Below are positions 1-64,000 of a stretch of 64,000 nucleotides of DNA, piece after piece. The position numbers were made by a program, and so were the translations under genes. Source of the DNA: Actinomycetota bacterium (GTDB lineage: Bacteria; Actinomycetota; Acidimicrobiia; Spongiisociales; UBA5794); assembly GCA_013151445.1 (NCBI GenBank), contig JAADIG010000137.1, forward strand, positions 23,815 through 87,814, written 5' to 3'. The notes under the pieces were generated by a model, which saw nothing but the letters and a program-made list of their open reading frames with translations, searched no databases and had not been told where the DNA came from. Numbering within the stretch: position 1 is the first letter of the stretch; each line of letters begins with the position of its first letter.

Positions 1-1
1 C

Positions 2-502
2 AACGCCAAGGGCCTGGAGTTCCCGGTGGTTTTCATGAGCGGGATGGAGGACGGCGTTTTCCCACACATGCGTGCGCTGGGAGATCCCGCAGAGCTTGAG
101 GAGGAACGCCGCCTCTGTTACGTGGGTATCACCAGAGCCCGCCAACGTCTGTATATGACAGGCGCGTCGAGCAGGAACATGTTCGGCACGAACAACTACA
201 ACTCGCGGAGTCGGTTCTTCACGGAGATCCCCTCACACCTTCTTGAGGAGGCCCGGCGATCGCGGCGTCGGTCGACCTTGGAGGCCGCTCCCGCATCGGG
301 ACGGCGTGCGCTGGTACCAAACGCGGGTGCACTTTCATCGGATGAGATCACGGCCGGGGATCGGGTGCGTCACAAACAATGGGGCGCCGGCGTCGTTCGT
401 GAGGTACGGGGGGTTGGGGACTCCGCCGAGGCCTACGTCGTGTTTGATGCCACCGGTACCAAGCGGCTGTTACTGGCGTGGGCCCCACTCGAAAAGGTAT
501 AG
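2..502 (+). CDS. pcrA: ATP-dependent DNA helicase UvrD/PcrA, C-terminal part (5' truncated by window)
   Basis: NAKGLEFPVVFMSGMEDGVFPH...EEERRLCYVGITRARQRLYMT: helicase motifs V/VI of the UvrD family; open to window start. Confidence 0.93.
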   Translation, partial: NAKGLEFPVVFMSGMEDGVFPHMRALGDPAELEEERRLCYVGITRARQRLYMTGASSRNMFGTNNYNSRSRFFTEIPSHLLEEARRSRRRSTLEAAPASGRRALVPNAGALSSDEITAGDRVRHKQWGAGVVREVRGVGDSAEAYVVFDATGTKRLLLAWAPLEKV

Positions 503-584
503 CTTGTGACACGCTGCCATCAGTTCTGAGGGGGGCGGTGGCGGGATGGGTAGATCGCTGTGGACGGGCTAACCTCCGTGGGTT

Positions 585-980
585 ATGCCAGCACGTGTTC
601 TTATCGCAAAACCGGGTCTCGACGGTCACGACCGTGGAGCGAAGGTGGTGGCGAGGGCGTTGCGAGACGCCGGCTGCGAGGTGATCTATTCGGGTCTGCA
701 TCAGACACCGGAACAGATCGTTGAAATCGCCATCCAGGAAGACGTAGACGGGATCGGATTATCGGTCCTTTCGGGTGCCCACCTCACGGTGTTCCCCCGA
801 GTCATGGAAATCCTCAAGGAACGAGGAATCGATGACATTGTCGTATTCGGTGGCGGGGTTATCCCCGACCAGGACATCGAGACCCTTAAGCAGGCTGGCC
901 TGGCTGAGATCTTTACCCCCGGGACATCGTTGCACGATATTGCCGAGTGGGTCCGTAACAACCTTCACAATGACGAATGA
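585..980 (+). CDS. Methylmalonyl-CoA mutase-type cobalamin-binding subunit (stand-alone B12-binding domain)
   Basis: 131 aa, [30 protein letters not shown] with DGHDRG B12 signature and C-terminal FTPGTS. Confidence 0.92.
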
Positions 981-1037
981 CCAGCATGCCCGCCCGGTAC
1001 GAGACCGTATCAAGCGAGAACGTGCCGAGGAGGCCTC

Positions 1038-2261
1038 TTGAAGATTCATGAGTACCAAGCCAAGGAGCTGATGAAGGCTCGTGGCATTGCCGTCCCAGTG
1101 GGAACGATGGCGACGACCGTCGAAGAGGCGGTCGCCGCGGTGCGCCCACTCATTGAGAGTTCTGGTAATCCCGTGGTTGTCGTGAAGTCGCAGATCCACG
1201 CCGGAGGGCGTGGCAAGGGCCGCTTCAAGGAGCACCCGGATCTCGGTGGCGTAACGGTGGTGCTCGACGGCCTCAAGGGTGGTGTCGAGGCGACCGAGGC
1301 GAAGGTCCGTGAGCTTGCCGACAAGATGCTTGGCGCGACTCTGGTAACGATTCAGACCGGACCCGAGGGCAAACAGGTGAACCGGCTGTACGTGGAGCAG
1401 GGTATCGATATTGCGACCGAATTGTACGTGTCGGTCGTGCTTGACCGGTCCAGTTCCCGCAACATCGTGATGGTGTCTACCGAGGGCGGCACCGAGATCG
1501 AAGAGGTGGCTGCCAACACCCCGGAGAAGATACTCAAAGAGGAGATCACCCCCGGGTTCGGCCTCCTGCCGTTCCAGGCTCGAGCCATTGCCTACGGTCT
1601 TGGTCTCGAAGGAGCGGCGTTCAAGAACGGTGTGAAGTTCATGCACCTGCTCGCCGACGCGGCCGTCGAGCTCGACACGGACATGATCGAGATCAACCCG
1701 CTTGTCGTCACGACCGACGGTGACGTGATGGCGTTGGATGGCAAGATGAGTTTCGAATCGAATGCGCTGTTCCGCCATCCGGATGTCGTGGCGATGCGCG
1801 ACGACTCCGAGGAGGACCCTGCGGAGCTAGAAGCGAGCGGGTATGACCTTTCCTTCATCAAGCTCGATGGATCTATCGGTTGCATGGTGAATGGTGCGGG
1901 GCTTGCGATGGCGACGATGGATATCATCAAGTACGTCGGCGGCGAGCCCGCCAACTTCCTCGATGTCGGTGGCGGTGCAACCGCAGAGAAGGTCACGGCT
2001 GCATTCAAGATCATCACTCGCGATCCCAGCGTCAAAGGCATTTTTGTCAACATCTTTGGCGGCATTATGAAGTGTGACACGATCGCCGAAGGGGTCGTGA
2101 CCGCGGTGAAGGAAGTCGGACTTGAGGTGCCGCTCGTGGTACGTCTTGAGGGCACCAATGTTGAGCTGGGTAAACAGATCATCAATGAATCCGGGTTGAA
2201 CGTGGTGAGTGCCGAAGACATGTTGGATGGCGCAAAGAAGATAGTGGAGTTGACCGAATGA
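1038..2261 (+). CDS. sucC: Succinyl-CoA synthetase (ADP-forming) beta subunit
   Basis: [17 protein letters not shown]..., [27 protein letters not shown]. Confidence 0.96.
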
Positions 2262-3184
2262 GTGTGTTGGTCTCGAAAGACACAAAGGTTCTCATCCAGG
2301 GCATGGGGAAGACCGGCCGGTTCCATACTGATAAGGCAATTGCCTACGGCACGCAGATGGTTGGGGCGGTGCATCCGTCACGGGCCGGACAGACGGAGGC
2401 GTTTTCCGGCGAAACCGACCACTCTGGCGTGCAGGGTCGCCCCGACACCTACGCCGCGGACATTCCGATCTTTCGCACGGTCACCGAGGCGATCGACGCC
2501 ACCGGTGCGACCGTTTCGGTTGTGTATGTGCCGCCGCCGTTTGCAGCCGACGCAATCATGGAGGCCGCCGACGCCGGTCTGGAGCTTGTGATTTGTGTGA
2601 CCGAGGGCATCCCAGTCGCCGACATGGTGAACGCCAAACAGTTCCTCGCTGGTACGAACACCCGTCTGGTGGGGCCGAACTGTCCGGGTGTTATCACGCC
2701 GCAGGAGTGCAAGATCGGCATCATGCCGGGGTACATTCACACGCCGGGGAAGATCGGCGTGATTTCGCGCTCGGGCACACTCACTTACGAAGCTGTGTTC
2801 CAACTCACCAACAATGGTCTCGGGCAGACAACTGCCATCGGGATCGGTGGTGACCCGGTGAATGGCACTAACTTTGTTGACTGTCTCGCCCTGTTCAACG
2901 ATGATCCCGATACCGAGGGTGTCATCATGATCGGAGAGATCGGAGGCACCGCGGAAGAGGAAGCCTGCGAGTGGATCAAGGCCAACATGACGAAACCGGT
3001 CGCTGGTTTCATTGCGGGGACAACGGCCCCTCCCGGCAAGCGCATGGGTCACGCCGGTGCAATCATTTCCGGAGGCAAGGGCACGGCCGCTGACAAAATT
3101 TCCGCGATGGAGGCTGCCGGCGTTGTGGTTGCTCCGACACCGACCGACATGGGTGCGGCCATGCTCCAGGCGTTAGATCGCTGA
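2258..3184 (+). CDS. sucD: Succinyl-CoA synthetase alpha subunit
   Basis: [29 protein letters not shown] (catalytic His); ATGA overlap with sucC. Confidence 0.95.
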
Positions 3185-3242
3185 GTCTCGTTTCGGCACC
3201 GTCGACCGATGACCGTGGGGACTGATCGTCACAACTTGACGT

Positions 3243-3261
3243 TTAGTTGACCGACCATCTA
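3243..3261 (+). promoter_or_regulatory. Putative TetR-family operator, copy 1 (TTAGTTGACCGACCATCTA)
   Basis: Shares TTAGTTGACCGNNNNTCTA with the reverse complement of the site at 3920-3938; lies just upstream of the tetR start. Confidence 0.6.
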
Positions 3262-3271
3262 GTATGCCCGC

Positions 3272-3868
3272 ATGGGTAGAACAAGTGACGCCAAGGAACG
3301 CCTCCTGAGAACCGGAGGTGAGCTGATTCATCAACGTGGTTACTCCGCGGTGAGCATCAGCGATGCTTGCGCCGAAGCGGGTGTCAAGAAGGGCAGCTTC
3401 TATCACTTCTTCCCGTCGAAAGTGGACTTCATGGCGTCCGTCATTGCGGACTATTCGGCGCGTACCGCCACCGCCTACGATGAGGTAGCCCACGGTGACG
3501 CCCCACCGCTGGACCGGCTGGCGTACTACCTCGACGGCATCAAGACCTATCACATCGAGCTGCAGGGTCTCTACGGCAAGGTTGTTGGGTGTCCGATCGG
3601 AAACCTTGCTCTTGAGATGAGCACGCTCGAGGCGGAGCTGCGTACCAGCGTCCGTGACGAGTTATCCGCCAATCGGGCATCCTTTGAGATGTGTGTTAGA
3701 GAAGCCATCGACAGGGGTGACATCCCGGCGATGGATCCCGGTGCGGCCGCAAGGGCGATCCAGGCACAGATTCAGGGAATGGTCATGCAGGCCAAGGTCG
3801 AGGACAATCCGGACGCGCTGGACGGCCTCCGTGCGTCGGTGTTCCAACTTCTTGGTGTTGTCGGGTAA
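3272..3868 (+). CDS. TetR/AcrR family transcriptional regulator
   Basis: N-terminal HTH AEAGVKKGSFYHFFPSKVDFM; 198 aa. Confidence 0.93.
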   Translation: MGRTSDAKERLLRTGGELIHQRGYSAVSISDACAEAGVKKGSFYHFFPSKVDFMASVIADYSARTATAYDEVAHGDAPPLDRLAYYLDGIKTYHIELQGLYGKVVGCPIGNLALEMSTLEAELRTSVRDELSANRASFEMCVREAIDRGDIPAMDPGAAARAIQAQIQGMVMQAKVEDNPDALDGLRASVFQLLGVVG

Positions 3869-3919
3869 ACCAGGATCATCGGGACCATCAACACCACCCT
3901 CCTTTTTTTTCGAGATCAA

Positions 3920-3938
3920 TAGACAACCGGTCAACTAA
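3920..3938 (-). promoter_or_regulatory. Putative TetR-family operator, copy 2 (TTAGTTGACCGGTTGTCTA on - strand)
   Basis: Same motif as 3243-3261, immediately upstream of the SDR gene; imperfect palindrome around ACCGGT. Confidence 0.6.
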
Positions 3939-3963
3939 GACCACAATGAGAGGAAAACCAACC

Positions 3964-4713
3964 ATGCAAACTAGGAAGATTTCGGACTCGGTGGCCTTTG
4001 TCACCGGCGCAAACCGAGGAATTGGGCGGGCCATCACCGAAGCACTGCTCGAGCGAGGGGTCCAAAAGGTGTATGCCGCAGTTCGTGACACAGGGACGGT
4101 TGGCGATCTCGTCGGCCGCTATGGCGATCGGGTTGTGCCGCTTGCTCTCGATGTCACCGATGCTGCCCAGGTCGCCGCAACGGCCGCTGTTGCAGGCGAT
4201 ACGACGTTGCTCGTCAACAATGCGGGTGTAGCGCTCGGAGGGGACCTGGTGAGCGGTGATATCGTCGCAAACGCTCGTCAGGAGATGGAGGTGAACTACT
4301 TCGCTCCACTTGAGATCCTGCAGAGCTTCGCCCCAATTCTCAAGACCAACGGTGGGGGTGGAGTCGTGAACATGTCGTCCATCGCCGGTCTGAGCAACTT
4401 TGCCATGCTTGCAACCTACAGCGCCTCGAAGGCAGCCGTTCATTCTCTGACACAGGCGACTCGTGCGTTGCTTGCTGCCCAGAACACGGCCGTCTTCGGC
4501 GTGTACCCGGGTCCCGTCGACACGGACATGGCAAAGGGTATCGATATGGAAAAGACCTCACCACAGCACGTCGCAAATGCGATTCTCGACGGTGTTGAGG
4601 CTGGTACGACCGATATCTATCCCGATCCGTTCGCCGAAGGATTCGGCCAGCAGTTCGAGGATTCTCCGCGCGCCGTCGAAAAGCAGCTCGCTGGGATGGT
4701 CCAGCAGGGCTGA
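3964..4713 (+). CDS. Short-chain dehydrogenase/reductase (SDR)
   Basis: VAFVTGANRGIGRAI (Rossmann TGxxxGIG), NNAG, YSASKAAV; GAGAGG Shine-Dalgarno supports start at 3964 rather than 3946. Confidence 0.93.
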   Translation: MQTRKISDSVAFVTGANRGIGRAITEALLERGVQKVYAAVRDTGTVGDLVGRYGDRVVPLALDVTDAAQVAATAAVAGDTTLLVNNAGVALGGDLVSGDIVANARQEMEVNYFAPLEILQSFAPILKTNGGGGVVNMSSIAGLSNFAMLATYSASKAAVHSLTQATRALLAAQNTAVFGVYPGPVDTDMAKGIDMEKTSPQHVANAILDGVEAGTTDIYPDPFAEGFGQQFEDSPRAVEKQLAGMVQQG

Positions 4714-4834
4714 ACCAGTGGTGTTGTGCGGGCCTCGAACATACCGGGGCTCGCACGACACCGGTTCGCGCCGGTTGTGACAGGTGACTCCAATAGCGGG
4801 TATTCTGCTTGCGTCGTCGAGTGGAGACCTTCGA

Positions 4835-5155
4835 ATGAGCGACCAGCATCAACGAACCTGGACCTTTCTCACGAATCATGCGCGGGTTCTCGTTCTTATT
4901 GCGGAGACACCCGGCATACGACTGCGTGATATTGCTGTCCGGGTTGGGATTACCGAACGAGCATCACAGCGTATTGTCGCGGAACTTGAGGCCGACGGGT
5001 ACCTCTCCCACGAGAAGGTAGGTCGGCGCAACCACTACCACCTCCTGTCGTCGGCTCACCTCCGTCATCCTCTGGAGGACGGGATCGAGGTCGGTCAACT
5101 GCTCGATCTTTTTGTGGACCCGGACCGCTCTGAGTCGCCGCCGGTGACCACCTAA
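4835..5155 (+). CDS. Winged-helix transcriptional regulator (small)
   Basis: TPGIRLRDIAVRVGITERASQRIVAELEADGYLSHEKVGRRNHYHL; start trimmed from ORF start 4784. Confidence 0.75.
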   Translation: MSDQHQRTWTFLTNHARVLVLIAETPGIRLRDIAVRVGITERASQRIVAELEADGYLSHEKVGRRNHYHLLSSAHLRHPLEDGIEVGQLLDLFVDPDRSESPPVTT

Positions 5156-5463
5156 CGCCACTCATATTCCACCCGAGCCTGCATCACGACCGATACCGAG
5201 CGATGCATTACCGATTAACAAAGCATGATATCGTTAGCGTCTATTCGACGTAGTCGTTGGTTTCGGCGGCGAATAGCTTGGGAAACCTGTGGTGGGTTGA
5301 CCCGGTTTACGGATAGGTAGCTCGGGCCGTATGGTCCGATTGCTCGATAGGCGGGGCTCGCGGCTTTCGGCGTGCGAGATAGATCACACCCGTTGAGAGG
5401 ATCGTCGTAGGAGCGGCGTGGTCCCTCGGCCGGAACATAGAGGTACATGGCAATCTACGAGGA

Positions 5464-7269
5464 GTGGCACGGCCAGTGTTTGAAGACCCCATCATTCAAC
5501 TAGGCGGGATCGCGGTCCTTGCGTTTGCGGTGACATGGTTCGGTGATCGGATCCGGGTGCCGGTGATTCTGCCGCTACTCGTGACGGGGTTCCTCGTTGG
5601 ACCAGTATTTGGTCTCGTGAACCCCGATGTTCTGATTGGCGATCTGCTCACGCCCGCAGTTTCCATTGCAGTCGGCCTCATTCTCTTCGAGGGTGGGTTG
5701 AGTCTCAAAATGCGCGAGATGGCCGGCCAGCAACGCGTGTTGTGGTTACTAGTGACGGTGGGCATGCTGATCACCTGGGCGGTTGGTGCCGCGACCGTAA
5801 TGGCATTCACGGACCTGCGGCCGGGGCTTGCGGTACTTCTCGGATCGATTCTCGTGGTGTCCGGTCCGACGGTGGTCGGACCTCTTCTCGCTCATGTGCG
5901 CCCCAAGCGCTCGGTCGGTTCGATCCTGAAGTGGGAAAGTATCTTCATTGATCCGATTGGTGCCCTGGTAGCCGTCCTGGCATTCGAGGTATTCCTCGTG
6001 GGTCGTGTCGGTGCCACACCCGTCGAGATCATCAGCCAGGTCGCCCAGTTCATGTTCGCCGGTGTGGCGGTCGGTGGTATTGTCGCCGCCGGGGCGATTC
6101 CTGCGTTACGACGGCACTGGGTGCCCGAACACCTCCTTTCGCTCTTTGGGATAAGCGTTGCGTTGCTCGCCTTCATCGTCGCCGACTCGATTGCGGCCGA
6201 GTCCGGCCTGCTGTCGACGACCGTTGTCGGACTTATCCTCGCCAACCACAAAACGATTCGCACGGAACAGATCGTCCAGTTCTCCGAAGTCGTCAGGGTC
6301 CTGCTGATTGGCGTGTTGTTCATTGTGCTCAGCGCCCGTTTGACGACCGACCAACTTCAGGTCGATCTCGGAGCTGCGGCCGCAATCGTTGCTGCCTTGG
6401 TCCTGGTGGCACGGCCACTTGCTGTGGCTGTATCGACCTGGCGATCGAAACTCTCCTGGCAGGAGAAGGTGTTGCTCGCGGCGGTCGCCCCGCGGGGAAT
6501 CGTTGCGGCCTCCATTGCGTCCGTGTTCGCCCTGGAACTCCAGCATGCCGGGATTCCGGGTGCCGACGAACTTATACCTCTGGTGTTTGCAGTGATCGTC
6601 GCCACCGTCACGATCTATGGCCTCGGAATGGGTCCACTTGCCCGCTGGTTGAAGCTGGCCGAACGCCACCAAGAGGGGGTTCTGGTTCTCGGAGCCGGAA
6701 GAGTGGAGCGGGCGATCGCTGACGCCCTCGCCGATGCGGGTGTCGAGGTTGTTCTCGCAACGACCAACCGTGATGACTATTACGATGCCAGAGCCGCCGG
6801 TCGACGAACCTACTTCGGCAACATCCTCGCTCGCGATGTGGATCTTGAGCTCGACCTGTCGGGAATCGGGAGGCTGCTCGCGCTAACGCCGAATGACGAT
6901 GTCAACACGCTGGCGGCGAGCCGTTATGCAGCGACATTCGGCGGCGGATCGACGTTCCAGCTCGTACCTCGGCGCCGCGACGGGGGAGTTGCCTCAATCC
7001 CCGCTTCCGAATTTGGCGGACGGTTGTTGTTTGGAAGCGAGTGGGACTACAACACCGTTCTCGAGTCCCTGGAGAATGGTGGACAGGTGCTCACTAGCAC
7101 TGTCTCGGATCCGGTCGAGGGTGAGGGTCTTGGTCCTGTCGAGAATGGCACAACACCGCTGTTCGTCGTCAAGTCAGATGGCAAGGTGGTCATCGTCGAA
7201 AGCGGATCAAGTGGGGTCTTGGACGGCCTTGGATCCGGCGATACCGTCATCTCGCTCAGCAACGATTAG
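5464..7269 (+). CDS. Cation:proton antiporter (CPA family) with C-terminal TrkA-N/RCK-like domain
   Basis: Many TM segments, GLILFEGGLSLKM, VAPRGIVAASIASVFA; C-terminal VLVLGAGRVERAIADALADAGVEVVLA. Confidence 0.9.
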   Translation: MARPVFEDPIIQLGGIAVLAFAVTWFGDRIRVPVILPLLVTGFLVGPVFGLVNPDVLIGDLLTPAVSIAVGLILFEGGLSLKMREMAGQQRVLWLLVTVGMLITWAVGAATVMAFTDLRPGLAVLLGSILVVSGPTVVGPLLAHVRPKRSVGSILKWESIFIDPIGALVAVLAFEVFLVGRVGATPVEIISQVAQFMFAGVAVGGIVAAGAIPALRRHWVPEHLLSLFGISVALLAFIVADSIAAESGLLSTTVVGLILANHKTIRTEQIVQFSEVVRVLLIGVLFIVLSARLTTDQLQVDLGAAAAIVAALVLVARPLAVAVSTWRSKLSWQEKVLLAAVAPRGIVAASIASVFALELQHAGIPGADELIPLVFAVIVATVTIYGLGMGPLARWLKLAERHQEGVLVLGAGRVERAIADALADAGVEVVLATTNRDDYYDARAAGRRTYFGNILARDVDLELDLSGIGRLLALTPNDDVNTLAASRYAATFGGGSTFQLVPRRRDGGVASIPASEFGGRLLFGSEWDYNTVLESLENGGQVLTSTVSDPVEGEGLGPVENGTTPLFVVKSDGKVVIVESGSSGVLDGLGSGDTVISLSND

Positions 7270-7310
7270 ACCGTCGTGCGGACGCATCGTACGAGCAATA
7301 TGATGTCCGG

Positions 7311-7868
7311 ATGATGTCCGAAGTAACCCGAGACTCAGTCGACACTGCACACCGCATCGCAGATGAGCTGTTCAGCGTCTACCCGACGGAGTTCGGTGCG
7401 GCGAGGGCCGCTTATCACGGTCATGTGCACAGGGGCATCGATCTTGTCGCCCACCAGATGGATCTTGACGAAGCGACCGGGAAGCTGTTGGGGGTGGCGG
7501 GCTTTTTTCACGATGCGGGGATCTGGCTCGACAACACCTTCGACTATTTAGGTCCGTCGATCCGGCGGGCTCTTGATCATCTGCATGACGTCGATGCGGG
7601 GGGTGAAGATCTGGTGCGGCTGGTTATCTTTGAGCACCATCGGTTGCGGAGGGCGAGGTCCGAGCATCCGCTCGTGGAAGCGTTTCGGCGTGCCGATCTC
7701 ACGGACCTCACCGGCGGCCTTGTTCCGAGTCCCGGGGTGTCGTTTCGGGAGTATCGGCAGATCGGTGGGCGGTACCCGTCTCATGGGTTCCGTTGGAGGC
7801 TCACGGTGATCTTTTTGCGGTGGACGCTGCGGCACCCGCTGCGACCGCTCCCCATGATGAAGTGGTAA
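7311..7868 (+). CDS. HD-domain-like phosphohydrolase family protein
   Basis: YHGHVHRGIDLV...GFFHDAGIWLDNT (H...HD arrangement)...FEHHRLRR. Confidence 0.65.
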   Translation: MMSEVTRDSVDTAHRIADELFSVYPTEFGAARAAYHGHVHRGIDLVAHQMDLDEATGKLLGVAGFFHDAGIWLDNTFDYLGPSIRRALDHLHDVDAGGEDLVRLVIFEHHRLRRARSEHPLVEAFRRADLTDLTGGLVPSPGVSFREYRQIGGRYPSHGFRWRLTVIFLRWTLRHPLRPLPMMKW

Positions 7869-7885
7869 CCCCGCCCCCATCTCCC

Positions 7886-7937
7886 CATTTTGGCGTCCCA
7901 CCACCCCATGTTTCGTGCGCAAATGGACGCCAGAATG
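7886..7937. terminator. Palindromic intergenic element (CATTTTGGCGTCC...GGACGCCAGAATG)
   Basis: 13-bp arms pairing with one G-U wobble, downstream of the HD gene; related to elements at 36305 and 53734. Confidence 0.6.
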
Positions 7938-8019
7938 AGGATGATCGTGCTCGTTGACTTGATCAACTGCGCCGTAGCTGCGTGATCCGCGACTCTCGCC
8001 ACCACACAGAAACTTCTTG

Positions 8020-8041
8020 ACATTCCTGTTGACTGGAATGT
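8020..8041. promoter_or_regulatory. Inverted repeat ACATTCC-N8-GGAATGT overlapping a TTGACA -35-like hexamer
   Basis: Perfect 7-bp arms 50 nt upstream of the small ORF at 8091. Confidence 0.55.
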
Positions 8042-8090
8042 GTACGGTGGCTGCGTGTAGCCAGATGAAACGTTCGGGAGCATCGAAACG

Positions 8091-8282
8091 ATGGAGCATG
8101 CAGGAATAGCAGTACAGGCGGAGCGCCCCCGCGGGCGTCCCGCAAAGAGGTTCATGCCGGGGAGAATCTGTATCGAACCGGAGTGTGTGACCCTCCTCAG
8201 TACGTACAATCCGAACGATATGTGTTTCCGGCACAGTCCGATCCGTTTCCCGCGGACCCGTGGTCGGGTGGATGTAGAGTGA
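8091..8282 (+). CDS. Small basic protein with AT-hook-like motif (RPRGRPAKR) and C-x4-C-x15-C-x2-H Zn-finger-like motif
   Basis: MEHAGIAVQAERPRGRPAKRFMPGRICIEPECVTLLSTYNPNDMCFRHSPIRFPRTRGRVDVE; own putative promoter/operator; GTGA overlap with the next gene. Confidence 0.65.
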   Translation: MEHAGIAVQAERPRGRPAKRFMPGRICIEPECVTLLSTYNPNDMCFRHSPIRFPRTRGRVDVE

Positions 8283-9205
8283 CTGATTTCTTGACGGCCG
8301 TCACGGCGATGCGAGGCGATGAGACTCGCTCGGATCATGATCATCCACGTTCGGCAGCTACCAAAACGAAACGCCGACCGGTACGTGGCTCGTTGGATGA
8401 ATTGCACACATCGACGGTCGGCGGCCAGATTCGGCAGGGGCAGACGCCGTTCATATTCCTGCACGGGCTTGGCGGGACCCAGGTGTACTGGACCGCAGCC
8501 GACAGTGACAGGTACCTGCCGCCACAGTCGACTCTCGTCGATCTTCTCGGGTTTGGCCAGTCACCCAGACCGTTCAAGAAGTACACCCTCGACACGCATC
8601 TCGCCGCACTGGAGGCGGCGTTGGCTGGGCAACCTCCAGCGATCCTTGTCGGGCATTCCCTCGGGGCCGCTCTCGCATTGGCCTATGCCGTGCGCAATCC
8701 CGAGAGTGTGAAGGGACTGGTGCTGATCAGCCTCCCGTCGTACGGCGGCACCCAGGGGGCGATCCGTTGGCATCGACGACGGCTCAGCGGCTGGTTTCTC
8801 ACCAACATGGTGCTTACTGGCCTGGCGTGTGTGACATCACGTCGACTGTTGGGGCCTCTGCTTCCCTTGATACTGCGCGACATACCCCGCGAGGTGGCTC
8901 GTGACCTTGTCGAACACAACGTCATGTCGTCGACTACGTCGCTGTGGAATGTGTTGTATCGCCGTGATGCGGTCGACGACCTCGATGCGCTCGCTCCCGA
9001 CCTTCCGGTTACGTTCATCCACGGGACCAAGGACGGCACCGCTCCGATCGACTCGATTCGTGCCGTCACCGACGGGTACGAGAATCGGAAGCTGATCGAA
9101 CTCGAAGGAGTTGACCACCACCCCTGGTTGCGAGCCCCCGGCGCATGCGCTGCGGCCATCGCCGACGCCGGGCGCGCCATTCAGACAGCACCACCAAAAG
9201 CATGA
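8279..9205 (+). CDS. Alpha/beta hydrolase fold protein
   Basis: FIFLHGLGGTQ, LVGHSLGAAL nucleophile elbow, C-terminal DHHPW; GTG start at 8279 chosen because 8183-8278 overlaps the small ORF. Confidence 0.85.
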   Translation: MTDFLTAVTAMRGDETRSDHDHPRSAATKTKRRPVRGSLDELHTSTVGGQIRQGQTPFIFLHGLGGTQVYWTAADSDRYLPPQSTLVDLLGFGQSPRPFKKYTLDTHLAALEAALAGQPPAILVGHSLGAALALAYAVRNPESVKGLVLISLPSYGGTQGAIRWHRRRLSGWFLTNMVLTGLACVTSRRLLGPLLPLILRDIPREVARDLVEHNVMSSTTSLWNVLYRRDAVDDLDALAPDLPVTFIHGTKDGTAPIDSIRAVTDGYENRKLIELEGVDHHPWLRAPGACAAAIADAGRAIQTAPPKA

Positions 9206-9236
9206 CAGGTGCTCGGCACCGGTCGAAAGTTGTGGA

Positions 9237-9854
9237 CTACTCGGGTGGGCGGAACCCGATCGCCGCACGCTCGGTTCGTGATCTCTTGAGTTCCCAGAAA
9301 CCCGGTGTGGACCCCGCGGCGTGAACGCCATCCCACAAGCGCAGGGCTGCATCGATTTCGAGTTCGCGAGAAATCACCGGTCCGAAGATGGCGACCGGTT
9401 CGCCCTCAGCGTCATCAAATCCGATGATTGGTGTTCCGACGTCTTCACCGGTCAGTGCAAGAGCTTCGGCCATGCTTGCCGAGATCGTGTCGTCCCACGA
9501 AACATCGTCGGCCGCGAGCGCAAACTTACTGTCCAGACCGACGGCATCGAGGGCTTGCGCGGGATCGAAGTCGATATCCTGACCGAGGTGGATATGGCGG
9601 CCGTACTCGGTGTAGAGGTCACCGATGACCGCATCGCCCTTTTCGGAGCGAACGGCCTCAAGGACTCGCAGAAGCCGATGACTCTTGGTGTAGATGCCGG
9701 TGAAGGGGTGGTCCGGGTTATCAACGTTTTTCATCTTGAGACTGATTGACCGCCATCGAACGTCCAGGTCGCGGTGCGGTGCCACGTTGACGATCCAGCG
9801 CGATGTCATCCAGCACCATGGACAGATCGGGTCGAGCCAATAGTTCACTCTCAC
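9237..9854 (-). CDS. DsbA-family protein, mycothiol-dependent nitroreductase (Rv2466c)-like
   Basis: WLDPICPWCWMTSRWIVNVA with CPWC active site. Confidence 0.85.
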   Translation of the reverse strand: MRVNYWLDPICPWCWMTSRWIVNVAPHRDLDVRWRSISLKMKNVDNPDHPFTGIYTKSHRLLRVLEAVRSEKGDAVIGDLYTEYGRHIHLGQDIDFDPAQALDAVGLDSKFALAADDVSWDDTISASMAEALALTGEDVGTPIIGFDDAEGEPVAIFGPVISRELEIDAALRLWDGVHAAGSTPGFWELKRSRTERAAIGFRPPE

Positions 9855-10083
9855 GTGATTCTCCTGATTCTTGTTGATAGGGGATACAAATTTGGTCGGG
9901 TCTCATGGACTGACACCGCAGTTTGCTCGAAGAAATAGTATCAACGAATCAGTCACTCTATTCCGGTCGGGTTGTCGTCCTGGTTCTGCCCGAGTAACGC
10001 CTGTCCGTGGTGGTGAATATCAATGAGAGGGACATCGATGAGATCGTTTCGCACTGCCCTCGGCCTGTCTCTAGGGTATCTGC

Positions 10084-10713
10084 GTGATCGCTGGCACGAC
10101 AGCGCGGACGCGTATAGCTGTCCTGGTATCTGGGAGCGGGTCAAACCTGCAGGCCCTTATTGACGCATCTGTCGACCCTCATTTTGGTGCCGAGATCGCT
10201 GTCGTTGTTGCTGACCGGCCGAACGCCGGGGCACTCAAGCGTGCGGCGGATGCCGGGATTGCTCATGTGGTGGTTTCGTGGTCCGACTACTCCGACCGGG
10301 AGACATTCACGACCGCTATCTGCGATGCAACCCACACCCATGACGTCACCGGGCTGGTCCTTGCCGGCTTCATGCGGATCCTTTCACCCGTGGCGATAAG
10401 ACGGTATCCGGATGCGATCATCAACGTTCACCCGGCCCTGCTGCCGGCGTTCCCGGGAGCCGATGCCGTTGGCCAGGCGCTCGCCCACGGGGTGACAGTG
10501 ACGGGTGTGACGGTTCACTTTGTCGATGAGCAGGTCGACCACGGGCCGATTATCTTGCAAGAGTCGGCTGCGGTCCATCCCGACGACACTATCGATATCC
10601 TCCATCGTCGAATCCAGCAGATCGAACACACGGTGCTCCCGCTTGCGGTCGACGCTTTTGGCAAGGGTCTCCTCAGGGTCGTGGGTCGGCGCGTCGAGTG
10701 GTCTTCGTTATGA
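10084..10713 (+). CDS. purN: Phosphoribosylglycinamide formyltransferase
   Basis: IAVLVSGSGSNLQALID, GFMRILSP, NVHPALLPAFPGADA; GTG start. Confidence 0.95.
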   Translation: MIAGTTARTRIAVLVSGSGSNLQALIDASVDPHFGAEIAVVVADRPNAGALKRAADAGIAHVVVSWSDYSDRETFTTAICDATHTHDVTGLVLAGFMRILSPVAIRRYPDAIINVHPALLPAFPGADAVGQALAHGVTVTGVTVHFVDEQVDHGPIILQESAAVHPDDTIDILHRRIQQIEHTVLPLAVDAFGKGLLRVVGRRVEWSSL

Positions 10714-10741
10714 ATCTATGCCACGTTGAGGGGGTACCAAG

Positions 10742-12295
10742 ATGGGAGCCAACATGACCAGACAACCGGTTCGGCAAGCACTGATATCCGTCTTTGATAA
10801 AACGGGTGTCGTAGATCTTGCTACCCGCCTCGTGGCCGGGGGAGTCGTGATCATCTCCTCTGGTGGGACCGCGAAACATCTTCGGTCCCACGGTGTGTCG
10901 GTGGTCGACGTTGCCGACCTAACCGGCGCCAAGGAGATGCTCGGAGGTCGGGTGAAGACGCTGCACCCGACTATCCATGGTGCGATTTTGGCGGACCGTT
11001 CCCTGGCGAGCCATGTTGATGAGCTGTCCGATCGTGGGATTTCGCCTATCGACCTCGTCGTCGTAAATCTCTACCCGTTCGAGGCGACCGTGGCCGATCC
11101 GAACGCGACCGTATCGGAGATCATTGAGAAGATCGACATAGGGGGCCCCACGATGATCCGGGCTGCGGCAAAAAATCACGCCCACGTGGCCGTGGCCACC
11201 GACCCGGATGACTACCCGGGAATTGCCGCAGCAGTCGAACAGGGGGGAACGTTGCCGGAGGAACGCCAGGTACTTGCTCGCAAGGCCTTCGCCCACACGG
11301 CCGGATACGATGCGGCGATTGTCCGGTGGTTTGATCGAGACGATTCGCTACCTGGGTTGCTTCCTCTCACTCTTGAACGCGTCGAGTCCCTGCGTTACGG
11401 GGAGAATCCGCACCAACCCGCAGCAATTTATACCGAGCGTGGAGCCCAAGGGTGGTGGCGTGAGGCGACGATTCATCAGGGTAAGGCGATGTCTTTCAAC
11501 AACTACGCCGATACCGAGGCTGCGTGGCGTCTCGTAGGCGACCTCTCGCGCCCCGGTGTTGTTGTCATGAAACACATGAACGCCTGTGGCGCAGCGGAAG
11601 GGGCAACACTCTCAGAAGCGTTCGGCACTGCCTGGGAGTGTGACCCAAAGTCTGGTTTTGGTGGCATCGTGGCCCTCAACGAGGAGTTGGACGAAGACAC
11701 GGCCCGAAGGATTGTTGCGAACTTTGTCGAGGTGGTGATCGCACCGGGTCTCACCGAGGCCGCTGCCAACCTCCTTGCAAGCAAGAAGAATCTTCGTGTC
11801 GTTACCGCACGGTTCCCCGAAACGGGAGGTCTCGACATGCGACGCGTCGAGGGGGGCATGTTGGTCCAATATCGAGACTCGCTTGCCACCGCTGGAGGAG
11901 ATGTCCCCGCCGAGTGGCGTGTCGTTTCCGAGCGCACGCCGACAGATGAGGAGATGGCCGCATTGCGTTTCGCTTGGACGGTGGCCGGGCACACCAAATC
12001 CAACGCAATCGTCATCGCCAACGGTCGTGCCGCTGTCGGTGTGGGCGCCGGTGACCAGAGCCGGGTTGGTGCCGCCGAGAGAGCGATCGTGAAGGCCGGT
12101 GACCGCACGGTGGGAGCCGTTGCTGCCAGCGATGCTTTTCTGCCATTCCGAGACACCCTCGACATCCTCGCTTATGCGGGGGTGCGTGCGGTTGTTGAAC
12201 CGGGGGGATCAAAACGCGACGATGAGGTCATCGCCGCCGCCGACGAGAGCGGCGTTTCGCTCGTATTCACCAACAAAAGGCATTTCCGACATTGA
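10742..12295 (+). CDS. purH: Bifunctional AICAR formyltransferase/IMP cyclohydrolase
   Basis: [52 protein letters not shown]. Confidence 0.97.
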
Positions 12296-13152
12296 GCGCA
12301 CAAATACTTTCAGGACGTGATGTAGCCGCCGTCGTGCGGGCAGAGGTGGCCGAACAGGTTGCCGCTCTCAATGGGCGTGGCAAAACAGTGGGTCTGGCGA
12401 CGGTCCTCGTCGGCGATGACCCGGCGTCGCACGTGTATGTGCGTAACAAACACCGTGCTGCCGAAAAAGCAGGGATGATCTCGATTGATGTGAATCTGCC
12501 AGCCGATGTCTCCCAGGAGGAGGTGATCGCTGCGGTTCACACCCTCAATGGTGATGATCGTGTCGACGGCATGATTGTGCAGCTTCCGCTCCCCAGCGGA
12601 TTAGACGGCAACGCCGCGGTCGAGGCGGTACTCCCGGCGAAGGACGCCGATGGGTTACATCCCTACAACCTAGGATTGCTCATCCTTGATCGTCCGGGTC
12701 CACGGCCGGCGACACCATCGGGTGTTCTCCGGATCCTGGAGCACTATGGCATCACTACCTCTGGCAAGCGGGCTGTCGTGATCGGCCGATCGTTTCTCGT
12801 CGGACGTCCCATGGCCATCATGCTGGGTTCCAAGGGTGTGGATGCAACGGTTGTCCAGGCCCATTCGCGGACGCCCGATCTCGGGGCTGTCACCCTTGAA
12901 GCCGACATCATTGTTGTTGCCGCCGGTCGACCCGACCTGCTGCGTCGTGAACATGTGAAACCCGGAGCCATCGTGATCGACGTCGGGACCAACAGGGTCG
13001 ATGGCAAGCTTGTTGGAGATGTCGATTTCGAGGGGGTCTCAAGTGTTGCCGGCGGGATCACTCCAGTCCCCGGAGGTGTTGGACCTATGACGATTGCATC
13101 GCTGCTCGTGAACACCGTACAAGCTGCACAGAGGACGGCCACGCTCGATTAG
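12292..13152 (+). CDS. folD: Methylenetetrahydrofolate dehydrogenase/cyclohydrolase
   Basis: [41 protein letters not shown]. Confidence 0.96.
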
Positions 13153-13161
13153 GGGTTCCAG

Positions 13162-14214
13162 TTATCGGCGGGTGAACCGGCCCCACGCCACGGCGATCTG
13201 TTCCAGTTCCTCGACGTCGACGTCGACACCAATTCCAACCGCAGGGCGTGGCAAGATCGCCCCGCTCTCCGTCTCCCACGACGGGCGGGCGCTGTCAGTT
13301 TCGAGATAGAACGATGTCGGGGCGAGGTCCGTCGGTCCCATCTCGCCGAGCGTGGCGAGGGCAAGCGTGTGCGCGCGACCGATGCTCGACTCGATGAGGC
13401 CCGAGAGGCGTACTGCCATGTCGGTTGAGCGGAGCTGCTGATTTACCTCAAGCACCCCAGCAATTCCAATGATGCCGGGCTTCACCGTGAGCAGGTCCGC
13501 GGCTCGCAACTCGATCGCCTGTGCGATGCCGGAGCCTGAGTGAAGCGATTCGTCGAGTGCGATTGGCACATCGAGACGCTCGCGTAACTTTGCGTGGCCG
13601 CGGAGGTCATCTCGGGGGAGGGGTTGCTCGAAGAAATCGAGATTGAGTGCGTCGAACGCATCGAAGATGTCGACGGCGGTATGGTCAAATGACGCGTTGG
13701 CGTCGATGGCGACGCCAAGGTGTGGGTAGGTGTCAACGACAGCCTTCACGAATGCAACATCGCGTCCGGGCATCACCTTCACCTTGACCGCGGGGATACC
13801 CCACGCAACGGCGCGTTCGACCTTCCCAAGGAGGTCGTCAATCGTCGCCCCGGACACCGCCACGCGACAGGGTATTGGACGTGCGATCCCTCCGATCGCC
13901 GCCCACAGCGGTTCCTCGGAGAGACGTGCCGCGAGATCCCATCGAGCCTGGTCGACCGCCGCTGACGCAGTCAGAGGGATGTTTGGGATCGCACCACCGA
14001 GGATGTCGTCCGCATGGTTGCCGAGGGCCTCCCAGACATCATCGATCGTCTCCGACGAATAGTTCGGGTAGGGGGCGGCCTCGCCCCAGCCGACAACTCC
14101 CTTCTCCTCAATGCCGACAAGCGCGACGTCGCGACTCCTGACGACTCCGGTTGCCGTGACAATCGGATCGACGAGTCGCAGTTTCAGCCGGGCGAGAATC
14201 AGTGATGAGAACAC
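13162..14214 (-). CDS. menC: Enolase-superfamily enzyme (o-succinylbenzoate synthase/dipeptide epimerase-like)
   Basis: GWGEAAPYPNYS, VKVKVMPGRD, IDANASF, FEQPL, ALDES; start trimmed to GTG 14214. Confidence 0.75.
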   Translation of the reverse strand: MFSSLILARLKLRLVDPIVTATGVVRSRDVALVGIEEKGVVGWGEAAPYPNYSSETIDDVWEALGNHADDILGGAIPNIPLTASAAVDQARWDLAARLSEEPLWAAIGGIARPIPCRVAVSGATIDDLLGKVERAVAWGIPAVKVKVMPGRDVAFVKAVVDTYPHLGVAIDANASFDHTAVDIFDAFDALNLDFFEQPLPRDDLRGHAKLRERLDVPIALDESLHSGSGIAQAIELRAADLLTVKPGIIGIAGVLEVNQQLRSTDMAVRLSGLIESSIGRAHTLALATLGEMGPTDLAPTSFYLETDSARPSWETESGAILPRPAVGIGVDVDVEELEQIAVAWGRFTRR

Positions 14215-14350
14215 GACAAAAGGGTACCCATGGTGGCGCCGATTTGGGCGCACCGGTCTCGCACGGGTTCTCGAGTCGGGACACACGGAGAGCAGCTGAA
14301 GCCGTACTACTCTTGGGTACGAATCCGACATCGCTGACTTTTTCAGGAGA

Positions 14351-15559
<1,209 letters not shown>

Positions 15560-15603
15560 TCATGGTTCCAACAGTCGGACCGTGACAGCAGCAAGCGGCA
15601 GCG

Positions 15604-16137
15604 ATGATCGCCGACAAAGCGGTGACCCATCTCAGCGAGCCGGTCGAGTTGGCGTCCGGTCGGATGTCGTCAGTCTTCATTGACGGCAAACACGGTCTCG
15701 CCGACCCGTCCGACCTGGAGACCGCGTGCCGGGCCATCATCGAGATGGCACAAGGTGCGGGCTGCAGTTTCGATCATGTCGGGGGGCCGACGCTTGGTGC
15801 CGACCACCTGGCGGTTGGTGTTGCCCTGCTTGGGTCAAAACGGTGGTTCATTGTCCGCAAGGAACGTAAGGATCGAGGGACCGGTCGGCTCATTGAGGGG
15901 GCCCGAGTTGGTTCGGGAGACTCCGCTCTCTTGGTGGAGGACATTTGCTCCACTGGTGGTTCGTTGCTGAAGGCTCTGCGCGCAGTACGTGCGACGGGTG
16001 CTGTTGTTACTCACGCTGGGACACTCGTGGATCGCGGGCTGGTTGCTCATGCGGCCTTTGCAGATGAGGGTGTCGAGCTGCTGGCGGTAACGACGTGGGC
16101 AGATCTCGGGATTGACCCCATCGAAGGCTCCCCGTAA
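15604..16137 (+). CDS. pyrE: Orotate phosphoribosyltransferase
   Basis: VGGPTLGADHLA, VEDICSTGGSLLKALRA (PRPP loop). Confidence 0.88.
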   Translation: MIADKAVTHLSEPVELASGRMSSVFIDGKHGLADPSDLETACRAIIEMAQGAGCSFDHVGGPTLGADHLAVGVALLGSKRWFIVRKERKDRGTGRLIEGARVGSGDSALLVEDICSTGGSLLKALRAVRATGAVVTHAGTLVDRGLVAHAAFADEGVELLAVTTWADLGIDPIEGSP

Positions 16138-16145
16138 CGACCAGA

Positions 16146-17219
16146 TCAGCCGTTGACGACGTATGCGAGCAGCGGCTTGTCGGGTCCGCCGGAGATGTTC
16201 GTTCCGCGGGGAAAGTCCCAGATCTCTACCCACATTGTGCGACCCCCGATGGAGAACAGCCCGGCGACCCGGGGAATGGACGGGTCGTCTATGGCCGTGA
16301 AGGTCCCCGACCATCCGTGGGTTGCAAGTCCCTGACGCACCAGCCCTGCCATGTGCTCGATCGAGGTGCTGTCGGTGTTCCACACGTAGTACACCGGTGC
16401 GGGGTTTGCGATGCCGGCTTGGCTTGCCAACTCGACCGCAAAGAGCGGATCCGTTGAACTGCTGTTCTCGCTCGCCGCTGGGATCCAGGGTGTCCCCCGT
16501 GTCAAGGTTGTGAGGTCGGTGTCCAACCAGTTTGTAATCCAGTCGATTCGCGAGCGTGAGATCGTGTCCTCGGCCCCGGTTGTGATCGCGGCAACGGAGT
16601 CCGCCATGTCTTCCACCGGGTCGCTGCGTCCGTAGGCAGTTGTTCCTTTCGGGTCGGCGAGCGTCCAGGTCAACGTGTCGCCGTCAATGAACGAACTCCA
16701 CCCCGCGGCCGCGGCAAAGTCACCGACAAGACCGGATCGTTCCATGGCATTGTCCGTGACAACAAAACTTGCCTCCTTGGACTCGTCGACGAGTGCCGCA
16801 AACTGGGCGACATGGATAAGTTCGTGGGTAAGGATCGACTGCATCACAACCGGGGTATCCGCGACCTCAAACGTGTGATCAATCAGGTAGATGTCGAGTC
16901 CCTTGGAATACGCGGAGGCGAGTGACGAGACCTGACCGCCCTCGGCCACGCGGAACAGGGCGTCCGGTGATACTTTGTCGAGCAGCGGCTGGGGGATGAG
17001 GTCGAATCCTGCGGCAATCAGATCGAGCTCTTCGAGGTTGATGGCGCGACCCGACCCCGAGATTGGGTAACCCGCAACGGTGCGAGTCCAATCGATCTGT
17101 GCCGGTCGTTCCGCCACGAACTGAACGTTCGATTCACCCAGCGGGGTACCAATAGAGCATGCGGAGAGCACGATTGCGGTGGTCAAGGTAAGAGCTAGAA
17201 GGCGGCGCATGGATGCCAT
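16146..17219 (-). CDS. Lipoprotein, putative zinc metallopeptidase (HELIH motif)
   Basis: MASMRRLLALTLTTAIVLSAC lipobox; THELIHVAQF HExxH motif; downstream DPVEDMADSVAAI possible third ligand. Confidence 0.7.
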   Translation of the reverse strand: MASMRRLLALTLTTAIVLSACSIGTPLGESNVQFVAERPAQIDWTRTVAGYPISGSGRAINLEELDLIAAGFDLIPQPLLDKVSPDALFRVAEGGQVSSLASAYSKGLDIYLIDHTFEVADTPVVMQSILTHELIHVAQFAALVDESKEASFVVTDNAMERSGLVGDFAAAAGWSSFIDGDTLTWTLADPKGTTAYGRSDPVEDMADSVAAITTGAEDTISRSRIDWITNWLDTDLTTLTRGTPWIPAASENSSSTDPLFAVELASQAGIANPAPVYYVWNTDSTSIEHMAGLVRQGLATHGWSGTFTAIDDPSIPRVAGLFSIGGRTMWVEIWDFPRGTNISGGPDKPLLAYVVNG

Positions 17220-17318
17220 TGAACCACGTCTTGGCAGGCAATCGGTCGGTGAGGGAAACGCACTACCATTGGCGTTGATCCCAGGGGTGACGTACCCCGC
17301 CTTGAAAAGGAGCATGCG

Positions 17319-18248
17319 ATGAGCAAGGTTACGGTCGTTGGCGCAGGCAAGTACGGTTCAACAACTGTCCAACGGATCGCCGAGGCGGACATTGTTGACG
17401 AGGTCGTGATGATCGACATCGTTGAAGGTTTGCCACAGGGTTTGGCGCTCGATATGAACCAGAGTCGTCCGGTTCAGCGGTATCGCACAAAGGTTGTCGG
17501 AACCAATGATTATGTGGACACCGCCGGATCCGACGTTGTTGTAATCACGGCTGGTCTTCCCCGAAAGCCCGGCATGAGTCGAATGGACCTGCTCCAGGTG
17601 AATGCGGGAATCGTCAAGCAGGTCACGGAACAGATCGTCGCAAACTCACCCGATGCCGTCATCGTGGTTGTTACGAATCCGCTCGATCAGATGACCACGC
17701 TTTGTGCCGACGTATCCGGGTTCCCGAAGAATCGCGTACTCGGTCAAGCCGGCATGTTGGACAGTGCCAGGTTCGCCCACTTTATTTCCGAATCCGCCGG
17801 AGTCGATATTCTCGATGTTGAGGCGGTCACGCTCGGCTCCCACGGCGCCACGATGGTTCCGGTGCCTTCACTGTGCCGGGCCGGTGGCCGACCGCTCGAG
17901 GACGTTCTCGATAGTCACACGATTGATGGGCTTGTTGACCGTACCCGCAACGGTGGAGCCGAAATCGTCGGTCTGCTCAAGACCGGGTCGGCGTACTACG
18001 CCCCTTCTGCGGCCGCGGCAGCGATGGTCAAGGCGATCATCACGGACGCTGGAACCGAGATGCCGGTGTGTGCATGGATGACCGGCGAGTACGACATATC
18101 GGATGTCTATCTTGGGGTTATCGCCAAGATCGGCGCTGGTGGTGTGCGCGAGGTCGTGCAAAAGGACCTCACCGACACCGAACTCGCCGGGCTGCGGGAA
18201 GCCGCGGCTGCCGTGAAGGAAAAGGTCGCGGACCTCAACGCCCTCTAG
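17319..18248 (+). CDS. mdh: Malate dehydrogenase
   Basis: KVTVVGAGKYGSTTVQRIAE, AGLPRKPGMSRMDLL, VVTNPLDQMT, GSHGATMVP. Confidence 0.95.
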   Translation: MSKVTVVGAGKYGSTTVQRIAEADIVDEVVMIDIVEGLPQGLALDMNQSRPVQRYRTKVVGTNDYVDTAGSDVVVITAGLPRKPGMSRMDLLQVNAGIVKQVTEQIVANSPDAVIVVVTNPLDQMTTLCADVSGFPKNRVLGQAGMLDSARFAHFISESAGVDILDVEAVTLGSHGATMVPVPSLCRAGGRPLEDVLDSHTIDGLVDRTRNGGAEIVGLLKTGSAYYAPSAAAAAMVKAIITDAGTEMPVCAWMTGEYDISDVYLGVIAKIGAGGVREVVQKDLTDTELAGLREAAAAVKEKVADLNAL

Positions 18249-18349
18249 GGCGTTGCCAACATTGCCGGATCTGCCCGTCGGGTCCGTCGCTGAGTTGTGG
18301 GAGTGAGCCGAGGATTCGGTTTGCGGTCCGTCGCCGGCACCCGTTGTCG

Positions 18350-19264
18350 TTAGCCGCGGTTCATCGCGGCTTCGAGCTCCCGCTTGGACTTTTCTGCTGC
18401 CTCACGCTGCTTGCGAATTCGACGGTCATTCACGATGACGTCGCGACGTTTCGCCCACATCGAGATTGCACCAAGGAGGACGAGCGCCGAACCAGCGACC
18501 GCAAACAGCCACCCGCTGGTGACCTGCGTGTCCTTGTACTGTGCGGCGAGAGTGGTGAGTTCAACCTGCTCGCTCAGCAGGTTCGAGCGCAATGCTCCGG
18601 CCGAGAACGCCAGCGCGCTGAACGCACCGAGTGATCCAAGTATCAGCGTCCGGTTGGCGGCTAGCTCGATGGGGTCCTTCACCACTGAGGCGATGACGAT
18701 CGCCCCTCCGATGACGGCCGTCATGGCGGCAGCGGAAAGCTGCAGGTCAGCGGCAACGAGTGCGAAGTACACACCGCCGATACTGGCGATGACGACCACA
18801 CGATTTTTCCAGACGTCTGCTGTCGAGCGTTCCGACTGATCCTCATTCATGAAGCCCGTGTACCGTGCAACGAGGCGCGTGATGGCGCGTCCGATGAGAA
18901 TGGCTATAAGGGCGGCGCCGATTCCCCCGAGACCCTTGGTGCGTGAGGGATCTCCGACGGCGGCTGCGATGACGACTGCCAGGACAACAATCCCGACCGA
19001 AATCATTGGTCCCCACTTGGAGTCCTCGGACCCTTTCCACATCACAGCAACTGACGAGACAAGAAGGAGGGCTCCGATGGCGACAAAAATGACAGCGTGG
19101 TTGGACTCTGTTCCGCGCATCGCCCACGGTTCAACGAGGAAACCGTAGGCAGGCTTCATCCGGGCAAACTCCCAGAAAATAGATTGGATCACGAACAGCG
19201 ATCCAATTATCGGTAGGGCCTCGAACAGTCTCTTTTTCACGGTTGCTACCTCCAGCGCCCGCAT
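18350..19264 (-). CDS. Multi-pass membrane protein of unknown function
   Basis: Several hydrophobic segments, charged C-terminal tail KRRDVIVNDRRIRKQREAAEKSKRELEAA. Confidence 0.7.
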   Translation of the reverse strand: MRALEVATVKKRLFEALPIIGSLFVIQSIFWEFARMKPAYGFLVEPWAMRGTESNHAVIFVAIGALLLVSSVAVMWKGSEDSKWGPMISVGIVVLAVVIAAAVGDPSRTKGLGGIGAALIAILIGRAITRLVARYTGFMNEDQSERSTADVWKNRVVVIASIGGVYFALVAADLQLSAAAMTAVIGGAIVIASVVKDPIELAANRTLILGSLGAFSALAFSAGALRSNLLSEQVELTTLAAQYKDTQVTSGWLFAVAGSALVLLGAISMWAKRRDVIVNDRRIRKQREAAEKSKRELEAAMNRG

Positions 19265-19426
19265 TGTAGTGCTCTGCCTCGCGAGTTCGTACTGAACGGG
19301 TACCGGTGGCATCACTGGGTGCGGGCATTGCCGCATATACGTTTTTGATGAACACCACCGGCAGCGTTAGGGTTACACGCGTGTAATTCGCCTCGACAAT
19401 TTTCCACAGAAAAGGAACGAGACTTC

Positions 19427-19702
19427 ATGAACAAGAGTGAGCTCATTGACAACGTCGTCAACGCAACGGGAGAGTCCAAGGCTGCCGTTGGTGCGGTGCT
19501 CGATGCAACGCTCGGTGCAATCACCGGTGCGGTCAAGAATGGTGACAAGGTCCAGCTGACAGGTTTCGGAACGTTTGAACGCCGTCACCGTAAGGCGCGT
19601 GTCGGGCGCAATCCGCAGACCGGAGCCGAGGTACAGATCAAGGCAGCGAACGTGCCGGCGTTCAAGGCTGGCAAGGCATTCAAGGACACGGTCAACTCGT
19701 AA
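19427..19702 (+). CDS. hup: DNA-binding protein HU
   Basis: MNKSELIDNVVNATGESKAAVGAVLDA...GFGTFERRHRKARVGRNPQTG. Confidence 0.97.
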   Translation: MNKSELIDNVVNATGESKAAVGAVLDATLGAITGAVKNGDKVQLTGFGTFERRHRKARVGRNPQTGAEVQIKAANVPAFKAGKAFKDTVNS

Positions 19703-19716
19703 CCGATTCGCCCACT

Positions 19717-19779
19717 CCCCGTTCTTGTGACGTTTCGCTTGAATAGTCCTATTCAAGCGTCACAAGAACGGGGGTTTTT
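19717..19779. terminator. Bidirectional terminator between convergent hup and SCP2-like gene
   Basis: CCCCGTTCTTGTGAC...GCTTGAATAG/CTATTCAAGC...GTCACAAGAACGGGG, about 25 bp with one bulge, then GTTTTT. Confidence 0.9.
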
Positions 19780-19785
19780 CTTGTT

Positions 19786-20181
19786 CTAGGCGGCGTACTC
19801 GACGTCCATCGTCTTGAGAGCGTTTGCGAACTCCACAAAAACATTCTGATGCATGATCAGTTTGGAAGGGTTCCCGCCGATCTTGATCTTTCCCGTCATG
19901 AACGCCATCTGCGTATTGAGCTCGCCGCGTGAGATGCTGGTTGCGGTCTCGTAGGCACTCGTGATGGAGGCATCAAAGTCGGGAAGTGTCGTGAGACTCA
20001 TCTCGGCATTTCCGTCGGCAATGGTCAACGCATAGTTGATCGTATCGCCGTCCGGTACGTCGGTGACGATGAACTGGACATCGAGTGTGAGACCGGAAAT
20101 AGCGGTCTTGAACGCGTCGCTGTTATTGAGTTGCGCGGTCGCTTGTGTCATGAATTCGTCACTGAGGAATTGAACGGCCAC
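19786..20181 (-). CDS. SCP2 sterol-binding domain protein
   Basis: 131 aa; GELNTQMAFMTGKIKIGGNPSKLIMHQNV typical SCP2 end. Confidence 0.8.
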   Translation of the reverse strand: MAVQFLSDEFMTQATAQLNNSDAFKTAISGLTLDVQFIVTDVPDGDTINYALTIADGNAEMSLTTLPDFDASITSAYETATSISRGELNTQMAFMTGKIKIGGNPSKLIMHQNVFVEFANALKTMDVEYAA

Positions 20182-20292
20182 GCCGTCTCCTTTGCTGAGT
20201 AGGTCGATTCAACAAGGTTAGTCGACCGTCGGCGCAAAATTTGAGTCCCCGATCAAAAAGAACCTTGCCGCGGTCCTTCATCGAAGTGCGAA

Positions 20293-21054
20293 CTACCGTT
20301 GACCAGCGAGACGGCCCTGTTGGAACTTCGACCTGATGTAGTCCCGGTTCATCAATGCAATAAAGTCGATGCTGATGCTCTTGGGGCAGGCGGTTTCGCA
20401 TTCACCATGGTTGCTACATGCACCGAACCACTTCTCCATCTCGTCGACCATGTCCGCCACCCGCGAGAACCGCTCGGCCTGACCCTGTGGGAGCAGGTTC
20501 AGGTGGGAAACCTTTGCCGAAGTGAACAGCTGGGCCGCAGAGTTGGGGCACGCCGCTACGCAGGCGCCACAGCCGATGCAGGCAGCCGCGTCCATCGCTG
20601 CTTCCGCCGCTAGTTTTGGCACGGGTATCAGGTTTGCGTCCGGTGCCGATCCGGTCGACACCGTGATATACCCGCCCGCTTCGATGATCCGGTCGAATGC
20701 CGACCGATCGACCGTTAGGTCTCTGACGACCGGGAACCCCTCGGCGCGCCACGGCTCGATACGAATCGTGTCACCGTCTTTGAACTTGCGCATGTGGAGT
20801 TGGCAGGTCGCGGTACCGAGCTGGGGACCGTGCGCCTGACCGTTGATCATCATGCCGCACATGCCGCAGATGCCCTCACGGCAGTCGTGGTCGAAGGCTA
20901 TTGGCTCTTCGTTGTTGGTGTTGAGGTTCTCGTTGACAATGTCGAGCATTTCAAGGAAGGAGGCATGATCGGGGATGTCGTTCGCTTCATACCGAACGAA
21001 CTCACCTTCGGCATCGGGACCGACCTGGCGCCACACGCTGAGGATGACATCCAT
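20293..21054 (-). CDS. sdhB: Succinate dehydrogenase/fumarate reductase iron-sulfur subunit
   Basis: [19 protein letters not shown] (2Fe-2S), [15 protein letters not shown] (4Fe-4S), CETACPKSI. Confidence 0.96.
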
Positions 21055-22973
21055 TACTTGTAGCTCCTTGTCGCGAGTTTGACGTTTTCAAAGACGAGCT
21101 GTTCCTTGTGTTTCGTCTGCGGCTGGTTGGGTCCGTTCCACGCCCAGGCCGAGACGTGGGTGAAGTCCTCGTCGTTGCGCCGGGCCTCACCTTCCTCGGT
21201 CTGGTGCTCAACCCGGAAATGACCGCCGCATGACTCCTCGCGGTCGAGGGCGTCCCGACACATGAGTTCGGCGAGTTCGAAGAAGTCGGCAACCCGTCCG
21301 ACCCTTTCAAGGGATTGGTTAAAGGACTCGTTGGTGCCGAGCACCTTTACATCGGTTTCGAACTCTTCCCGTAGATGTGGGATCTCGCGAATGGCTTTCT
21401 CGAGTCCCTCACGTGACCGTTCCATTCCGCATTCCGCGAGCATGATCTTGCCAAGTTCGCGGTGGAACCAGTCAGCGGACCGTGTGCCCTTGGTCGCCAA
21501 GAACTTGGCTGTTCGATCCTGCACCTGCGTGATGGCCTGGCGGAATACATCGTGGTCGGTCGGAACCGGATCGACGTTGAGGAAGTCGGCGAGGTAGTCG
21601 CCAATGGTGTAGGGGAGCACGAAGTATCCGTCTGCAAGACCCTGCATCAGCGCCGAAGCACCAAGACGGTTCGCACCATGGTCCGAGAAGTTTGCTTCTC
21701 CGATCGCGTACAACCCGGGGATCGAGGTCATGAGGTTGTAATCCACCCACGCTCCACCCATGGTGTAGTGCGGTGCCGGGTAGATGCGCATGGGTGTCTC
21801 GTACGGATTGTCGTCGGTGATGCGCTCGTACATCTCGAACAGGTTGCCGTACCGTTCGCGGATCGTGTCTTCACCGAGACGTGCGATCGCATGTTTGAAG
21901 TCGAGGTAGACACCGTTGTTGAGGGGACCGACACCGTGGCCCGAATCCACCTGAGTTTTTGCGTTGCGCGACGCCACGTCACGAGGTACGAGGTTGCCAA
22001 ATGCCGGATAGATCCGTTCCAGGTAGTAATCCCGCTCGCTTTCGAGGATGTCCCCGGCCGGACGGTTATCCCCGACGGTCTTGGGTACCCAGATCCGGCC
22101 GTCGTTGCGTAGCGACTCCGACATCAATGTGAGCTTCGATTGCGACTCGTCGGACTGGGGAATACACGTTGGGTGGATCTGTGTGTAACAGGGGTTTGCG
22201 AAATGGGCACCCTTGCGGTGGGCACGCCAGATGGCCGTCGTGTTGCAGGCCATGGCGTTGGTCGAGAGGAAGAAGACATTCGAGTAACCACCGGTTGCGA
22301 GAACGACCGCATGGGCAGAGTGAGCGGTGACCTCTCCGGTGATGAGATCACGCACAACAACGCCGGCGGCTTGTCCTTCGTGGGTAACGACCTCGAGAAG
22401 TTCCGACCGGTTGATCATTTCAACCGATCCCTTTGCGATTTCCTTCGCCAACGCCTGGTACGCACCGAGCAGCAGCTGTTGTCCGGTCTGTCCACGTGCG
22501 TAGAACGTTCGAGAAACCTGGGCGCCACCAAAGGAGCGGTTGTCGAGAAGACCGCCATATTCACGTGCGAAGGGCACGCCCTGGGCCGTCGCCTGGTCGA
22601 TGATGTGGTTCGAAACCTCTGCGAGGCGGTATACGTTTGCCTCGCGAGAGCGGTAGTCGCCTCCCTTGACGGTGTCGTAGAACAGCCGGTACACGCTGTC
22701 CCCGTCGTTGTGGTAGTTCTTTGCCGCGTTGATGCCGCCCTGGGCTGCAATCGAGTGGGCTCGCCGCGGTGAATCGTGGTAGGTGATGACCTTGACGTTG
22801 TAGCCGAGCTCGCCAAGTGTTGCCGCGGCCGACGCTCCTGCCAGTCCGGATCCGATGACGATGATCGAGTATTTGCGTTTATTGGCGGGGTTGACCAGGC
22901 GAATGGAGAACTTGTGGTTGTTCCACTTGTCCTCGATGGATCCGGCGGGAACCTTGCTGTCGAGTGTTGTCAT
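21054..22973 (-). CDS. sdhA: Succinate dehydrogenase/fumarate reductase flavoprotein subunit
   Basis: [39 protein letters not shown]. Confidence 0.96.
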
Positions 22974-22982
22974 GAGAGACCC

Positions 22983-23720
22983 CTACAACTTCAGAATGCC
23001 GAACTGAACGGCAAGTGGAATGCTGATATTTCCGAGAACAATGAAGGCGGTGAGGCCGTAGGCGAGTTTGTTGCGCCATTTGTTGAACTTTGCATTGTTG
23101 ATACCAATGCTCTGGAACAGGCTCCAGGCTCCGTGGCGAACGTGTGCGCCGAGTGCCAGGATCGCAACGATGTACAGGATTGCCACCGGAACCCGTTCGA
23201 AGGTTGCAACGATGTTTGCGTACACGTCACCGTAGACAAAGTCCGGGTTGGCTGGACCCCAGGTCAGATCTGACAAGTGGAACAGGATGAAGAGAAACAC
23301 TGTGATCCCGGTATACGCCATGAATCGGCTTGCGTAGGTGGCGGCGAGATATGTCGTGCGGGTTTGATATCCGACCGAGCCACGGGCCTTTCTGTTTCTC
23401 CACCAGAGCGAGAGGGCTGCATGCACATGGATGGAGTAGGCCAGGAGCAGGCCGATCCTCATGAGCCAGAGTATCGATTGACGCGGCACGAGTTCACCGC
23501 CGAGGTCACGGAGGGCCTCGGCGTAGAGGTCAACGTTCTCGGGGCCGAGAAAGACTTTCAAGTTACCGAGTAGGTGGGCCACCAGATACCCGAGGAGCAG
23601 AATGCCGCTCAGAGCCATGGCCCACTTCTTGCCGACGTCCGAGCTGTAGAACTCGATGATGAATGGTCGTTTGCGCCGTGCCTTTACGCTGTCGCGCTTG
23701 TCGACCTCTGTATGTGCCAC
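22983..23720 (-). CDS. sdhC: Succinate dehydrogenase cytochrome b subunit (single-subunit type B anchor)
   Basis: AMALSGILLLGYLVAHLLGNLKVFLGPENVD; GTG start at 23720 (VAHTEVDKR). Confidence 0.9.
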   Translation of the reverse strand: MAHTEVDKRDSVKARRKRPFIIEFYSSDVGKKWAMALSGILLLGYLVAHLLGNLKVFLGPENVDLYAEALRDLGGELVPRQSILWLMRIGLLLAYSIHVHAALSLWWRNRKARGSVGYQTRTTYLAATYASRFMAYTGITVFLFILFHLSDLTWGPANPDFVYGDVYANIVATFERVPVAILYIVAILALGAHVRHGAWSLFQSIGINNAKFNKWRNKLAYGLTAFIVLGNISIPLAVQFGILKL

Positions 23721-23852
23721 GTGCCTCTCCTTGGGTGTAACGCCCTCATTATGACCGGCTTGTGCCAACGCTGCGAGATCAGGATCTTGCTGACATAGCG
23801 GCGCCGCCCGATGGTAGTGCGTCGCAAGCAATTCTGGTTCATTCCCACTCAG

Positions 23853-23951
23853 ATTCGCGCGGAGTGTGGTCACCCCGCGCTCGCGTTCGCGAGCATTCGC
23901 AGTGGTTCCCCTTGTATATCAACGGTTTCTCTAGTTGACATTCGCGCGGAG
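23853..23951. repeat. Two copies of ATTCGCGCGGAG (23853-23864, 23940-23951) around a GCTCGCG-TT-CGCGAGC palindrome (23879-23894)
   Basis: 12-bp exact direct repeat 87 bp apart in the whiB upstream region. Confidence 0.75.
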
Positions 23952-23960
23952 AGTTGTCAG

Positions 23961-23978
23961 AATTACCAACGGGTAATT
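23961..23978. promoter_or_regulatory. Inverted repeat AATTACC-AACG-GGTAATT followed by further GTAATT half-sites
   Basis: Upstream of whiB-like start; GTAATT/AATTAC occurs repeatedly between 23961 and 24006. Confidence 0.6.
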
Positions 23979-24021
23979 ACGTTATCGTAATTCCACTTAT
24001 GTAATTTAGAGATATAGGGGA

Positions 24022-24309
24022 GTGTGTGTGTTCACCCAGTTGATCGAGGCCTTGAAGGGAGCCGACTACGGTTGGCAGGACCTCGCAAACTGCCGAGGCG
24101 CAAATCCGGATCTGTTTTTTCCGGAACGCGGCGCATCGACACGGACGGCCAAGTCCATTTGCCGTGAGTGTTCGGTGAGACCCGAGTGTCTTGAGTTTGC
24201 CATCACGAGTTCAGAAAAGTTCGGTATTTGGGGAGCACTCTCCGAGCGCGAACGGCGCAAGATCCGCAAGGAACGTACCGCCGCGGCTGCTGCTCGTAAG
24301 GTCGGGTAG
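24022..24309 (+). CDS. WhiB-family Fe-S transcriptional regulator
   Basis: WQDLANCRGANPDLFFPERG...SICRECSVRPECLEFAI...FGIWGALSERERR: four Cys and GIWGG-like turn; GTG start. Confidence 0.93.
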   Translation: MCVFTQLIEALKGADYGWQDLANCRGANPDLFFPERGASTRTAKSICRECSVRPECLEFAITSSEKFGIWGALSERERRKIRKERTAAAAARKVG

Positions 24310-24356
24310 CTCTCCACCGGGAGGATTAGTCGGATCACATATATCGAGGTAGGTAC

Positions 24357-25271
24357 ATGGGTTGGGTCGTAGGTCTCGTTGTTGGTATTGCCATCGTGGC
24401 GGTGTTTGTGTGGGTGCGGCGCATCTCGGTGGCGGCAGGACCGAGCGAGGCATCTCGCGAGGTTCCCGTTTCCGGACTGACCCTCGACGTTCTCGAGTTC
24501 ATCCCATCACTTGAACAGATAACGGTTGTTTTCGATGCTCCGCTCCCCGATGGCGATATCGGCGATGTGCTGCGTGATCTGTTGTTCGACGAGGCGCTAC
24601 GAGTCGTCCGCCAGAAACGCCAGAGTGGTCTCCCTATCGACGGTATTGCAACGATCCGTGTGATCGGCATGCGCAACGGTGAACGTGTTGAGGTTGGTGT
24701 TCTCGAAGTAGAAGAACCGGGTGAGCTGCCGGAGCCGCCCGCGGTGCCGTTGCCACACATGCGAGCCACGGGGGACCCGTTCCGCGGCATGACGCAGGAG
24801 GAGTTGGATCTGGCTCCGAAGCTCAGGGACCGTTCCGGCGAGGACGGCATCGAACCGGTTGGTGAGATGTTGCGGTTCTCGGAACGAGTCGATGCCGGCC
24901 TGCGACTACGAGGTGTTGATCCATCCTCGGCTTCGCTTGCGGCGTTGACGACCACCTTGTTCGAACTCGCCGGTTACACCATCGACATACTGTCGCAGGA
25001 CTCCTTCGTGGCGGCCCGCGACGGCGTCAAGACCTATGTTGCGATTGTGCCCCACGGCAGCGATGAACATCCCGAACTTCAGCCATCGGAGATGACCTCG
25101 TTCGTTATCGACTTTCAGCAGTCCCGTGCGAATCGGGGGATTTTGGTCACCGACAAGTTCGGACCGTTCGACATCTATGCGATGGAAAAGCGGGTTCCCG
25201 ATGTGCGGTTTGTGCCGCACGAGCGACTCCAAGCCTTCGTGGATTCGTTCGCACTCGATTGGGACAACTAA
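24357..25271 (+). CDS. N-terminally membrane-anchored protein with C-terminal restriction-endonuclease-fold-like domain
   Basis: MGWVVGLVVGIAIVAVFVWVRR anchor; C-term GYTIDILSQDSFVAARDGVKTYVAIVP...FVIDFQQSRANRGILVTDKFGPFDIYAME. Confidence 0.5.
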   Translation: MGWVVGLVVGIAIVAVFVWVRRISVAAGPSEASREVPVSGLTLDVLEFIPSLEQITVVFDAPLPDGDIGDVLRDLLFDEALRVVRQKRQSGLPIDGIATIRVIGMRNGERVEVGVLEVEEPGELPEPPAVPLPHMRATGDPFRGMTQEELDLAPKLRDRSGEDGIEPVGEMLRFSERVDAGLRLRGVDPSSASLAALTTTLFELAGYTIDILSQDSFVAARDGVKTYVAIVPHGSDEHPELQPSEMTSFVIDFQQSRANRGILVTDKFGPFDIYAMEKRVPDVRFVPHERLQAFVDSFALDWDN

Positions 25272-25322
25272 CGAAGGTCGCAATCCGGGTAGAATCACCT
25301 TGTCCATCAAGGAGACCAACCA

Positions 25323-25493
25323 ATGTTCAGCAATCTCGGTGGTGGCGACTTTATCTGGATCCTTCTCATTGTCGTGGTCCTGTTCGGAGCCGCCAAGTTA
25401 CCCAAGCTCGCCCGTTCGCTCGGTGCGTCTGCTTCCGAGTTCCGCAAGGGCCTCGAAGACGGTGCCGAGCAGGAACCTCCAGACAAGGAATAA
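25323..25493 (+). CDS. tatA: Sec-independent translocase subunit TatA/E
   Basis: 56 aa MFSNLGGGDFIWILLIVVVLFGAAKLPKLARSLGASASEFRKGLEDG (below ORF-track length cutoff). Confidence 0.88.
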   Translation: MFSNLGGGDFIWILLIVVVLFGAAKLPKLARSLGASASEFRKGLEDGAEQEPPDKE

Positions 25494-25596
25494 CCACTCG
25501 ACACGCGGCGATCGTTGTTCGTCGCGCAATATTCCCGTCCGCCCGGGAACCGATCCCAAAACACCGGCGTTAGCTAGGTGGAGAATCGGGGAAGAC

Positions 25597-26106
25597 ATGG
25601 CAGAAGAACTCGTACCCGACTGGGAAGACGTGGCTCGTCGTTATGGGCGGAAAATCTACAACTATGCGTACCGGCTTACCGGTAATCCTGACGACTCTGC
25701 CGACCTCGTCCAGGAGGTCCTGCTCAGGGTCCGCAAGGGTCTACAACGCTACACGCCCGGATCCTTCGAGGGATGGCTGTGGCGTATCACCCGAAACGCC
25801 TTCCTTGACGACGTCCGTCGCCGCAAGCGACGACCCACGGTTCCTCTCGGTGACGACGACCGCGGCATTGGCAATCCCAGCCCGTCTCCCGATGAGGTGC
25901 TCTCCTCCGTCCGGCTTTCCGAGGATGTCCAAGCAGCGCTGCTCAAGCTCCCGATGGACTTCCGGGAATGTGTCGTGCTTTGCGACGTTGTGGGACTTAC
26001 CTATGACGAAATATCCGACGCCGTCGACATACCGGTGGGGACTGTCCGCAGCCGTATCCACCGCGGCCGCAAGATGCTCAGGGACACGTTGACATGGCCT
26101 CTGTAA
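25597..26106 (+). CDS. ECF RNA polymerase sigma factor (SigE/RpoE-like)
   Basis: YNYAYRLTGNPDDSADLVQEVLLRV (region 2), YDEISDAVDIPVGTVRSRIHRGRKML (region 4); start trimmed from 25126. Confidence 0.93.
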   Translation: MAEELVPDWEDVARRYGRKIYNYAYRLTGNPDDSADLVQEVLLRVRKGLQRYTPGSFEGWLWRITRNAFLDDVRRRKRRPTVPLGDDDRGIGNPSPSPDEVLSSVRLSEDVQAALLKLPMDFRECVVLCDVVGLTYDEISDAVDIPVGTVRSRIHRGRKMLRDTLTWPL

Positions 26107-26723
26107 TACACGCGTGTGCGGTCGGGGAGTTGCTTTCGGCCTACCTCGACGGCGAACTCACGCGTGACGAGTTACATGTTGTGGTGGAACATCTCGACTC
26201 GTGTTTGGAGTGCATTGCGGAGTTCCACGAACTGCGCGATGCGCGCACCATGTTGCGCACACTGCCACGTCTTGAGGTCCCCGATCGTGCGCTCCCGGAT
26301 ATCCACTACGGTGCCGAACTTTCGGCGTACCTCGACGGCGAACTCCCGACTGGGGAGCAGCCAGTGGTTTTTGCACACATGGCGCTCTGTGAGAAATGCC
26401 GCAACGAGCTCTATGAGTTAGATGCGGCCCGCACGGCTGTCCGTGCGCTGCCACGCCTCGATGCGCTGCCCGACGGATCCGCCCACGGCCGCGATGGTGA
26501 TGCCAACGTAATCCCATTGCGACGCGGACGACGCTCCTGGTTAGCAGCGAGTGTTGCCGCGGCGGTCCTGGTTCTTTTCGTCTCCCTCACGAGCAGCGAC
26601 CCGCAGGGCCCCGTTCTCGACCTTGAAGTGTTCAGCAACCAGCATGTCGCAAGGGAGTCGGTTCAGTCACCGGCGTCGCTGTTTAGCGCCGAGCTGACCG
26701 CCGTCGACGTGAGCAATCCGTGA
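26094..26723 (+). CDS. Anti-sigma factor with two tandem zinc-binding (ZAS-like) domains and one TM helix
   Basis: HLDSCLEC and HMALCEKC (HxxxCxxC twice), repeated AYLDGEL; TM SWLAASVAAAVLVLFVSL; overlaps sigma gene 3' end. Confidence 0.85.
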   Translation: MASVIHACAVGELLSAYLDGELTRDELHVVVEHLDSCLECIAEFHELRDARTMLRTLPRLEVPDRALPDIHYGAELSAYLDGELPTGEQPVVFAHMALCEKCRNELYELDAARTAVRALPRLDALPDGSAHGRDGDANVIPLRRGRRSWLAASVAAAVLVLFVSLTSSDPQGPVLDLEVFSNQHVARESVQSPASLFSAELTAVDVSNP

Positions 26724-27643
26724 GTTCGCATCGTCTTGTCGCCACGCTTCTGGCGGGTCTTGTTTCGGTCGCCCTGGTTGCACCCGCCAGCGCCGATGAC
26801 ACCATCGCGACGGACCAGTCGCGCAACGAGATCTACAGCGGCGTTCGTGTTGTCGTGAGCATCTGGGACGGTGTTGCGTCGGCGGGTGTGTATGACATTG
26901 AGCACATTGGGGACATGGAGTATGTGTCGATCGACGGTGCGTGGCTCGTCCTGGGGGAAGGCTCCGCGACCTCCGGTGGTGGTGGCATGGCACTCGCCGG
27001 TTGGTCCGACATTGCCCTGTCGGATAAGTATCAGGTTCGATCTGCGGTGGGGAAGTCGATGCTGGGACGGACCACCCGAATGGTGGAGGTCATGGAGGGG
27101 GATCTGGTGCGAAGCAAGTTCCGCTTCGATATCCGGACCGGAGCGCCGTTGTCCACAAAGATCTTCGACGGTGACGGCGAGCTGTTCCGGTCATCGACGA
27201 TGGTGTCGTTCGGCAGAGCCAATCTGCGTCTGTATCGAGAACTACTGGAAACCGGCACTCAGGACATCATGATGTCCGTCGCGCTCGGTGATGCGCTGCC
27301 CGAGAAGGTCGCGGGGTATCAGGTCGCCGACGTGTACGAAATGAACGGTGGGGGCCAGCAGGTGTTCTACTCCGATGGCCTCTTTTCGTTCTCTGTATTT
27401 ACCCTTGCGAAGAACACGACCGTGAGCGAACTCGCCGAAGCTGACGAAGTCACGATTGGGTCCGGGAAGTACCGCAGGTTCGCTTCGCCAACGGTCGTTT
27501 GGGTGACTTGGACGGCTGGTGACGTGACCTACGTGCTTGTGGGTGACGTGCCACCCGACCACCTGGAGGCCGTCCTTGCCGAGCTACCGAAACCGTCGCG
27601 GGGGAACTTCTTGACCCGCTGGTGGGGAAGAATGTTCGGCTAA
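26720..27643 (+). CDS. Secreted RseB/MucB-like sigma regulatory protein
   Basis: Signal peptide; IYSGVRVVV..., GDLVRSKFRFDIRTGAPLSTKIFDGDGELFRSSTMVSF; ATGA-type overlap with the anti-sigma gene. Confidence 0.7.
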   Translation: MSSHRLVATLLAGLVSVALVAPASADDTIATDQSRNEIYSGVRVVVSIWDGVASAGVYDIEHIGDMEYVSIDGAWLVLGEGSATSGGGGMALAGWSDIALSDKYQVRSAVGKSMLGRTTRMVEVMEGDLVRSKFRFDIRTGAPLSTKIFDGDGELFRSSTMVSFGRANLRLYRELLETGTQDIMMSVALGDALPEKVAGYQVADVYEMNGGGQQVFYSDGLFSFSVFTLAKNTTVSELAEADEVTIGSGKYRRFASPTVVWVTWTAGDVTYVLVGDVPPDHLEAVLAELPKPSRGNFLTRWWGRMFG

Positions 27644-27651
27644 ACGAACCC

Positions 27652-28848
27652 TTACCGGAGTTCCGCTCGTGCGACAACCATGCGGTGTACTTCGTCGGGG
27701 CCGTCGGCGATTCGCAGAGTACGTGCAAATGCGTACATGCGCGAGAGGCCAAAGTCATCACCAATACCGGCGCCACCGTGTGCCTGGATTGCCTTGTCAA
27801 TCACCCACAGCGCGGAATTCGGTGCCACTACCTTGATGGCTGATACGTCAACACGGGCTGCTCGGCTGCCCATCGTGTCGATCTTCCAAGCGGCATGCAT
27901 GACAAGAAGTCGGGCCTGATCGATGCGCATGCGTGACTCGGCGATCCATTCCTGGATAACCGCGTTGTCGGCCAGCGGGCCCCCGAATGCCTTGCGTAGC
28001 TTCACCCGCTTCTTCATCATGTCGAGAGCCCGTTCGGCCATGCCGATAACCCGCATGCAATGGTGGATGCGTCCCGGTCCGAGACGAGCCTGGGCGATCT
28101 GGTAACCCGATCCTGGTTCTCCAATGATGTTTGCCGCCGGGACCCGCACATTGTTGTAGGCGATCTGGCTGTGGCCACCTCGTTCGTGAAATCCGAACAC
28201 CGGGAGGTCGCGTTCAACGATCATGCCGGGAGTGTCCATGGGGACCAGGATCATGGAGAACCGCTGTTTCGGCGGTGCATCGGGGTTGGTGACACCCATC
28301 ACGATCGAGATCTTGCACTCCTTCGAGGAAGCCCCGGTGATCCACCACTTGCGGCCGTTGACCACGAAGTCTTCCCCGTCGGCAACGATCGACGTTTCCA
28401 GGTTGCGAGGGTCGCTGCTGGCAACCCGCGGCTCTGTCATCGAAAACGCCGAACGAATCTCTCCGGCGAGGAGTGGAACCAGCCACTCCTGCTGCTGGTC
28501 ATGGGACCCAAACGTTGTCAGCACTTCCATATTGCCGGTATCGGGGGCGGCACAGTTGGTTGCCTCGGGTGCGATTTCGGCCGAGCGCCCCATGATCTCG
28601 GCGAGTGGTGCGTAGTCGACGTTGGAAAGACCGGGTCCCCATTCGTCGTCGGGCAGGAACAGGTTCCAAAGACCCTTTTCCTTGGCGATCTCCTTGAGAG
28701 CCCGCAGAACCGAGGTACCGGAGTACGGATCGTCGGATGCTTCCATCTCGGCGAGGTTGGCCTTCTCGGCTCGGTAGACGTGCTCGTCCATGAATGTGAG
28801 CAATTCCTCACGTAGACCCTCACACCGCTCACTCATTCCGAAATCCAT
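27652..28848 (-). CDS. Acyl-CoA dehydrogenase family protein
   Basis: FSMTEPRVASSDPRNLETSI, KWWITGAS, RLGPGRIHHCMRVIGMAERAL, QAHGGAGIGDDFGLSRMYAFARTLRIADGPDEVH. Confidence 0.92.
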   Translation of the reverse strand: MDFGMSERCEGLREELLTFMDEHVYRAEKANLAEMEASDDPYSGTSVLRALKEIAKEKGLWNLFLPDDEWGPGLSNVDYAPLAEIMGRSAEIAPEATNCAAPDTGNMEVLTTFGSHDQQQEWLVPLLAGEIRSAFSMTEPRVASSDPRNLETSIVADGEDFVVNGRKWWITGASSKECKISIVMGVTNPDAPPKQRFSMILVPMDTPGMIVERDLPVFGFHERGGHSQIAYNNVRVPAANIIGEPGSGYQIAQARLGPGRIHHCMRVIGMAERALDMMKKRVKLRKAFGGPLADNAVIQEWIAESRMRIDQARLLVMHAAWKIDTMGSRAARVDVSAIKVVAPNSALWVIDKAIQAHGGAGIGDDFGLSRMYAFARTLRIADGPDEVHRMVVARAELR

Positions 28849-28928
28849 ACCGGCCTCCTTAGGTTCGGAGGCTACCCGCACAACCCGATACGACACAAAA
28901 TCAGTAACGACGTTTCCGGACGAGCGGA

Positions 28929-29603
28929 TCAGTCGGCGTTCGGGAACTTTGCGGTCACGATGTACGTGACGTGTTCGCCGATATTGACGGCGTGGTCGGC
29001 GATTCGCTCGAGGAACCGTCCGACGCGTGTGAGCGCAACCGCCGTCGTGAGGCCAATCTCATCCGCCTGCTGGCCGATCTCGGTGTAGAGAATCGACACC
29101 AGGTCATCGACCACGTCGTCCGCGGCGTCGAGGGTGATTCCGGCATCGGCTGGAAGCTCGGCGATTGCGGTCACGCACTGTCCGAACACCGACCCGACCG
29201 CCGCCACGATGTCTGCAATGCGCGCCCGCAGCAGGGGATTGTCGGGGAATCCTCCTTCGCGTTCGAGCATCTTTGCGCAGTTCACGACCAAGTCCCCCGA
29301 GCGCTCGATCTCATACAGCATGCGGGTCGCCGAAACGAGGAAGCGCAGGTCGCTCGCAACGGGTGCCTGGCGGGCAATTGTTTCGAACGTCGAGGTGTCG
29401 AGACGGGTGTACATTTCGTTGATGGCGAGATCCGCGTTCTTGATCTCAGGCACGAGGTCGAGTCTGCTTTCGGCCATCGCAATACCTGCCCGGTCGAGGT
29501 TCTCGAGCACGAGCGACCCCATTGTCTCTAAGCCGGACTGGATCTCGCCGAGCAGCGACGAGAATCTGCTGCGAAGGTCATCGTCTGAGGTTGGTATGTT
29601 CAT
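28929..29603 (-). CDS. phoU: Phosphate signalling complex protein PhoU
   Basis: FSSLLGEIQSGLETMGSLVLENL...RFLERIADHAVNIGEHVTYIV. Confidence 0.95.
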   Translation of the reverse strand: MNIPTSDDDLRSRFSSLLGEIQSGLETMGSLVLENLDRAGIAMAESRLDLVPEIKNADLAINEMYTRLDTSTFETIARQAPVASDLRFLVSATRMLYEIERSGDLVVNCAKMLEREGGFPDNPLLRARIADIVAAVGSVFGQCVTAIAELPADAGITLDAADDVVDDLVSILYTEIGQQADEIGLTTAVALTRVGRFLERIADHAVNIGEHVTYIVTAKFPNAD

Positions 29604-29613
29604 GGGAGCCTCC

Positions 29614-30519
29614 CTAGCCGAACCGGCCGGTGATGTAGTCCTCGGTCGCTTGCTGATTCGGGTTCGTGAAGATGGTACCGGTCCCGGCGTACTCGACGAG
29701 GTATCCGGTGCGTTGTCCCTGGTCGTCCACTCGAATATTGAAGAAGGCCGTACGGTCGGATACCCGGGCGGCCTGTTGCATGTTGTGAGTCACTATGACG
29801 ATCGTGTAGTCGTGCTTGAGATCCTGCATGAGGTCTTCGATGCGCAGCGTCGCGATGGGGTCGAGCGCCGATGCGGGTTCGTCCATAAGCAAAACGTCGG
29901 GGTTGGTGGCGATCGCTCGTGCAATGCACAGACGCTGTTGTTGTCCACCGGACAACGCGTAGGCCGAGGTCTTGAGCCGGTCCTTTACCTCGTCCCACAA
30001 TGCGGCACGCTCAAGCGCGTCGCGGACAACGTCGTCCATGTCCCCGGAGAAACCGGCGATCTTCGGTCCGAACGCAACGTTGTCGTAGATCGACTTCGGG
30101 AATGGGTTCGGTTTCTGGAACACCATGCCGATACGCCGCCGGACCTCCACAGCGTCAACACTTTTACCATAGAGGTCGACACCGTGGTAGGAGATCGAGC
30201 CCTCGATCCGTGCGATCTCGATGATGTCGTTCATCCGGTTGAAGCAACGTAGCACGGTCGATTTGCCGCACCCCGAGGGTCCGATAAGTGCGGTGATCTC
30301 GTTCTTATGGATCTCCATGGAAACACCTGCGACGGCGACGTTATCGCCGTAACGAACACTGAGGTTACGGACGTCGAACACGGCCTCCCCTGTCGGACCG
30401 GTCTCGGGTGGGTGTTTCGAGGGTGAGTCGGCGAGTGTGACCCTCGGAGTCGATCTTGCGACGACCCCCGGTTCGGGTACGGATGGGGAAATGGACATTG
30501 CTTCGGTTAGATCAGTCAC
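29614..30519 (-). CDS. pstB: Phosphate ABC transporter ATP-binding protein
   Basis: [52 protein letters not shown] overlap with pstA. Confidence 0.96.
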
Positions 30520-31466
30520 TGTTGGTTCCGATCGAATCGGTTTCGGATAATGATGGCGGCCGCATTCGCTGTGAGGAGCATTGCGAGGAGTACGACGATC
30601 GCCGCGGGCGCCAACGTATCGGCGAACTGGACATCGTTTTGTTTGCTCCATGAAAGGATAACCACGGGCAGGGCCGTGTAACTACCGGTGACCCGTTCGA
30701 CGAACGTGGCGTCCGCTGCCGCGGCGAAGAACCCGGTTGCCACACCGATGACAAGCAAAGGCGCGGTTTCGCCAAACGCCCGTGCGATGGCCAGGACCGC
30801 ACCGGTGAGGATCCCCGGCGCAGCCGACGGTATTACCTGGTGGCGAATCACTTCCCATTTGGTAGCTCCGACCCCGAAGCCTGCTTCGCGGATCGTCTGT
30901 GGAACGGCGCGGAGGGCTTCCGATGTTGTGATGATCACGATCGGTAGCACGAGCACTGCCATGGTGACACCGGCGGCGAGAATGTTACGCCCGCTGCTTG
31001 TCCCTGACAGCCCGATGAGGTTCACGACCCGGACAAAAATCGCCAGGCCGAGGAGGCCGTAGACGATCGACGGGACGCTGGCGAGATTGCGAACATTCGT
31101 GCGCAGCAGATTGGTGAGCCGCCCCCGCGATGCGTATTCCTCGAGATAGACAGCGGTGCCGATACCGAGTGGAAACGCGATGACAGTCACCAGCGCCGCA
31201 ATGCCGGCCGAACCCACGATCCCGGACCAGACCCCGGCTGTCGCCGGATCGAGCGACAGCGGGGATGTGATGAAGTCGAGACCGCGCTCCTGGAACGTTG
31301 GTACCGCTCCGGCCGTGATGCTGGTGAGCAGGGTCACGAGGATGAGGAGCGACGTCAACAGGGCCATGAGCAGCGCTGCCCGAAATACGATGGAACCGAT
31401 CGGTACCCGTTTGCCAGCAAGGTGTTGGGCGACGATCTCGGTCGTTGTGGGAGCTGACACGACCAT
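30516..31466 (-). CDS. pstA: Phosphate ABC transporter permease
   Basis: PstA-type permease, [13 protein letters not shown]-like EAA loop; pst operon context. Confidence 0.94.
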
Positions 31467-32386
31467 CAGTAGCGCTCCTGGACACGTCTGACTAGCCGAT
31501 CACTAGCAATGTTGAGGACGAGGGTCATGAGGAAGAGGAGCAGCGCGACTGCGAAGAGGCTCTGGAATGCGGTCCCCTCACCAACTACCTGATCCGATCC
31601 GGTCGCCAGTGATGCAATCGCGGCGGTCATCGTTTGTCCCGGTCCGAGAACGTTGAAGCTCCGCAATGATCCTCCGACGGCGCCAGCGGCCATGAACACG
31701 ACCATTGTCTCGCCGATTGCGCGCGAGATCCCGAGAATCATTGCCGCCACGATTCCGGATGCGGCCGCCGGGTAGACCACTCGGCGGACCGTTGTCGAGC
31801 GACGCGCACCGAGACCAAAGGCGGCTTCGCGTAGATGCTTGGGAACCGCCCGCATCGCATCCTCGGCGACCGACGCAATGATCGGAATTGTGAGGACCCC
31901 AACACCGATCCCGGCGGCCGCCATCGAGAACACCGACGCATCCGTGAAACGTTGGACGATATTCGGGCTAATCCAAACGAGTGCAAAAAAGCCGATGACC
32001 ACCGAGGGTATGCCAGCGAGAATCTCGATGATTGGTTTGAGCACACTGCGAGCACGAGGACGGGCGAACTCGGAGAGGTAGGTCGCCGTTCCGAGGCCGA
32101 GAGGTGCTGCGACGACCATTGCGAGCAACGTAATGAGCACGGTGGCGCCGACGATGGTGAGCAAGTCAAAGAGGCCTCGGCGTGGAAACCAACCCAGCGT
32201 CCACAGGGGATTCCCATCGCCGAAGTCGAGGCCGGATACAAAGGTCGCGGATTCGCGGAGGAGTGTCGTGATGATGGCGATGCTGACAGCGAGCGACACG
32301 GCCGCCATAGCGATGAGGAGTCGGCGTACCCGTCGTTCACGCCGGTGGCGTTTTGGGCTGCCGGTGAGGTCCATACCCTCCATCAT
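31466..32386 (-). CDS. pstC: Phosphate ABC transporter permease
   Basis: LAGIPSVVIGFFALVWI, ASVAEDAMRAVPKHLREAAFGLGA; pst operon context; start approximate. Confidence 0.93.
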   Translation of the reverse strand: MMEGMDLTGSPKRHRRERRVRRLLIAMAAVSLAVSIAIITTLLRESATFVSGLDFGDGNPLWTLGWFPRRGLFDLLTIVGATVLITLLAMVVAAPLGLGTATYLSEFARPRARSVLKPIIEILAGIPSVVIGFFALVWISPNIVQRFTDASVFSMAAAGIGVGVLTIPIIASVAEDAMRAVPKHLREAAFGLGARRSTTVRRVVYPAAASGIVAAMILGISRAIGETMVVFMAAGAVGGSLRSFNVLGPGQTMTAAIASLATGSDQVVGEGTAFQSLFAVALLLFLMTLVLNIASDRLVRRVQERY

Positions 32387-32531
32387 CCGCCTCCTTCGGC
32401 GTGTGGTCGTAGGCGGGAGGGACTGCTGCATGTGCTCGGCCGTCTCTCCCGCCCTACGAATCTATCGAACATGGCGGTCTCCCGGAGCGGTGTCCAGGAC
32501 CGCTGGTGGTGCGGGGGACAGACCCGAATGG

Positions 32532-32563
32532 CCCCGGTCGCAGCGGGCCGGCTGCGACCGGGG
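32532..32563. terminator. Hairpin in pstS-pstC intergenic region
   Basis: CCCCGGTCGCAGC-GGGCCG-GCTGCGACCGGGG, 13-bp perfect stem. Confidence 0.8.
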
Positions 32564-32624
32564 GAACCAGTGGTGTTCCGCACATCATGATGGGGGTACT
32601 GCGTCATTCGGGGAGCCTCGGTAT

Positions 32625-33650
32625 CTAGCGCTGGTCCCACGCCGCGATGGTCGCTTCGTAGGATGCCAGCGGGATGTACGCAGCCTCTGCAACGGAGCGG
32701 AGGCCTTCCTCCGAGAGGTAGAAATCCACGTATGCTGCGACGGCGGGTTTCTCCGCCGCTTTTTGTGTGTTGATGTAGAGATAGAGAGATCGGGCGAGTG
32801 GGTAGGTTCCCGATGCGATCGTTTCGGTCGTCGGGAACACACAGCCGTCACCTCCGTCGATCTCGATCGCTTTGACCTTGTCCTGGTTCTCGACGAAGAA
32901 GGCGTATCCGACCCATCCGAGTGAGGTCGGCGATGAGGACAGTCCCTGGATGATCACGTTGTCGTTCGGGGACGCGACGTAGTCGGGTCGGGTGGCCTTC
33001 TCGGTGTCACGAGTCTTGGCGACCGGCTTTAGTGCGAGTGAGATGAACGTGTCGTAGGTGCCGGATTCCTCGCCGGGTGCGGTGACCGCGAGAGGTACGT
33101 CCGCGTAGGGGGCAACGGTGGATCCGAGTTGGGCTGCGAGATCGTTGGCGTCACTCCAGCTGGAGAACCCGGTCGACTCGGAACCGAGCAGGGCGTACAG
33201 GTCCACGAACGCCAGGCACTTGACGTCGTTCTCGAGACCGGTGAGCACCGAAATACCATCGATGGCGATCTCAAGTTCGATGTAGGAAATGCCGGCCTGT
33301 GAGCAGGCTTCGGCCTCGGAGTCCTTGATGCGTCGCGACGCATCGGAGATGTCGGTTTCTCCGGCACAGAACTTCTTGAAGCCGTCACCGGTTCCGGGTC
33401 CTTCGACGGCGATGGAGACGTTCGGGTTGGTGGTGTTGAACTTTTCGGCGTTGAGTGCGGAGATTGGTTCGACGGTTGATGATCCGGAAATGAGGACCGA
33501 GCCGGTCAACGCATTGGAGTCGGATGAGGCTGGAGCTGTGGAGGCCGGGGGTGAAGTAGTCGTTGGAGAGTTGCTTGAGGTGCTGCATGCGGCGGCCACA
33601 AGGGCAAGGGCGAGGACGAAGATGAGCGGTTTCGACAACCGGGATATCAT
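32625..33650 (-). CDS. pstS: Phosphate-binding lipoprotein
   Basis: MISRLSKPLIFVLALALVAAACSTSS lipobox; GSVLISGSSTVEPISALNAEKF, DVGDG-type phosphate binding. Confidence 0.95.
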   Translation of the reverse strand: MISRLSKPLIFVLALALVAAACSTSSNSPTTTSPPASTAPASSDSNALTGSVLISGSSTVEPISALNAEKFNTTNPNVSIAVEGPGTGDGFKKFCAGETDISDASRRIKDSEAEACSQAGISYIELEIAIDGISVLTGLENDVKCLAFVDLYALLGSESTGFSSWSDANDLAAQLGSTVAPYADVPLAVTAPGEESGTYDTFISLALKPVAKTRDTEKATRPDYVASPNDNVIIQGLSSSPTSLGWVGYAFFVENQDKVKAIEIDGGDGCVFPTTETIASGTYPLARSLYLYINTQKAAEKPAVAAYVDFYLSEEGLRSVAEAAYIPLASYEATIAAWDQR

Positions 33651-33768
33651 TGGTGGAGTTCCTTCCATACCTATATTCAAGGTTGCATATCGGGAGGTCC
33701 GACATGCGTCGGATCCATCCGACGTCATGGACGCTACGGAGACGAGTTGACCATGGAGGAGTGTCAGA

Positions 33769-33796
33769 GTGAACGCAATGTGAATTCTTTGTGTAC
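33769..33796 (-). promoter_or_regulatory. PHO-box-like array: three 11-bp-spaced direct repeats (GTGAAC/GTGAAT/GTGTAC on +; GTTCAC-type on -)
   Basis: Units start at 33769, 33780 and 33791 in the divergent pstS/senX3-like intergenic region. Confidence 0.65.
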
Positions 33797-33837
33797 CCCA
33801 GCAGCGCCCCATCACCGATGTCGTATAGTTGCCCGGC

Positions 33838-35034
33838 ATGCTGATCGCCGTAGTGATTTTTGTCGTGGTCGTCACAGCGCTGGGAAGTGCCCTACTTCGC
33901 CAGCGCAAACGTCTTGATGCCCTCCTCGCAGAGTTCGGTGGTGGACCCCGGGTTCGCTCCGACCACATCACGTCGTTACGCACCGCAATGCAACGTCGCC
34001 AAAAGGAATACGACGTCGTCGTCAAACAACGCGACCTGCGTCTCGTGGCCATCGGGGCGACGCCGCTCGGTATCCAGCTCTACGACAGCGAGGGTGCGGT
34101 AGTTGTGTCGAATGATGCCGCCCAGCAGTTGCTTGGATCCTCGAACGTCGCGCTGCGAGAGCGCCTCGCCGAGCTTGTGAGGCACACTCGCGAGACCGGG
34201 ATCGAAATGGATGAGAGAGTGCTCACCTCGAGACCAGTCGAGCGTCTCACCAGGGTTGTTGTGCGACCGGTCGGCGACCGCGAGGGTGTCGTTGTGGCGC
34301 TCGTTGACGCGACCAAGAGTCGCCGAATAGAGAAGGTGCGCAGAGACTTTATTGCCAACGCAAGTCACGAACTCAAGACACCGATCGGTGCGTTGCGTGT
34401 GCTTGTCGAGGCCTTGGTTGCGACGTCGGATGTCGCAACCAAGGGAGCGCTGGTTGAGCGGCTGTCGTCGGAAGTGGTTCGCATGTCTGCGCTCGTTGAT
34501 GACGTCCTTGACCTCGCCCGGGTCGAGTCCGATGTTGACGAGGAGGCGTTCGAACGCACAAACATCGCCGACGTTGTCCAGACGTCGCTGGCCGGATTGG
34601 CGAGCGAGTCCGACCGGTATGGCGTGAAGATCGATGTTGGTGGTATCGATCCGGATCTGTGGGTGTGTGGCGACCATCGCCAACTCGAATCTGCGATCAC
34701 CAACCTCATGGACAACGCCGTGAAATACACCGCGGCAGCTTCTCGGCGTGTACCGGTTGACGTTCAGGCACAACTCGTCGGAGACGCCGTCGTGATCACG
34801 GTAAGCGATGCGGGCATTGGGATCCCCGAGCGTGATATCGATCGCATTTTCGAGCGGTTCTACCGAGTCGATAGGGCACGCAGCCGCGAGACTGGCGGGA
34901 CCGGTCTCGGGCTCGCCATTGTCCGCCATGTCGCTCTCAATCACGGCGGTACGGTCTCGGTTGAGTCCGTCGCCGGTGAGGGAAGTACGTTCCGAATCGC
35001 ACTGAAACAGGAGGGCCCGTGCTCCGCATCCTGA
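33838..35034 (+). CDS. senX3: Sensor histidine kinase, SenX3/PhoR-like
   Basis: PAS-like region, FIANASHELKTPIGAL H-box, HATPase motifs DAGIGIPERDIDRIFERFYRV. Confidence 0.88.
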   Translation: MLIAVVIFVVVVTALGSALLRQRKRLDALLAEFGGGPRVRSDHITSLRTAMQRRQKEYDVVVKQRDLRLVAIGATPLGIQLYDSEGAVVVSNDAAQQLLGSSNVALRERLAELVRHTRETGIEMDERVLTSRPVERLTRVVVRPVGDREGVVVALVDATKSRRIEKVRRDFIANASHELKTPIGALRVLVEALVATSDVATKGALVERLSSEVVRMSALVDDVLDLARVESDVDEEAFERTNIADVVQTSLAGLASESDRYGVKIDVGGIDPDLWVCGDHRQLESAITNLMDNAVKYTAAASRRVPVDVQAQLVGDAVVITVSDAGIGIPERDIDRIFERFYRVDRARSRETGGTGLGLAIVRHVALNHGGTVSVESVAGEGSTFRIALKQEGPCSAS

Positions 35035-35702
35035 TCGTTGAAGATGAACCGTCGTACCGCGAGGCCCTTGCCGTGGCTCTCGGAGCGGAAGGGTTTCGTG
35101 TGGAGACCGCCGCCACCGGCCGTGAGGGTGTGTCCCTGTTCCGCGCCGAGCATCCCGATATTGTGCTCCTCGATTTGATGCTTCCCGAACTCTCGGGTCT
35201 TGATGTGTTGCGGGCGATACGCGGCGAGTCCGATGTTCCGGTGATCGTCGTATCGGCCAAGGACAGTGAGAGCGACGTCGTGTCCGCGCTCGAGCTGGGT
35301 GCCGACGACTACCTGCGCAAACCGTATTCGATCCGCGAACTGGTGGCCCGCATCAGGGTTTCGAGTCGGCGTTCACAGGCTGGCGACGTCGGTGATGATG
35401 AACCGCTGGTCTTTGGCAATGCGGTGCTGGACCCGGGTACCTACGAGGTGCGGATCGGGTCGGTAGCGATAGACCTTCCGAGGAAGGAGTTTGCCTTGCT
35501 TCGTCAGCTAATGGAGCGCAGCGGGCGCATCGTAGCGAGAGAGATGTTGCTGGAGTCGGTGTGGGGGATTCATTGGACCGACTCCAAGACGCTTGACCAG
35601 CATGTTCGCCGGTTACGGCGGAAATTCGAGGGTGCCGAGGGCGCCCCCGAGATCGTCACGGTCAGGGGTGTCGGGTACCGCCTCACGCATCCGGAGCAGT
35701 AA
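35019..35702 (+). CDS. regX3: OmpR-family response regulator, RegX3/PhoB-like
   Basis: ILIVEDEPSYREAL, DLMLPELSGLDV, ELGADDYLRKPY, C-terminal winged helix. Confidence 0.9.
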   Translation: MLRILIVEDEPSYREALAVALGAEGFRVETAATGREGVSLFRAEHPDIVLLDLMLPELSGLDVLRAIRGESDVPVIVVSAKDSESDVVSALELGADDYLRKPYSIRELVARIRVSSRRSQAGDVGDDEPLVFGNAVLDPGTYEVRIGSVAIDLPRKEFALLRQLMERSGRIVAREMLLESVWGIHWTDSKTLDQHVRRLRRKFEGAEGAPEIVTVRGVGYRLTHPEQ

Positions 35703-35727
35703 CCAGAGCGTCGCCCATCCACGGGAG

Positions 35728-35755
35728 AAGCCCCCGGGATAACCCGGGGGCTTCC
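35728..35755. terminator. Hairpin between convergent genes
   Basis: GAAGCCCCCGGG-ATAA-CCCGGGGGCTTC, 12-bp perfect stem. Confidence 0.85.
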
Positions 35756-35776
35756 ATGTTGAACTGGACTGCGTGG

Positions 35777-36238
35777 TCAGGAGAGTTTTGCGAGCGCCTC
35801 GGTATACGCGGAGAACTCGCGACCCTCACCGAGAGAGTCGGTGTTGATGACTTCGCGCACGACACCCTCGGCGTCGAGGATAAAGCTGTACCGGTTGGCG
35901 ACACCGACGGCGTCGTTGAACACGCCGTACGCCTTGCTGACCTCACCGTGGGGCCAATAGTCCGCCAGGACGGGGAAGGTGAAACCTTCCTTCTCGCTCC
36001 ACGCACCGTTGGTGAAGAACGTCTGGCAGGTGATCGCAACTACCTGGGTATCGAGATCGTTGAGGGCGGAGAGACTGTCGCGAATTGCGCAGAGCTCACC
36101 AGTGCAGATACCGGAGAACGCAAACGGGATGAACACGATGAGAGTGTTCCGACCCTTGAGGTCTTCGAGGCTGACCTCGGTTTTGTCGGGTGCGAGCAGG
36201 GTGAATGGTGGTGCGGGGGAACCGACAGTTGCAGCCAT
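35777..36238 (-). CDS. Peroxiredoxin (AhpE/BCP-like)
   Basis: FTLLAPDKTEVSLEDLKGRNTLIVFIPFAFSGICTGELCAIRDSL; start trimmed from 36535. Confidence 0.9.
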   Translation of the reverse strand: MAATVGSPAPPFTLLAPDKTEVSLEDLKGRNTLIVFIPFAFSGICTGELCAIRDSLSALNDLDTQVVAITCQTFFTNGAWSEKEGFTFPVLADYWPHGEVSKAYGVFNDAVGVANRYSFILDAEGVVREVINTDSLGEGREFSAYTEALAKLS

Positions 36239-36304
36239 GGTGCGTTTTCCTTTTTTTGTGGGTTGATCCGGGATGGTACCCCGATGTCTTCCAGTCATGA
36301 ACGT

Positions 36305-36360
36305 TCCTGTTCTGGCGTCCATTTGGGCCGTATACCGCCCAAATGGACGCCAGAACAGGA
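36305..36360. terminator. Long palindromic intergenic element
   Basis: 24-bp perfect arms TCCTGTTCTGGCGTCCATTTGGGC / GCCCAAATGGACGCCAGAACAGGA around CGTATACC. Confidence 0.85.
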
Positions 36361-36368
36361 GGTTGGCG

Positions 36369-37463
36369 CTATTCGAGGTCGATGTCGGGCAGATAGTTGC
36401 GGGCAACCCAACCGACAGGATCGGTGAGCTCGTCAGCCGTTGGCACCGACGCCGCCGATGACCACAGCTGGTCAAGCGATTCGACCCCCCAATTGTCAAC
36501 GAGCTCGCGCACGAGCCGACCGGCGTCGGCGGCAAGCCCGCGATCGAATCGCAAACCGATCATCGCGCCGATCCCGTCGTCGGCTTGTCCGGGTTCGGAG
36601 CGGCGCAGGGTGTGAGCGTCGACGATCCGGGCTAGAGACGGGAGCATGTCGGAGGCCGCATCGTTAATGACAACATCGACAAAACCCTCAATTGTTGCGA
36701 GGAGACCCTGGACCTTCTTCAGCTTGGCCGTGTCGTATGTTGCCCCGAGCAACTGCCCGATACCTGCATCACCCGACAGCAAACCCTCAAGATCCATGGC
36801 TCCGCCGGCGCCGGCCGCGGCGTCGGTTAGGCGTGACATGTCAAACTCCACCGATTCGAGGAACTCGACCACGATGGTCCGCACAAGGTCTTCAACGCCG
36901 GGTTTGGCGAGCAATGACCGATAGGCGACCGCACGGAGTGACGCCCAGAATCGCACCTCGCGAGCATCGAGTTCGTATTCCTCGGCGAACGCCTCAATAG
37001 CTGGGATGACGAGCACGGCATTCTTCTGGCCAAGCGCCGGAAGACCCGTATCGAACTGACCGAGGACCCGGTGCGACATGAAACCGACCATCGTGCCGGA
37101 CTGCATGCCGGCAAGCGCCGGTCCGAGTGGTCCCATCATTGCGGCCATCGGCCCCTCTGCCATGGCCGACATGCGTTGCGCCAACGGCAGGATGAACCAT
37201 TCGAATGACCGTTCGTTGAGCTCGGCCCACGTTCGCCGGTCGACGGGCTGGAGAAGGTCCGAGGTCACCGTCGTCAGCAACCCGGTTCCCTGCATCTTGA
37301 GCTCGGCGGCACCAGCAAGGTCGAGATACTCCTCGGCCACCCTTGGTTCGATGAGATCTGGTTCACCGACGATGCTCTTCATTACCTCGTTGCCAAGCTG
37401 CCAGTTCACCGGACCAGATGACTGGAACAGTTCAAACAGCTTGTCGAAGATGCTGTCACTCAC
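36369..37463 (-). CDS. DUF2342-family (zinc metalloprotease-like) protein, apparently lacking the HExxH motif
   Basis: MQSGTMVGFMSHRVLGQFDTGLP, FRFW-like ...EVRFWASLRAVAYRSLLAKPGV at expected HExxHH site. Confidence 0.75.
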   Translation of the reverse strand: MSDSIFDKLFELFQSSGPVNWQLGNEVMKSIVGEPDLIEPRVAEEYLDLAGAAELKMQGTGLLTTVTSDLLQPVDRRTWAELNERSFEWFILPLAQRMSAMAEGPMAAMMGPLGPALAGMQSGTMVGFMSHRVLGQFDTGLPALGQKNAVLVIPAIEAFAEEYELDAREVRFWASLRAVAYRSLLAKPGVEDLVRTIVVEFLESVEFDMSRLTDAAAGAGGAMDLEGLLSGDAGIGQLLGATYDTAKLKKVQGLLATIEGFVDVVINDAASDMLPSLARIVDAHTLRRSEPGQADDGIGAMIGLRFDRGLAADAGRLVRELVDNWGVESLDQLWSSAASVPTADELTDPVGWVARNYLPDIDLE

Positions 37464-39100
37464 AGGTCGTCAGGGCGCTCACCCAATATCACGGGCACCG
37501 TGACCTCCTCGCCGTTGCGAATTACGTCTACCTGGATGGTGTCACCCACGGAGTAAAAGCGCAAGGCAATTATCAACGAGTCCATCGTCCGGTACTCGAC
37601 ACCGTCGACGGCGATGATCGTGTCGCCAATCTGGAGACCGGCCGTCTCCGCAGCGCTGTCGGGTGCGAAGTCCACGATCTCTGCACCGCTTGGTCGCATG
37701 GAGCCATCCTCAAGATCCGCGACGTAGGTCGATCCGATGATCCCGAGGAACGCGTGGCGAACCGTGCCGGTGGCTCGCAGTTCGTCGATGATTCGCGTCA
37801 TCACCTCGACTGGTGTCGCAAACCCGATGCCTTCGGGGCCACGGTCGCTCACCGCAACCGCGGTCACGATGCCAATGAGTTCACCACGGTCATTCACCAG
37901 GGCTCCACCCGATGATCCCGGGTTGATAGCAGCGTCGGTCTGCAACATGCCAAACAGCTGGTTCGAGGACGTGTTGACCTCGCGGTCAAACGCCGAGATG
38001 ACGCCGACACTCAACGAGGGACCTCCCACGAGTGCGAGCGGACTCCCGATGGCAATCGCCTTCGAGCCGATGCTGAGTTCGCTCGTGTTGCCGATCGCGA
38101 TGGGGGTGAGACCGGTAGCTTCGATACGGACCAATGCAAGGTCGGTGATAGCGTCCGTGCCTTCGACGGTTGCATCGAAGATGCGTCCATCAAAAAGTGT
38201 CACCCGCACCGCCGTTGATCCTTCAACGACATGGTTGTTGGTGACGATGAGACCGCCGGCATCGATGATGACTCCAGAACCCGAAGCCACGGCCGAGAAC
38301 TCGCCGTCCACCTCTTGGCCGACCTCGATCGCCACGACTGAGGGCACAACACGGTTGCCCACCTGCACGGGGTCATAACCGCCGACGGGCGTCTGGCCCG
38401 GCGCCAGGGTTGCGACAGGGGCCGCCGAGGGAGCGGCGGTGACGGCGGGGACGCCGGGACTCGCCGGGTCGTCAAACGCACCGAACGCCCACATGCCGCC
38501 GAGCATGAGCAATGCACCGAGCATCGATGCAACGAGGGTGAGACCAAAGATCACACCACGGCCGGGTCCGGTGGATCCCTTCGATGAACTTGGCGTAGGT
38601 ACGTTCGGGGTTCGATAGCCGACCGAGTCGGTGGCGTCCTCGGTGGGGGGAAGTGTGCGGACGATCGCACCGTAGTCGGCAGGAGCGGTAGGGTCGGGAG
38701 TCCGAGTCGGATCGAGTTCGCGCTGGGTGATGCCAGCCTCGGACAGGACACTGCCGAGCGGTGTGGTGGTGTCGAGGTCCGCAGGGAATGCACGCGGTGT
38801 TGGCGGCGGGTTCACACCGGCATCGACAGTTCCTGCATCGGTGGTTGCCGTGTCAGGCGGAGTTCCAAGTGGTGGTGGGGAGGTGGCGTTCGAGGCGTTC
38901 TGCGCATCCGATGTCGCTGCGTCCACGGTGTCGGTGGTCGGTGCAGGGGCGGTGAGGTCGGACGGGTCGTCGCCGGGGACACTCTCGTCGTGTCCTGGGA
39001 GGAGTTCGGCTGTCGGTGGTTGGGTCTCCGGAGAATCTGTGAAGGAGGTGTCTTCGCTCTCCGGGTTCGTCGCGTCGTGGGGATCAGATGTAGTGTTCAT
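37460..39100 (-). CDS. Trypsin-like serine protease with PDZ domain (HtrA/DegP-like), membrane anchored
   Basis: VTNNHVVEG, TDLALVRI, TDAAINPGSSGGALVNDRGELIGI, C-terminal PDZ. Confidence 0.93.
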   Translation of the reverse strand: MNTTSDPHDATNPESEDTSFTDSPETQPPTAELLPGHDESVPGDDPSDLTAPAPTTDTVDAATSDAQNASNATSPPPLGTPPDTATTDAGTVDAGVNPPPTPRAFPADLDTTTPLGSVLSEAGITQRELDPTRTPDPTAPADYGAIVRTLPPTEDATDSVGYRTPNVPTPSSSKGSTGPGRGVIFGLTLVASMLGALLMLGGMWAFGAFDDPASPGVPAVTAAPSAAPVATLAPGQTPVGGYDPVQVGNRVVPSVVAIEVGQEVDGEFSAVASGSGVIIDAGGLIVTNNHVVEGSTAVRVTLFDGRIFDATVEGTDAITDLALVRIEATGLTPIAIGNTSELSIGSKAIAIGSPLALVGGPSLSVGVISAFDREVNTSSNQLFGMLQTDAAINPGSSGGALVNDRGELIGIVTAVAVSDRGPEGIGFATPVEVMTRIIDELRATGTVRHAFLGIIGSTYVADLEDGSMRPSGAEIVDFAPDSAAETAGLQIGDTIIAVDGVEYRTMDSLIIALRFYSVGDTIQVDVIRNGEEVTVPVILGERPDDL

Positions 39101-39132
39101 AACCCAAACAATTGTACCGAGGGCACGAATTA

Positions 39133-39588
39133 ATGAACCCGTTCGACCGGGACACCGTGGTCGTCAGCCATGAGCAAATCGATGTCACCGCCATGCTCGC
39201 CGCGATCGGTGATGATCGGGCGGGTGCCTCGGTCGTCTTTTCCGGGATGGTTCGGAATCACGCTCCGGGAAAAACCGACATCAGTCACCTTGAGTATGAG
39301 GCGTATGTCGGTGTTGTTGAAGTCAAGATCGCCGAGATTATTGCCGAGGCTGCTGCCCGCTGGGATGTTCTCGAAGTGAGGGCCGCACATCGTCTCGGCG
39401 AACTTGGAATCCGTGACGTTTCGGTTGCGGTGGCTGTCTCGTCTGCCCATCGAGCGGAGTCGTTCGAAGCCGCCCGTTACGTGATCGACGAGCTGAAGAA
39501 ACGCGCTCCGATCTGGAAGAAGGAGCACTGGCCCGGCGGTGCCGAATGGGTTCGCGAGGACCACTCCAACCAGGATCTGAGCAGCTAG
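39133..39588 (+). CDS. moaE: Molybdopterin synthase catalytic subunit
   Basis: VVFSGMVRNHAPGKTDISHLEYEAY, HRLGELGIRDVSVAVAVSSAHR, KKRAPIWKKE. Confidence 0.94.
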   Translation: MNPFDRDTVVVSHEQIDVTAMLAAIGDDRAGASVVFSGMVRNHAPGKTDISHLEYEAYVGVVEVKIAEIIAEAAARWDVLEVRAAHRLGELGIRDVSVAVAVSSAHRAESFEAARYVIDELKKRAPIWKKEHWPGGAEWVREDHSNQDLSS

Positions 39589-39604
39589 CCGGGCACTGGT
39601 GGGT

Positions 39605-40096
39605 TCAGTCGGCGAGTTCGATCGCATACCCGATAAGCGATACATCGGGAACCGGCTCCCAGTCTCGACGGGTGTCTCTGACGAACCCCAAACTGCGATA
39701 GAGAGACTGTGCCACCACCATTGCATCCAGGGTGAAAAGAATGACACGCTGACGGCCTGCTGTGCGAGCCGCCATGACACAGGCCTCGGTGAGAGCTCTC
39801 CCTATTCCGCGACCCTGGTACGCAACATCGACGGCGAGCATCCGGATTCCGGCGGCATCGGGGTCGTCGAATTCTGCTTCCTCCGACGTTGGATCGGAGA
39901 CAAAGGTGACGGTCCCCACGAGTACACCCTCGTCTTCGGCCACAAGGACACGATTCGATTGAGCGCGCCGAGCAACATTCATGAGCACACCGCGGTAGTC
40001 GTCGCGTAGTTCGAGGTTCGGAAGGTTGGCGTAGGCGCGAACCGTCAGTTCTCCTATCTCGTCGAATTCACTTTCTACGGCGTCTCGGATCAACAT
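39605..40096 (-). CDS. GNAT-family acetyltransferase
   Basis: RMLAVDVAYQGRGIGRALTEACV (acetyl-CoA loop). Confidence 0.9.
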   Translation of the reverse strand: MLIRDAVESEFDEIGELTVRAYANLPNLELRDDYRGVLMNVARRAQSNRVLVAEDEGVLVGTVTFVSDPTSEEAEFDDPDAAGIRMLAVDVAYQGRGIGRALTEACVMAARTAGRQRVILFTLDAMVVAQSLYRSLGFVRDTRRDWEPVPDVSLIGYAIELAD

Positions 40097-40098
40097 GG

Positions 40099-40737
40099 TT
40101 ACGTCTCGGACTCCTTTCTTGCCGGTGCTGAGAGCTCGAGCGGTTCCCAGTCTGGTGTGGGCCGCCCGACAACCATTTCGGCGGCCTCTCGGACCATGGG
40201 GTTCGTGTCGCGGGCCGCGGCTCGCAGCGCCGTCTCCACCTCGTCACCATCGAAGACGGTGAGGGCTACCACGGAGCGACGACGTACCTGCGGCGGCCCC
40301 GACGCCACGAGGTCCAGAAGAACAGGCAGCGCATCGACATGGCCGTTCGCACCTAATGCGGCGACCGCGGATTCCCGGATCAATTTTGTTGACCCGTTGT
40401 AGGCAAGGTCGATGAGTGGAGCAACTGCGCGTTCGTCGTTGCGCTCACCGAGTGCCGTCACGACCGCTTCGACGACCACCTCTTCCGGATCGTCCAGGGC
40501 CGCCAGAAGGGTCTCCGTCCGGTCAAGTCGGGACAGGCCGATACATTCGGCGGCCTCGGCGCGGATGCGCGGATCGCGGTCGTGCGACAGCATCTCGCAG
40601 AACCGGTTGATGACGTCGGGATCTGACGAACCAGCGAGAAGTGACACGGCCAACCGCCTCAGGTCAGAGTCACCGTCATCGAGAAACGTCTCGGGTTCAT
40701 CCAGGAGCTTCGTGAGTCGATCGCGCAGGCTTGCCAT
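40099..40737 (-). CDS. HEAT-repeat domain protein
   Basis: Repeated DPRIRAEAAECIGLSR / DPEEVVVEAVVTALGE / STKLIRESAVAALGA units. Confidence 0.85.
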   Translation of the reverse strand: MASLRDRLTKLLDEPETFLDDGDSDLRRLAVSLLAGSSDPDVINRFCEMLSHDRDPRIRAEAAECIGLSRLDRTETLLAALDDPEEVVVEAVVTALGERNDERAVAPLIDLAYNGSTKLIRESAVAALGANGHVDALPVLLDLVASGPPQVRRRSVVALTVFDGDEVETALRAAARDTNPMVREAAEMVVGRPTPDWEPLELSAPARKESET

Positions 40738-40838
40738 ATCCGGAGGGTAACAAAGTAGATCGGGACATTCCGGGGTCTTCGTCGGATCGGTCCATCCTGG
40801 TTGCTCCGTGATGCTGCCTGGCGCTCATACTCCGATGG

Positions 40839-41012
40839 GGTACTCGTGTTGTGGACGCCAGTAACCTCCCCGCGAGTACCGTTGAGCATCGTCGGTACCA
40901 CGGTCTCGAGAGCACGCCAGGTTCCGCCGCCGGGCGCCATCGTGTCTCGTTCCACGGATCCGTGGGTTGGAGCAGAGTGAAACAACCGGGTAGCGTTCGA
41001 CTGCATTCCAAC
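40839..41012. promoter_or_regulatory. Cluster of inverted repeats upstream of the paa-like operon
   Basis: GGTACTCG...CGAGTACC (40839-40880), perfect 14-bp palindrome CCACGGATCCGTGG (40952-40965), GTTGGAGCAG...CTGCATTCCAAC (40966-41012). Confidence 0.5.
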
Positions 41013-41098
41013 GAGAATTGATACGACACGTCTGGCAACGAACACCCACCGCGCAAGGTGAGCGGGGAAACCGACGACTACGAACACGTGAGGACGTA

Positions 41099-41893
41099 AT
41101 GGTTGAAGATCATCTTCTATCGGGCCGCAACGCCGGTGTGCTCACAATTACTCTGAACCGTCCGGATCGGTTGAACGCCTTCACCGCGGCGATGACCGCT
41201 GAGCTCCACGAGCTGCTGCGCGATGCCGGTAGCGATCCGGCGGTCCGCTGTGTTGTCGTGACCGGCGCCGGCCGCGCTTTCTCGGCGGGTCAAGACCTTC
41301 AGGATCGGACCGTCACGAGCGATGACGACGAACCACCAAACCTGTATGAGTCACTCGAGGAGCGTTACAACCCGATCGTGCGAGCCATCACCGCGATGTC
41401 GAAACCGGTCATTGCGGCCGTGAACGGCGTTGCCGCTGGTGCGGGCGCAAACCTCGCACTCGCCTGCGACCTGGTCTATGCGGCACGGTCAGCGAAGTTC
41501 ATCCAGGCATTTTCGAAGATTGGCCTCATCCCCGACAGCGGGGGAACGTGGACACTTCCGCGACTCGTCGGCTCCGCCCGGGCAAAGGGGCTTGCGTTGC
41601 TGGCGGAACCGTTGTCCGCTGAGCAGGCCGCCGAATGGGGAATGATCTGGGCGGTCGTCGACGATGATGAACTTCACGAAACCGTGATGACCTCCGCCGC
41701 TACCCTCGCGACCGGACCGACTCTTGGTTACGCCAAACTCAAGGAACTGCTTGCAGGGTCCTACGGCCGATCACTCGATGATCAGCTCGACCGGGAACGC
41801 GACATGCAGGACCTTCTGGGCCGTTCCGCAGATTACCGCGAGGGCGTACGTGCTTTTTTTGACAAACGACCACCGAACTTCACGGGATCCTGA
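41099..41893 (+). CDS. paaG: Enoyl-CoA hydratase (PaaG/crotonase-like)
   Basis: ITLNRPDRLNAFTAAM, GAGRAFSAGQDLQDR, AAGAGANLALACDLVYAA, IGLIPDSGGTW. Confidence 0.85.
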   Translation: MVEDHLLSGRNAGVLTITLNRPDRLNAFTAAMTAELHELLRDAGSDPAVRCVVVTGAGRAFSAGQDLQDRTVTSDDDEPPNLYESLEERYNPIVRAITAMSKPVIAAVNGVAAGAGANLALACDLVYAARSAKFIQAFSKIGLIPDSGGTWTLPRLVGSARAKGLALLAEPLSAEQAAEWGMIWAVVDDDELHETVMTSAATLATGPTLGYAKLKELLAGSYGRSLDDQLDRERDMQDLLGRSADYREGVRAFFDKRPPNFTGS

Positions 41894-43422
41894 TGGGTGC
41901 ACTTACGTCTGAGAGCGTTGTCGGCGTCGTAGGAGCCGGGACCATGGGGGCGGGTATTGCCCATGTGGCGGCCGCCGCCGGTCACCGGGTCATCATCTTT
42001 GATCAGGACAAAGGTGTCGCCGAGCGCGCCATTGCGGGGATTGCAGCCCGTCTTGAGAGAAGCGTCGAGCGGGGCAGAATCGACGAGGAGTTGGCGAACC
42101 AGACGAACCGAAACCTGACCGCCGCGGCGTCGATCAACGACCTCAGCGAGTGTCGGTTGGTGATCGAGGCAATCGTCGAAAACCTGGGCATTAAACGACT
42201 CGTACTCGGTGAGATCGAGAAGATGGTCAGCAACGATGCCATCCTTGCAACCAACACATCCTCCCTCTCGGTCACCGCGATCGCCGCCGAGCTCGAACGA
42301 CCGGAACAGTGTGTTGGAATGCACTTTTTCAATCCGGCGCCAGTGATGCGCCTCGTCGAGATTGTTCACGGTGCCGTCACCGACTCGGAGGTGGCAGCGA
42401 CTGCGTTCGAAACTGCACAGGCGTGGGGCAAGACGGCGGTACACACCAAGTCATCTCCGGGGTTCATCGTGAACCGCGTCGCCCGGCCCTACTACGGCGA
42501 GGCGCTACGTCTGCTCTCGGAGGGGGCAGCCAATGTTGTAACCCTGGACGCCGTGTACACCGAGTGCGGTGCGTGGCGGATGGGACCCTTCTCGCTGCTG
42601 GACCTCATCGGTCTTGATGTCAACCTTGACGTTTCCAAGTCCGTGTTCGATGCCACGTTCAATGACCCACGTTTTGCCCCGTCGTTTGTCCAACAGTCGC
42701 TCGTCGATGCGGGTCACCTCGGGCGTAAGACAGGCCGCGGGTTCTACGAGTACGGACCCGATGCGGTTGAGCCCGAACCCGCGACCGCCCCCGATCACGG
42801 GCTCGACAAGGAAGTCGTTGTTCACGGTGACCCGGGTCCCCTCGGTGCGCTCGTCGATCGATGGTCGATGCGCGGTATTTCGATCACCCATGTCGCCGGT
42901 GACGGGTTGATTTCGGTCGGCGATATTCAGCTCCGTCTCACCGACGGTCGGCCAGCCACCGAACTCGTTGACGTCGGCCTTGCGCCACCGAACACGGCCG
43001 TCATCGACTGGGTGCATGATTGGGTCACAACATCGCGTGTCTGCATCGCGGCAGCGTCGACCTGTTCACGTAGTTCGCTCGGCACCCTGGTCGGGGCCCT
43101 GCAGGCCGCCGGTTTTCGGGTGACCGTGATCGAAGATACCCCTGGCCTGGTTGTAGCCCGCACACTTTCGACCCTGGCCTCCGTCGCCGGCGACACGGTG
43201 TTGCACGGCATTGCGTCGGTGGATGCGATCGACACCGCGATGCGGCTCGGCACGAACTACCCGTCAGGTCCCTTGCAGTGGGCGGCTCGGATTGGTTTTG
43301 GTCGGGTCGTTGAAGTTCTTGACCACCTCGTCGCGGCGTACGGTGAGGAGCGGTATCGGGCATCCCTCTGGCTGCGCCGGGCCAGCCAGGGCGAGCGCCT
43401 AACACGAAGGTTTGCACCATGA
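41893..43422 (+). CDS. paaH: 3-hydroxyacyl-CoA dehydrogenase (PaaH-like)
   Basis: GVVGAGTMGAGIAHVAAAAGHRV, MHFFNPAPVMRLVEIV, SPGFIVNRVARPYYGEALRLL. Confidence 0.88.
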   Translation: MGALTSESVVGVVGAGTMGAGIAHVAAAAGHRVIIFDQDKGVAERAIAGIAARLERSVERGRIDEELANQTNRNLTAAASINDLSECRLVIEAIVENLGIKRLVLGEIEKMVSNDAILATNTSSLSVTAIAAELERPEQCVGMHFFNPAPVMRLVEIVHGAVTDSEVAATAFETAQAWGKTAVHTKSSPGFIVNRVARPYYGEALRLLSEGAANVVTLDAVYTECGAWRMGPFSLLDLIGLDVNLDVSKSVFDATFNDPRFAPSFVQQSLVDAGHLGRKTGRGFYEYGPDAVEPEPATAPDHGLDKEVVVHGDPGPLGALVDRWSMRGISITHVAGDGLISVGDIQLRLTDGRPATELVDVGLAPPNTAVIDWVHDWVTTSRVCIAAASTCSRSSLGTLVGALQAAGFRVTVIEDTPGLVVARTLSTLASVAGDTVLHGIASVDAIDTAMRLGTNYPSGPLQWAARIGFGRVVEVLDHLVAAYGEERYRASLWLRRASQGERLTRRFAP

Positions 43423-44621
43423 TCGAAGCATTCGTTTGTGACGCCGTGAGAACACCGATCGGGCGTTTTGGTGGTGCGTTGTCCGGGGTACGCCCCGACG
43501 ACCTCCTCGCACACGTTATGGCAACCGTGATGGAGCGGAATCCGGCGGCCCAGTGGGACACAACAGATGACGTGTTCATGGGTGCAGCGAACCAGGCGGG
43601 CGAGGACAACCGCAACGTTGCGCGGATGGCAATCCTGCTTTCCGGCATGTCGACCGACGTTCCCGGTTCGACCATCAATCGACTGTGCGGATCGGGTATG
43701 GAGGCGATCGGTCTTGCGGCCCGAACGATCAAATCAGGTGAGGGACACCTGCTACTCGCCGGTGGGGTTGAGTCGATGAGTCGGGCGCCGAAGGTCATGC
43801 CCAAGGCAGATACGGCGTTTAGCCGGGCAACCGAAATGTATGACACGACGATCGGGTGGCGGTTCGTCAACAAAAGACTGTCCGAGCGTTTCGGTCGCGA
43901 TGAGATGCCGTCAACGGCGGAGAACGTTGCGAAGGAGTTCACCGTTTCGCGCGCCGATCAGGATGCGTTTAGCGCACGGTCCCAGGAGCGGACCGCGGTC
44001 GCGATGGACTCGGGGCGGCTAGCTCGCGAGATCGTGCCCGTCGAGGTCCCGCAGCGTCGCGGCGACCCGGTGATCGTGGAACAAGATGAACATCCGCGCC
44101 CGGGTACGACGGTCGAGAGGCTGGCTGGTCTGCGCACAATCTTTGAGGGCGGCACCATCACGCCGGGTAACGCGTCGGGAATCAACGACGGTGCCGCAGC
44201 AACGATCGTGGCTTCCGTTGACGGTGTGCGCCGCCACGCACTGACCCCGAGGGCTCGCATCGTTGGTATGGCCACTGCCGGGGTGCCGCCACGCATCATG
44301 GGCATGGGTCCGGTCCCGGCGACCCGGAAGGTACTAGATCTGGTTGGTCTCAAGCTGGCCGACATGGCCGTGATCGAACTCAACGAGGCCTTTGCGGCTC
44401 AGGCGTTAGCGGTGGTGCGCGAGCTCGGTCTGCCCGATGACGCCGAACATGTCAATCCGAACGGGGGAGCCATTGCACTCGGACACCCCCTCGGCATGAC
44501 GGGAGCCCGGCTGGTGAACACACTCGTTGAGGAGCTCCACGTACGCGACGAACGGTTTGGTCTCGCAACGATGTGCATCGGTGTGGGACAGGGGATCGCA
44601 ATGGTTTTGGAAAAGGTTTGA
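43419..44621 (+). CDS. paaJ: Acetyl-CoA acyltransferase (thiolase, PaaJ-like)
   Basis: NRLCGSGMEAIGLAART, NASGINDGAAA, NPNGGAIALGHPLGMTGARL, MCIGVGQG. Confidence 0.9.
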   Translation: MIEAFVCDAVRTPIGRFGGALSGVRPDDLLAHVMATVMERNPAAQWDTTDDVFMGAANQAGEDNRNVARMAILLSGMSTDVPGSTINRLCGSGMEAIGLAARTIKSGEGHLLLAGGVESMSRAPKVMPKADTAFSRATEMYDTTIGWRFVNKRLSERFGRDEMPSTAENVAKEFTVSRADQDAFSARSQERTAVAMDSGRLAREIVPVEVPQRRGDPVIVEQDEHPRPGTTVERLAGLRTIFEGGTITPGNASGINDGAAATIVASVDGVRRHALTPRARIVGMATAGVPPRIMGMGPVPATRKVLDLVGLKLADMAVIELNEAFAAQALAVVRELGLPDDAEHVNPNGGAIALGHPLGMTGARLVNTLVEELHVRDERFGLATMCIGVGQGIAMVLEKV

Positions 44622-44631
44622 GGAGAAACAC

Positions 44632-46299
44632 ATGACGACAGAAGCGCTTGTCGATGCTCATAAGTCGACGCTGGACAAGGCACTGGAAGCCATCAAGACA
44701 CGCGAATACTGGAGCCCCTATCCCGAATCACCACGGGCCTATGGGGAGGACGCACCGGCTCTTGGCGAGGCCGCCTTCAAGGCGCGTCTCGGCAGGCCGT
44801 TCGAACTGGATCAGCCTTGCGCGGGCATGATGGAAGTCGCCGAATCTTCGCCGTATGGCATCGAGCTTGGAGTGACGTATCCGCGACCCGATGTTGATCG
44901 GCTTGTTGAGCTTGCCCGTGACGCGATGAAGACGTGGGGCCGCGCATCGGCCGAGACACGTGCCGCGGTGTGTCTTGAGATCCTGGATCGCCTTTCGAAG
45001 CAGAGCTTCGAGATGGCCTACGCCGTGATGCACACGACCGGTCAGGCCTTCATGATGGCCTTCCAGGCCGGTGGACCACATGCCCTCGACCGTGCGCTTG
45101 AGGCGGTTGCCTACGGATATCGCGAAACGACCCGGGTTCCGGTCGCGATGCGTTGGGAGAAACCCCAGGGCAAACGGGATCCACTCATCATCGATAAGGA
45201 ATGGCATGTCCGTCCCCAGGGCGTCGAGGTCACGATCGGGGTCTCGACATTCCCGACATGGAACGGGTATCCGGGGATCATGGCGAGCCTGGTGACCGGC
45301 AACGCATCGATCATCAAGCCACACCCGGGGACGATCCTGCCGCTGGCGATCTTTGTCGAAACCGCACGTGCGGTCATCGCGGAGGCCGGGTTCGACGCCA
45401 ACCTTGTGACCCTGGCGGTCGACACTCCGGATGCACCGATCGGTAAGGATCTCGTGCTCAACGATGCCGTCAGGCTGGTCGATTTCACCGGTGGGTCGGC
45501 GTTTGGGAACTGGCTTGAGGCCAATGTGCCCCAGGCTCAGGTATTCACCGAGAAGTCCGGCGTGAACTCGGTCATCATTGATTCCGTGCCGGATCTCAAG
45601 GGAATCATGCGCAACCTCACGGTGTCCACGTCGCTGTACTCCGGCCAGATGTGCACCACGCCCCAGAACATTTTCATTCCCCGTGACGGGATCGACGTCG
45701 GTGGTGAGCATGTCAGTTTCGATGACGTGGTCAGGGCGTACACGAGTGGACTTGAGGGATTGCTCGGTGACGATGACAGAGCCAGCGACATTCTCGGAGC
45801 GATCAAGGGTGCCGACACACTGGCGCGTATCGAAAGTGCCGCTTCAAGTGGTGAGGTACTGCTCGAGTCGCGCACCGTCGTGAATCCCACTTTTGCGGAT
45901 GCGACCGTCAGGACACCTGTCGTGATCTCTGTCGACGCTGGCGACGAGGACATCTATATGCGGGAGATGTTTGGCCCCGTGATCTATGTGGTTGCAACCG
46001 ATTCGACCGAACACTCTCTGCAACTCGCTCGCGAATCGGCGAGCACCCACGGTGCTCTCACGTGGTTGGTTTACACGACCGACGAAGAGGTCTCTCGCCG
46101 TGCGGTGGACAGTGCGGTCGAGGCCGGGGTATCGGTCGCGTTCAATCTCTTTGGTGGGTTGTACGTCAACCTGTCGGCAGCGTTTAGCGACTTTCATGTC
46201 ACCGGTGCCAATCCTGCTGGAAACGCATCGCTCACAGACCCGGCATTTGTGGCAAATAGGTTCCGACTAGTTGGGGTAAGAAAGTCCGTTCTTTCGTGA
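44632..46299 (+). CDS. paaN: Phenylacetic acid degradation protein PaaN (aldehyde-dehydrogenase family)
   Basis: EVTIGVSTFPTWNGYPGIMASLVTGNASIIKPHPGTILPLA, YSGQMCTTPQNIFIP (catalytic Cys). Confidence 0.88.
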   Translation: MTTEALVDAHKSTLDKALEAIKTREYWSPYPESPRAYGEDAPALGEAAFKARLGRPFELDQPCAGMMEVAESSPYGIELGVTYPRPDVDRLVELARDAMKTWGRASAETRAAVCLEILDRLSKQSFEMAYAVMHTTGQAFMMAFQAGGPHALDRALEAVAYGYRETTRVPVAMRWEKPQGKRDPLIIDKEWHVRPQGVEVTIGVSTFPTWNGYPGIMASLVTGNASIIKPHPGTILPLAIFVETARAVIAEAGFDANLVTLAVDTPDAPIGKDLVLNDAVRLVDFTGGSAFGNWLEANVPQAQVFTEKSGVNSVIIDSVPDLKGIMRNLTVSTSLYSGQMCTTPQNIFIPRDGIDVGGEHVSFDDVVRAYTSGLEGLLGDDDRASDILGAIKGADTLARIESAASSGEVLLESRTVVNPTFADATVRTPVVISVDAGDEDIYMREMFGPVIYVVATDSTEHSLQLARESASTHGALTWLVYTTDEEVSRRAVDSAVEAGVSVAFNLFGGLYVNLSAAFSDFHVTGANPAGNASLTDPAFVANRFRLVGVRKSVLS

Positions 46300-46370
46300 A
46301 CCGAGACATGTCCGTATGACAACTGTCCCCGCGATTCTCTAGGGTGAACCGAGTTCTTACGGATCGCAAC

Positions 46371-46382
46371 CCCATATATGGG
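46371..46382. repeat. Perfect palindrome CCCATATATGGG upstream of the acyl-CoA ligase gene
   Basis: Read directly. Confidence 0.6.
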
Positions 46383-46455
46383 ATCGAATAAGGGAGTTCA
46401 AGCTGGAGGTCAACGTCATGCCACTTCGTGGCTCCGTTGGATATAGAGAGGTCCT

Positions 46456-48327
46456 ATGACGGCGACAATGGACCGACCGTCGGCACCGAGCACTGGCTCG
46501 GGGTACCTGACGGTCGCATCTCGTGCGCGCGATTGGGCGGCTACGTCGCCCGACCTGGTCGCGATGCGCGACAAAGATTTTGGAATCTGGCAGGAGAGAA
46601 CCTGGGGAAGACTGTGGGATGAAGTCCTCACCGCGGCTCATGCACTGCTCGACATCGGTGTGTCCGTGGGTGATGTCGTTTCTATTCACTCCGAGGACCG
46701 GCCAGAGTGGATCGTTCTTGACCTGGCCACGGTTGCGATCCGGGGTATTACGACAGGTCTCTATCCGACAAACCCGATGGCTGAAGTCATCTATCTCGTC
46801 AACGACTCCGGCGCTGCGGTGCATTTTGCCGAGGATCAGGAGCAGATTGACAAGGTCCTGGAGGCAGAGCCCGGCTCATTCCCGCTGATCAAGAAGCTTC
46901 TCTACGTCGAACCGCGCGGTGTGCGTAACTATGACGATGACCGTCTCGAGTTCTGGGACGACTTCATGGAGCGCGGACGTGCCCACCGTGCCGCCAACGA
47001 AGGTGCCGTTGAAGCGTTGATGGCCCAAGCCGAGGCCGAGGATGTGATGACTCTCGTATACACGTCGGGGACGACGGGTCCGCCAAAGGGCGCCATGTTG
47101 ACCAACGCCAACGCCGAGTTCGCCATCACAAAGATCGTACGAGCCCCGAACCGGACAGCCGACGGGAAGGCACCGGGAACCCATGACCAGGTGCTCACCT
47201 ACCTGCCGCTGTGTCACGTCGCGGAGCGCATCTTTTCCACATGGACGATGGTTGGCACGGGCTGTGTCTTGAACTTCGCCGAGTCAATCGAAACCGTGCA
47301 GGTGAACCTGCGCGAGGTCCAGCCGACGTTGTTCTTTGCGGTGCCGCGCATCTGGGAGAAGATCCACGCCACTGTCCTCATCAAGATGTCCGACGCAACA
47401 TGGTTTAAGAAGATCATCGGTGCGGGTGCGATGCGTCTCGCTACGTTCATTGGCCGCGAACGTGTCAACAACGGCGGGAACCATACGTTCAAGAGTCGAA
47501 TCGCCTATGCGATCGGCGACCCGTTGGTGTTCCGGGCATTGAAGGAACGCATCGGAATGCGCCGCTGTCGCTGGGCGGGCTCCGGTGCGGCTGCGATCGC
47601 ACCGGAGGTCCTCGAGTTCTTTATGGGTCTCGGGATTCCCGTGTACGAGTTGTACGGCATGACGGAGAATGCTGCGGTCGCGACGTTGAACTTCCACGGC
47701 CGAGTCAAGCTTGGCACCGTCGGCGAGCCGTATCCGGAGATCGGTTTACGCCTCGACGAGGAAACGGGTGAGATTCAGACCAAACATGGCGGGGTGTTCA
47801 AGGGTTACTGGAAGAAACCCGAGGCGACCGCGGAGACGTTCACCGACGACGGATGGTTGAAGACCGGCGATGTCGGCGAGTGGGTGGACGGCACCCATCT
47901 CAAGATCATTGATCGCATCAAGCACATCATCATCACTTCGGGTGGTAAGAATATTTCGCCGTCGGAGATCGAGAACTCTCTCAAGGCCTCCCCGTTCGTG
48001 AAGGAGGCGATGGTGATAGGAGACGGACGCAAGTACCTCTGCGCCCTGATCGGGATCGAGTTCGACACTGTCGGCAACTGGGCCCTGCGCCGGGAGATCA
48101 CGTACACGACGTACCGAGACCTGTCCGAGAAACCCGAAGTACTCGAACTCATCCAGGGAATCGTCAACAAAACCAACGAAAAATTCTCCAGAGTTGAGGG
48201 GATCAAGAAGTTCAGGATGATCCCCAAGGAGCTCGACCACGAGGATGGCGAGCTGACCGCCACCCAGAAGATCAAACGATCCGCCATGGTCGACATGTTC
48301 TCCGATCTCGTGGAGGAAATGTACTAA
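46456..48327 (+). CDS. Long-chain acyl-CoA synthetase (AMP-forming, FAA1-like)
   Basis: TLVYTSGTTGPPKGAMLTNAN, YELYGMTENAAV, DGWLKTGDVGEW. Confidence 0.94.
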   Translation: MTATMDRPSAPSTGSGYLTVASRARDWAATSPDLVAMRDKDFGIWQERTWGRLWDEVLTAAHALLDIGVSVGDVVSIHSEDRPEWIVLDLATVAIRGITTGLYPTNPMAEVIYLVNDSGAAVHFAEDQEQIDKVLEAEPGSFPLIKKLLYVEPRGVRNYDDDRLEFWDDFMERGRAHRAANEGAVEALMAQAEAEDVMTLVYTSGTTGPPKGAMLTNANAEFAITKIVRAPNRTADGKAPGTHDQVLTYLPLCHVAERIFSTWTMVGTGCVLNFAESIETVQVNLREVQPTLFFAVPRIWEKIHATVLIKMSDATWFKKIIGAGAMRLATFIGRERVNNGGNHTFKSRIAYAIGDPLVFRALKERIGMRRCRWAGSGAAAIAPEVLEFFMGLGIPVYELYGMTENAAVATLNFHGRVKLGTVGEPYPEIGLRLDEETGEIQTKHGGVFKGYWKKPEATAETFTDDGWLKTGDVGEWVDGTHLKIIDRIKHIIITSGGKNISPSEIENSLKASPFVKEAMVIGDGRKYLCALIGIEFDTVGNWALRREITYTTYRDLSEKPEVLELIQGIVNKTNEKFSRVEGIKKFRMIPKELDHEDGELTATQKIKRSAMVDMFSDLVEEMY

Positions 48328-49307
48328 TGCTCAGTGTTCCGTTGATCGCCCAAGTGGGCGGGACTTCGCTCGAAACCTTCATCACGAAGACGATTGATGG
48401 TTTGGCGCTTGGGGCTATCTACGCCCTCCTAGCCCTCGGGTTTGTGATCATCTTCAAGGCAACCCAGGTGCTCACGTTTGCCCATGGTGCGGTGTCTGCA
48501 ATGGGCGCCTATTTGGTTTCCTACTTTGCGGTGACCCTCAACGTTCCGGGTCGGTGGATGGGGGACCTTCCGGTGACGCTGCAGTTCGCTTTGTCGGCGG
48601 TTCTTGCGGTCCTCCTCGCCGCAGCTATCGGCATGGCGATCGAGCGGGTCTTCATCAGGCCGATGATCGGTGAACCCCTGTTCTCGATCGTCATGATCAC
48701 CATCGGCCTCGATATTGTGATCAGAACCATCGTTGGCGACTACATCGGGCAGGGCAACACGGTGAGCACCGGCGCACCATGGGGTTTCCTATCCCAGTGG
48801 AGGATCGGTGGTGTGATCATCCAGCATGCCCAGGTCGCCACCATTATCGTTGCGGTCATCACTGTTGCGGTGCTCATGTGGTTCTTCAAGACCCGGATCG
48901 GTATTGCGATGCGAGCAACGGCCTTCGATCAGGAAGCCGCGATGGCTCAGGGCATCAGCGCCGGGAAGATCTTCGCCCTGGCCTGGGGTATCGGCGCCGC
49001 ACTCGCAGTTATTGGCGGAATCTTCGCAGCCGTGCCCCCACGGGCTCTGGGAGTGTCGGCGGGGACAGCATTTTTCGCACTTCGTGCATTTCCGGCAATC
49101 GTCATCGGCGGTCTTGACTCCATCAAGGGAGCCGTCGTCGGTGGGTTTATCGTCGGGATGGCCGAAGTGATGGCGGGTCATTACTTATCAAGTGTGACTG
49201 CCCTGGGTATCGGGTTTAATACCGTCGTACCGTACCTTGTGATGATGGCGGTGCTACTGGTTCGACCCCACGGACTGTACGGAACAGTGGAGATTCGACG
49301 AGTATGA
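48327..49307 (+). CDS. livH: Branched-chain amino acid-type ABC transporter permease
   Basis: IDGLALGAIYALLALGFVIIFKATQVLTFAHGAV. Confidence 0.93.
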   Translation: MLSVPLIAQVGGTSLETFITKTIDGLALGAIYALLALGFVIIFKATQVLTFAHGAVSAMGAYLVSYFAVTLNVPGRWMGDLPVTLQFALSAVLAVLLAAAIGMAIERVFIRPMIGEPLFSIVMITIGLDIVIRTIVGDYIGQGNTVSTGAPWGFLSQWRIGGVIIQHAQVATIIVAVITVAVLMWFFKTRIGIAMRATAFDQEAAMAQGISAGKIFALAWGIGAALAVIGGIFAAVPPRALGVSAGTAFFALRAFPAIVIGGLDSIKGAVVGGFIVGMAEVMAGHYLSSVTALGIGFNTVVPYLVMMAVLLVRPHGLYGTVEIRRV

Positions 49308-50530
49308 GAGGCCGCCCGAACTTTTTCGCATCGTACGAGGCCGAGCAGGGTCTGCTGCCGACGACTACCAAGAAGATCTTCGCCGTTCTTGTGTTGATCG
49401 CAGCGATTTCGATCCCGTTCGAAGTGTTCCCGATTCTCGACAAGTTTGCGGAGCCGGCATGGCTGGTGCTGTTTAACCGTTCGTTGATTTTCCTGATCGC
49501 CGCGTTGGGGCTCAACATCCTGACGGGCCTTGCGGGGCAGGTGTCGCTCGGTCACGCGTTCTTTATGGGTCTTGGTGCCTACACCGCAGTTGTGTTGGGC
49601 GGCTCGGCGGAGGGTCTTTGGGGGCTTGGCCTCCCGATCTGGATCTGGTTGCCGATGGCGGGAGTTGTGCCCGCACTTGTCGGCATCCTTGTTGCCCCGA
49701 CCGCGGTTCGCGTGCGTGGGTTGTACCTCGCAATCGTGACACTCGGTCTCGTGTTCATCGGCGAACATATCTTCCGCAACGCAAATTCCATCGCTGGCGC
49801 CCCCGAGGTCGGCCGTGAATGGCCGCGGCTCACCTTCCGTATCTGGAAGGAGGAGAATCCGCTCATCGACTTCTCGAGAGATGGGCAGTGGTTCGGGGTT
49901 TCGCTCTCCGGCGAAGCAAAGACATTCTTCTTCCTGCTCGTTGTCGCTTTGGTTTTTGTTGTTCTTGCGAAGAACCTCAGCCGGACTCGAATCGGGCGGG
50001 CGTTCGCCGCGATCCGTGACCGGGATGTGGCCGCCGAGGTGATGGGGGTGGGAGAGTTTCGTGCAAAGACTCAGGCCTTTGCGATCTCGTCGTTCTATGC
50101 GGGCATTTCAGGTGCCCTCTTCGGCGTCGTTGTCGGCCGTCTCATCCCGGAGACGTGGAACCTCTTCCTTTCGGTCCAGTTTGTCGCCATCGTCTTGATC
50201 GGCGGGGCCGGTACGGTTGCGGGCAGCGTGATGGGTTCGTTCTTTGTGGTGATGATGCCTCGGATGGTGGAGAACGTGACGCGATTCCTCAGTGAGCAGG
50301 CAGTCGGTGACGGTCCGGTCTCTGCGATCGCCGACGTGGTCATATCGGTTAACGGAGATTTTGGAATCGTCTCGCTCGAGGCGCAGGGTCCGGGTCTCAG
50401 TATTTTCCAACTCAATCAGGTTATCTACGGTCTTTTGATAGCAGTGTTCCTAATATCGGAGCCACTAGGGCTCTTCGGTGTCTGGATCCGTATCAGAAAC
50501 TACTGGAAGAGTTGGCCGTTCACGTATTAG
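49304..50530 (+). CDS. livM: Branched-chain amino acid-type ABC transporter permease
   Basis: ALGLNILTGLAGQVSLGHAFFMGLGAYTAV. Confidence 0.93.
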   Translation: MRGRPNFFASYEAEQGLLPTTTKKIFAVLVLIAAISIPFEVFPILDKFAEPAWLVLFNRSLIFLIAALGLNILTGLAGQVSLGHAFFMGLGAYTAVVLGGSAEGLWGLGLPIWIWLPMAGVVPALVGILVAPTAVRVRGLYLAIVTLGLVFIGEHIFRNANSIAGAPEVGREWPRLTFRIWKEENPLIDFSRDGQWFGVSLSGEAKTFFFLLVVALVFVVLAKNLSRTRIGRAFAAIRDRDVAAEVMGVGEFRAKTQAFAISSFYAGISGALFGVVVGRLIPETWNLFLSVQFVAIVLIGGAGTVAGSVMGSFFVVMMPRMVENVTRFLSEQAVGDGPVSAIADVVISVNGDFGIVSLEAQGPGLSIFQLNQVIYGLLIAVFLISEPLGLFGVWIRIRNYWKSWPFTY

Positions 50531-50549
50531 TGAAACGGCAATAGGTCAG

Positions 50550-50576
50550 GCCGCCCGATGTTTTTCACCGGGCGGC
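50550..50576 (+). terminator. Hairpin between livM and substrate-binding protein gene
   Basis: GCCGCCCG-N11-CGGGCGGC. Confidence 0.65.
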
Positions 50577-50620
50577 ATGGAAAGAAAACGAAACAAACGA
50601 AACAAGAAATGGGAGGTTGG

Positions 50621-52078
50621 ATGCACCTCAAGAAAAAAATGGTCGTCTTCGTTTTTGTCTTCGCGATGATTGCCGCCGCATGCGGCGGTAGTACTGCGAC
50701 AACAACGACGGCTGCACCGGGTGGCGGTGGAGACACCACCACGACGGCGCCGCCGGCGACAACAACAACAACGTCTGGTCCGACCACAACAGTGGCCCCT
50801 CCAGCAGAAGAAATTAAGATGGACCTCGGTGTCACTGACACTGAGATCAGGATTGGCTTGCTGGCCGACCTTACCGGTCCTTTCGCTGGTCTGACTGTTG
50901 ACATCGTCGACGCTCAGGTCGCGTACTGGGAAGATGTCGTAAATGCGAACGGTGGTATTGCCGGACGCATGGTGGTTCCCGTCATTGAGGACACCGCCTA
51001 CGACGTTGTCCAGCACGGCGAGAAGTACACCAAGATCGTTGATCAGGTAGTTGCGTTCTCGAACTCAACCGGTTCGCCGCACACTGCCTCAATCCTTGAG
51101 AAGCTCAAGGAAGACAACATCTTGGCGATTCCGCTGAGCTGGTACTCCGGTTGGGCAGATCCGTCTTACGATGGCGGGCTGACCTTCGAGCAGGGTACGA
51201 ACTACTGTCTCGAAGCGATGAACGTCGTTCAGTGGCTGGCCGAAAAGCACGAAGCGGAAACCGGCAACAAGCCGACGATCGCCATCGTGACCCGTGCCGG
51301 TGACTACGGACAGGATGCCGCTGCCGGCGCCAAGTACGCAGCCGCCGAGTTGGGCCTCGATGTTGTGTACGACGGTGAAGGCACCATCGTGCGTGGACAG
51401 GACAAGACCCCGATCATTTCAGCCATCCTGGGTGCAAACCCGGACTGGGTCTGGATCACCGCAGCTCCTTCGGAGACTGGTGAGATCATGGGTGGTGCGG
51501 TTTCTCAGGGCTTCACCGGTCAATGGACAGGCTCCGTGCCTTCCTACGACTTCCGTATGCTCGATTCGGCATTGGCTCCTGCTTTGCAGGGCTTCTACTG
51601 GCAGACGGCATACAACGTGACCTGGGGTACCGACGTGCCGGGCATGCAGCAGATCTCTGAAGTTCTGACTGCCCGTTACCCGGACCGCCGTCCGTCCGAT
51701 GCCTTCGTCATCGGTTGGAACGAGGCCGTGTCCATGGAGCAGATCCTTCGTACTGCCGCCGCTAACGGCGATCTCACCCGTCAGGGTGTTATCGACGCGG
51801 CGAACAGCATCGATACGATTGCGTTCAATGGAACAGGTCCTGACTTCAACTACAAGGGTGAACCGAACGACTATGTCGTTCGCGAGATCTACATCCTGAA
51901 GCCGAACGCGGAGCGGTACGCCGCTGCGGGTGGAGCAGATCAGAAGTTGTCCGATGGTCTCGGAACCACTGGTTCCGACCTGGTTGAGGGTCCATTCACT
52001 GGGTCCCTTGCTGCCAACTTCAACTTCACCGGCGCATGCTGGACCGAAGCTGCTGGCAACACAATCGGAAACGGTTAA
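50621..52078 (+). CDS. livK: Branched-chain amino acid-type ABC transporter substrate-binding lipoprotein
   Basis: MHLKKKMVVFVFVFAMIAAACGG lipobox, Thr-rich linker, IRIGLLADLTGPFAGLT; GGGAGG Shine-Dalgarno 4-9 nt upstream of 50621. Confidence 0.9.
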   Translation: MHLKKKMVVFVFVFAMIAAACGGSTATTTTAAPGGGGDTTTTAPPATTTTTSGPTTTVAPPAEEIKMDLGVTDTEIRIGLLADLTGPFAGLTVDIVDAQVAYWEDVVNANGGIAGRMVVPVIEDTAYDVVQHGEKYTKIVDQVVAFSNSTGSPHTASILEKLKEDNILAIPLSWYSGWADPSYDGGLTFEQGTNYCLEAMNVVQWLAEKHEAETGNKPTIAIVTRAGDYGQDAAAGAKYAAAELGLDVVYDGEGTIVRGQDKTPIISAILGANPDWVWITAAPSETGEIMGGAVSQGFTGQWTGSVPSYDFRMLDSALAPALQGFYWQTAYNVTWGTDVPGMQQISEVLTARYPDRRPSDAFVIGWNEAVSMEQILRTAAANGDLTRQGVIDAANSIDTIAFNGTGPDFNYKGEPNDYVVREIYILKPNAERYAAAGGADQKLSDGLGTTGSDLVEGPFTGSLAANFNFTGACWTEAAGNTIGNG

Positions 52079-52093
52079 CGACTCACTGAGTTC

Positions 52094-52123
52094 GTGGGGG
52101 GTGCGACGTGTCGCACCCCCCAC
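52094..52123. terminator. Strong hairpin between substrate-binding protein gene and livF
   Basis: GTGGGGGGTGCGAC-GT-GTCGCACCCCCCAC, 14-bp perfect stem. Confidence 0.85.
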
Positions 52124-52150
52124 TTCTCACGAACAAGGAACACCCTCGAG

Positions 52151-52942
52151 ATGCTCGAAGTCGCCAACCTAGAAGTCGTCTACAACGACGTCGTGCTTGT
52201 CCTGCGTGGCATCTCCATTGTGGTGCCCGAGGGGAAGATCGTGGCGTTGCTCGGTGCCAATGGTGCCGGCAAGACAACGACGATTCGTGCGATCACGGGT
52301 TTGCTCGATGTGCATGAGGGTGACATCACAAAGGGCCGTATCTCGTGGAAGGGTAAGGCGATCGAGAAGATGGACCCGGCAGCGATTGTGCGGTCCGGTA
52401 TCACCCAGGTCCTTGAGGGTCGTCGCGTTTTCGCCGAGATGACGGTCGATGAAAACCTCAAGACCGGTGCGTTCACGAGCAAGAGCAAGGCTGCCGAAGC
52501 CGCGGCGTATGACCGTGTCATGACCATGTTCCCGATCCTGGCCGACCGCCGCTCATCGATATCCGGCTACTTGTCGGGTGGTGAACAACAAATGTTGGCG
52601 ATGGGTCGTGCGCTCATGGCCGACCCCGAACTGCTGATCCTCGACGAACCCTCGCTGGGTCTTGCGCCCAAGCTGGTGCAGCAGGTGAAGGAGATCATCG
52701 TCGAAATCAACAAACAAGGCACGGGTGTCCTGCTGATCGAGCAGAACGCCAACATGGCGCTCTCGATTGCGAGCCATGGATACATCATGGAGACCGGCAA
52801 GGTCGTCATGGACGGTGCCTCGGAGAAACTCCTCGGCGACGAAGACGTGCAGGAGTTCTACCTCGGTTTGCATGGCTCCGGGGAACGCAAATCTTTCAAA
52901 GACATTAAGCACTACAAGCGGAGGAAGCGGTGGTTGTCGTGA
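52151..52942 (+). CDS. livF: Branched-chain amino acid-type ABC transporter ATP-binding protein
   Basis: LLGANGAGKTTTIRAITGL, LSGGEQQMLAMGRALMADPELLILDEPSLGLAP. Confidence 0.94.
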   Translation: MLEVANLEVVYNDVVLVLRGISIVVPEGKIVALLGANGAGKTTTIRAITGLLDVHEGDITKGRISWKGKAIEKMDPAAIVRSGITQVLEGRRVFAEMTVDENLKTGAFTSKSKAAEAAAYDRVMTMFPILADRRSSISGYLSGGEQQMLAMGRALMADPELLILDEPSLGLAPKLVQQVKEIIVEINKQGTGVLLIEQNANMALSIASHGYIMETGKVVMDGASEKLLGDEDVQEFYLGLHGSGERKSFKDIKHYKRRKRWLS

Positions 52943-53715
52943 GCGAGCCGCTACTCGAATTCGAAGAAGTCAGCCTTTCGTTCAAGGGTGTCAAGGCACT
53001 CTCGGGTGTCAGCTTTGATGTCCGTGAGGGCGAGCTGTTCGCCATTATCGGACCGAACGGGGCGGGAAAGACCTCGGCATTTAACTGCATGAACGGCGTG
53101 TACAAACCCCAGGAGGGTGACATCCGCTGGAAGGGTGAATCGATCCTGGGCCGTCGCCCCGATCGCATCGCCGAACTCGGTATTGCCCGGACGTTCCAGA
53201 ACATTGAGTTGTTTGCCCATATGACGGTGCTCCAAAACCTTCTGCTGGGGCGCCATATTCGCACCGATGTTGGGTGGTTCTCCGGGTCGTTCTGGACCAA
53301 GAAGGCCCGTCAGGAAGAGATGGACAATCGTGACAAGGTCGAGGACATCATCGACCTCCTGGAGATTGAGTCCTGGCGTCAGTATCCGGTGGCACTGTTG
53401 CCGTACGGGATCCAGAAACGTGTAGAACTGGGTCGGGCACTCGCCATGGAACCCGAACTGCTACTGCTCGACGAGCCGGTGGCGGGCATGAACCTCGAAG
53501 AGACTGAGGACATGGCCCGCTTTGTGCTGGACATTCGTGAAGAGCTGGGTATTGCAATCATTCTTGTCGAGCATGACATGGGTCTCGTGATGGACATCGC
53601 CGACCGGATTCTCGTGCTCGACTTTGGTACGCCGATCGCGATCGGTGTCCCCGCCGATGTGCAGCGTGACCCCGAGGTTATCAAGGCATACCTCGGCGAA
53701 GACGTAGACGCCTAA
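52939..53715 (+). CDS. livG: Branched-chain amino acid-type ABC transporter ATP-binding protein
   Basis: IIGPNGAGKTSAFNCMNGVY, LPYGIQKRVELGRALAMEPELLLLDEPVAGMN; GTGA overlap with livF. Confidence 0.94.
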   Translation: MSEPLLEFEEVSLSFKGVKALSGVSFDVREGELFAIIGPNGAGKTSAFNCMNGVYKPQEGDIRWKGESILGRRPDRIAELGIARTFQNIELFAHMTVLQNLLLGRHIRTDVGWFSGSFWTKKARQEEMDNRDKVEDIIDLLEIESWRQYPVALLPYGIQKRVELGRALAMEPELLLLDEPVAGMNLEETEDMARFVLDIREELGIAIILVEHDMGLVMDIADRILVLDFGTPIAIGVPADVQRDPEVIKAYLGEDVDA

Positions 53716-53733
53716 CCTCCCCAACTCTCCTCC

Positions 53734-53779
53734 TTTTGGCGTCCAAAAACGCATAATGCTGCGTTCTCGGACGCCAAAA
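53734..53779. terminator. Palindromic intergenic element TTTTGGCGTCC...GGACGCCAAAA
   Basis: 11-bp perfect arms with inner AACGCA/TGCGTT stem, downstream of livG. Confidence 0.75.
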
Positions 53780-53860
53780 CACCTGTATGTGGGGTGTCGG
53801 GGAACTAATCTTGGTGACACGGTCGTCGTATCGGCGCCCAACTTCCGAATTGGGGATGAT

Positions 53861-54661
53861 ATGAATCAGCGAACCAGACTTCTTGCCACCGTGGCTGCCT
53901 TTGCTTTTGTCGCCGCGGCGTGCTCGGGCAGCGGCGGCGACTTCGTACCGGTAACGGTTGAGTCCACAACGTCAGCAGTGCCCGCGGCGACAACAACCAC
54001 GACGGTCGCCCTCACGACAACAACAGCCGCACCGCCGGCCTCGTCGACGACGACAACCACGGTTGCGCCAACGACCACGACAACCGTGCTCCCGGGCGAT
54101 CCGATGGACTTCGGGCCTTCGGCGGGGGATGTACTTGCGGTCATCGGTGTCGAATCCGACGATGTACTCAACGTCCGGCAGGCACCGGGGATCAACCAGA
54201 ACATTGTCGCAACCGCCCCTCCGCTCTCCCACAACCTCATCGCGGTCGGTAATACCCGGGCACTACCGAACTCCATCTGGATTGAGATCACACTCAACGG
54301 CACACCGGGCTGGGTGTCCTATTCGTTTGTTGGTTATCTCGGTGACACGGACGACGCCACCGCCGAGGTCGTCGCCGATTACGGTTCGATCCCGTCCGGC
54401 GCATCGGTAGATGAAGTTGTCGAGTTCACACTTGCGACGTTCGTCTCGGTCGATCCCCAATCACGGGTGACCCGCCCCGCAGCACCCATCGTGGGTGACC
54501 CGACCGAGGTGACGGTTGATGTTGTCAGCATTGGTGACGACGCAGTCCGCGGGTACCGCCTACACATTTTCGTACAACTCGAGGCCGGGGTGTACAGCCT
54601 CATGAGCGTGGAACGCACCTACATCTGTGGCCGCGGTGTCTCGGGCGGTCTCTGTCTGTAA
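53861..54661 (+). CDS. Lipoprotein with Thr-rich linker and SH3-like domain
   Basis: MNQRTRLLATVAAFAFVAAACSGS lipobox; TTTTTVALTTTT linker; VESDDVLNVRQAPGINQ...IWIEITLNGTPGWVSYSFVGYL. Confidence 0.78.
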   Translation: MNQRTRLLATVAAFAFVAAACSGSGGDFVPVTVESTTSAVPAATTTTTVALTTTTAAPPASSTTTTTVAPTTTTTVLPGDPMDFGPSAGDVLAVIGVESDDVLNVRQAPGINQNIVATAPPLSHNLIAVGNTRALPNSIWIEITLNGTPGWVSYSFVGYLGDTDDATAEVVADYGSIPSGASVDEVVEFTLATFVSVDPQSRVTRPAAPIVGDPTEVTVDVVSIGDDAVRGYRLHIFVQLEAGVYSLMSVERTYICGRGVSGGLCL

Positions 54662-54695
54662 CCGTCGGCGGAGTGGGGGCCCGTGTTCGGTGGGG

Positions 54696-55094
54696 CTAGG
54701 TGTCCTGTTTGATCAGGACGGTTCCGGTGAATGCGCCGATGAGCCTGTCGCCAGCGGTGATGTCGCTGCGGTAGGTAGCGAGTGAGCGACCCCGACGAAG
54801 CTCGGTGCATCGGGCTGTGATTGTGTCGCCCGCGGTGGCGGACCCTGAATACACCATGTGGACGTCGATCGCAACGGCTTGCGGTCCCGCAACGTTGCTA
54901 GCAATCGCAAAGGCGATGTCGGCGAGGCCGTAACTCACGGCCCCGTGAAGGGTGCCGTGGACATTGCAGTGCGCGTCGGTCACGGTGAGCTCGATGACGA
55001 TCACGCCGTCAGTGTCCGAGACGAATCGCGCACCGAGGTTCTGGGCGTAGGTGTCGCCATTGAATAGTGTCGCGGCTCTGGAGGTCATGTCCAT
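54696..55094 (-). CDS. PaaI-family hotdog thioesterase
   Basis: DAHCNVHGTLHGAVSYGLADIAFAIASN; start trimmed to MDMTSRAAT. Confidence 0.85.
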   Translation of the reverse strand: MDMTSRAATLFNGDTYAQNLGARFVSDTDGVIVIELTVTDAHCNVHGTLHGAVSYGLADIAFAIASNVAGPQAVAIDVHMVYSGSATAGDTITARCTELRRGRSLATYRSDITAGDRLIGAFTGTVLIKQDT

Positions 55095-55129
55095 CGGTGC
55101 ACTGTACCAACCCCACCCCGCTGATCTCC

Positions 55130-55181
55130 GGGTTCTAGCGTAACTGGGGGCCATATATGGCCCCCAGTTACGCTAGAACCC
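55130..55181. repeat. Perfect 52-nt palindrome
   Basis: GGGTTCTAGCGTAACTGGGGGCCATATATGGCCCCCAGTTACGCTAGAACCC equals its own reverse complement. Confidence 0.9.
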
Positions 55182-55184
55182 AAA

Positions 55185-55215
55185 GGGAGGGTGCCCTGTG
55201 GTTGGGCACCCTCCC
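55185..55215 (-). terminator. Terminator hairpin of the upstream - strand gene
   Basis: GGGAGGGTGCCC-TGTGGTT-GGGCACCCTCCC, 12-bp perfect stem just past stop at 55242. Confidence 0.85.
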
Positions 55216-55241
55216 TCTGCTCGTGGTGGACCGAAGGTGCG

Positions 55242-56024
55242 TTACCCGTCCGTGGTAACGGTGTCGGTCACGGCTGTGTCGATGGCACCATCGGGTGCTG
55301 CATCGCGCAGTGCCTGGATGGCAGCCCTGGCGTTCTCACGGGCAGCCTTGAGCTGGGCGTGTGACGCCCGCAGTGCCTTGCGGTTCGCTTCGAGTGTCGC
55401 TTCAGCCGGGTCGGGCCAGTCTGCGGCATCGAGACCGATCACGTTGCCGGCTACTGGTGCCGCAAGTCGGGCACCCTCGGCCAGGTTTGCTTCGGCTTCG
55501 TTCAGCAAGCGGGCCGCCTCGGCGACGTCCCACCCTGCCTCTTCGGCTCGGGCGATCTTCTCACCAATCTTGGCAAGACCCGCTTCGAACCTCGGCACGT
55601 TGGCACCGATCTTGTCGCTGATCGCAACCATGTGGGTCTTTGGTGCGATCACCAGATACACCCGATAGTCGGTGGCGATAAGCGGTACGAGCTCACGGAG
55701 CTGTTCGTACGTTGTTGCGGCCTCGATCTCCTGACCCAACATCGTCAGCCCACGGGCGGCGTCGACGTAGTCGGCGAAGAGCTTGTCCTTATGACCCAAG
55801 GTCATCGTCTCGGATTGCGAGACCTTCTCGGTCAGGCGATCAAGCGTCGCAAGACGCCGGTCGATCGCTTCTGCGGCCCGTTCCTTGATGCTTTCGATCG
55901 AGCGGCCGTTGTCGACAACTTGCTCTCGTGGTGTAGCGTCGCGTTCCTGCGCCGTGGCGGCTGCGGGGAGTGCGACCACGACGGCGAACGCCGCGATGAC
56001 CGCAATAAGTCGTTTCTTCTTCAT
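55242..56024 (-). CDS. Secreted helical protein of unknown function
   Basis: Signal peptide MKKKRLIAVIAAFAVVVALPAAATA; Ala/Glu-rich helical remainder. Confidence 0.7.
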   Translation of the reverse strand: MKKKRLIAVIAAFAVVVALPAAATAQERDATPREQVVDNGRSIESIKERAAEAIDRRLATLDRLTEKVSQSETMTLGHKDKLFADYVDAARGLTMLGQEIEAATTYEQLRELVPLIATDYRVYLVIAPKTHMVAISDKIGANVPRFEAGLAKIGEKIARAEEAGWDVAEAARLLNEAEANLAEGARLAAPVAGNVIGLDAADWPDPAEATLEANRKALRASHAQLKAARENARAAIQALRDAAPDGAIDTAVTDTVTTDG

Positions 56025-56443
56025 GGGATGATGACTCCTTCGTCCTGATTCAGTGAAATGTCCAGATCGCTAAAGATGTCGTCGAGGTCGCTGAACAGGT
56101 CATCCAGATCGCCAACAACGTCATCCAGGTCGTCAAGATCGACGGTGACTGGTGCTGTTGTTGTCGTGGTTGACGCCCCTGCGGTTGCCGGTGCGGAAGT
56201 AGTTGTCGTCGTTGTCGACGACGTCGTGGCTTCCGATCCAGCGTCCTGGGTGGCGTCTAGTGGCTGATCCGTTTCAGCAGACTGGGTTGTCCCAGCAGAC
56301 TCGTTCGACGTCTGCGATACCTCGCTCGTCGACGCCTGTGGCGCCCCCGTGGTCGTGGTATCTGCGAGCTCTGGTTGGGATGGCGTACAAGCCGCCAGCC
56401 CAACAACAAGTGCTGCAATTGCAATCGTGCCTCTTCGGTGCAT
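56021..56443 (-). CDS. Small lipoprotein with Thr-rich linker and acidic DLDDLFSDLDDIFSDLD C-terminus
   Basis: MHRRGTIAIAALVVGLAACTPS lipobox; ATGA overlap with downstream gene. Confidence 0.7.
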   Translation of the reverse strand: MHRRGTIAIAALVVGLAACTPSQPELADTTTTGAPQASTSEVSQTSNESAGTTQSAETDQPLDATQDAGSEATTSSTTTTTTSAPATAGASTTTTTAPVTVDLDDLDDVVGDLDDLFSDLDDIFSDLDISLNQDEGVIIP

Positions 56444-56530
56444 CGTTTTGATCCTTGTCTCGATACACCAATAGATTCGGACTCACTTGTTAGGTGAGTC
56501 CGAAGCAAATTGTGAGAATTGTGTGAAGAT

Positions 56531-57118
56531 CTACCTGCGGGTGCGATCCACGAGACGCCACGCCATCGGCAGGAGGCTGCCCGCAATCGCCACCTTCACG
56601 AGATCTCCTGCAATAAAGGGATACGCCCCGAGCTCTGCGGCCCGGTTCCAGTTTGCACCGATGACGTTGGCGAGCCAGGGGACACCGAAGAGGTAGATCG
56701 TCACCGATCCGAGCAGGAATGCTCCCAGTGCGGTGCTTACCGAGCGGTCCTGGTCGCGTTCGGCGAGACGCCCGACCAGCCATGCGGCGACCACGAAACC
56801 AACGAGGTATCCGGCCGTCGACCCGGTGGCGACGGTCCATCCTCCCTTGGCGTCGGCGAAGAACGGGAGACCGACGGCGCCCATGACGACATACAAGGCC
56901 TGGCTTGCTGCCCCGGCGTTCGCCCCGAGCACACCACCCGCAAGAAGAACCGCGAGGGTCTGTCCGGTGATGGGAACGGGGGTGAACCCAAGGGGAATGA
57001 CGAATTGCGCCATAGCGGCAGTGAACAGGGCAAATCCGAAAACGAGTGCAGCAGTGATTGCCTTTGAGCGTGGGAACACCACACCGAGAAGGACGTTTGA
57101 GGGGAGAACTGTCTGCAC
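56531..57118 (-). CDS. bioY: Biotin transporter BioY
   Basis: PLGFTPVPITGQTLAVLLAGGVLGANAGAASQALYVVMGAVGLPFFA. Confidence 0.95.
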   Translation of the reverse strand: MQTVLPSNVLLGVVFPRSKAITAALVFGFALFTAAMAQFVIPLGFTPVPITGQTLAVLLAGGVLGANAGAASQALYVVMGAVGLPFFADAKGGWTVATGSTAGYLVGFVVAAWLVGRLAERDQDRSVSTALGAFLLGSVTIYLFGVPWLANVIGANWNRAAELGAYPFIAGDLVKVAIAGSLLPMAWRLVDRTRR

Positions 57119-57158
57119 GGAATCGCTCCTTGTTGTCTGTGTTGCGCCAGCCTACCTG

Positions 57159-57230
57159 GCACCCACCGCGAGTGGGTCCGCCGGTTGGGTGCGTCGGAAA
57201 CCGTTGCGGGTTAGACGCATCGGTAACCCG
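57159..57230 (-). promoter_or_regulatory. Structured bioY upstream region with competing hairpins
   Basis: ACCCAC-CGCGA-GTGGGT (57161-57177); GCACCCA (57159-57165) also complements TGGGTGC (57186-57192); CGGGTTA-N10-TAACCCG (57207-57230). Confidence 0.45.
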
Positions 57231-57271
57231 GTTCCGTTACTCACGGAGTCACATGCCGCGAGAGTGCGCCG

Positions 57272-58096
57272 CTATCGGACCATGAAAGCGGTGTTCATCA
57301 CGTTTGTATCAAACGCTCCCGGTGCCGAACCGTCACGGGCATAGCGATACAGCGCCGTTTGGAACACTACGGCGAGCGCACTCATGACGACGGCCACGAG
57401 CGCCAGCCACACGATGCCGAGGGTGACGAAGACCGCGATCGTGATGCCGCTGCCGGTGAATATGCCGAGGGCGATGAGAGCGAATCCGGGGATGGAGGCA
57501 ATAAAACCGAGGATCCCGAACCCGATCTGGGCGCTGAGGTTTTCACCCCAGGTTCGTTTGAACAGCGACGCTGATTCGGTGAGCGCATCCTTGACGCTGT
57601 ATCCCTCAAGGACGAGGAGCGGCAGCACCAGGTAGGTGACAACGGTCCAGGCCATGCCGATGAACCCGATAACGAGCCGCCCGAGCGTCCCGGCACGTTG
57701 CTCGAGGGAGCGCAGGATGATCGACACGGTTGCCGACACGACTGCCCATTGGAAGATGAGGCCGATGGATCCGCGGGCACCGGCAAGAGCGGACTTGATC
57801 GTCGGGTCACCGCCTTCGAGCCTTTCGTTGGCGGCAAATACCAGGGCCGCGTTGAAGAACACGGTGATGAACGCGAGCACGACGTACAGGACGAACAGGA
57901 TGACGTAGGTCGCAGCCCCGACGTTGTCGGTCTCGGTGCTGATGGCGCCGGATGTGTACAGCGGGATGATGAACGTCGCGATCGTGAGCAACGATGCAAC
58001 GGCGGAAATGACCGGCAGAACCAAGAGTTCTTTGTCAGCCTTGAGCACCGACCATGAGGTTTTCGCTAGTTCAATGGAATTGGCTATTCGTGACAT
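57272..58096 (-). CDS. Multi-pass membrane protein (DUF6159-like)
   Basis: MSRIANSIELAKTSWSVLKADKELLVLPVIS...; start trimmed to 58096. Confidence 0.75.
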   Translation of the reverse strand: MSRIANSIELAKTSWSVLKADKELLVLPVISAVASLLTIATFIIPLYTSGAISTETDNVGAATYVILFVLYVVLAFITVFFNAALVFAANERLEGGDPTIKSALAGARGSIGLIFQWAVVSATVSIILRSLEQRAGTLGRLVIGFIGMAWTVVTYLVLPLLVLEGYSVKDALTESASLFKRTWGENLSAQIGFGILGFIASIPGFALIALGIFTGSGITIAVFVTLGIVWLALVAVVMSALAVVFQTALYRYARDGSAPGAFDTNVMNTAFMVR

Positions 58097-58246
58097 GGGT
58101 TGAGTGTACGTGATGAATGTGACATCCCGAAGCTCTGCGACGTACTCGACACGGCGTGTCGTCATGTGGGGGTCCCGTGCGCCCCGGGGCGAACAACGCC
58201 GTCTATGTGCCCGGTACGCGAAATTTCTCTGTAGCATGGCGCCCTT

Positions 58247-59362
58247 ATGACCGCACCACCAGAGCTTCAAGATCCCCGCTGGCAAGACGTTCCCTCCCAT
58301 CTGCGACCCTCCCGCAAGATTCCGGTCTGGCCGTTCATTGTGGGCATTTTCTTGCTCCTCATCGGCGGCGGTTTCTACGTCGCAGCCCAGACACCCGTCG
58401 AGTTCTATGCGTTGTCGCCGGGTCCGGTGAACGACGTCGGCGACTACATCGAGGTCATTGACGACACAGGGCCGTCGGCGGGGCAGCTGTACTTCCTCAC
58501 CGTCTCGTTGCGTGAGATCAGCTTGCTTGAGTATTGGGGCGCAAAGCTTGATCCGAAGGTTGATCTGAGCCCGCGGGAGAATATCCGTCCGACGGGTGTG
58601 AGCCCGGAGAGTTTGCGCCAGCAGAATATTGACCTCATGGAGCAGTCCAAACAGGCCGCCATCTACGTCGCCCTCACCCGTCTCGGATATGAGGTCACGT
58701 TCGAGGGTGAGGGTTCGCTCATTGCTGATGTGATCCAGGGATCCGCCGCCGACGGTGTCATCCAACGAGGCGACGTGATCGTCGCAGTCAATGGCAATCC
58801 GGTTGAGTTCTCGACCGACGCCGTGGAGTACATCGGTGGCAACGCACCGGGGGATGTCATCAACTTGGAGCTTCTCCGTGGTGCTGACGGTCCCAACCCG
58901 GAACGTGTGAACCTCGATATCACGCTCGGCCCGTACCGTGCGGAGGACGCCGACGGCAATCTTATCGAAGATAACGAACGTGGCATGGTCGGCGTGTTGC
59001 TCTCGAACTACAACCCCTCGATCGTGTTCCCAATTGATATCAACATTGATTCACAGAACATTGGCGGTCCTTCGGCTGGCATGATGTTCACCCTTGAGAT
59101 CATGGACCGTCTGCTTCCCGAAGACCTCACCGCGGGTAAGTCGATTGCGGGCACCGGCACGATCGATCAGGACGGCAACGTCGGTGCGATCGGCGGCATT
59201 CGTCAAAAGGTGTTCGGGGCGATCGCCGCGGGTGCCGAGATAGTGCTTGTACCGGCTGATAACTATGACGATGCGGTGGCCGCAGCGGGCGACGACATTA
59301 TTGTCGTGAGGATCGAAACGATCGACGATGCGATCAATTATTTGGAGAGTCTCGCTAGTTGA
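58247..59362 (+). CDS. YlbL-family PDZ/Lon-like (S16) membrane protease
   Basis: VEFYALSPGPVNDVGDYIEV; IGGPSAGMMFTLEIMDRL...LTAGKSIAGTGTIDQDGNVGAIGGIRQKVFGA (Ser/Lys dyad). Confidence 0.93.
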   Translation: MTAPPELQDPRWQDVPSHLRPSRKIPVWPFIVGIFLLLIGGGFYVAAQTPVEFYALSPGPVNDVGDYIEVIDDTGPSAGQLYFLTVSLREISLLEYWGAKLDPKVDLSPRENIRPTGVSPESLRQQNIDLMEQSKQAAIYVALTRLGYEVTFEGEGSLIADVIQGSAADGVIQRGDVIVAVNGNPVEFSTDAVEYIGGNAPGDVINLELLRGADGPNPERVNLDITLGPYRAEDADGNLIEDNERGMVGVLLSNYNPSIVFPIDINIDSQNIGGPSAGMMFTLEIMDRLLPEDLTAGKSIAGTGTIDQDGNVGAIGGIRQKVFGAIAAGAEIVLVPADNYDDAVAAAGDDIIVVRIETIDDAINYLESLAS

Positions 59363-59404
59363 GTACACCAAATCTCGTGGTTTGGCCTGTAGTGTTGGGA
59401 GCCC

Positions 59405-61291
59405 ATGGACACTGCTTCTCCCCCCGATGATTTGAACAAACGGTCCTTCTCGGTTGCCCGAAAAGGGTATGACCGTGACGAAGTCGACCGTTTTCGCAAC
59501 GACGCCGTCCAGATGGTGCGTGCCGCCGAGGCCCAGGTCGCCAAGATGCGTGAAACCCTCGAACAGCTCGGTCTCACCGAGGGTGTCCTCGTACGCGCCG
59601 AGTTGGATGCAATCGGTGCGGAGGTAAAGACGATTCTGCAGGCGGCTCGCGAGGCCGCCGAAAGCATGCGCACCCGGGCGGCCGAAGACGCAGGTCGGTG
59701 GCGCAATGAGGCCGATGCGGAGGCCCGCAAGACCCGAACCGAGGCGACGGAAGCTTCGGAAATGTTGCGGGCGTCGGCGTGGGACTCGGCGAACGAAATG
59801 ATCGCGGCCGCCAAGGAGCAGGCCGAGTCGATGACAAAGTCCGTACAGGAGGACACTCTGTTCCTGCGAGCGGAGGCCGAACGCGAGGCTGTCCGGCTTA
59901 CTGGCGATGCCCGCCAGGACAGCGAGAATCTGGTCCGTGAGGCGAAACGAGACGCCGAGTTGCTGCTCACGGCAGCCCGCGAGGAGAGCGAGCAGCTTCT
60001 TGTTGACGCCCACCAGGCTGCCGAGTCGGCACAGCAGCGTGCTCGTGCCCTCGAGGAGCGTCGTGCCGAGCTCATGGCCGAACTTGAGATGGCACGCCAC
60101 TCGATCGGCGAGATCTCTTCGGCCGCACAGCTTCCTGCTGAACCCTCCCCACCTCCTTCTCAGCCTGAGTTCGCTCGCAGCCCCGAACCGGGCGGTTGGG
60201 CGCAGAACGACGGCACGGTGCGGGTGATCGATGTGAACCGTGGCGCTCCGTTGTCGAGCGACCCGGTCGATGCGCTCGCAATGGCCGATGAGGTTGCTGC
60301 TTTGCGTCAGACACGCAGACCCGGTGAGGTGTTTGACGGTGGTGATGTTGCCGAAGAGCGTGTGTCCGGAGAACGTGTATCCCCGGCCGAGGTTGTGTCC
60401 GGTGCGCCGGAACCTGCGGAGCCGGTGTCGCGGCCGGACACCGCTGGTGAAACCGACGCTGATGATGATGCCGGGGGCAACGACGTTCCCCCCGCCGACA
60501 CGCCACCCGAAGCACAACCGGAACCGGAATCGGCACCAGCACCAGAGCCGACACCAGCACCAGAGCCGACACCAGCACCGGAGCCGGCACCAGCACCGGA
60601 GCCGGAACCCGTCGGTCGGGACACCACAAGACTCGATGCCCTGTTTGCCTCGTTGCGCGACACTCCGAGCGCGGCGCAGAGTGCACCCGAACCCGAACCC
60701 GTCCCCGATCCACAGCCAGCACCCGAAACCACGCCGACGGCGCGAGTCGAGTCCGAGCCGCTTCCAGAACCTGCACCCGTTCCAGACGAGGTGGCCGAAT
60801 CTCCCGACCCCGTCGTTGAGGAGTTCGAGGAAGAGCGCGATCGGCTGTTGCTCCCGCTTGAGAACCGCACCCTACGCATCGTCAAGCGCCACATCGTTGA
60901 GGTGCAAAACCATGCCCTCGAGGCACTACGCACCTCGGACCAGCAGTGGCGGCCAACCCGCAAGGACCTCGACAAGGCGTTCACCACTGACATTGATCAG
61001 CTCGTCAGCGAGGCCTTCCTCGCTGGCTACTCGGCAGAGGCGCAACGTCGTGGTGTGGCCGCACCGCAGCCCCCAGGAAAGGTCAAGGCGGGGGCTGGCA
61101 AGGGGTTCACAAACGAACTCATTGCCGCCATCGATGAGGCGCTGGAGCAGGCAGTTTCGTCGGGTGCCGGGGCTCGTCAGGTCGCCAGCGCTGCGAGCAA
61201 AGTGTTTCGTGCGTGGCGTACAGACGAAGCGGAACGCAAACTGCGCGCCGCGGCGAGATCGGCCTATGCGGCGGGCATTGATGCGTTGTGA
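59405..61291 (+). CDS. DivIVA-domain coiled-coil protein with Pro/Glu/Ala-rich central region
   Basis: LNKRSFSVARKGYDRDEVDRFRNDAVQMVRAAEAQVAKM; long heptad coiled coil; PEPTPAPEPTPAPEPAP. Confidence 0.75.
   Translation: MDTASPPDDLNKRSFSVARKGYDRDEVDRFRNDAVQMVRAAEAQVAKMRETLEQLGLTEGVLVRAELDAIGAEVKTILQAAREAAESMRTRAAEDAGRWRNEADAEARKTRTEATEASEMLRASAWDSANEMIAAAKEQAESMTKSVQEDTLFLRAEAEREAVRLTGDARQDSENLVREAKRDAELLLTAAREESEQLLVDAHQAAESAQQRARALEERRAELMAELEMARHSIGEISSAAQLPAEPSPPPSQPEFARSPEPGGWAQNDGTVRVIDVNRGAPLSSDPVDALAMADEVAALRQTRRPGEVFDGGDVAEERVSGERVSPAEVVSGAPEPAEPVSRPDTAGETDADDDAGGNDVPPADTPPEAQPEPESAPAPEPTPAPEPTPAPEPAPAPEPEPVGRDTTRLDALFASLRDTPSAAQSAPEPEPVPDPQPAPETTPTARVESEPLPEPAPVPDEVAESPDPVVEEFEEERDRLLLPLENRTLRIVKRHIVEVQNHALEALRTSDQQWRPTRKDLDKAFTTDIDQLVSEAFLAGYSAEAQRRGVAAPQPPGKVKAGAGKGFTNELIAAIDEALEQAVSSGAGARQVASAASKVFRAWRTDEAERKLRAAARSAYAAGIDAL
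60531..60609 (+). repeat. 18-bp in-frame tandem repeat encoding APEPTP/APEPAP
   Basis: Successive cagcaccagagccgacac-like units. Confidence 0.85.
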
Positions 61292-61337
61292 CAAACGCCG
61301 CGGCCCGTAGAGCGTAAGAGTTGAATAGAATCACCGT

Positions 61338-64000
61338 GTGATTGAATTTCCACGCATTACGCGTAACCCAAATGCCAAACAGTCCCGTCTCGGTATCTAC
61401 CTTGCGATTGCGTTCGCTGCGATCCTTGTCATCCGTGCCCTGGCCGTCTTCTGGACGGACTACCTCTGGTACGAGTCGGTAGGCCAAACCTCGGTGTGGT
61501 TCACGCTCGTGTTCACCAAGGTGTGGCTGATCCTCGGCGCATTCGTCGTTGCTTTCGGTGTCATCTTCCTCAACATGTGGGCCGTTGACCGGATCTCTCC
61601 GGCCGTGCCCCCGCATCCCGACGATGTCGACGCTGAACTTGTCGAGCGTTACCAGGAGTGGGTGTTGCCACGGGCCCGCAAGTTCCGTCTCGGTATCTCG
61701 ACGTTCCTGGGTGGCATGGTCGCCCTCGGTGCCGGAGCGTACTGGCGGGAATGGCTGTCCTTTCGAGCGTCCGAGTCGTTCGGGATCGCCGACCCGATCT
61801 TCGGGAACGATGTCTCCCGGTATGTGTTCGAGCTGCCGTTCTTCCGTGCTGCGTTCGGGTGGGTGTTCCAGCTTCTCATCGTGACGGCACTGATCGCCGC
61901 GGCTCTGCACTATTTCAACGGCGCCATCCAGGTGGCGTCGGGTCGGGGCGTCAGCTCGGGTGTCAAGATGCATCTGTCGCTGATCTTTGCGGTCATCGCA
62001 CTCACAAAAGCGTTCGGGTATCTCTTTGACCAATGGTCGCTGGTGTATTCCGAACGTGGCGGCGTGTTCGGCGTGTCGTACACGGATTTCAACGCCCAGC
62101 GACCGGCACTCAACCTGCTTATCTTTATTTCGATCATCGCGGCGATCATCCTGGTTGCGAACGTGTTCATGCGTGGCTGGATGTTGCCGGTGGTTGCCCT
62201 GGCGTTGTGGTTGTTCACCTCGATTGTTGTCGGTGGTATCTATCCGGCGTTTATCCAGCGGTTCCGGGTCGATCCGGAGGCGGTGACCCGCGAGGCGCCG
62301 TTTGTGCAGAACAACATCGATTTCACCCGCCAGGCCTATAACCTCGCGGACGTCGAGGTGCGCCCCTTTGCGGCCTCCCCGAACCTCACCGGTGCCGATA
62401 TTGCCGCAAATCGTGCAACGGTTGACAACATTCGCCTGTGGGATCCGTCGGTACTCGAGCCGACCTATCGCAAGCTTCAGGAGATTCGGACGTTCTATTC
62501 GCTGCCTGATGTTGACATCGACAGGTATGTCGTCGACGGTGAGCTCACCCAGGTGATGATTGCGGGGCGTGAGCTTGATGAGGAGAACCTGCCTGCCGAG
62601 GGATGGGTGACCGAGACTTCCGTGTTCACCCACGGTTTCGGTGCGGTGCTGTCGCCGGCCAATGCGGTCGCCCAGGGTGGTCAGCCGGCGTTCTTCGTGC
62701 AGGACATTCCTCCGACAACTACTGACGAGATCTTCAGGATCGACGAACCGAGGATCTACTTCGGGGACCGGTCCCAGTCGCGGTACAAGATCGTCAACAC
62801 CGATGAACCCGAGGCCGATTTCCCTGACGATATTCGTGGCGACCGTATTGTCTATGGCAGTTACACCGGCAAGGCCGGGGTTCAGCTTTCGAGTGTGTTC
62901 CGGCGTGCCGCGTTTGCGACCCGGTTCTTGAACCTCGACACGTTGATCGCCGGGCAGATCCGCAGTGACTCGCGCCTGCTGATGGTGCGCAATGTCCGTG
63001 ACCGGGTCGCTCGTATTGCCCCGTTCCTGTCGAGCGATGACGACCCGTATCTCGTGGTGTTTAACGGCCGCCTCATATGGGTCGTGGATCTTTACACGAC
63101 GACCAACCAATATCCGTTCTCTCAGCGCGCCGAGACGGGCCGTCTCTCACGTGAGGGCCGCCGGTCGTCGCTTCCGGAAGACTTCAACTACATCCGCAAC
63201 TCGGTGAAGGCCACCGTCGATGCCGAGTCGGGTGTGGTGAACCTGTACATCATCGATCCGGATGATCCGTTGATTCGCTCCCAGCAACGCATCTTCCCCG
63301 GGTTGTTCAAGGATGCCTCGCAGATCCCCGCGGGTCTCGAGGAGCACTTCCGGTACCCCGAGGGGATGTTCCGGGTGCAGTCGGACATGTATTTGAAGTA
63401 TCACATCAGTGATCCGAAGGAATTCTTCTCACTCGTCGATCCGTGGCAGATCGCCCGCGATCCGTCGGATTCTTCGACCGAGCAGTTCCGAGATCCGGCG
63501 TTCAACCGGACGGCCGCGAACCCGAATGCGGCCCGTCCGATGTCTCCGTATTACCTGCTGCTAGAGCTGCCGGAAGAGGACAAGCTGTCATTCATTTTGA
63601 TGCAACCCTTTACCCCGGCGGAGCGCCCGAACATGGTGGCATTCCTGGTCGCCAAATCCGATCCCGGTGAGTACGGCGAACTGATTGTGTATACGCTGCC
63701 TGCGGATTCGTCGTCGAACGGGCCCGGGCAGGTCGGTGACTTCATCAACCAGAACACGGAGATCTCAGCCCAGTTCACGCTGTGGGGCCAAACCGGCTCG
63801 CGAGTGGTGAAGGGGGCCATGCAGGTCGTGCCGGTGAACGAATCGTTGTTATATGTGCAGCCGATCTTCCTGCGTGCCGATTCGCCGTCGGGTACGACCC
63901 CGGGTGGCGATGCCGGAGGTATTCCGGAGTTCAAGCAGATCGTGGTGTCCTTTGACGGCGAGATCGTGATGCGTGAGTCTTTGGATGAAGCGCTGTCGGT
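61338..64000 (+). CDS. UPF0182-family large membrane protein (3' truncated by window)
   Basis: GTG start, VIEFPRITRNPNAKQSRLGIYLAIAFAAILVIRALAVFWTDYLWYESVGQTSVWFT; open frame to the window end (absent from ORF track because no stop). Confidence 0.93.
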   Translation, partial: MIEFPRITRNPNAKQSRLGIYLAIAFAAILVIRALAVFWTDYLWYESVGQTSVWFTLVFTKVWLILGAFVVAFGVIFLNMWAVDRISPAVPPHPDDVDAELVERYQEWVLPRARKFRLGISTFLGGMVALGAGAYWREWLSFRASESFGIADPIFGNDVSRYVFELPFFRAAFGWVFQLLIVTALIAAALHYFNGAIQVASGRGVSSGVKMHLSLIFAVIALTKAFGYLFDQWSLVYSERGGVFGVSYTDFNAQRPALNLLIFISIIAAIILVANVFMRGWMLPVVALALWLFTSIVVGGIYPAFIQRFRVDPEAVTREAPFVQNNIDFTRQAYNLADVEVRPFAASPNLTGADIAANRATVDNIRLWDPSVLEPTYRKLQEIRTFYSLPDVDIDRYVVDGELTQVMIAGRELDEENLPAEGWVTETSVFTHGFGAVLSPANAVAQGGQPAFFVQDIPPTTTDEIFRIDEPRIYFGDRSQSRYKIVNTDEPEADFPDDIRGDRIVYGSYTGKAGVQLSSVFRRAAFATRFLNLDTLIAGQIRSDSRLLMVRNVRDRVARIAPFLSSDDDPYLVVFNGRLIWVVDLYTTTNQYPFSQRAETGRLSREGRRSSLPEDFNYIRNSVKATVDAESGVVNLYIIDPDDPLIRSQQRIFPGLFKDASQIPAGLEEHFRYPEGMFRVQSDMYLKYHISDPKEFFSLVDPWQIARDPSDSSTEQFRDPAFNRTAANPNAARPMSPYYLLLELPEEDKLSFILMQPFTPAERPNMVAFLVAKSDPGEYGELIVYTLPADSSSNGPGQVGDFINQNTEISAQFTLWGQTGSRVVKGAMQVVPVNESLLYVQPIFLRADSPSGTTPGGDAGGIPEFKQIVVSFDGEIVMRESLDEALS

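Follow-up and report, generated by a model that had tools for sequence, protein, structure and literature searches.

A probable metal-stress operon pairing a small conserved Cys/His protein with an alpha/beta hydrolase in an acidimicrobial genome

The window analysed here, a stretch of 64,000 nucleotides (G000:C1:23815-87814) from a 3.07-Mb assembly, harbours at positions 8017-9205 what is probably a two-gene metal-stress operon under a MerR-family sensor of the CadR/ZntR type (Table 1). This sensor, for which G000:C106:1920-2123 is the candidate gene, would sit on the 20-bp-spacer promoter; binding of a thiophilic metal would cause it to untwist the DNA and thereby bring the -35 and -10 boxes into line, and transcription would start. 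The first product would be a basic protein of 63 aa folded around one metal ion via Cys27, Cys32, Cys45 and His48, and the second, an alpha/beta hydrolase, would be made by translational coupling. The small protein would represent a stress-specific paralogue of a housekeeping protein encoded elsewhere in the lineage, notably in a sigH-rsrA-(small protein)-metalloprotease-tilS-hpt-ftsH locus. Membership of both genes in a metal-stress regulon is the most likely reading of the locus.

Table 1. Predicted features of the operon; positions refer to the window.
Feature	Positions	Strand	Basis
-35 box TTGACA of the MerR-type promoter	8017..8022	+	Sequence; kept in 69 aligned sites
Dyad ACATTCC-N8-GGAATGT, predicted MerR/CadR-type operator filling the promoter spacer	8020..8041	+	Pattern and half-site likeness to the published HmrR/CueR signal (PMC1526738)
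-10 box TACGGT, 20-bp spacer from -35	8043..8048	+	Sequence; TANNNT at 20 bp in related sites
Shine-Dalgarno-like GGGAG (AGGAG in G006)	8076..8080	+	Sequence; comparison with G006
Small basic protein, putative zinc knuckle, 63 aa, metal-regulon subfamily (C27, C32, C45, H48)	8091..8282	+	Family conservation; coding selection
Alpha/beta hydrolase, GTG start within the GTGA overlap	8279..9205	+	PF00561; comparison with G006

The open reading frame of 63 aa pointed out in an earlier note on this DNA is a true gene under purifying selection. Its orthologue in G006, a relative of the same genus used as reference for comparisons of the window locus, shares 86% identity, and nonsynonymous changes are strongly depleted, as coding selection in this frame predicts (pN 0.094, pS 0.709, dN/dS ~0.05). 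Differences are distributed 8/4/34 over the codon positions, with 34 of the 46 changes at position 3, and the other two frames display the reversed substitution pattern.

Judged by sequence, the small-protein family spans deep-branching Actinobacteriota and nearly every genome of the acidimicrobial order. Relatives were found in 48 of the 50 genomes of the same family, in 134 of the 138 genomes of the order (subfamily profile search) and in 76 of the 397 genomes sampled across the phylum. They are also present, usually in two copies, in a class-mate family with genomes of roughly 1 Mb; this retention and the near-universal distribution point to a protein that probably does core work. No Pfam or NCBIfam model covers the family. 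Nothing above the cut-off was retrieved for the small protein from Pfam, NCBIfam or PHROGs, no homologues were detected in phages or plasmids, and literature searches retrieved no description of it. A relation to RbpA, suggested by an N-terminal MSDxxLKGxR look-alike, lacked Pfam support and was rejected.

Residues R25, C27, C32, Y39, N40, C45, H48, R57 and G58 are invariant in the family alignment. The Cys and His positions are conserved in 51 of 51 sequences of alignment A4, and 115 of the 117 unique members possess the complete CCCH set, the four ligands expected of a zinc knuckle. The Cys/His motif described earlier is thus present with conserved ligands, although its spacing is C27-x4-C32-x12-C45-x2-H48 and not x15 in the centre. 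The AT-hook proposed for the same protein did not hold. The segment RPRGRPAKR resembles the core of AT-hook proteins (PF02178), but its score with the Pfam AT_hook model, 12.9 bits, falls short of the cut-off (17.4); N-terminal GRP is restricted to 4 of the 117 members, and the operon counterparts of G086 and G109 carry RGRAPRR without GRP. In the type of Cys/His spacing the family is similar to the CxC6 (PF18721) cysteine-cluster and zinc-knuckle modules, with weak matches in 5 of 12 family members (best E 0.00068). The window protein itself is unmatched by this model and has no fold match, and the basic N-terminal tail and the PRxRG tail are specific to the small-protein family.

AlphaFold predicted the 63-aa protein with pLDDT ~90 at residues 21-40 and pTM 0.44, without helices or strands. 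A Foldseek search with this model returned nothing significant and no PDB fold, and when the family profile was searched against PDB sequences, RAR1 alone was returned (E=1.1). Since the model contains no secondary structure and has no fold match, support for the knuckle comes solely from conservation, and any biochemical role for the small protein is inferred from conservation and genomic context.

Members of the family belong to different paralogue types. Type 1 lies, in many genomes of the class, directly after genes encoding an ECF sigma factor and a zf-HC2 (RsrA-like) anti-sigma factor, and is followed by Zincin_2, tilS, hpt and ftsH; elsewhere in the phylum, in the sampled genomes, it adjoins zincin-tilS-hpt-ftsH without a recognised sigma pair. 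Type 2 follows the apolipoprotein N-acyltransferase gene lnt and faces an argD-like aminotransferase gene. The window-type small protein constitutes a third group. The window's own genome also possesses a paralogue within a sigma/anti-sigma-Zincin_2-tilS-hpt-ftsH locus (L062:9939-10148, on G000:C19). The same order, with the small protein after the sigma pair, was found in L065, L067, L068, L071, L073, L076, L077 and L080, across families and beyond the class. In family f12, with genomes of roughly 1 Mb (L137 and L145 of G059; G054; G081), two copies are kept, one of them flanked by genes for a pepF-like peptidase and for an HMA/copper-type P-ATPase. Three window-type copies are found on one contig in L064 (G024:C183), two with a MerR-type operator within about 75 nt; two of the three have lost a metal ligand (Cys) and retain most of the remaining core.

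The palindrome reported upstream of the small gene is perfect and unique in the window, where 0.20 dyad matches with ≤2 mismatches are expected by chance. The TTGACA hexamer is likewise present, and the dyad overlaps its last 3 bases. TTGACA-N20-TACGGT at 8017-8048 exhibits the spacer of 19-20 bp typical of MerR-type promoters. Perfection of the palindrome is not what is conserved in G006, where one arm base differs, but rather the promoter/operator block, since the whole 22-nt block TTGACATTCCTGTTGACTGGAA is identical amid diverged surroundings. The window dyad is in fact atypical, with a diverged centre and T at position 22, where 91% of the sites have G; its perfection stems from the chance complementarity of A (position 5) and T (position 22), the combination in most sites being A/C with G. 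The palindrome probably forms the central part of a MerR-type metal promoter; that the small protein itself binds there is improbable. As the locus is apparently switched on by a MerR/CadR-type sensor, the palindrome is predicted to be the docking site of that sensor. The case shows that MerR spacing needs checking before a perfect palindrome that covers a -35 box is credited to the product of the downstream gene. The Rfam search of the region gave no match.

The pattern TTGACMTTCCN8RGARNG was searched genome-wide in 137 genomes of the order, with the reversed pattern as control. It yielded 96 sites (summed over the site table) in 39 of the 137 genomes, against 2 for the control. The -10 box TANNNT, which lies outside of the search pattern, has a spacing of exactly 20 bp in 51 of 69 sites, and no site has it at 15-19 or 21-24 bp. 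Genes following the sites encode YHS/HMA P-type ATPases, an HMA protein, SHOCT and SPW membrane proteins, a CMAS methyltransferase, an FAD oxidoreductase and 14 paralogues of the small protein. The window's own genome has a further site ahead of an HMA E1-E2 ATPase gene (C97), and a one-mismatch site at a contig end ahead of an SPW-like gene (C18). Among the 117 family members, 14 possess the operator, all of them inside one group of 18 rows in a poorly resolved tree (SH-aLRT 89). Upstream of the start, at a distance of about 67-77 nt, the third group shares the consensus CTTGAC[AC]TTCC-N8-GGAAGG-N3-TANNNT; this distance increases to about 520-540 nt in some members, whose site is placed ahead of the leading gene of the operon. 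A 20-bp-spacer, 4-bp-centre, HmrR-like operator defines a metal regulon in this order, among whose members the CMAS, SPW and FAD-oxidoreductase genes are not commonly associated with metal resistance.

In the earlier note, the small protein was taken for an AT-hook/zinc-finger factor that, through binding at the palindrome, controls its own operon, including the hydrolase. The basic N-terminus, the conserved CCCH set and the upstream palindrome are compatible with this, as is the confinement of the operator, within the family, to the window-type subfamily. Nonetheless, we consider it very improbable, because the operator has MerR geometry, precedes many metal-resistance and other genes outside the family, and is accompanied by divergent CadR-like MerR genes, while about 100 other family members lack it. 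Furthermore, the rarity of GRP speaks against such a regulator, a single small knuckle would be poorly matched to a dyad of two turns, and in G120 the hydrolase gene comes immediately after the operator, with no small gene between.

Control by a MerR-family sensor agrees with the genes found beside the sites: metal-resistance targets and a MerR gene are linked to the operator in relatives, and a divergent CadR-like MerR gene starts within 18-132 nt of nine sites. Eleven MerR-domain matches were detected in the genome of the window, and the one on C106 is the homologue of the operator-adjacent MerR genes; it is encoded on a different contig from the operon and does not adjoin it. The C106 protein matches PF13411, PF00376 and PF09278 above the cut-off and thus possesses a MerR helix-turn-helix. 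Its nearest solved relative is CadR (6jyw, E=1.4e-21), to which the first two ligand-type Cys residues (STC, DPADC) align, followed by 4ua1 (an entry named regulatory protein), CueR and then a mercuric-operon regulator.

The MerR-type signals described in the literature are palindromes lying within spacers of 19-20 bp, such as the HmrR signal ACCTTCCAG-(3)-CTGGAAGG (PMC1526738, Permina et al. 2006). Similar to the metal promoters of CueR/HmrR, CadR and ZntR, the promoter found here has a long spacer with a palindrome between -35 and -10, a target set with P-type ATPases and an HMA chaperone, and divergent MerR genes. The half-sites ACMTTCCAG/CTGGAAGGT are close to those of HmrR, whereas the centre is 4 bp and the spacer 20 bp, against 3 and 19 in HmrR/CueR. 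Compared with known MerR targets, the regulon adds the SPW, SHOCT and CMAS genes, the putative zinc-knuckle protein and the hydrolase. Assignment to the CueR/HmrR regulon sensu stricto was rejected, given the spacer of 20 bp instead of 19 and a candidate regulator closest in the PDB to CadR. The half-sites are HmrR-like and the regulator CadR-like, and the identity of the inducing metal is not readable from these sequences.

Membership in a metal regulon and the richness in Cys and His would also suit a metallothionein-like buffer or chaperone, under MerR control, whose CCCH set binds the inducing metal, and P-type ATPase and SPW genes are found in the vicinity of the small gene in G086 and G140. 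However, the CCCH core and the flanking PRxRG are invariant in the housekeeping paralogues at sigH-rsrA-tilS-ftsH or lnt, outside of metal loci. In addition, one site per 63 aa would give a low capacity, and two G024 copies lost a Cys yet kept most of the rest; a buffer is therefore unlikely. The metal link is limited to the window-type subfamily, as the operator is missing from the housekeeping paralogues. We favour a small protein that binds nucleic acid or the transcription or translation machinery via its basic N-terminus and PRxRG tail, which is the weakest step of the proposal. Tentatively, the family could be a previously unnamed core zinc protein of deep-branching Actinobacteriota, whose MerR-controlled paralogue would replace or supplement the one co-inherited with SigH-RsrA when metals displace zinc. 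If true, the transcription or translation machinery would exchange one paralogue for another under metal stress. Since one branch of the family is tied to a defined metal regulon, it provides an inducer that can be tested, a candidate regulator and a partner enzyme.

The second gene encodes a protein matching Abhydrolase_1 with 71.6 bits (cut-off 25.8), in which GHSLGA (nucleophile), HGTKD (acid) and DHH (histidine) motifs were recognised by inspection. Hydrolase orthologues (threshold E 1e-25) were found in 7 of the 138 genomes of the order, so the pairing with the small gene rests on few genomes. A window-type small gene lies immediately upstream of the orthologous hydrolase in G000, G006, G086 and G109, which belong to two families. 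In G140 each of the two genes is located at a contig end of its own, with the small gene behind two P-type ATPases and SPW; this is compatible with adjacency. No small gene was seen upstream of the hydrolase in G309, where the available stretch ends shortly before it. The arrangement in G120, together with the other genomes, suggests that the hydrolase belongs to the regulon independently of the small gene. The GTGA overlap described earlier is present, and G006 has AGGAG before the ATG of the small gene and ATGA in place of GTGA, which supports the hydrolase start at 8279 and the coupling of both genes. The overlap in G000 and G006 could also indicate that the small frame acts mainly as a translational leader setting hydrolase expression, with little role as a protein. 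We give this hardly any credence, considering the purifying selection at the amino-acid level, the phylum-wide family mostly without a hydrolase, and G086, where the genes do not overlap and the hydrolase starts downstream.

The neighbouring genes are also kept in G006. Convergent with the hydrolase, a gene for an Rv2466c-like mycothiol-dependent nitroreductase is located at 9240-9854 (-). In Mycobacterium, the Rv2466c gene is a SigH target. Because of this downstream gene and the paralogue beside sigH-rsrA, a SigR/SigH promoter (GGAAT-N18-GTT) was considered as well; it was rejected, as GTT is missing at the spacing that such a promoter needs and G006 has not retained the GGAAT box. Upstream, at 7311-7868 (+), lies a gene of 185 aa without a Pfam match, whose HVH and FHDAG motifs suggest an HD-type hydrolase.
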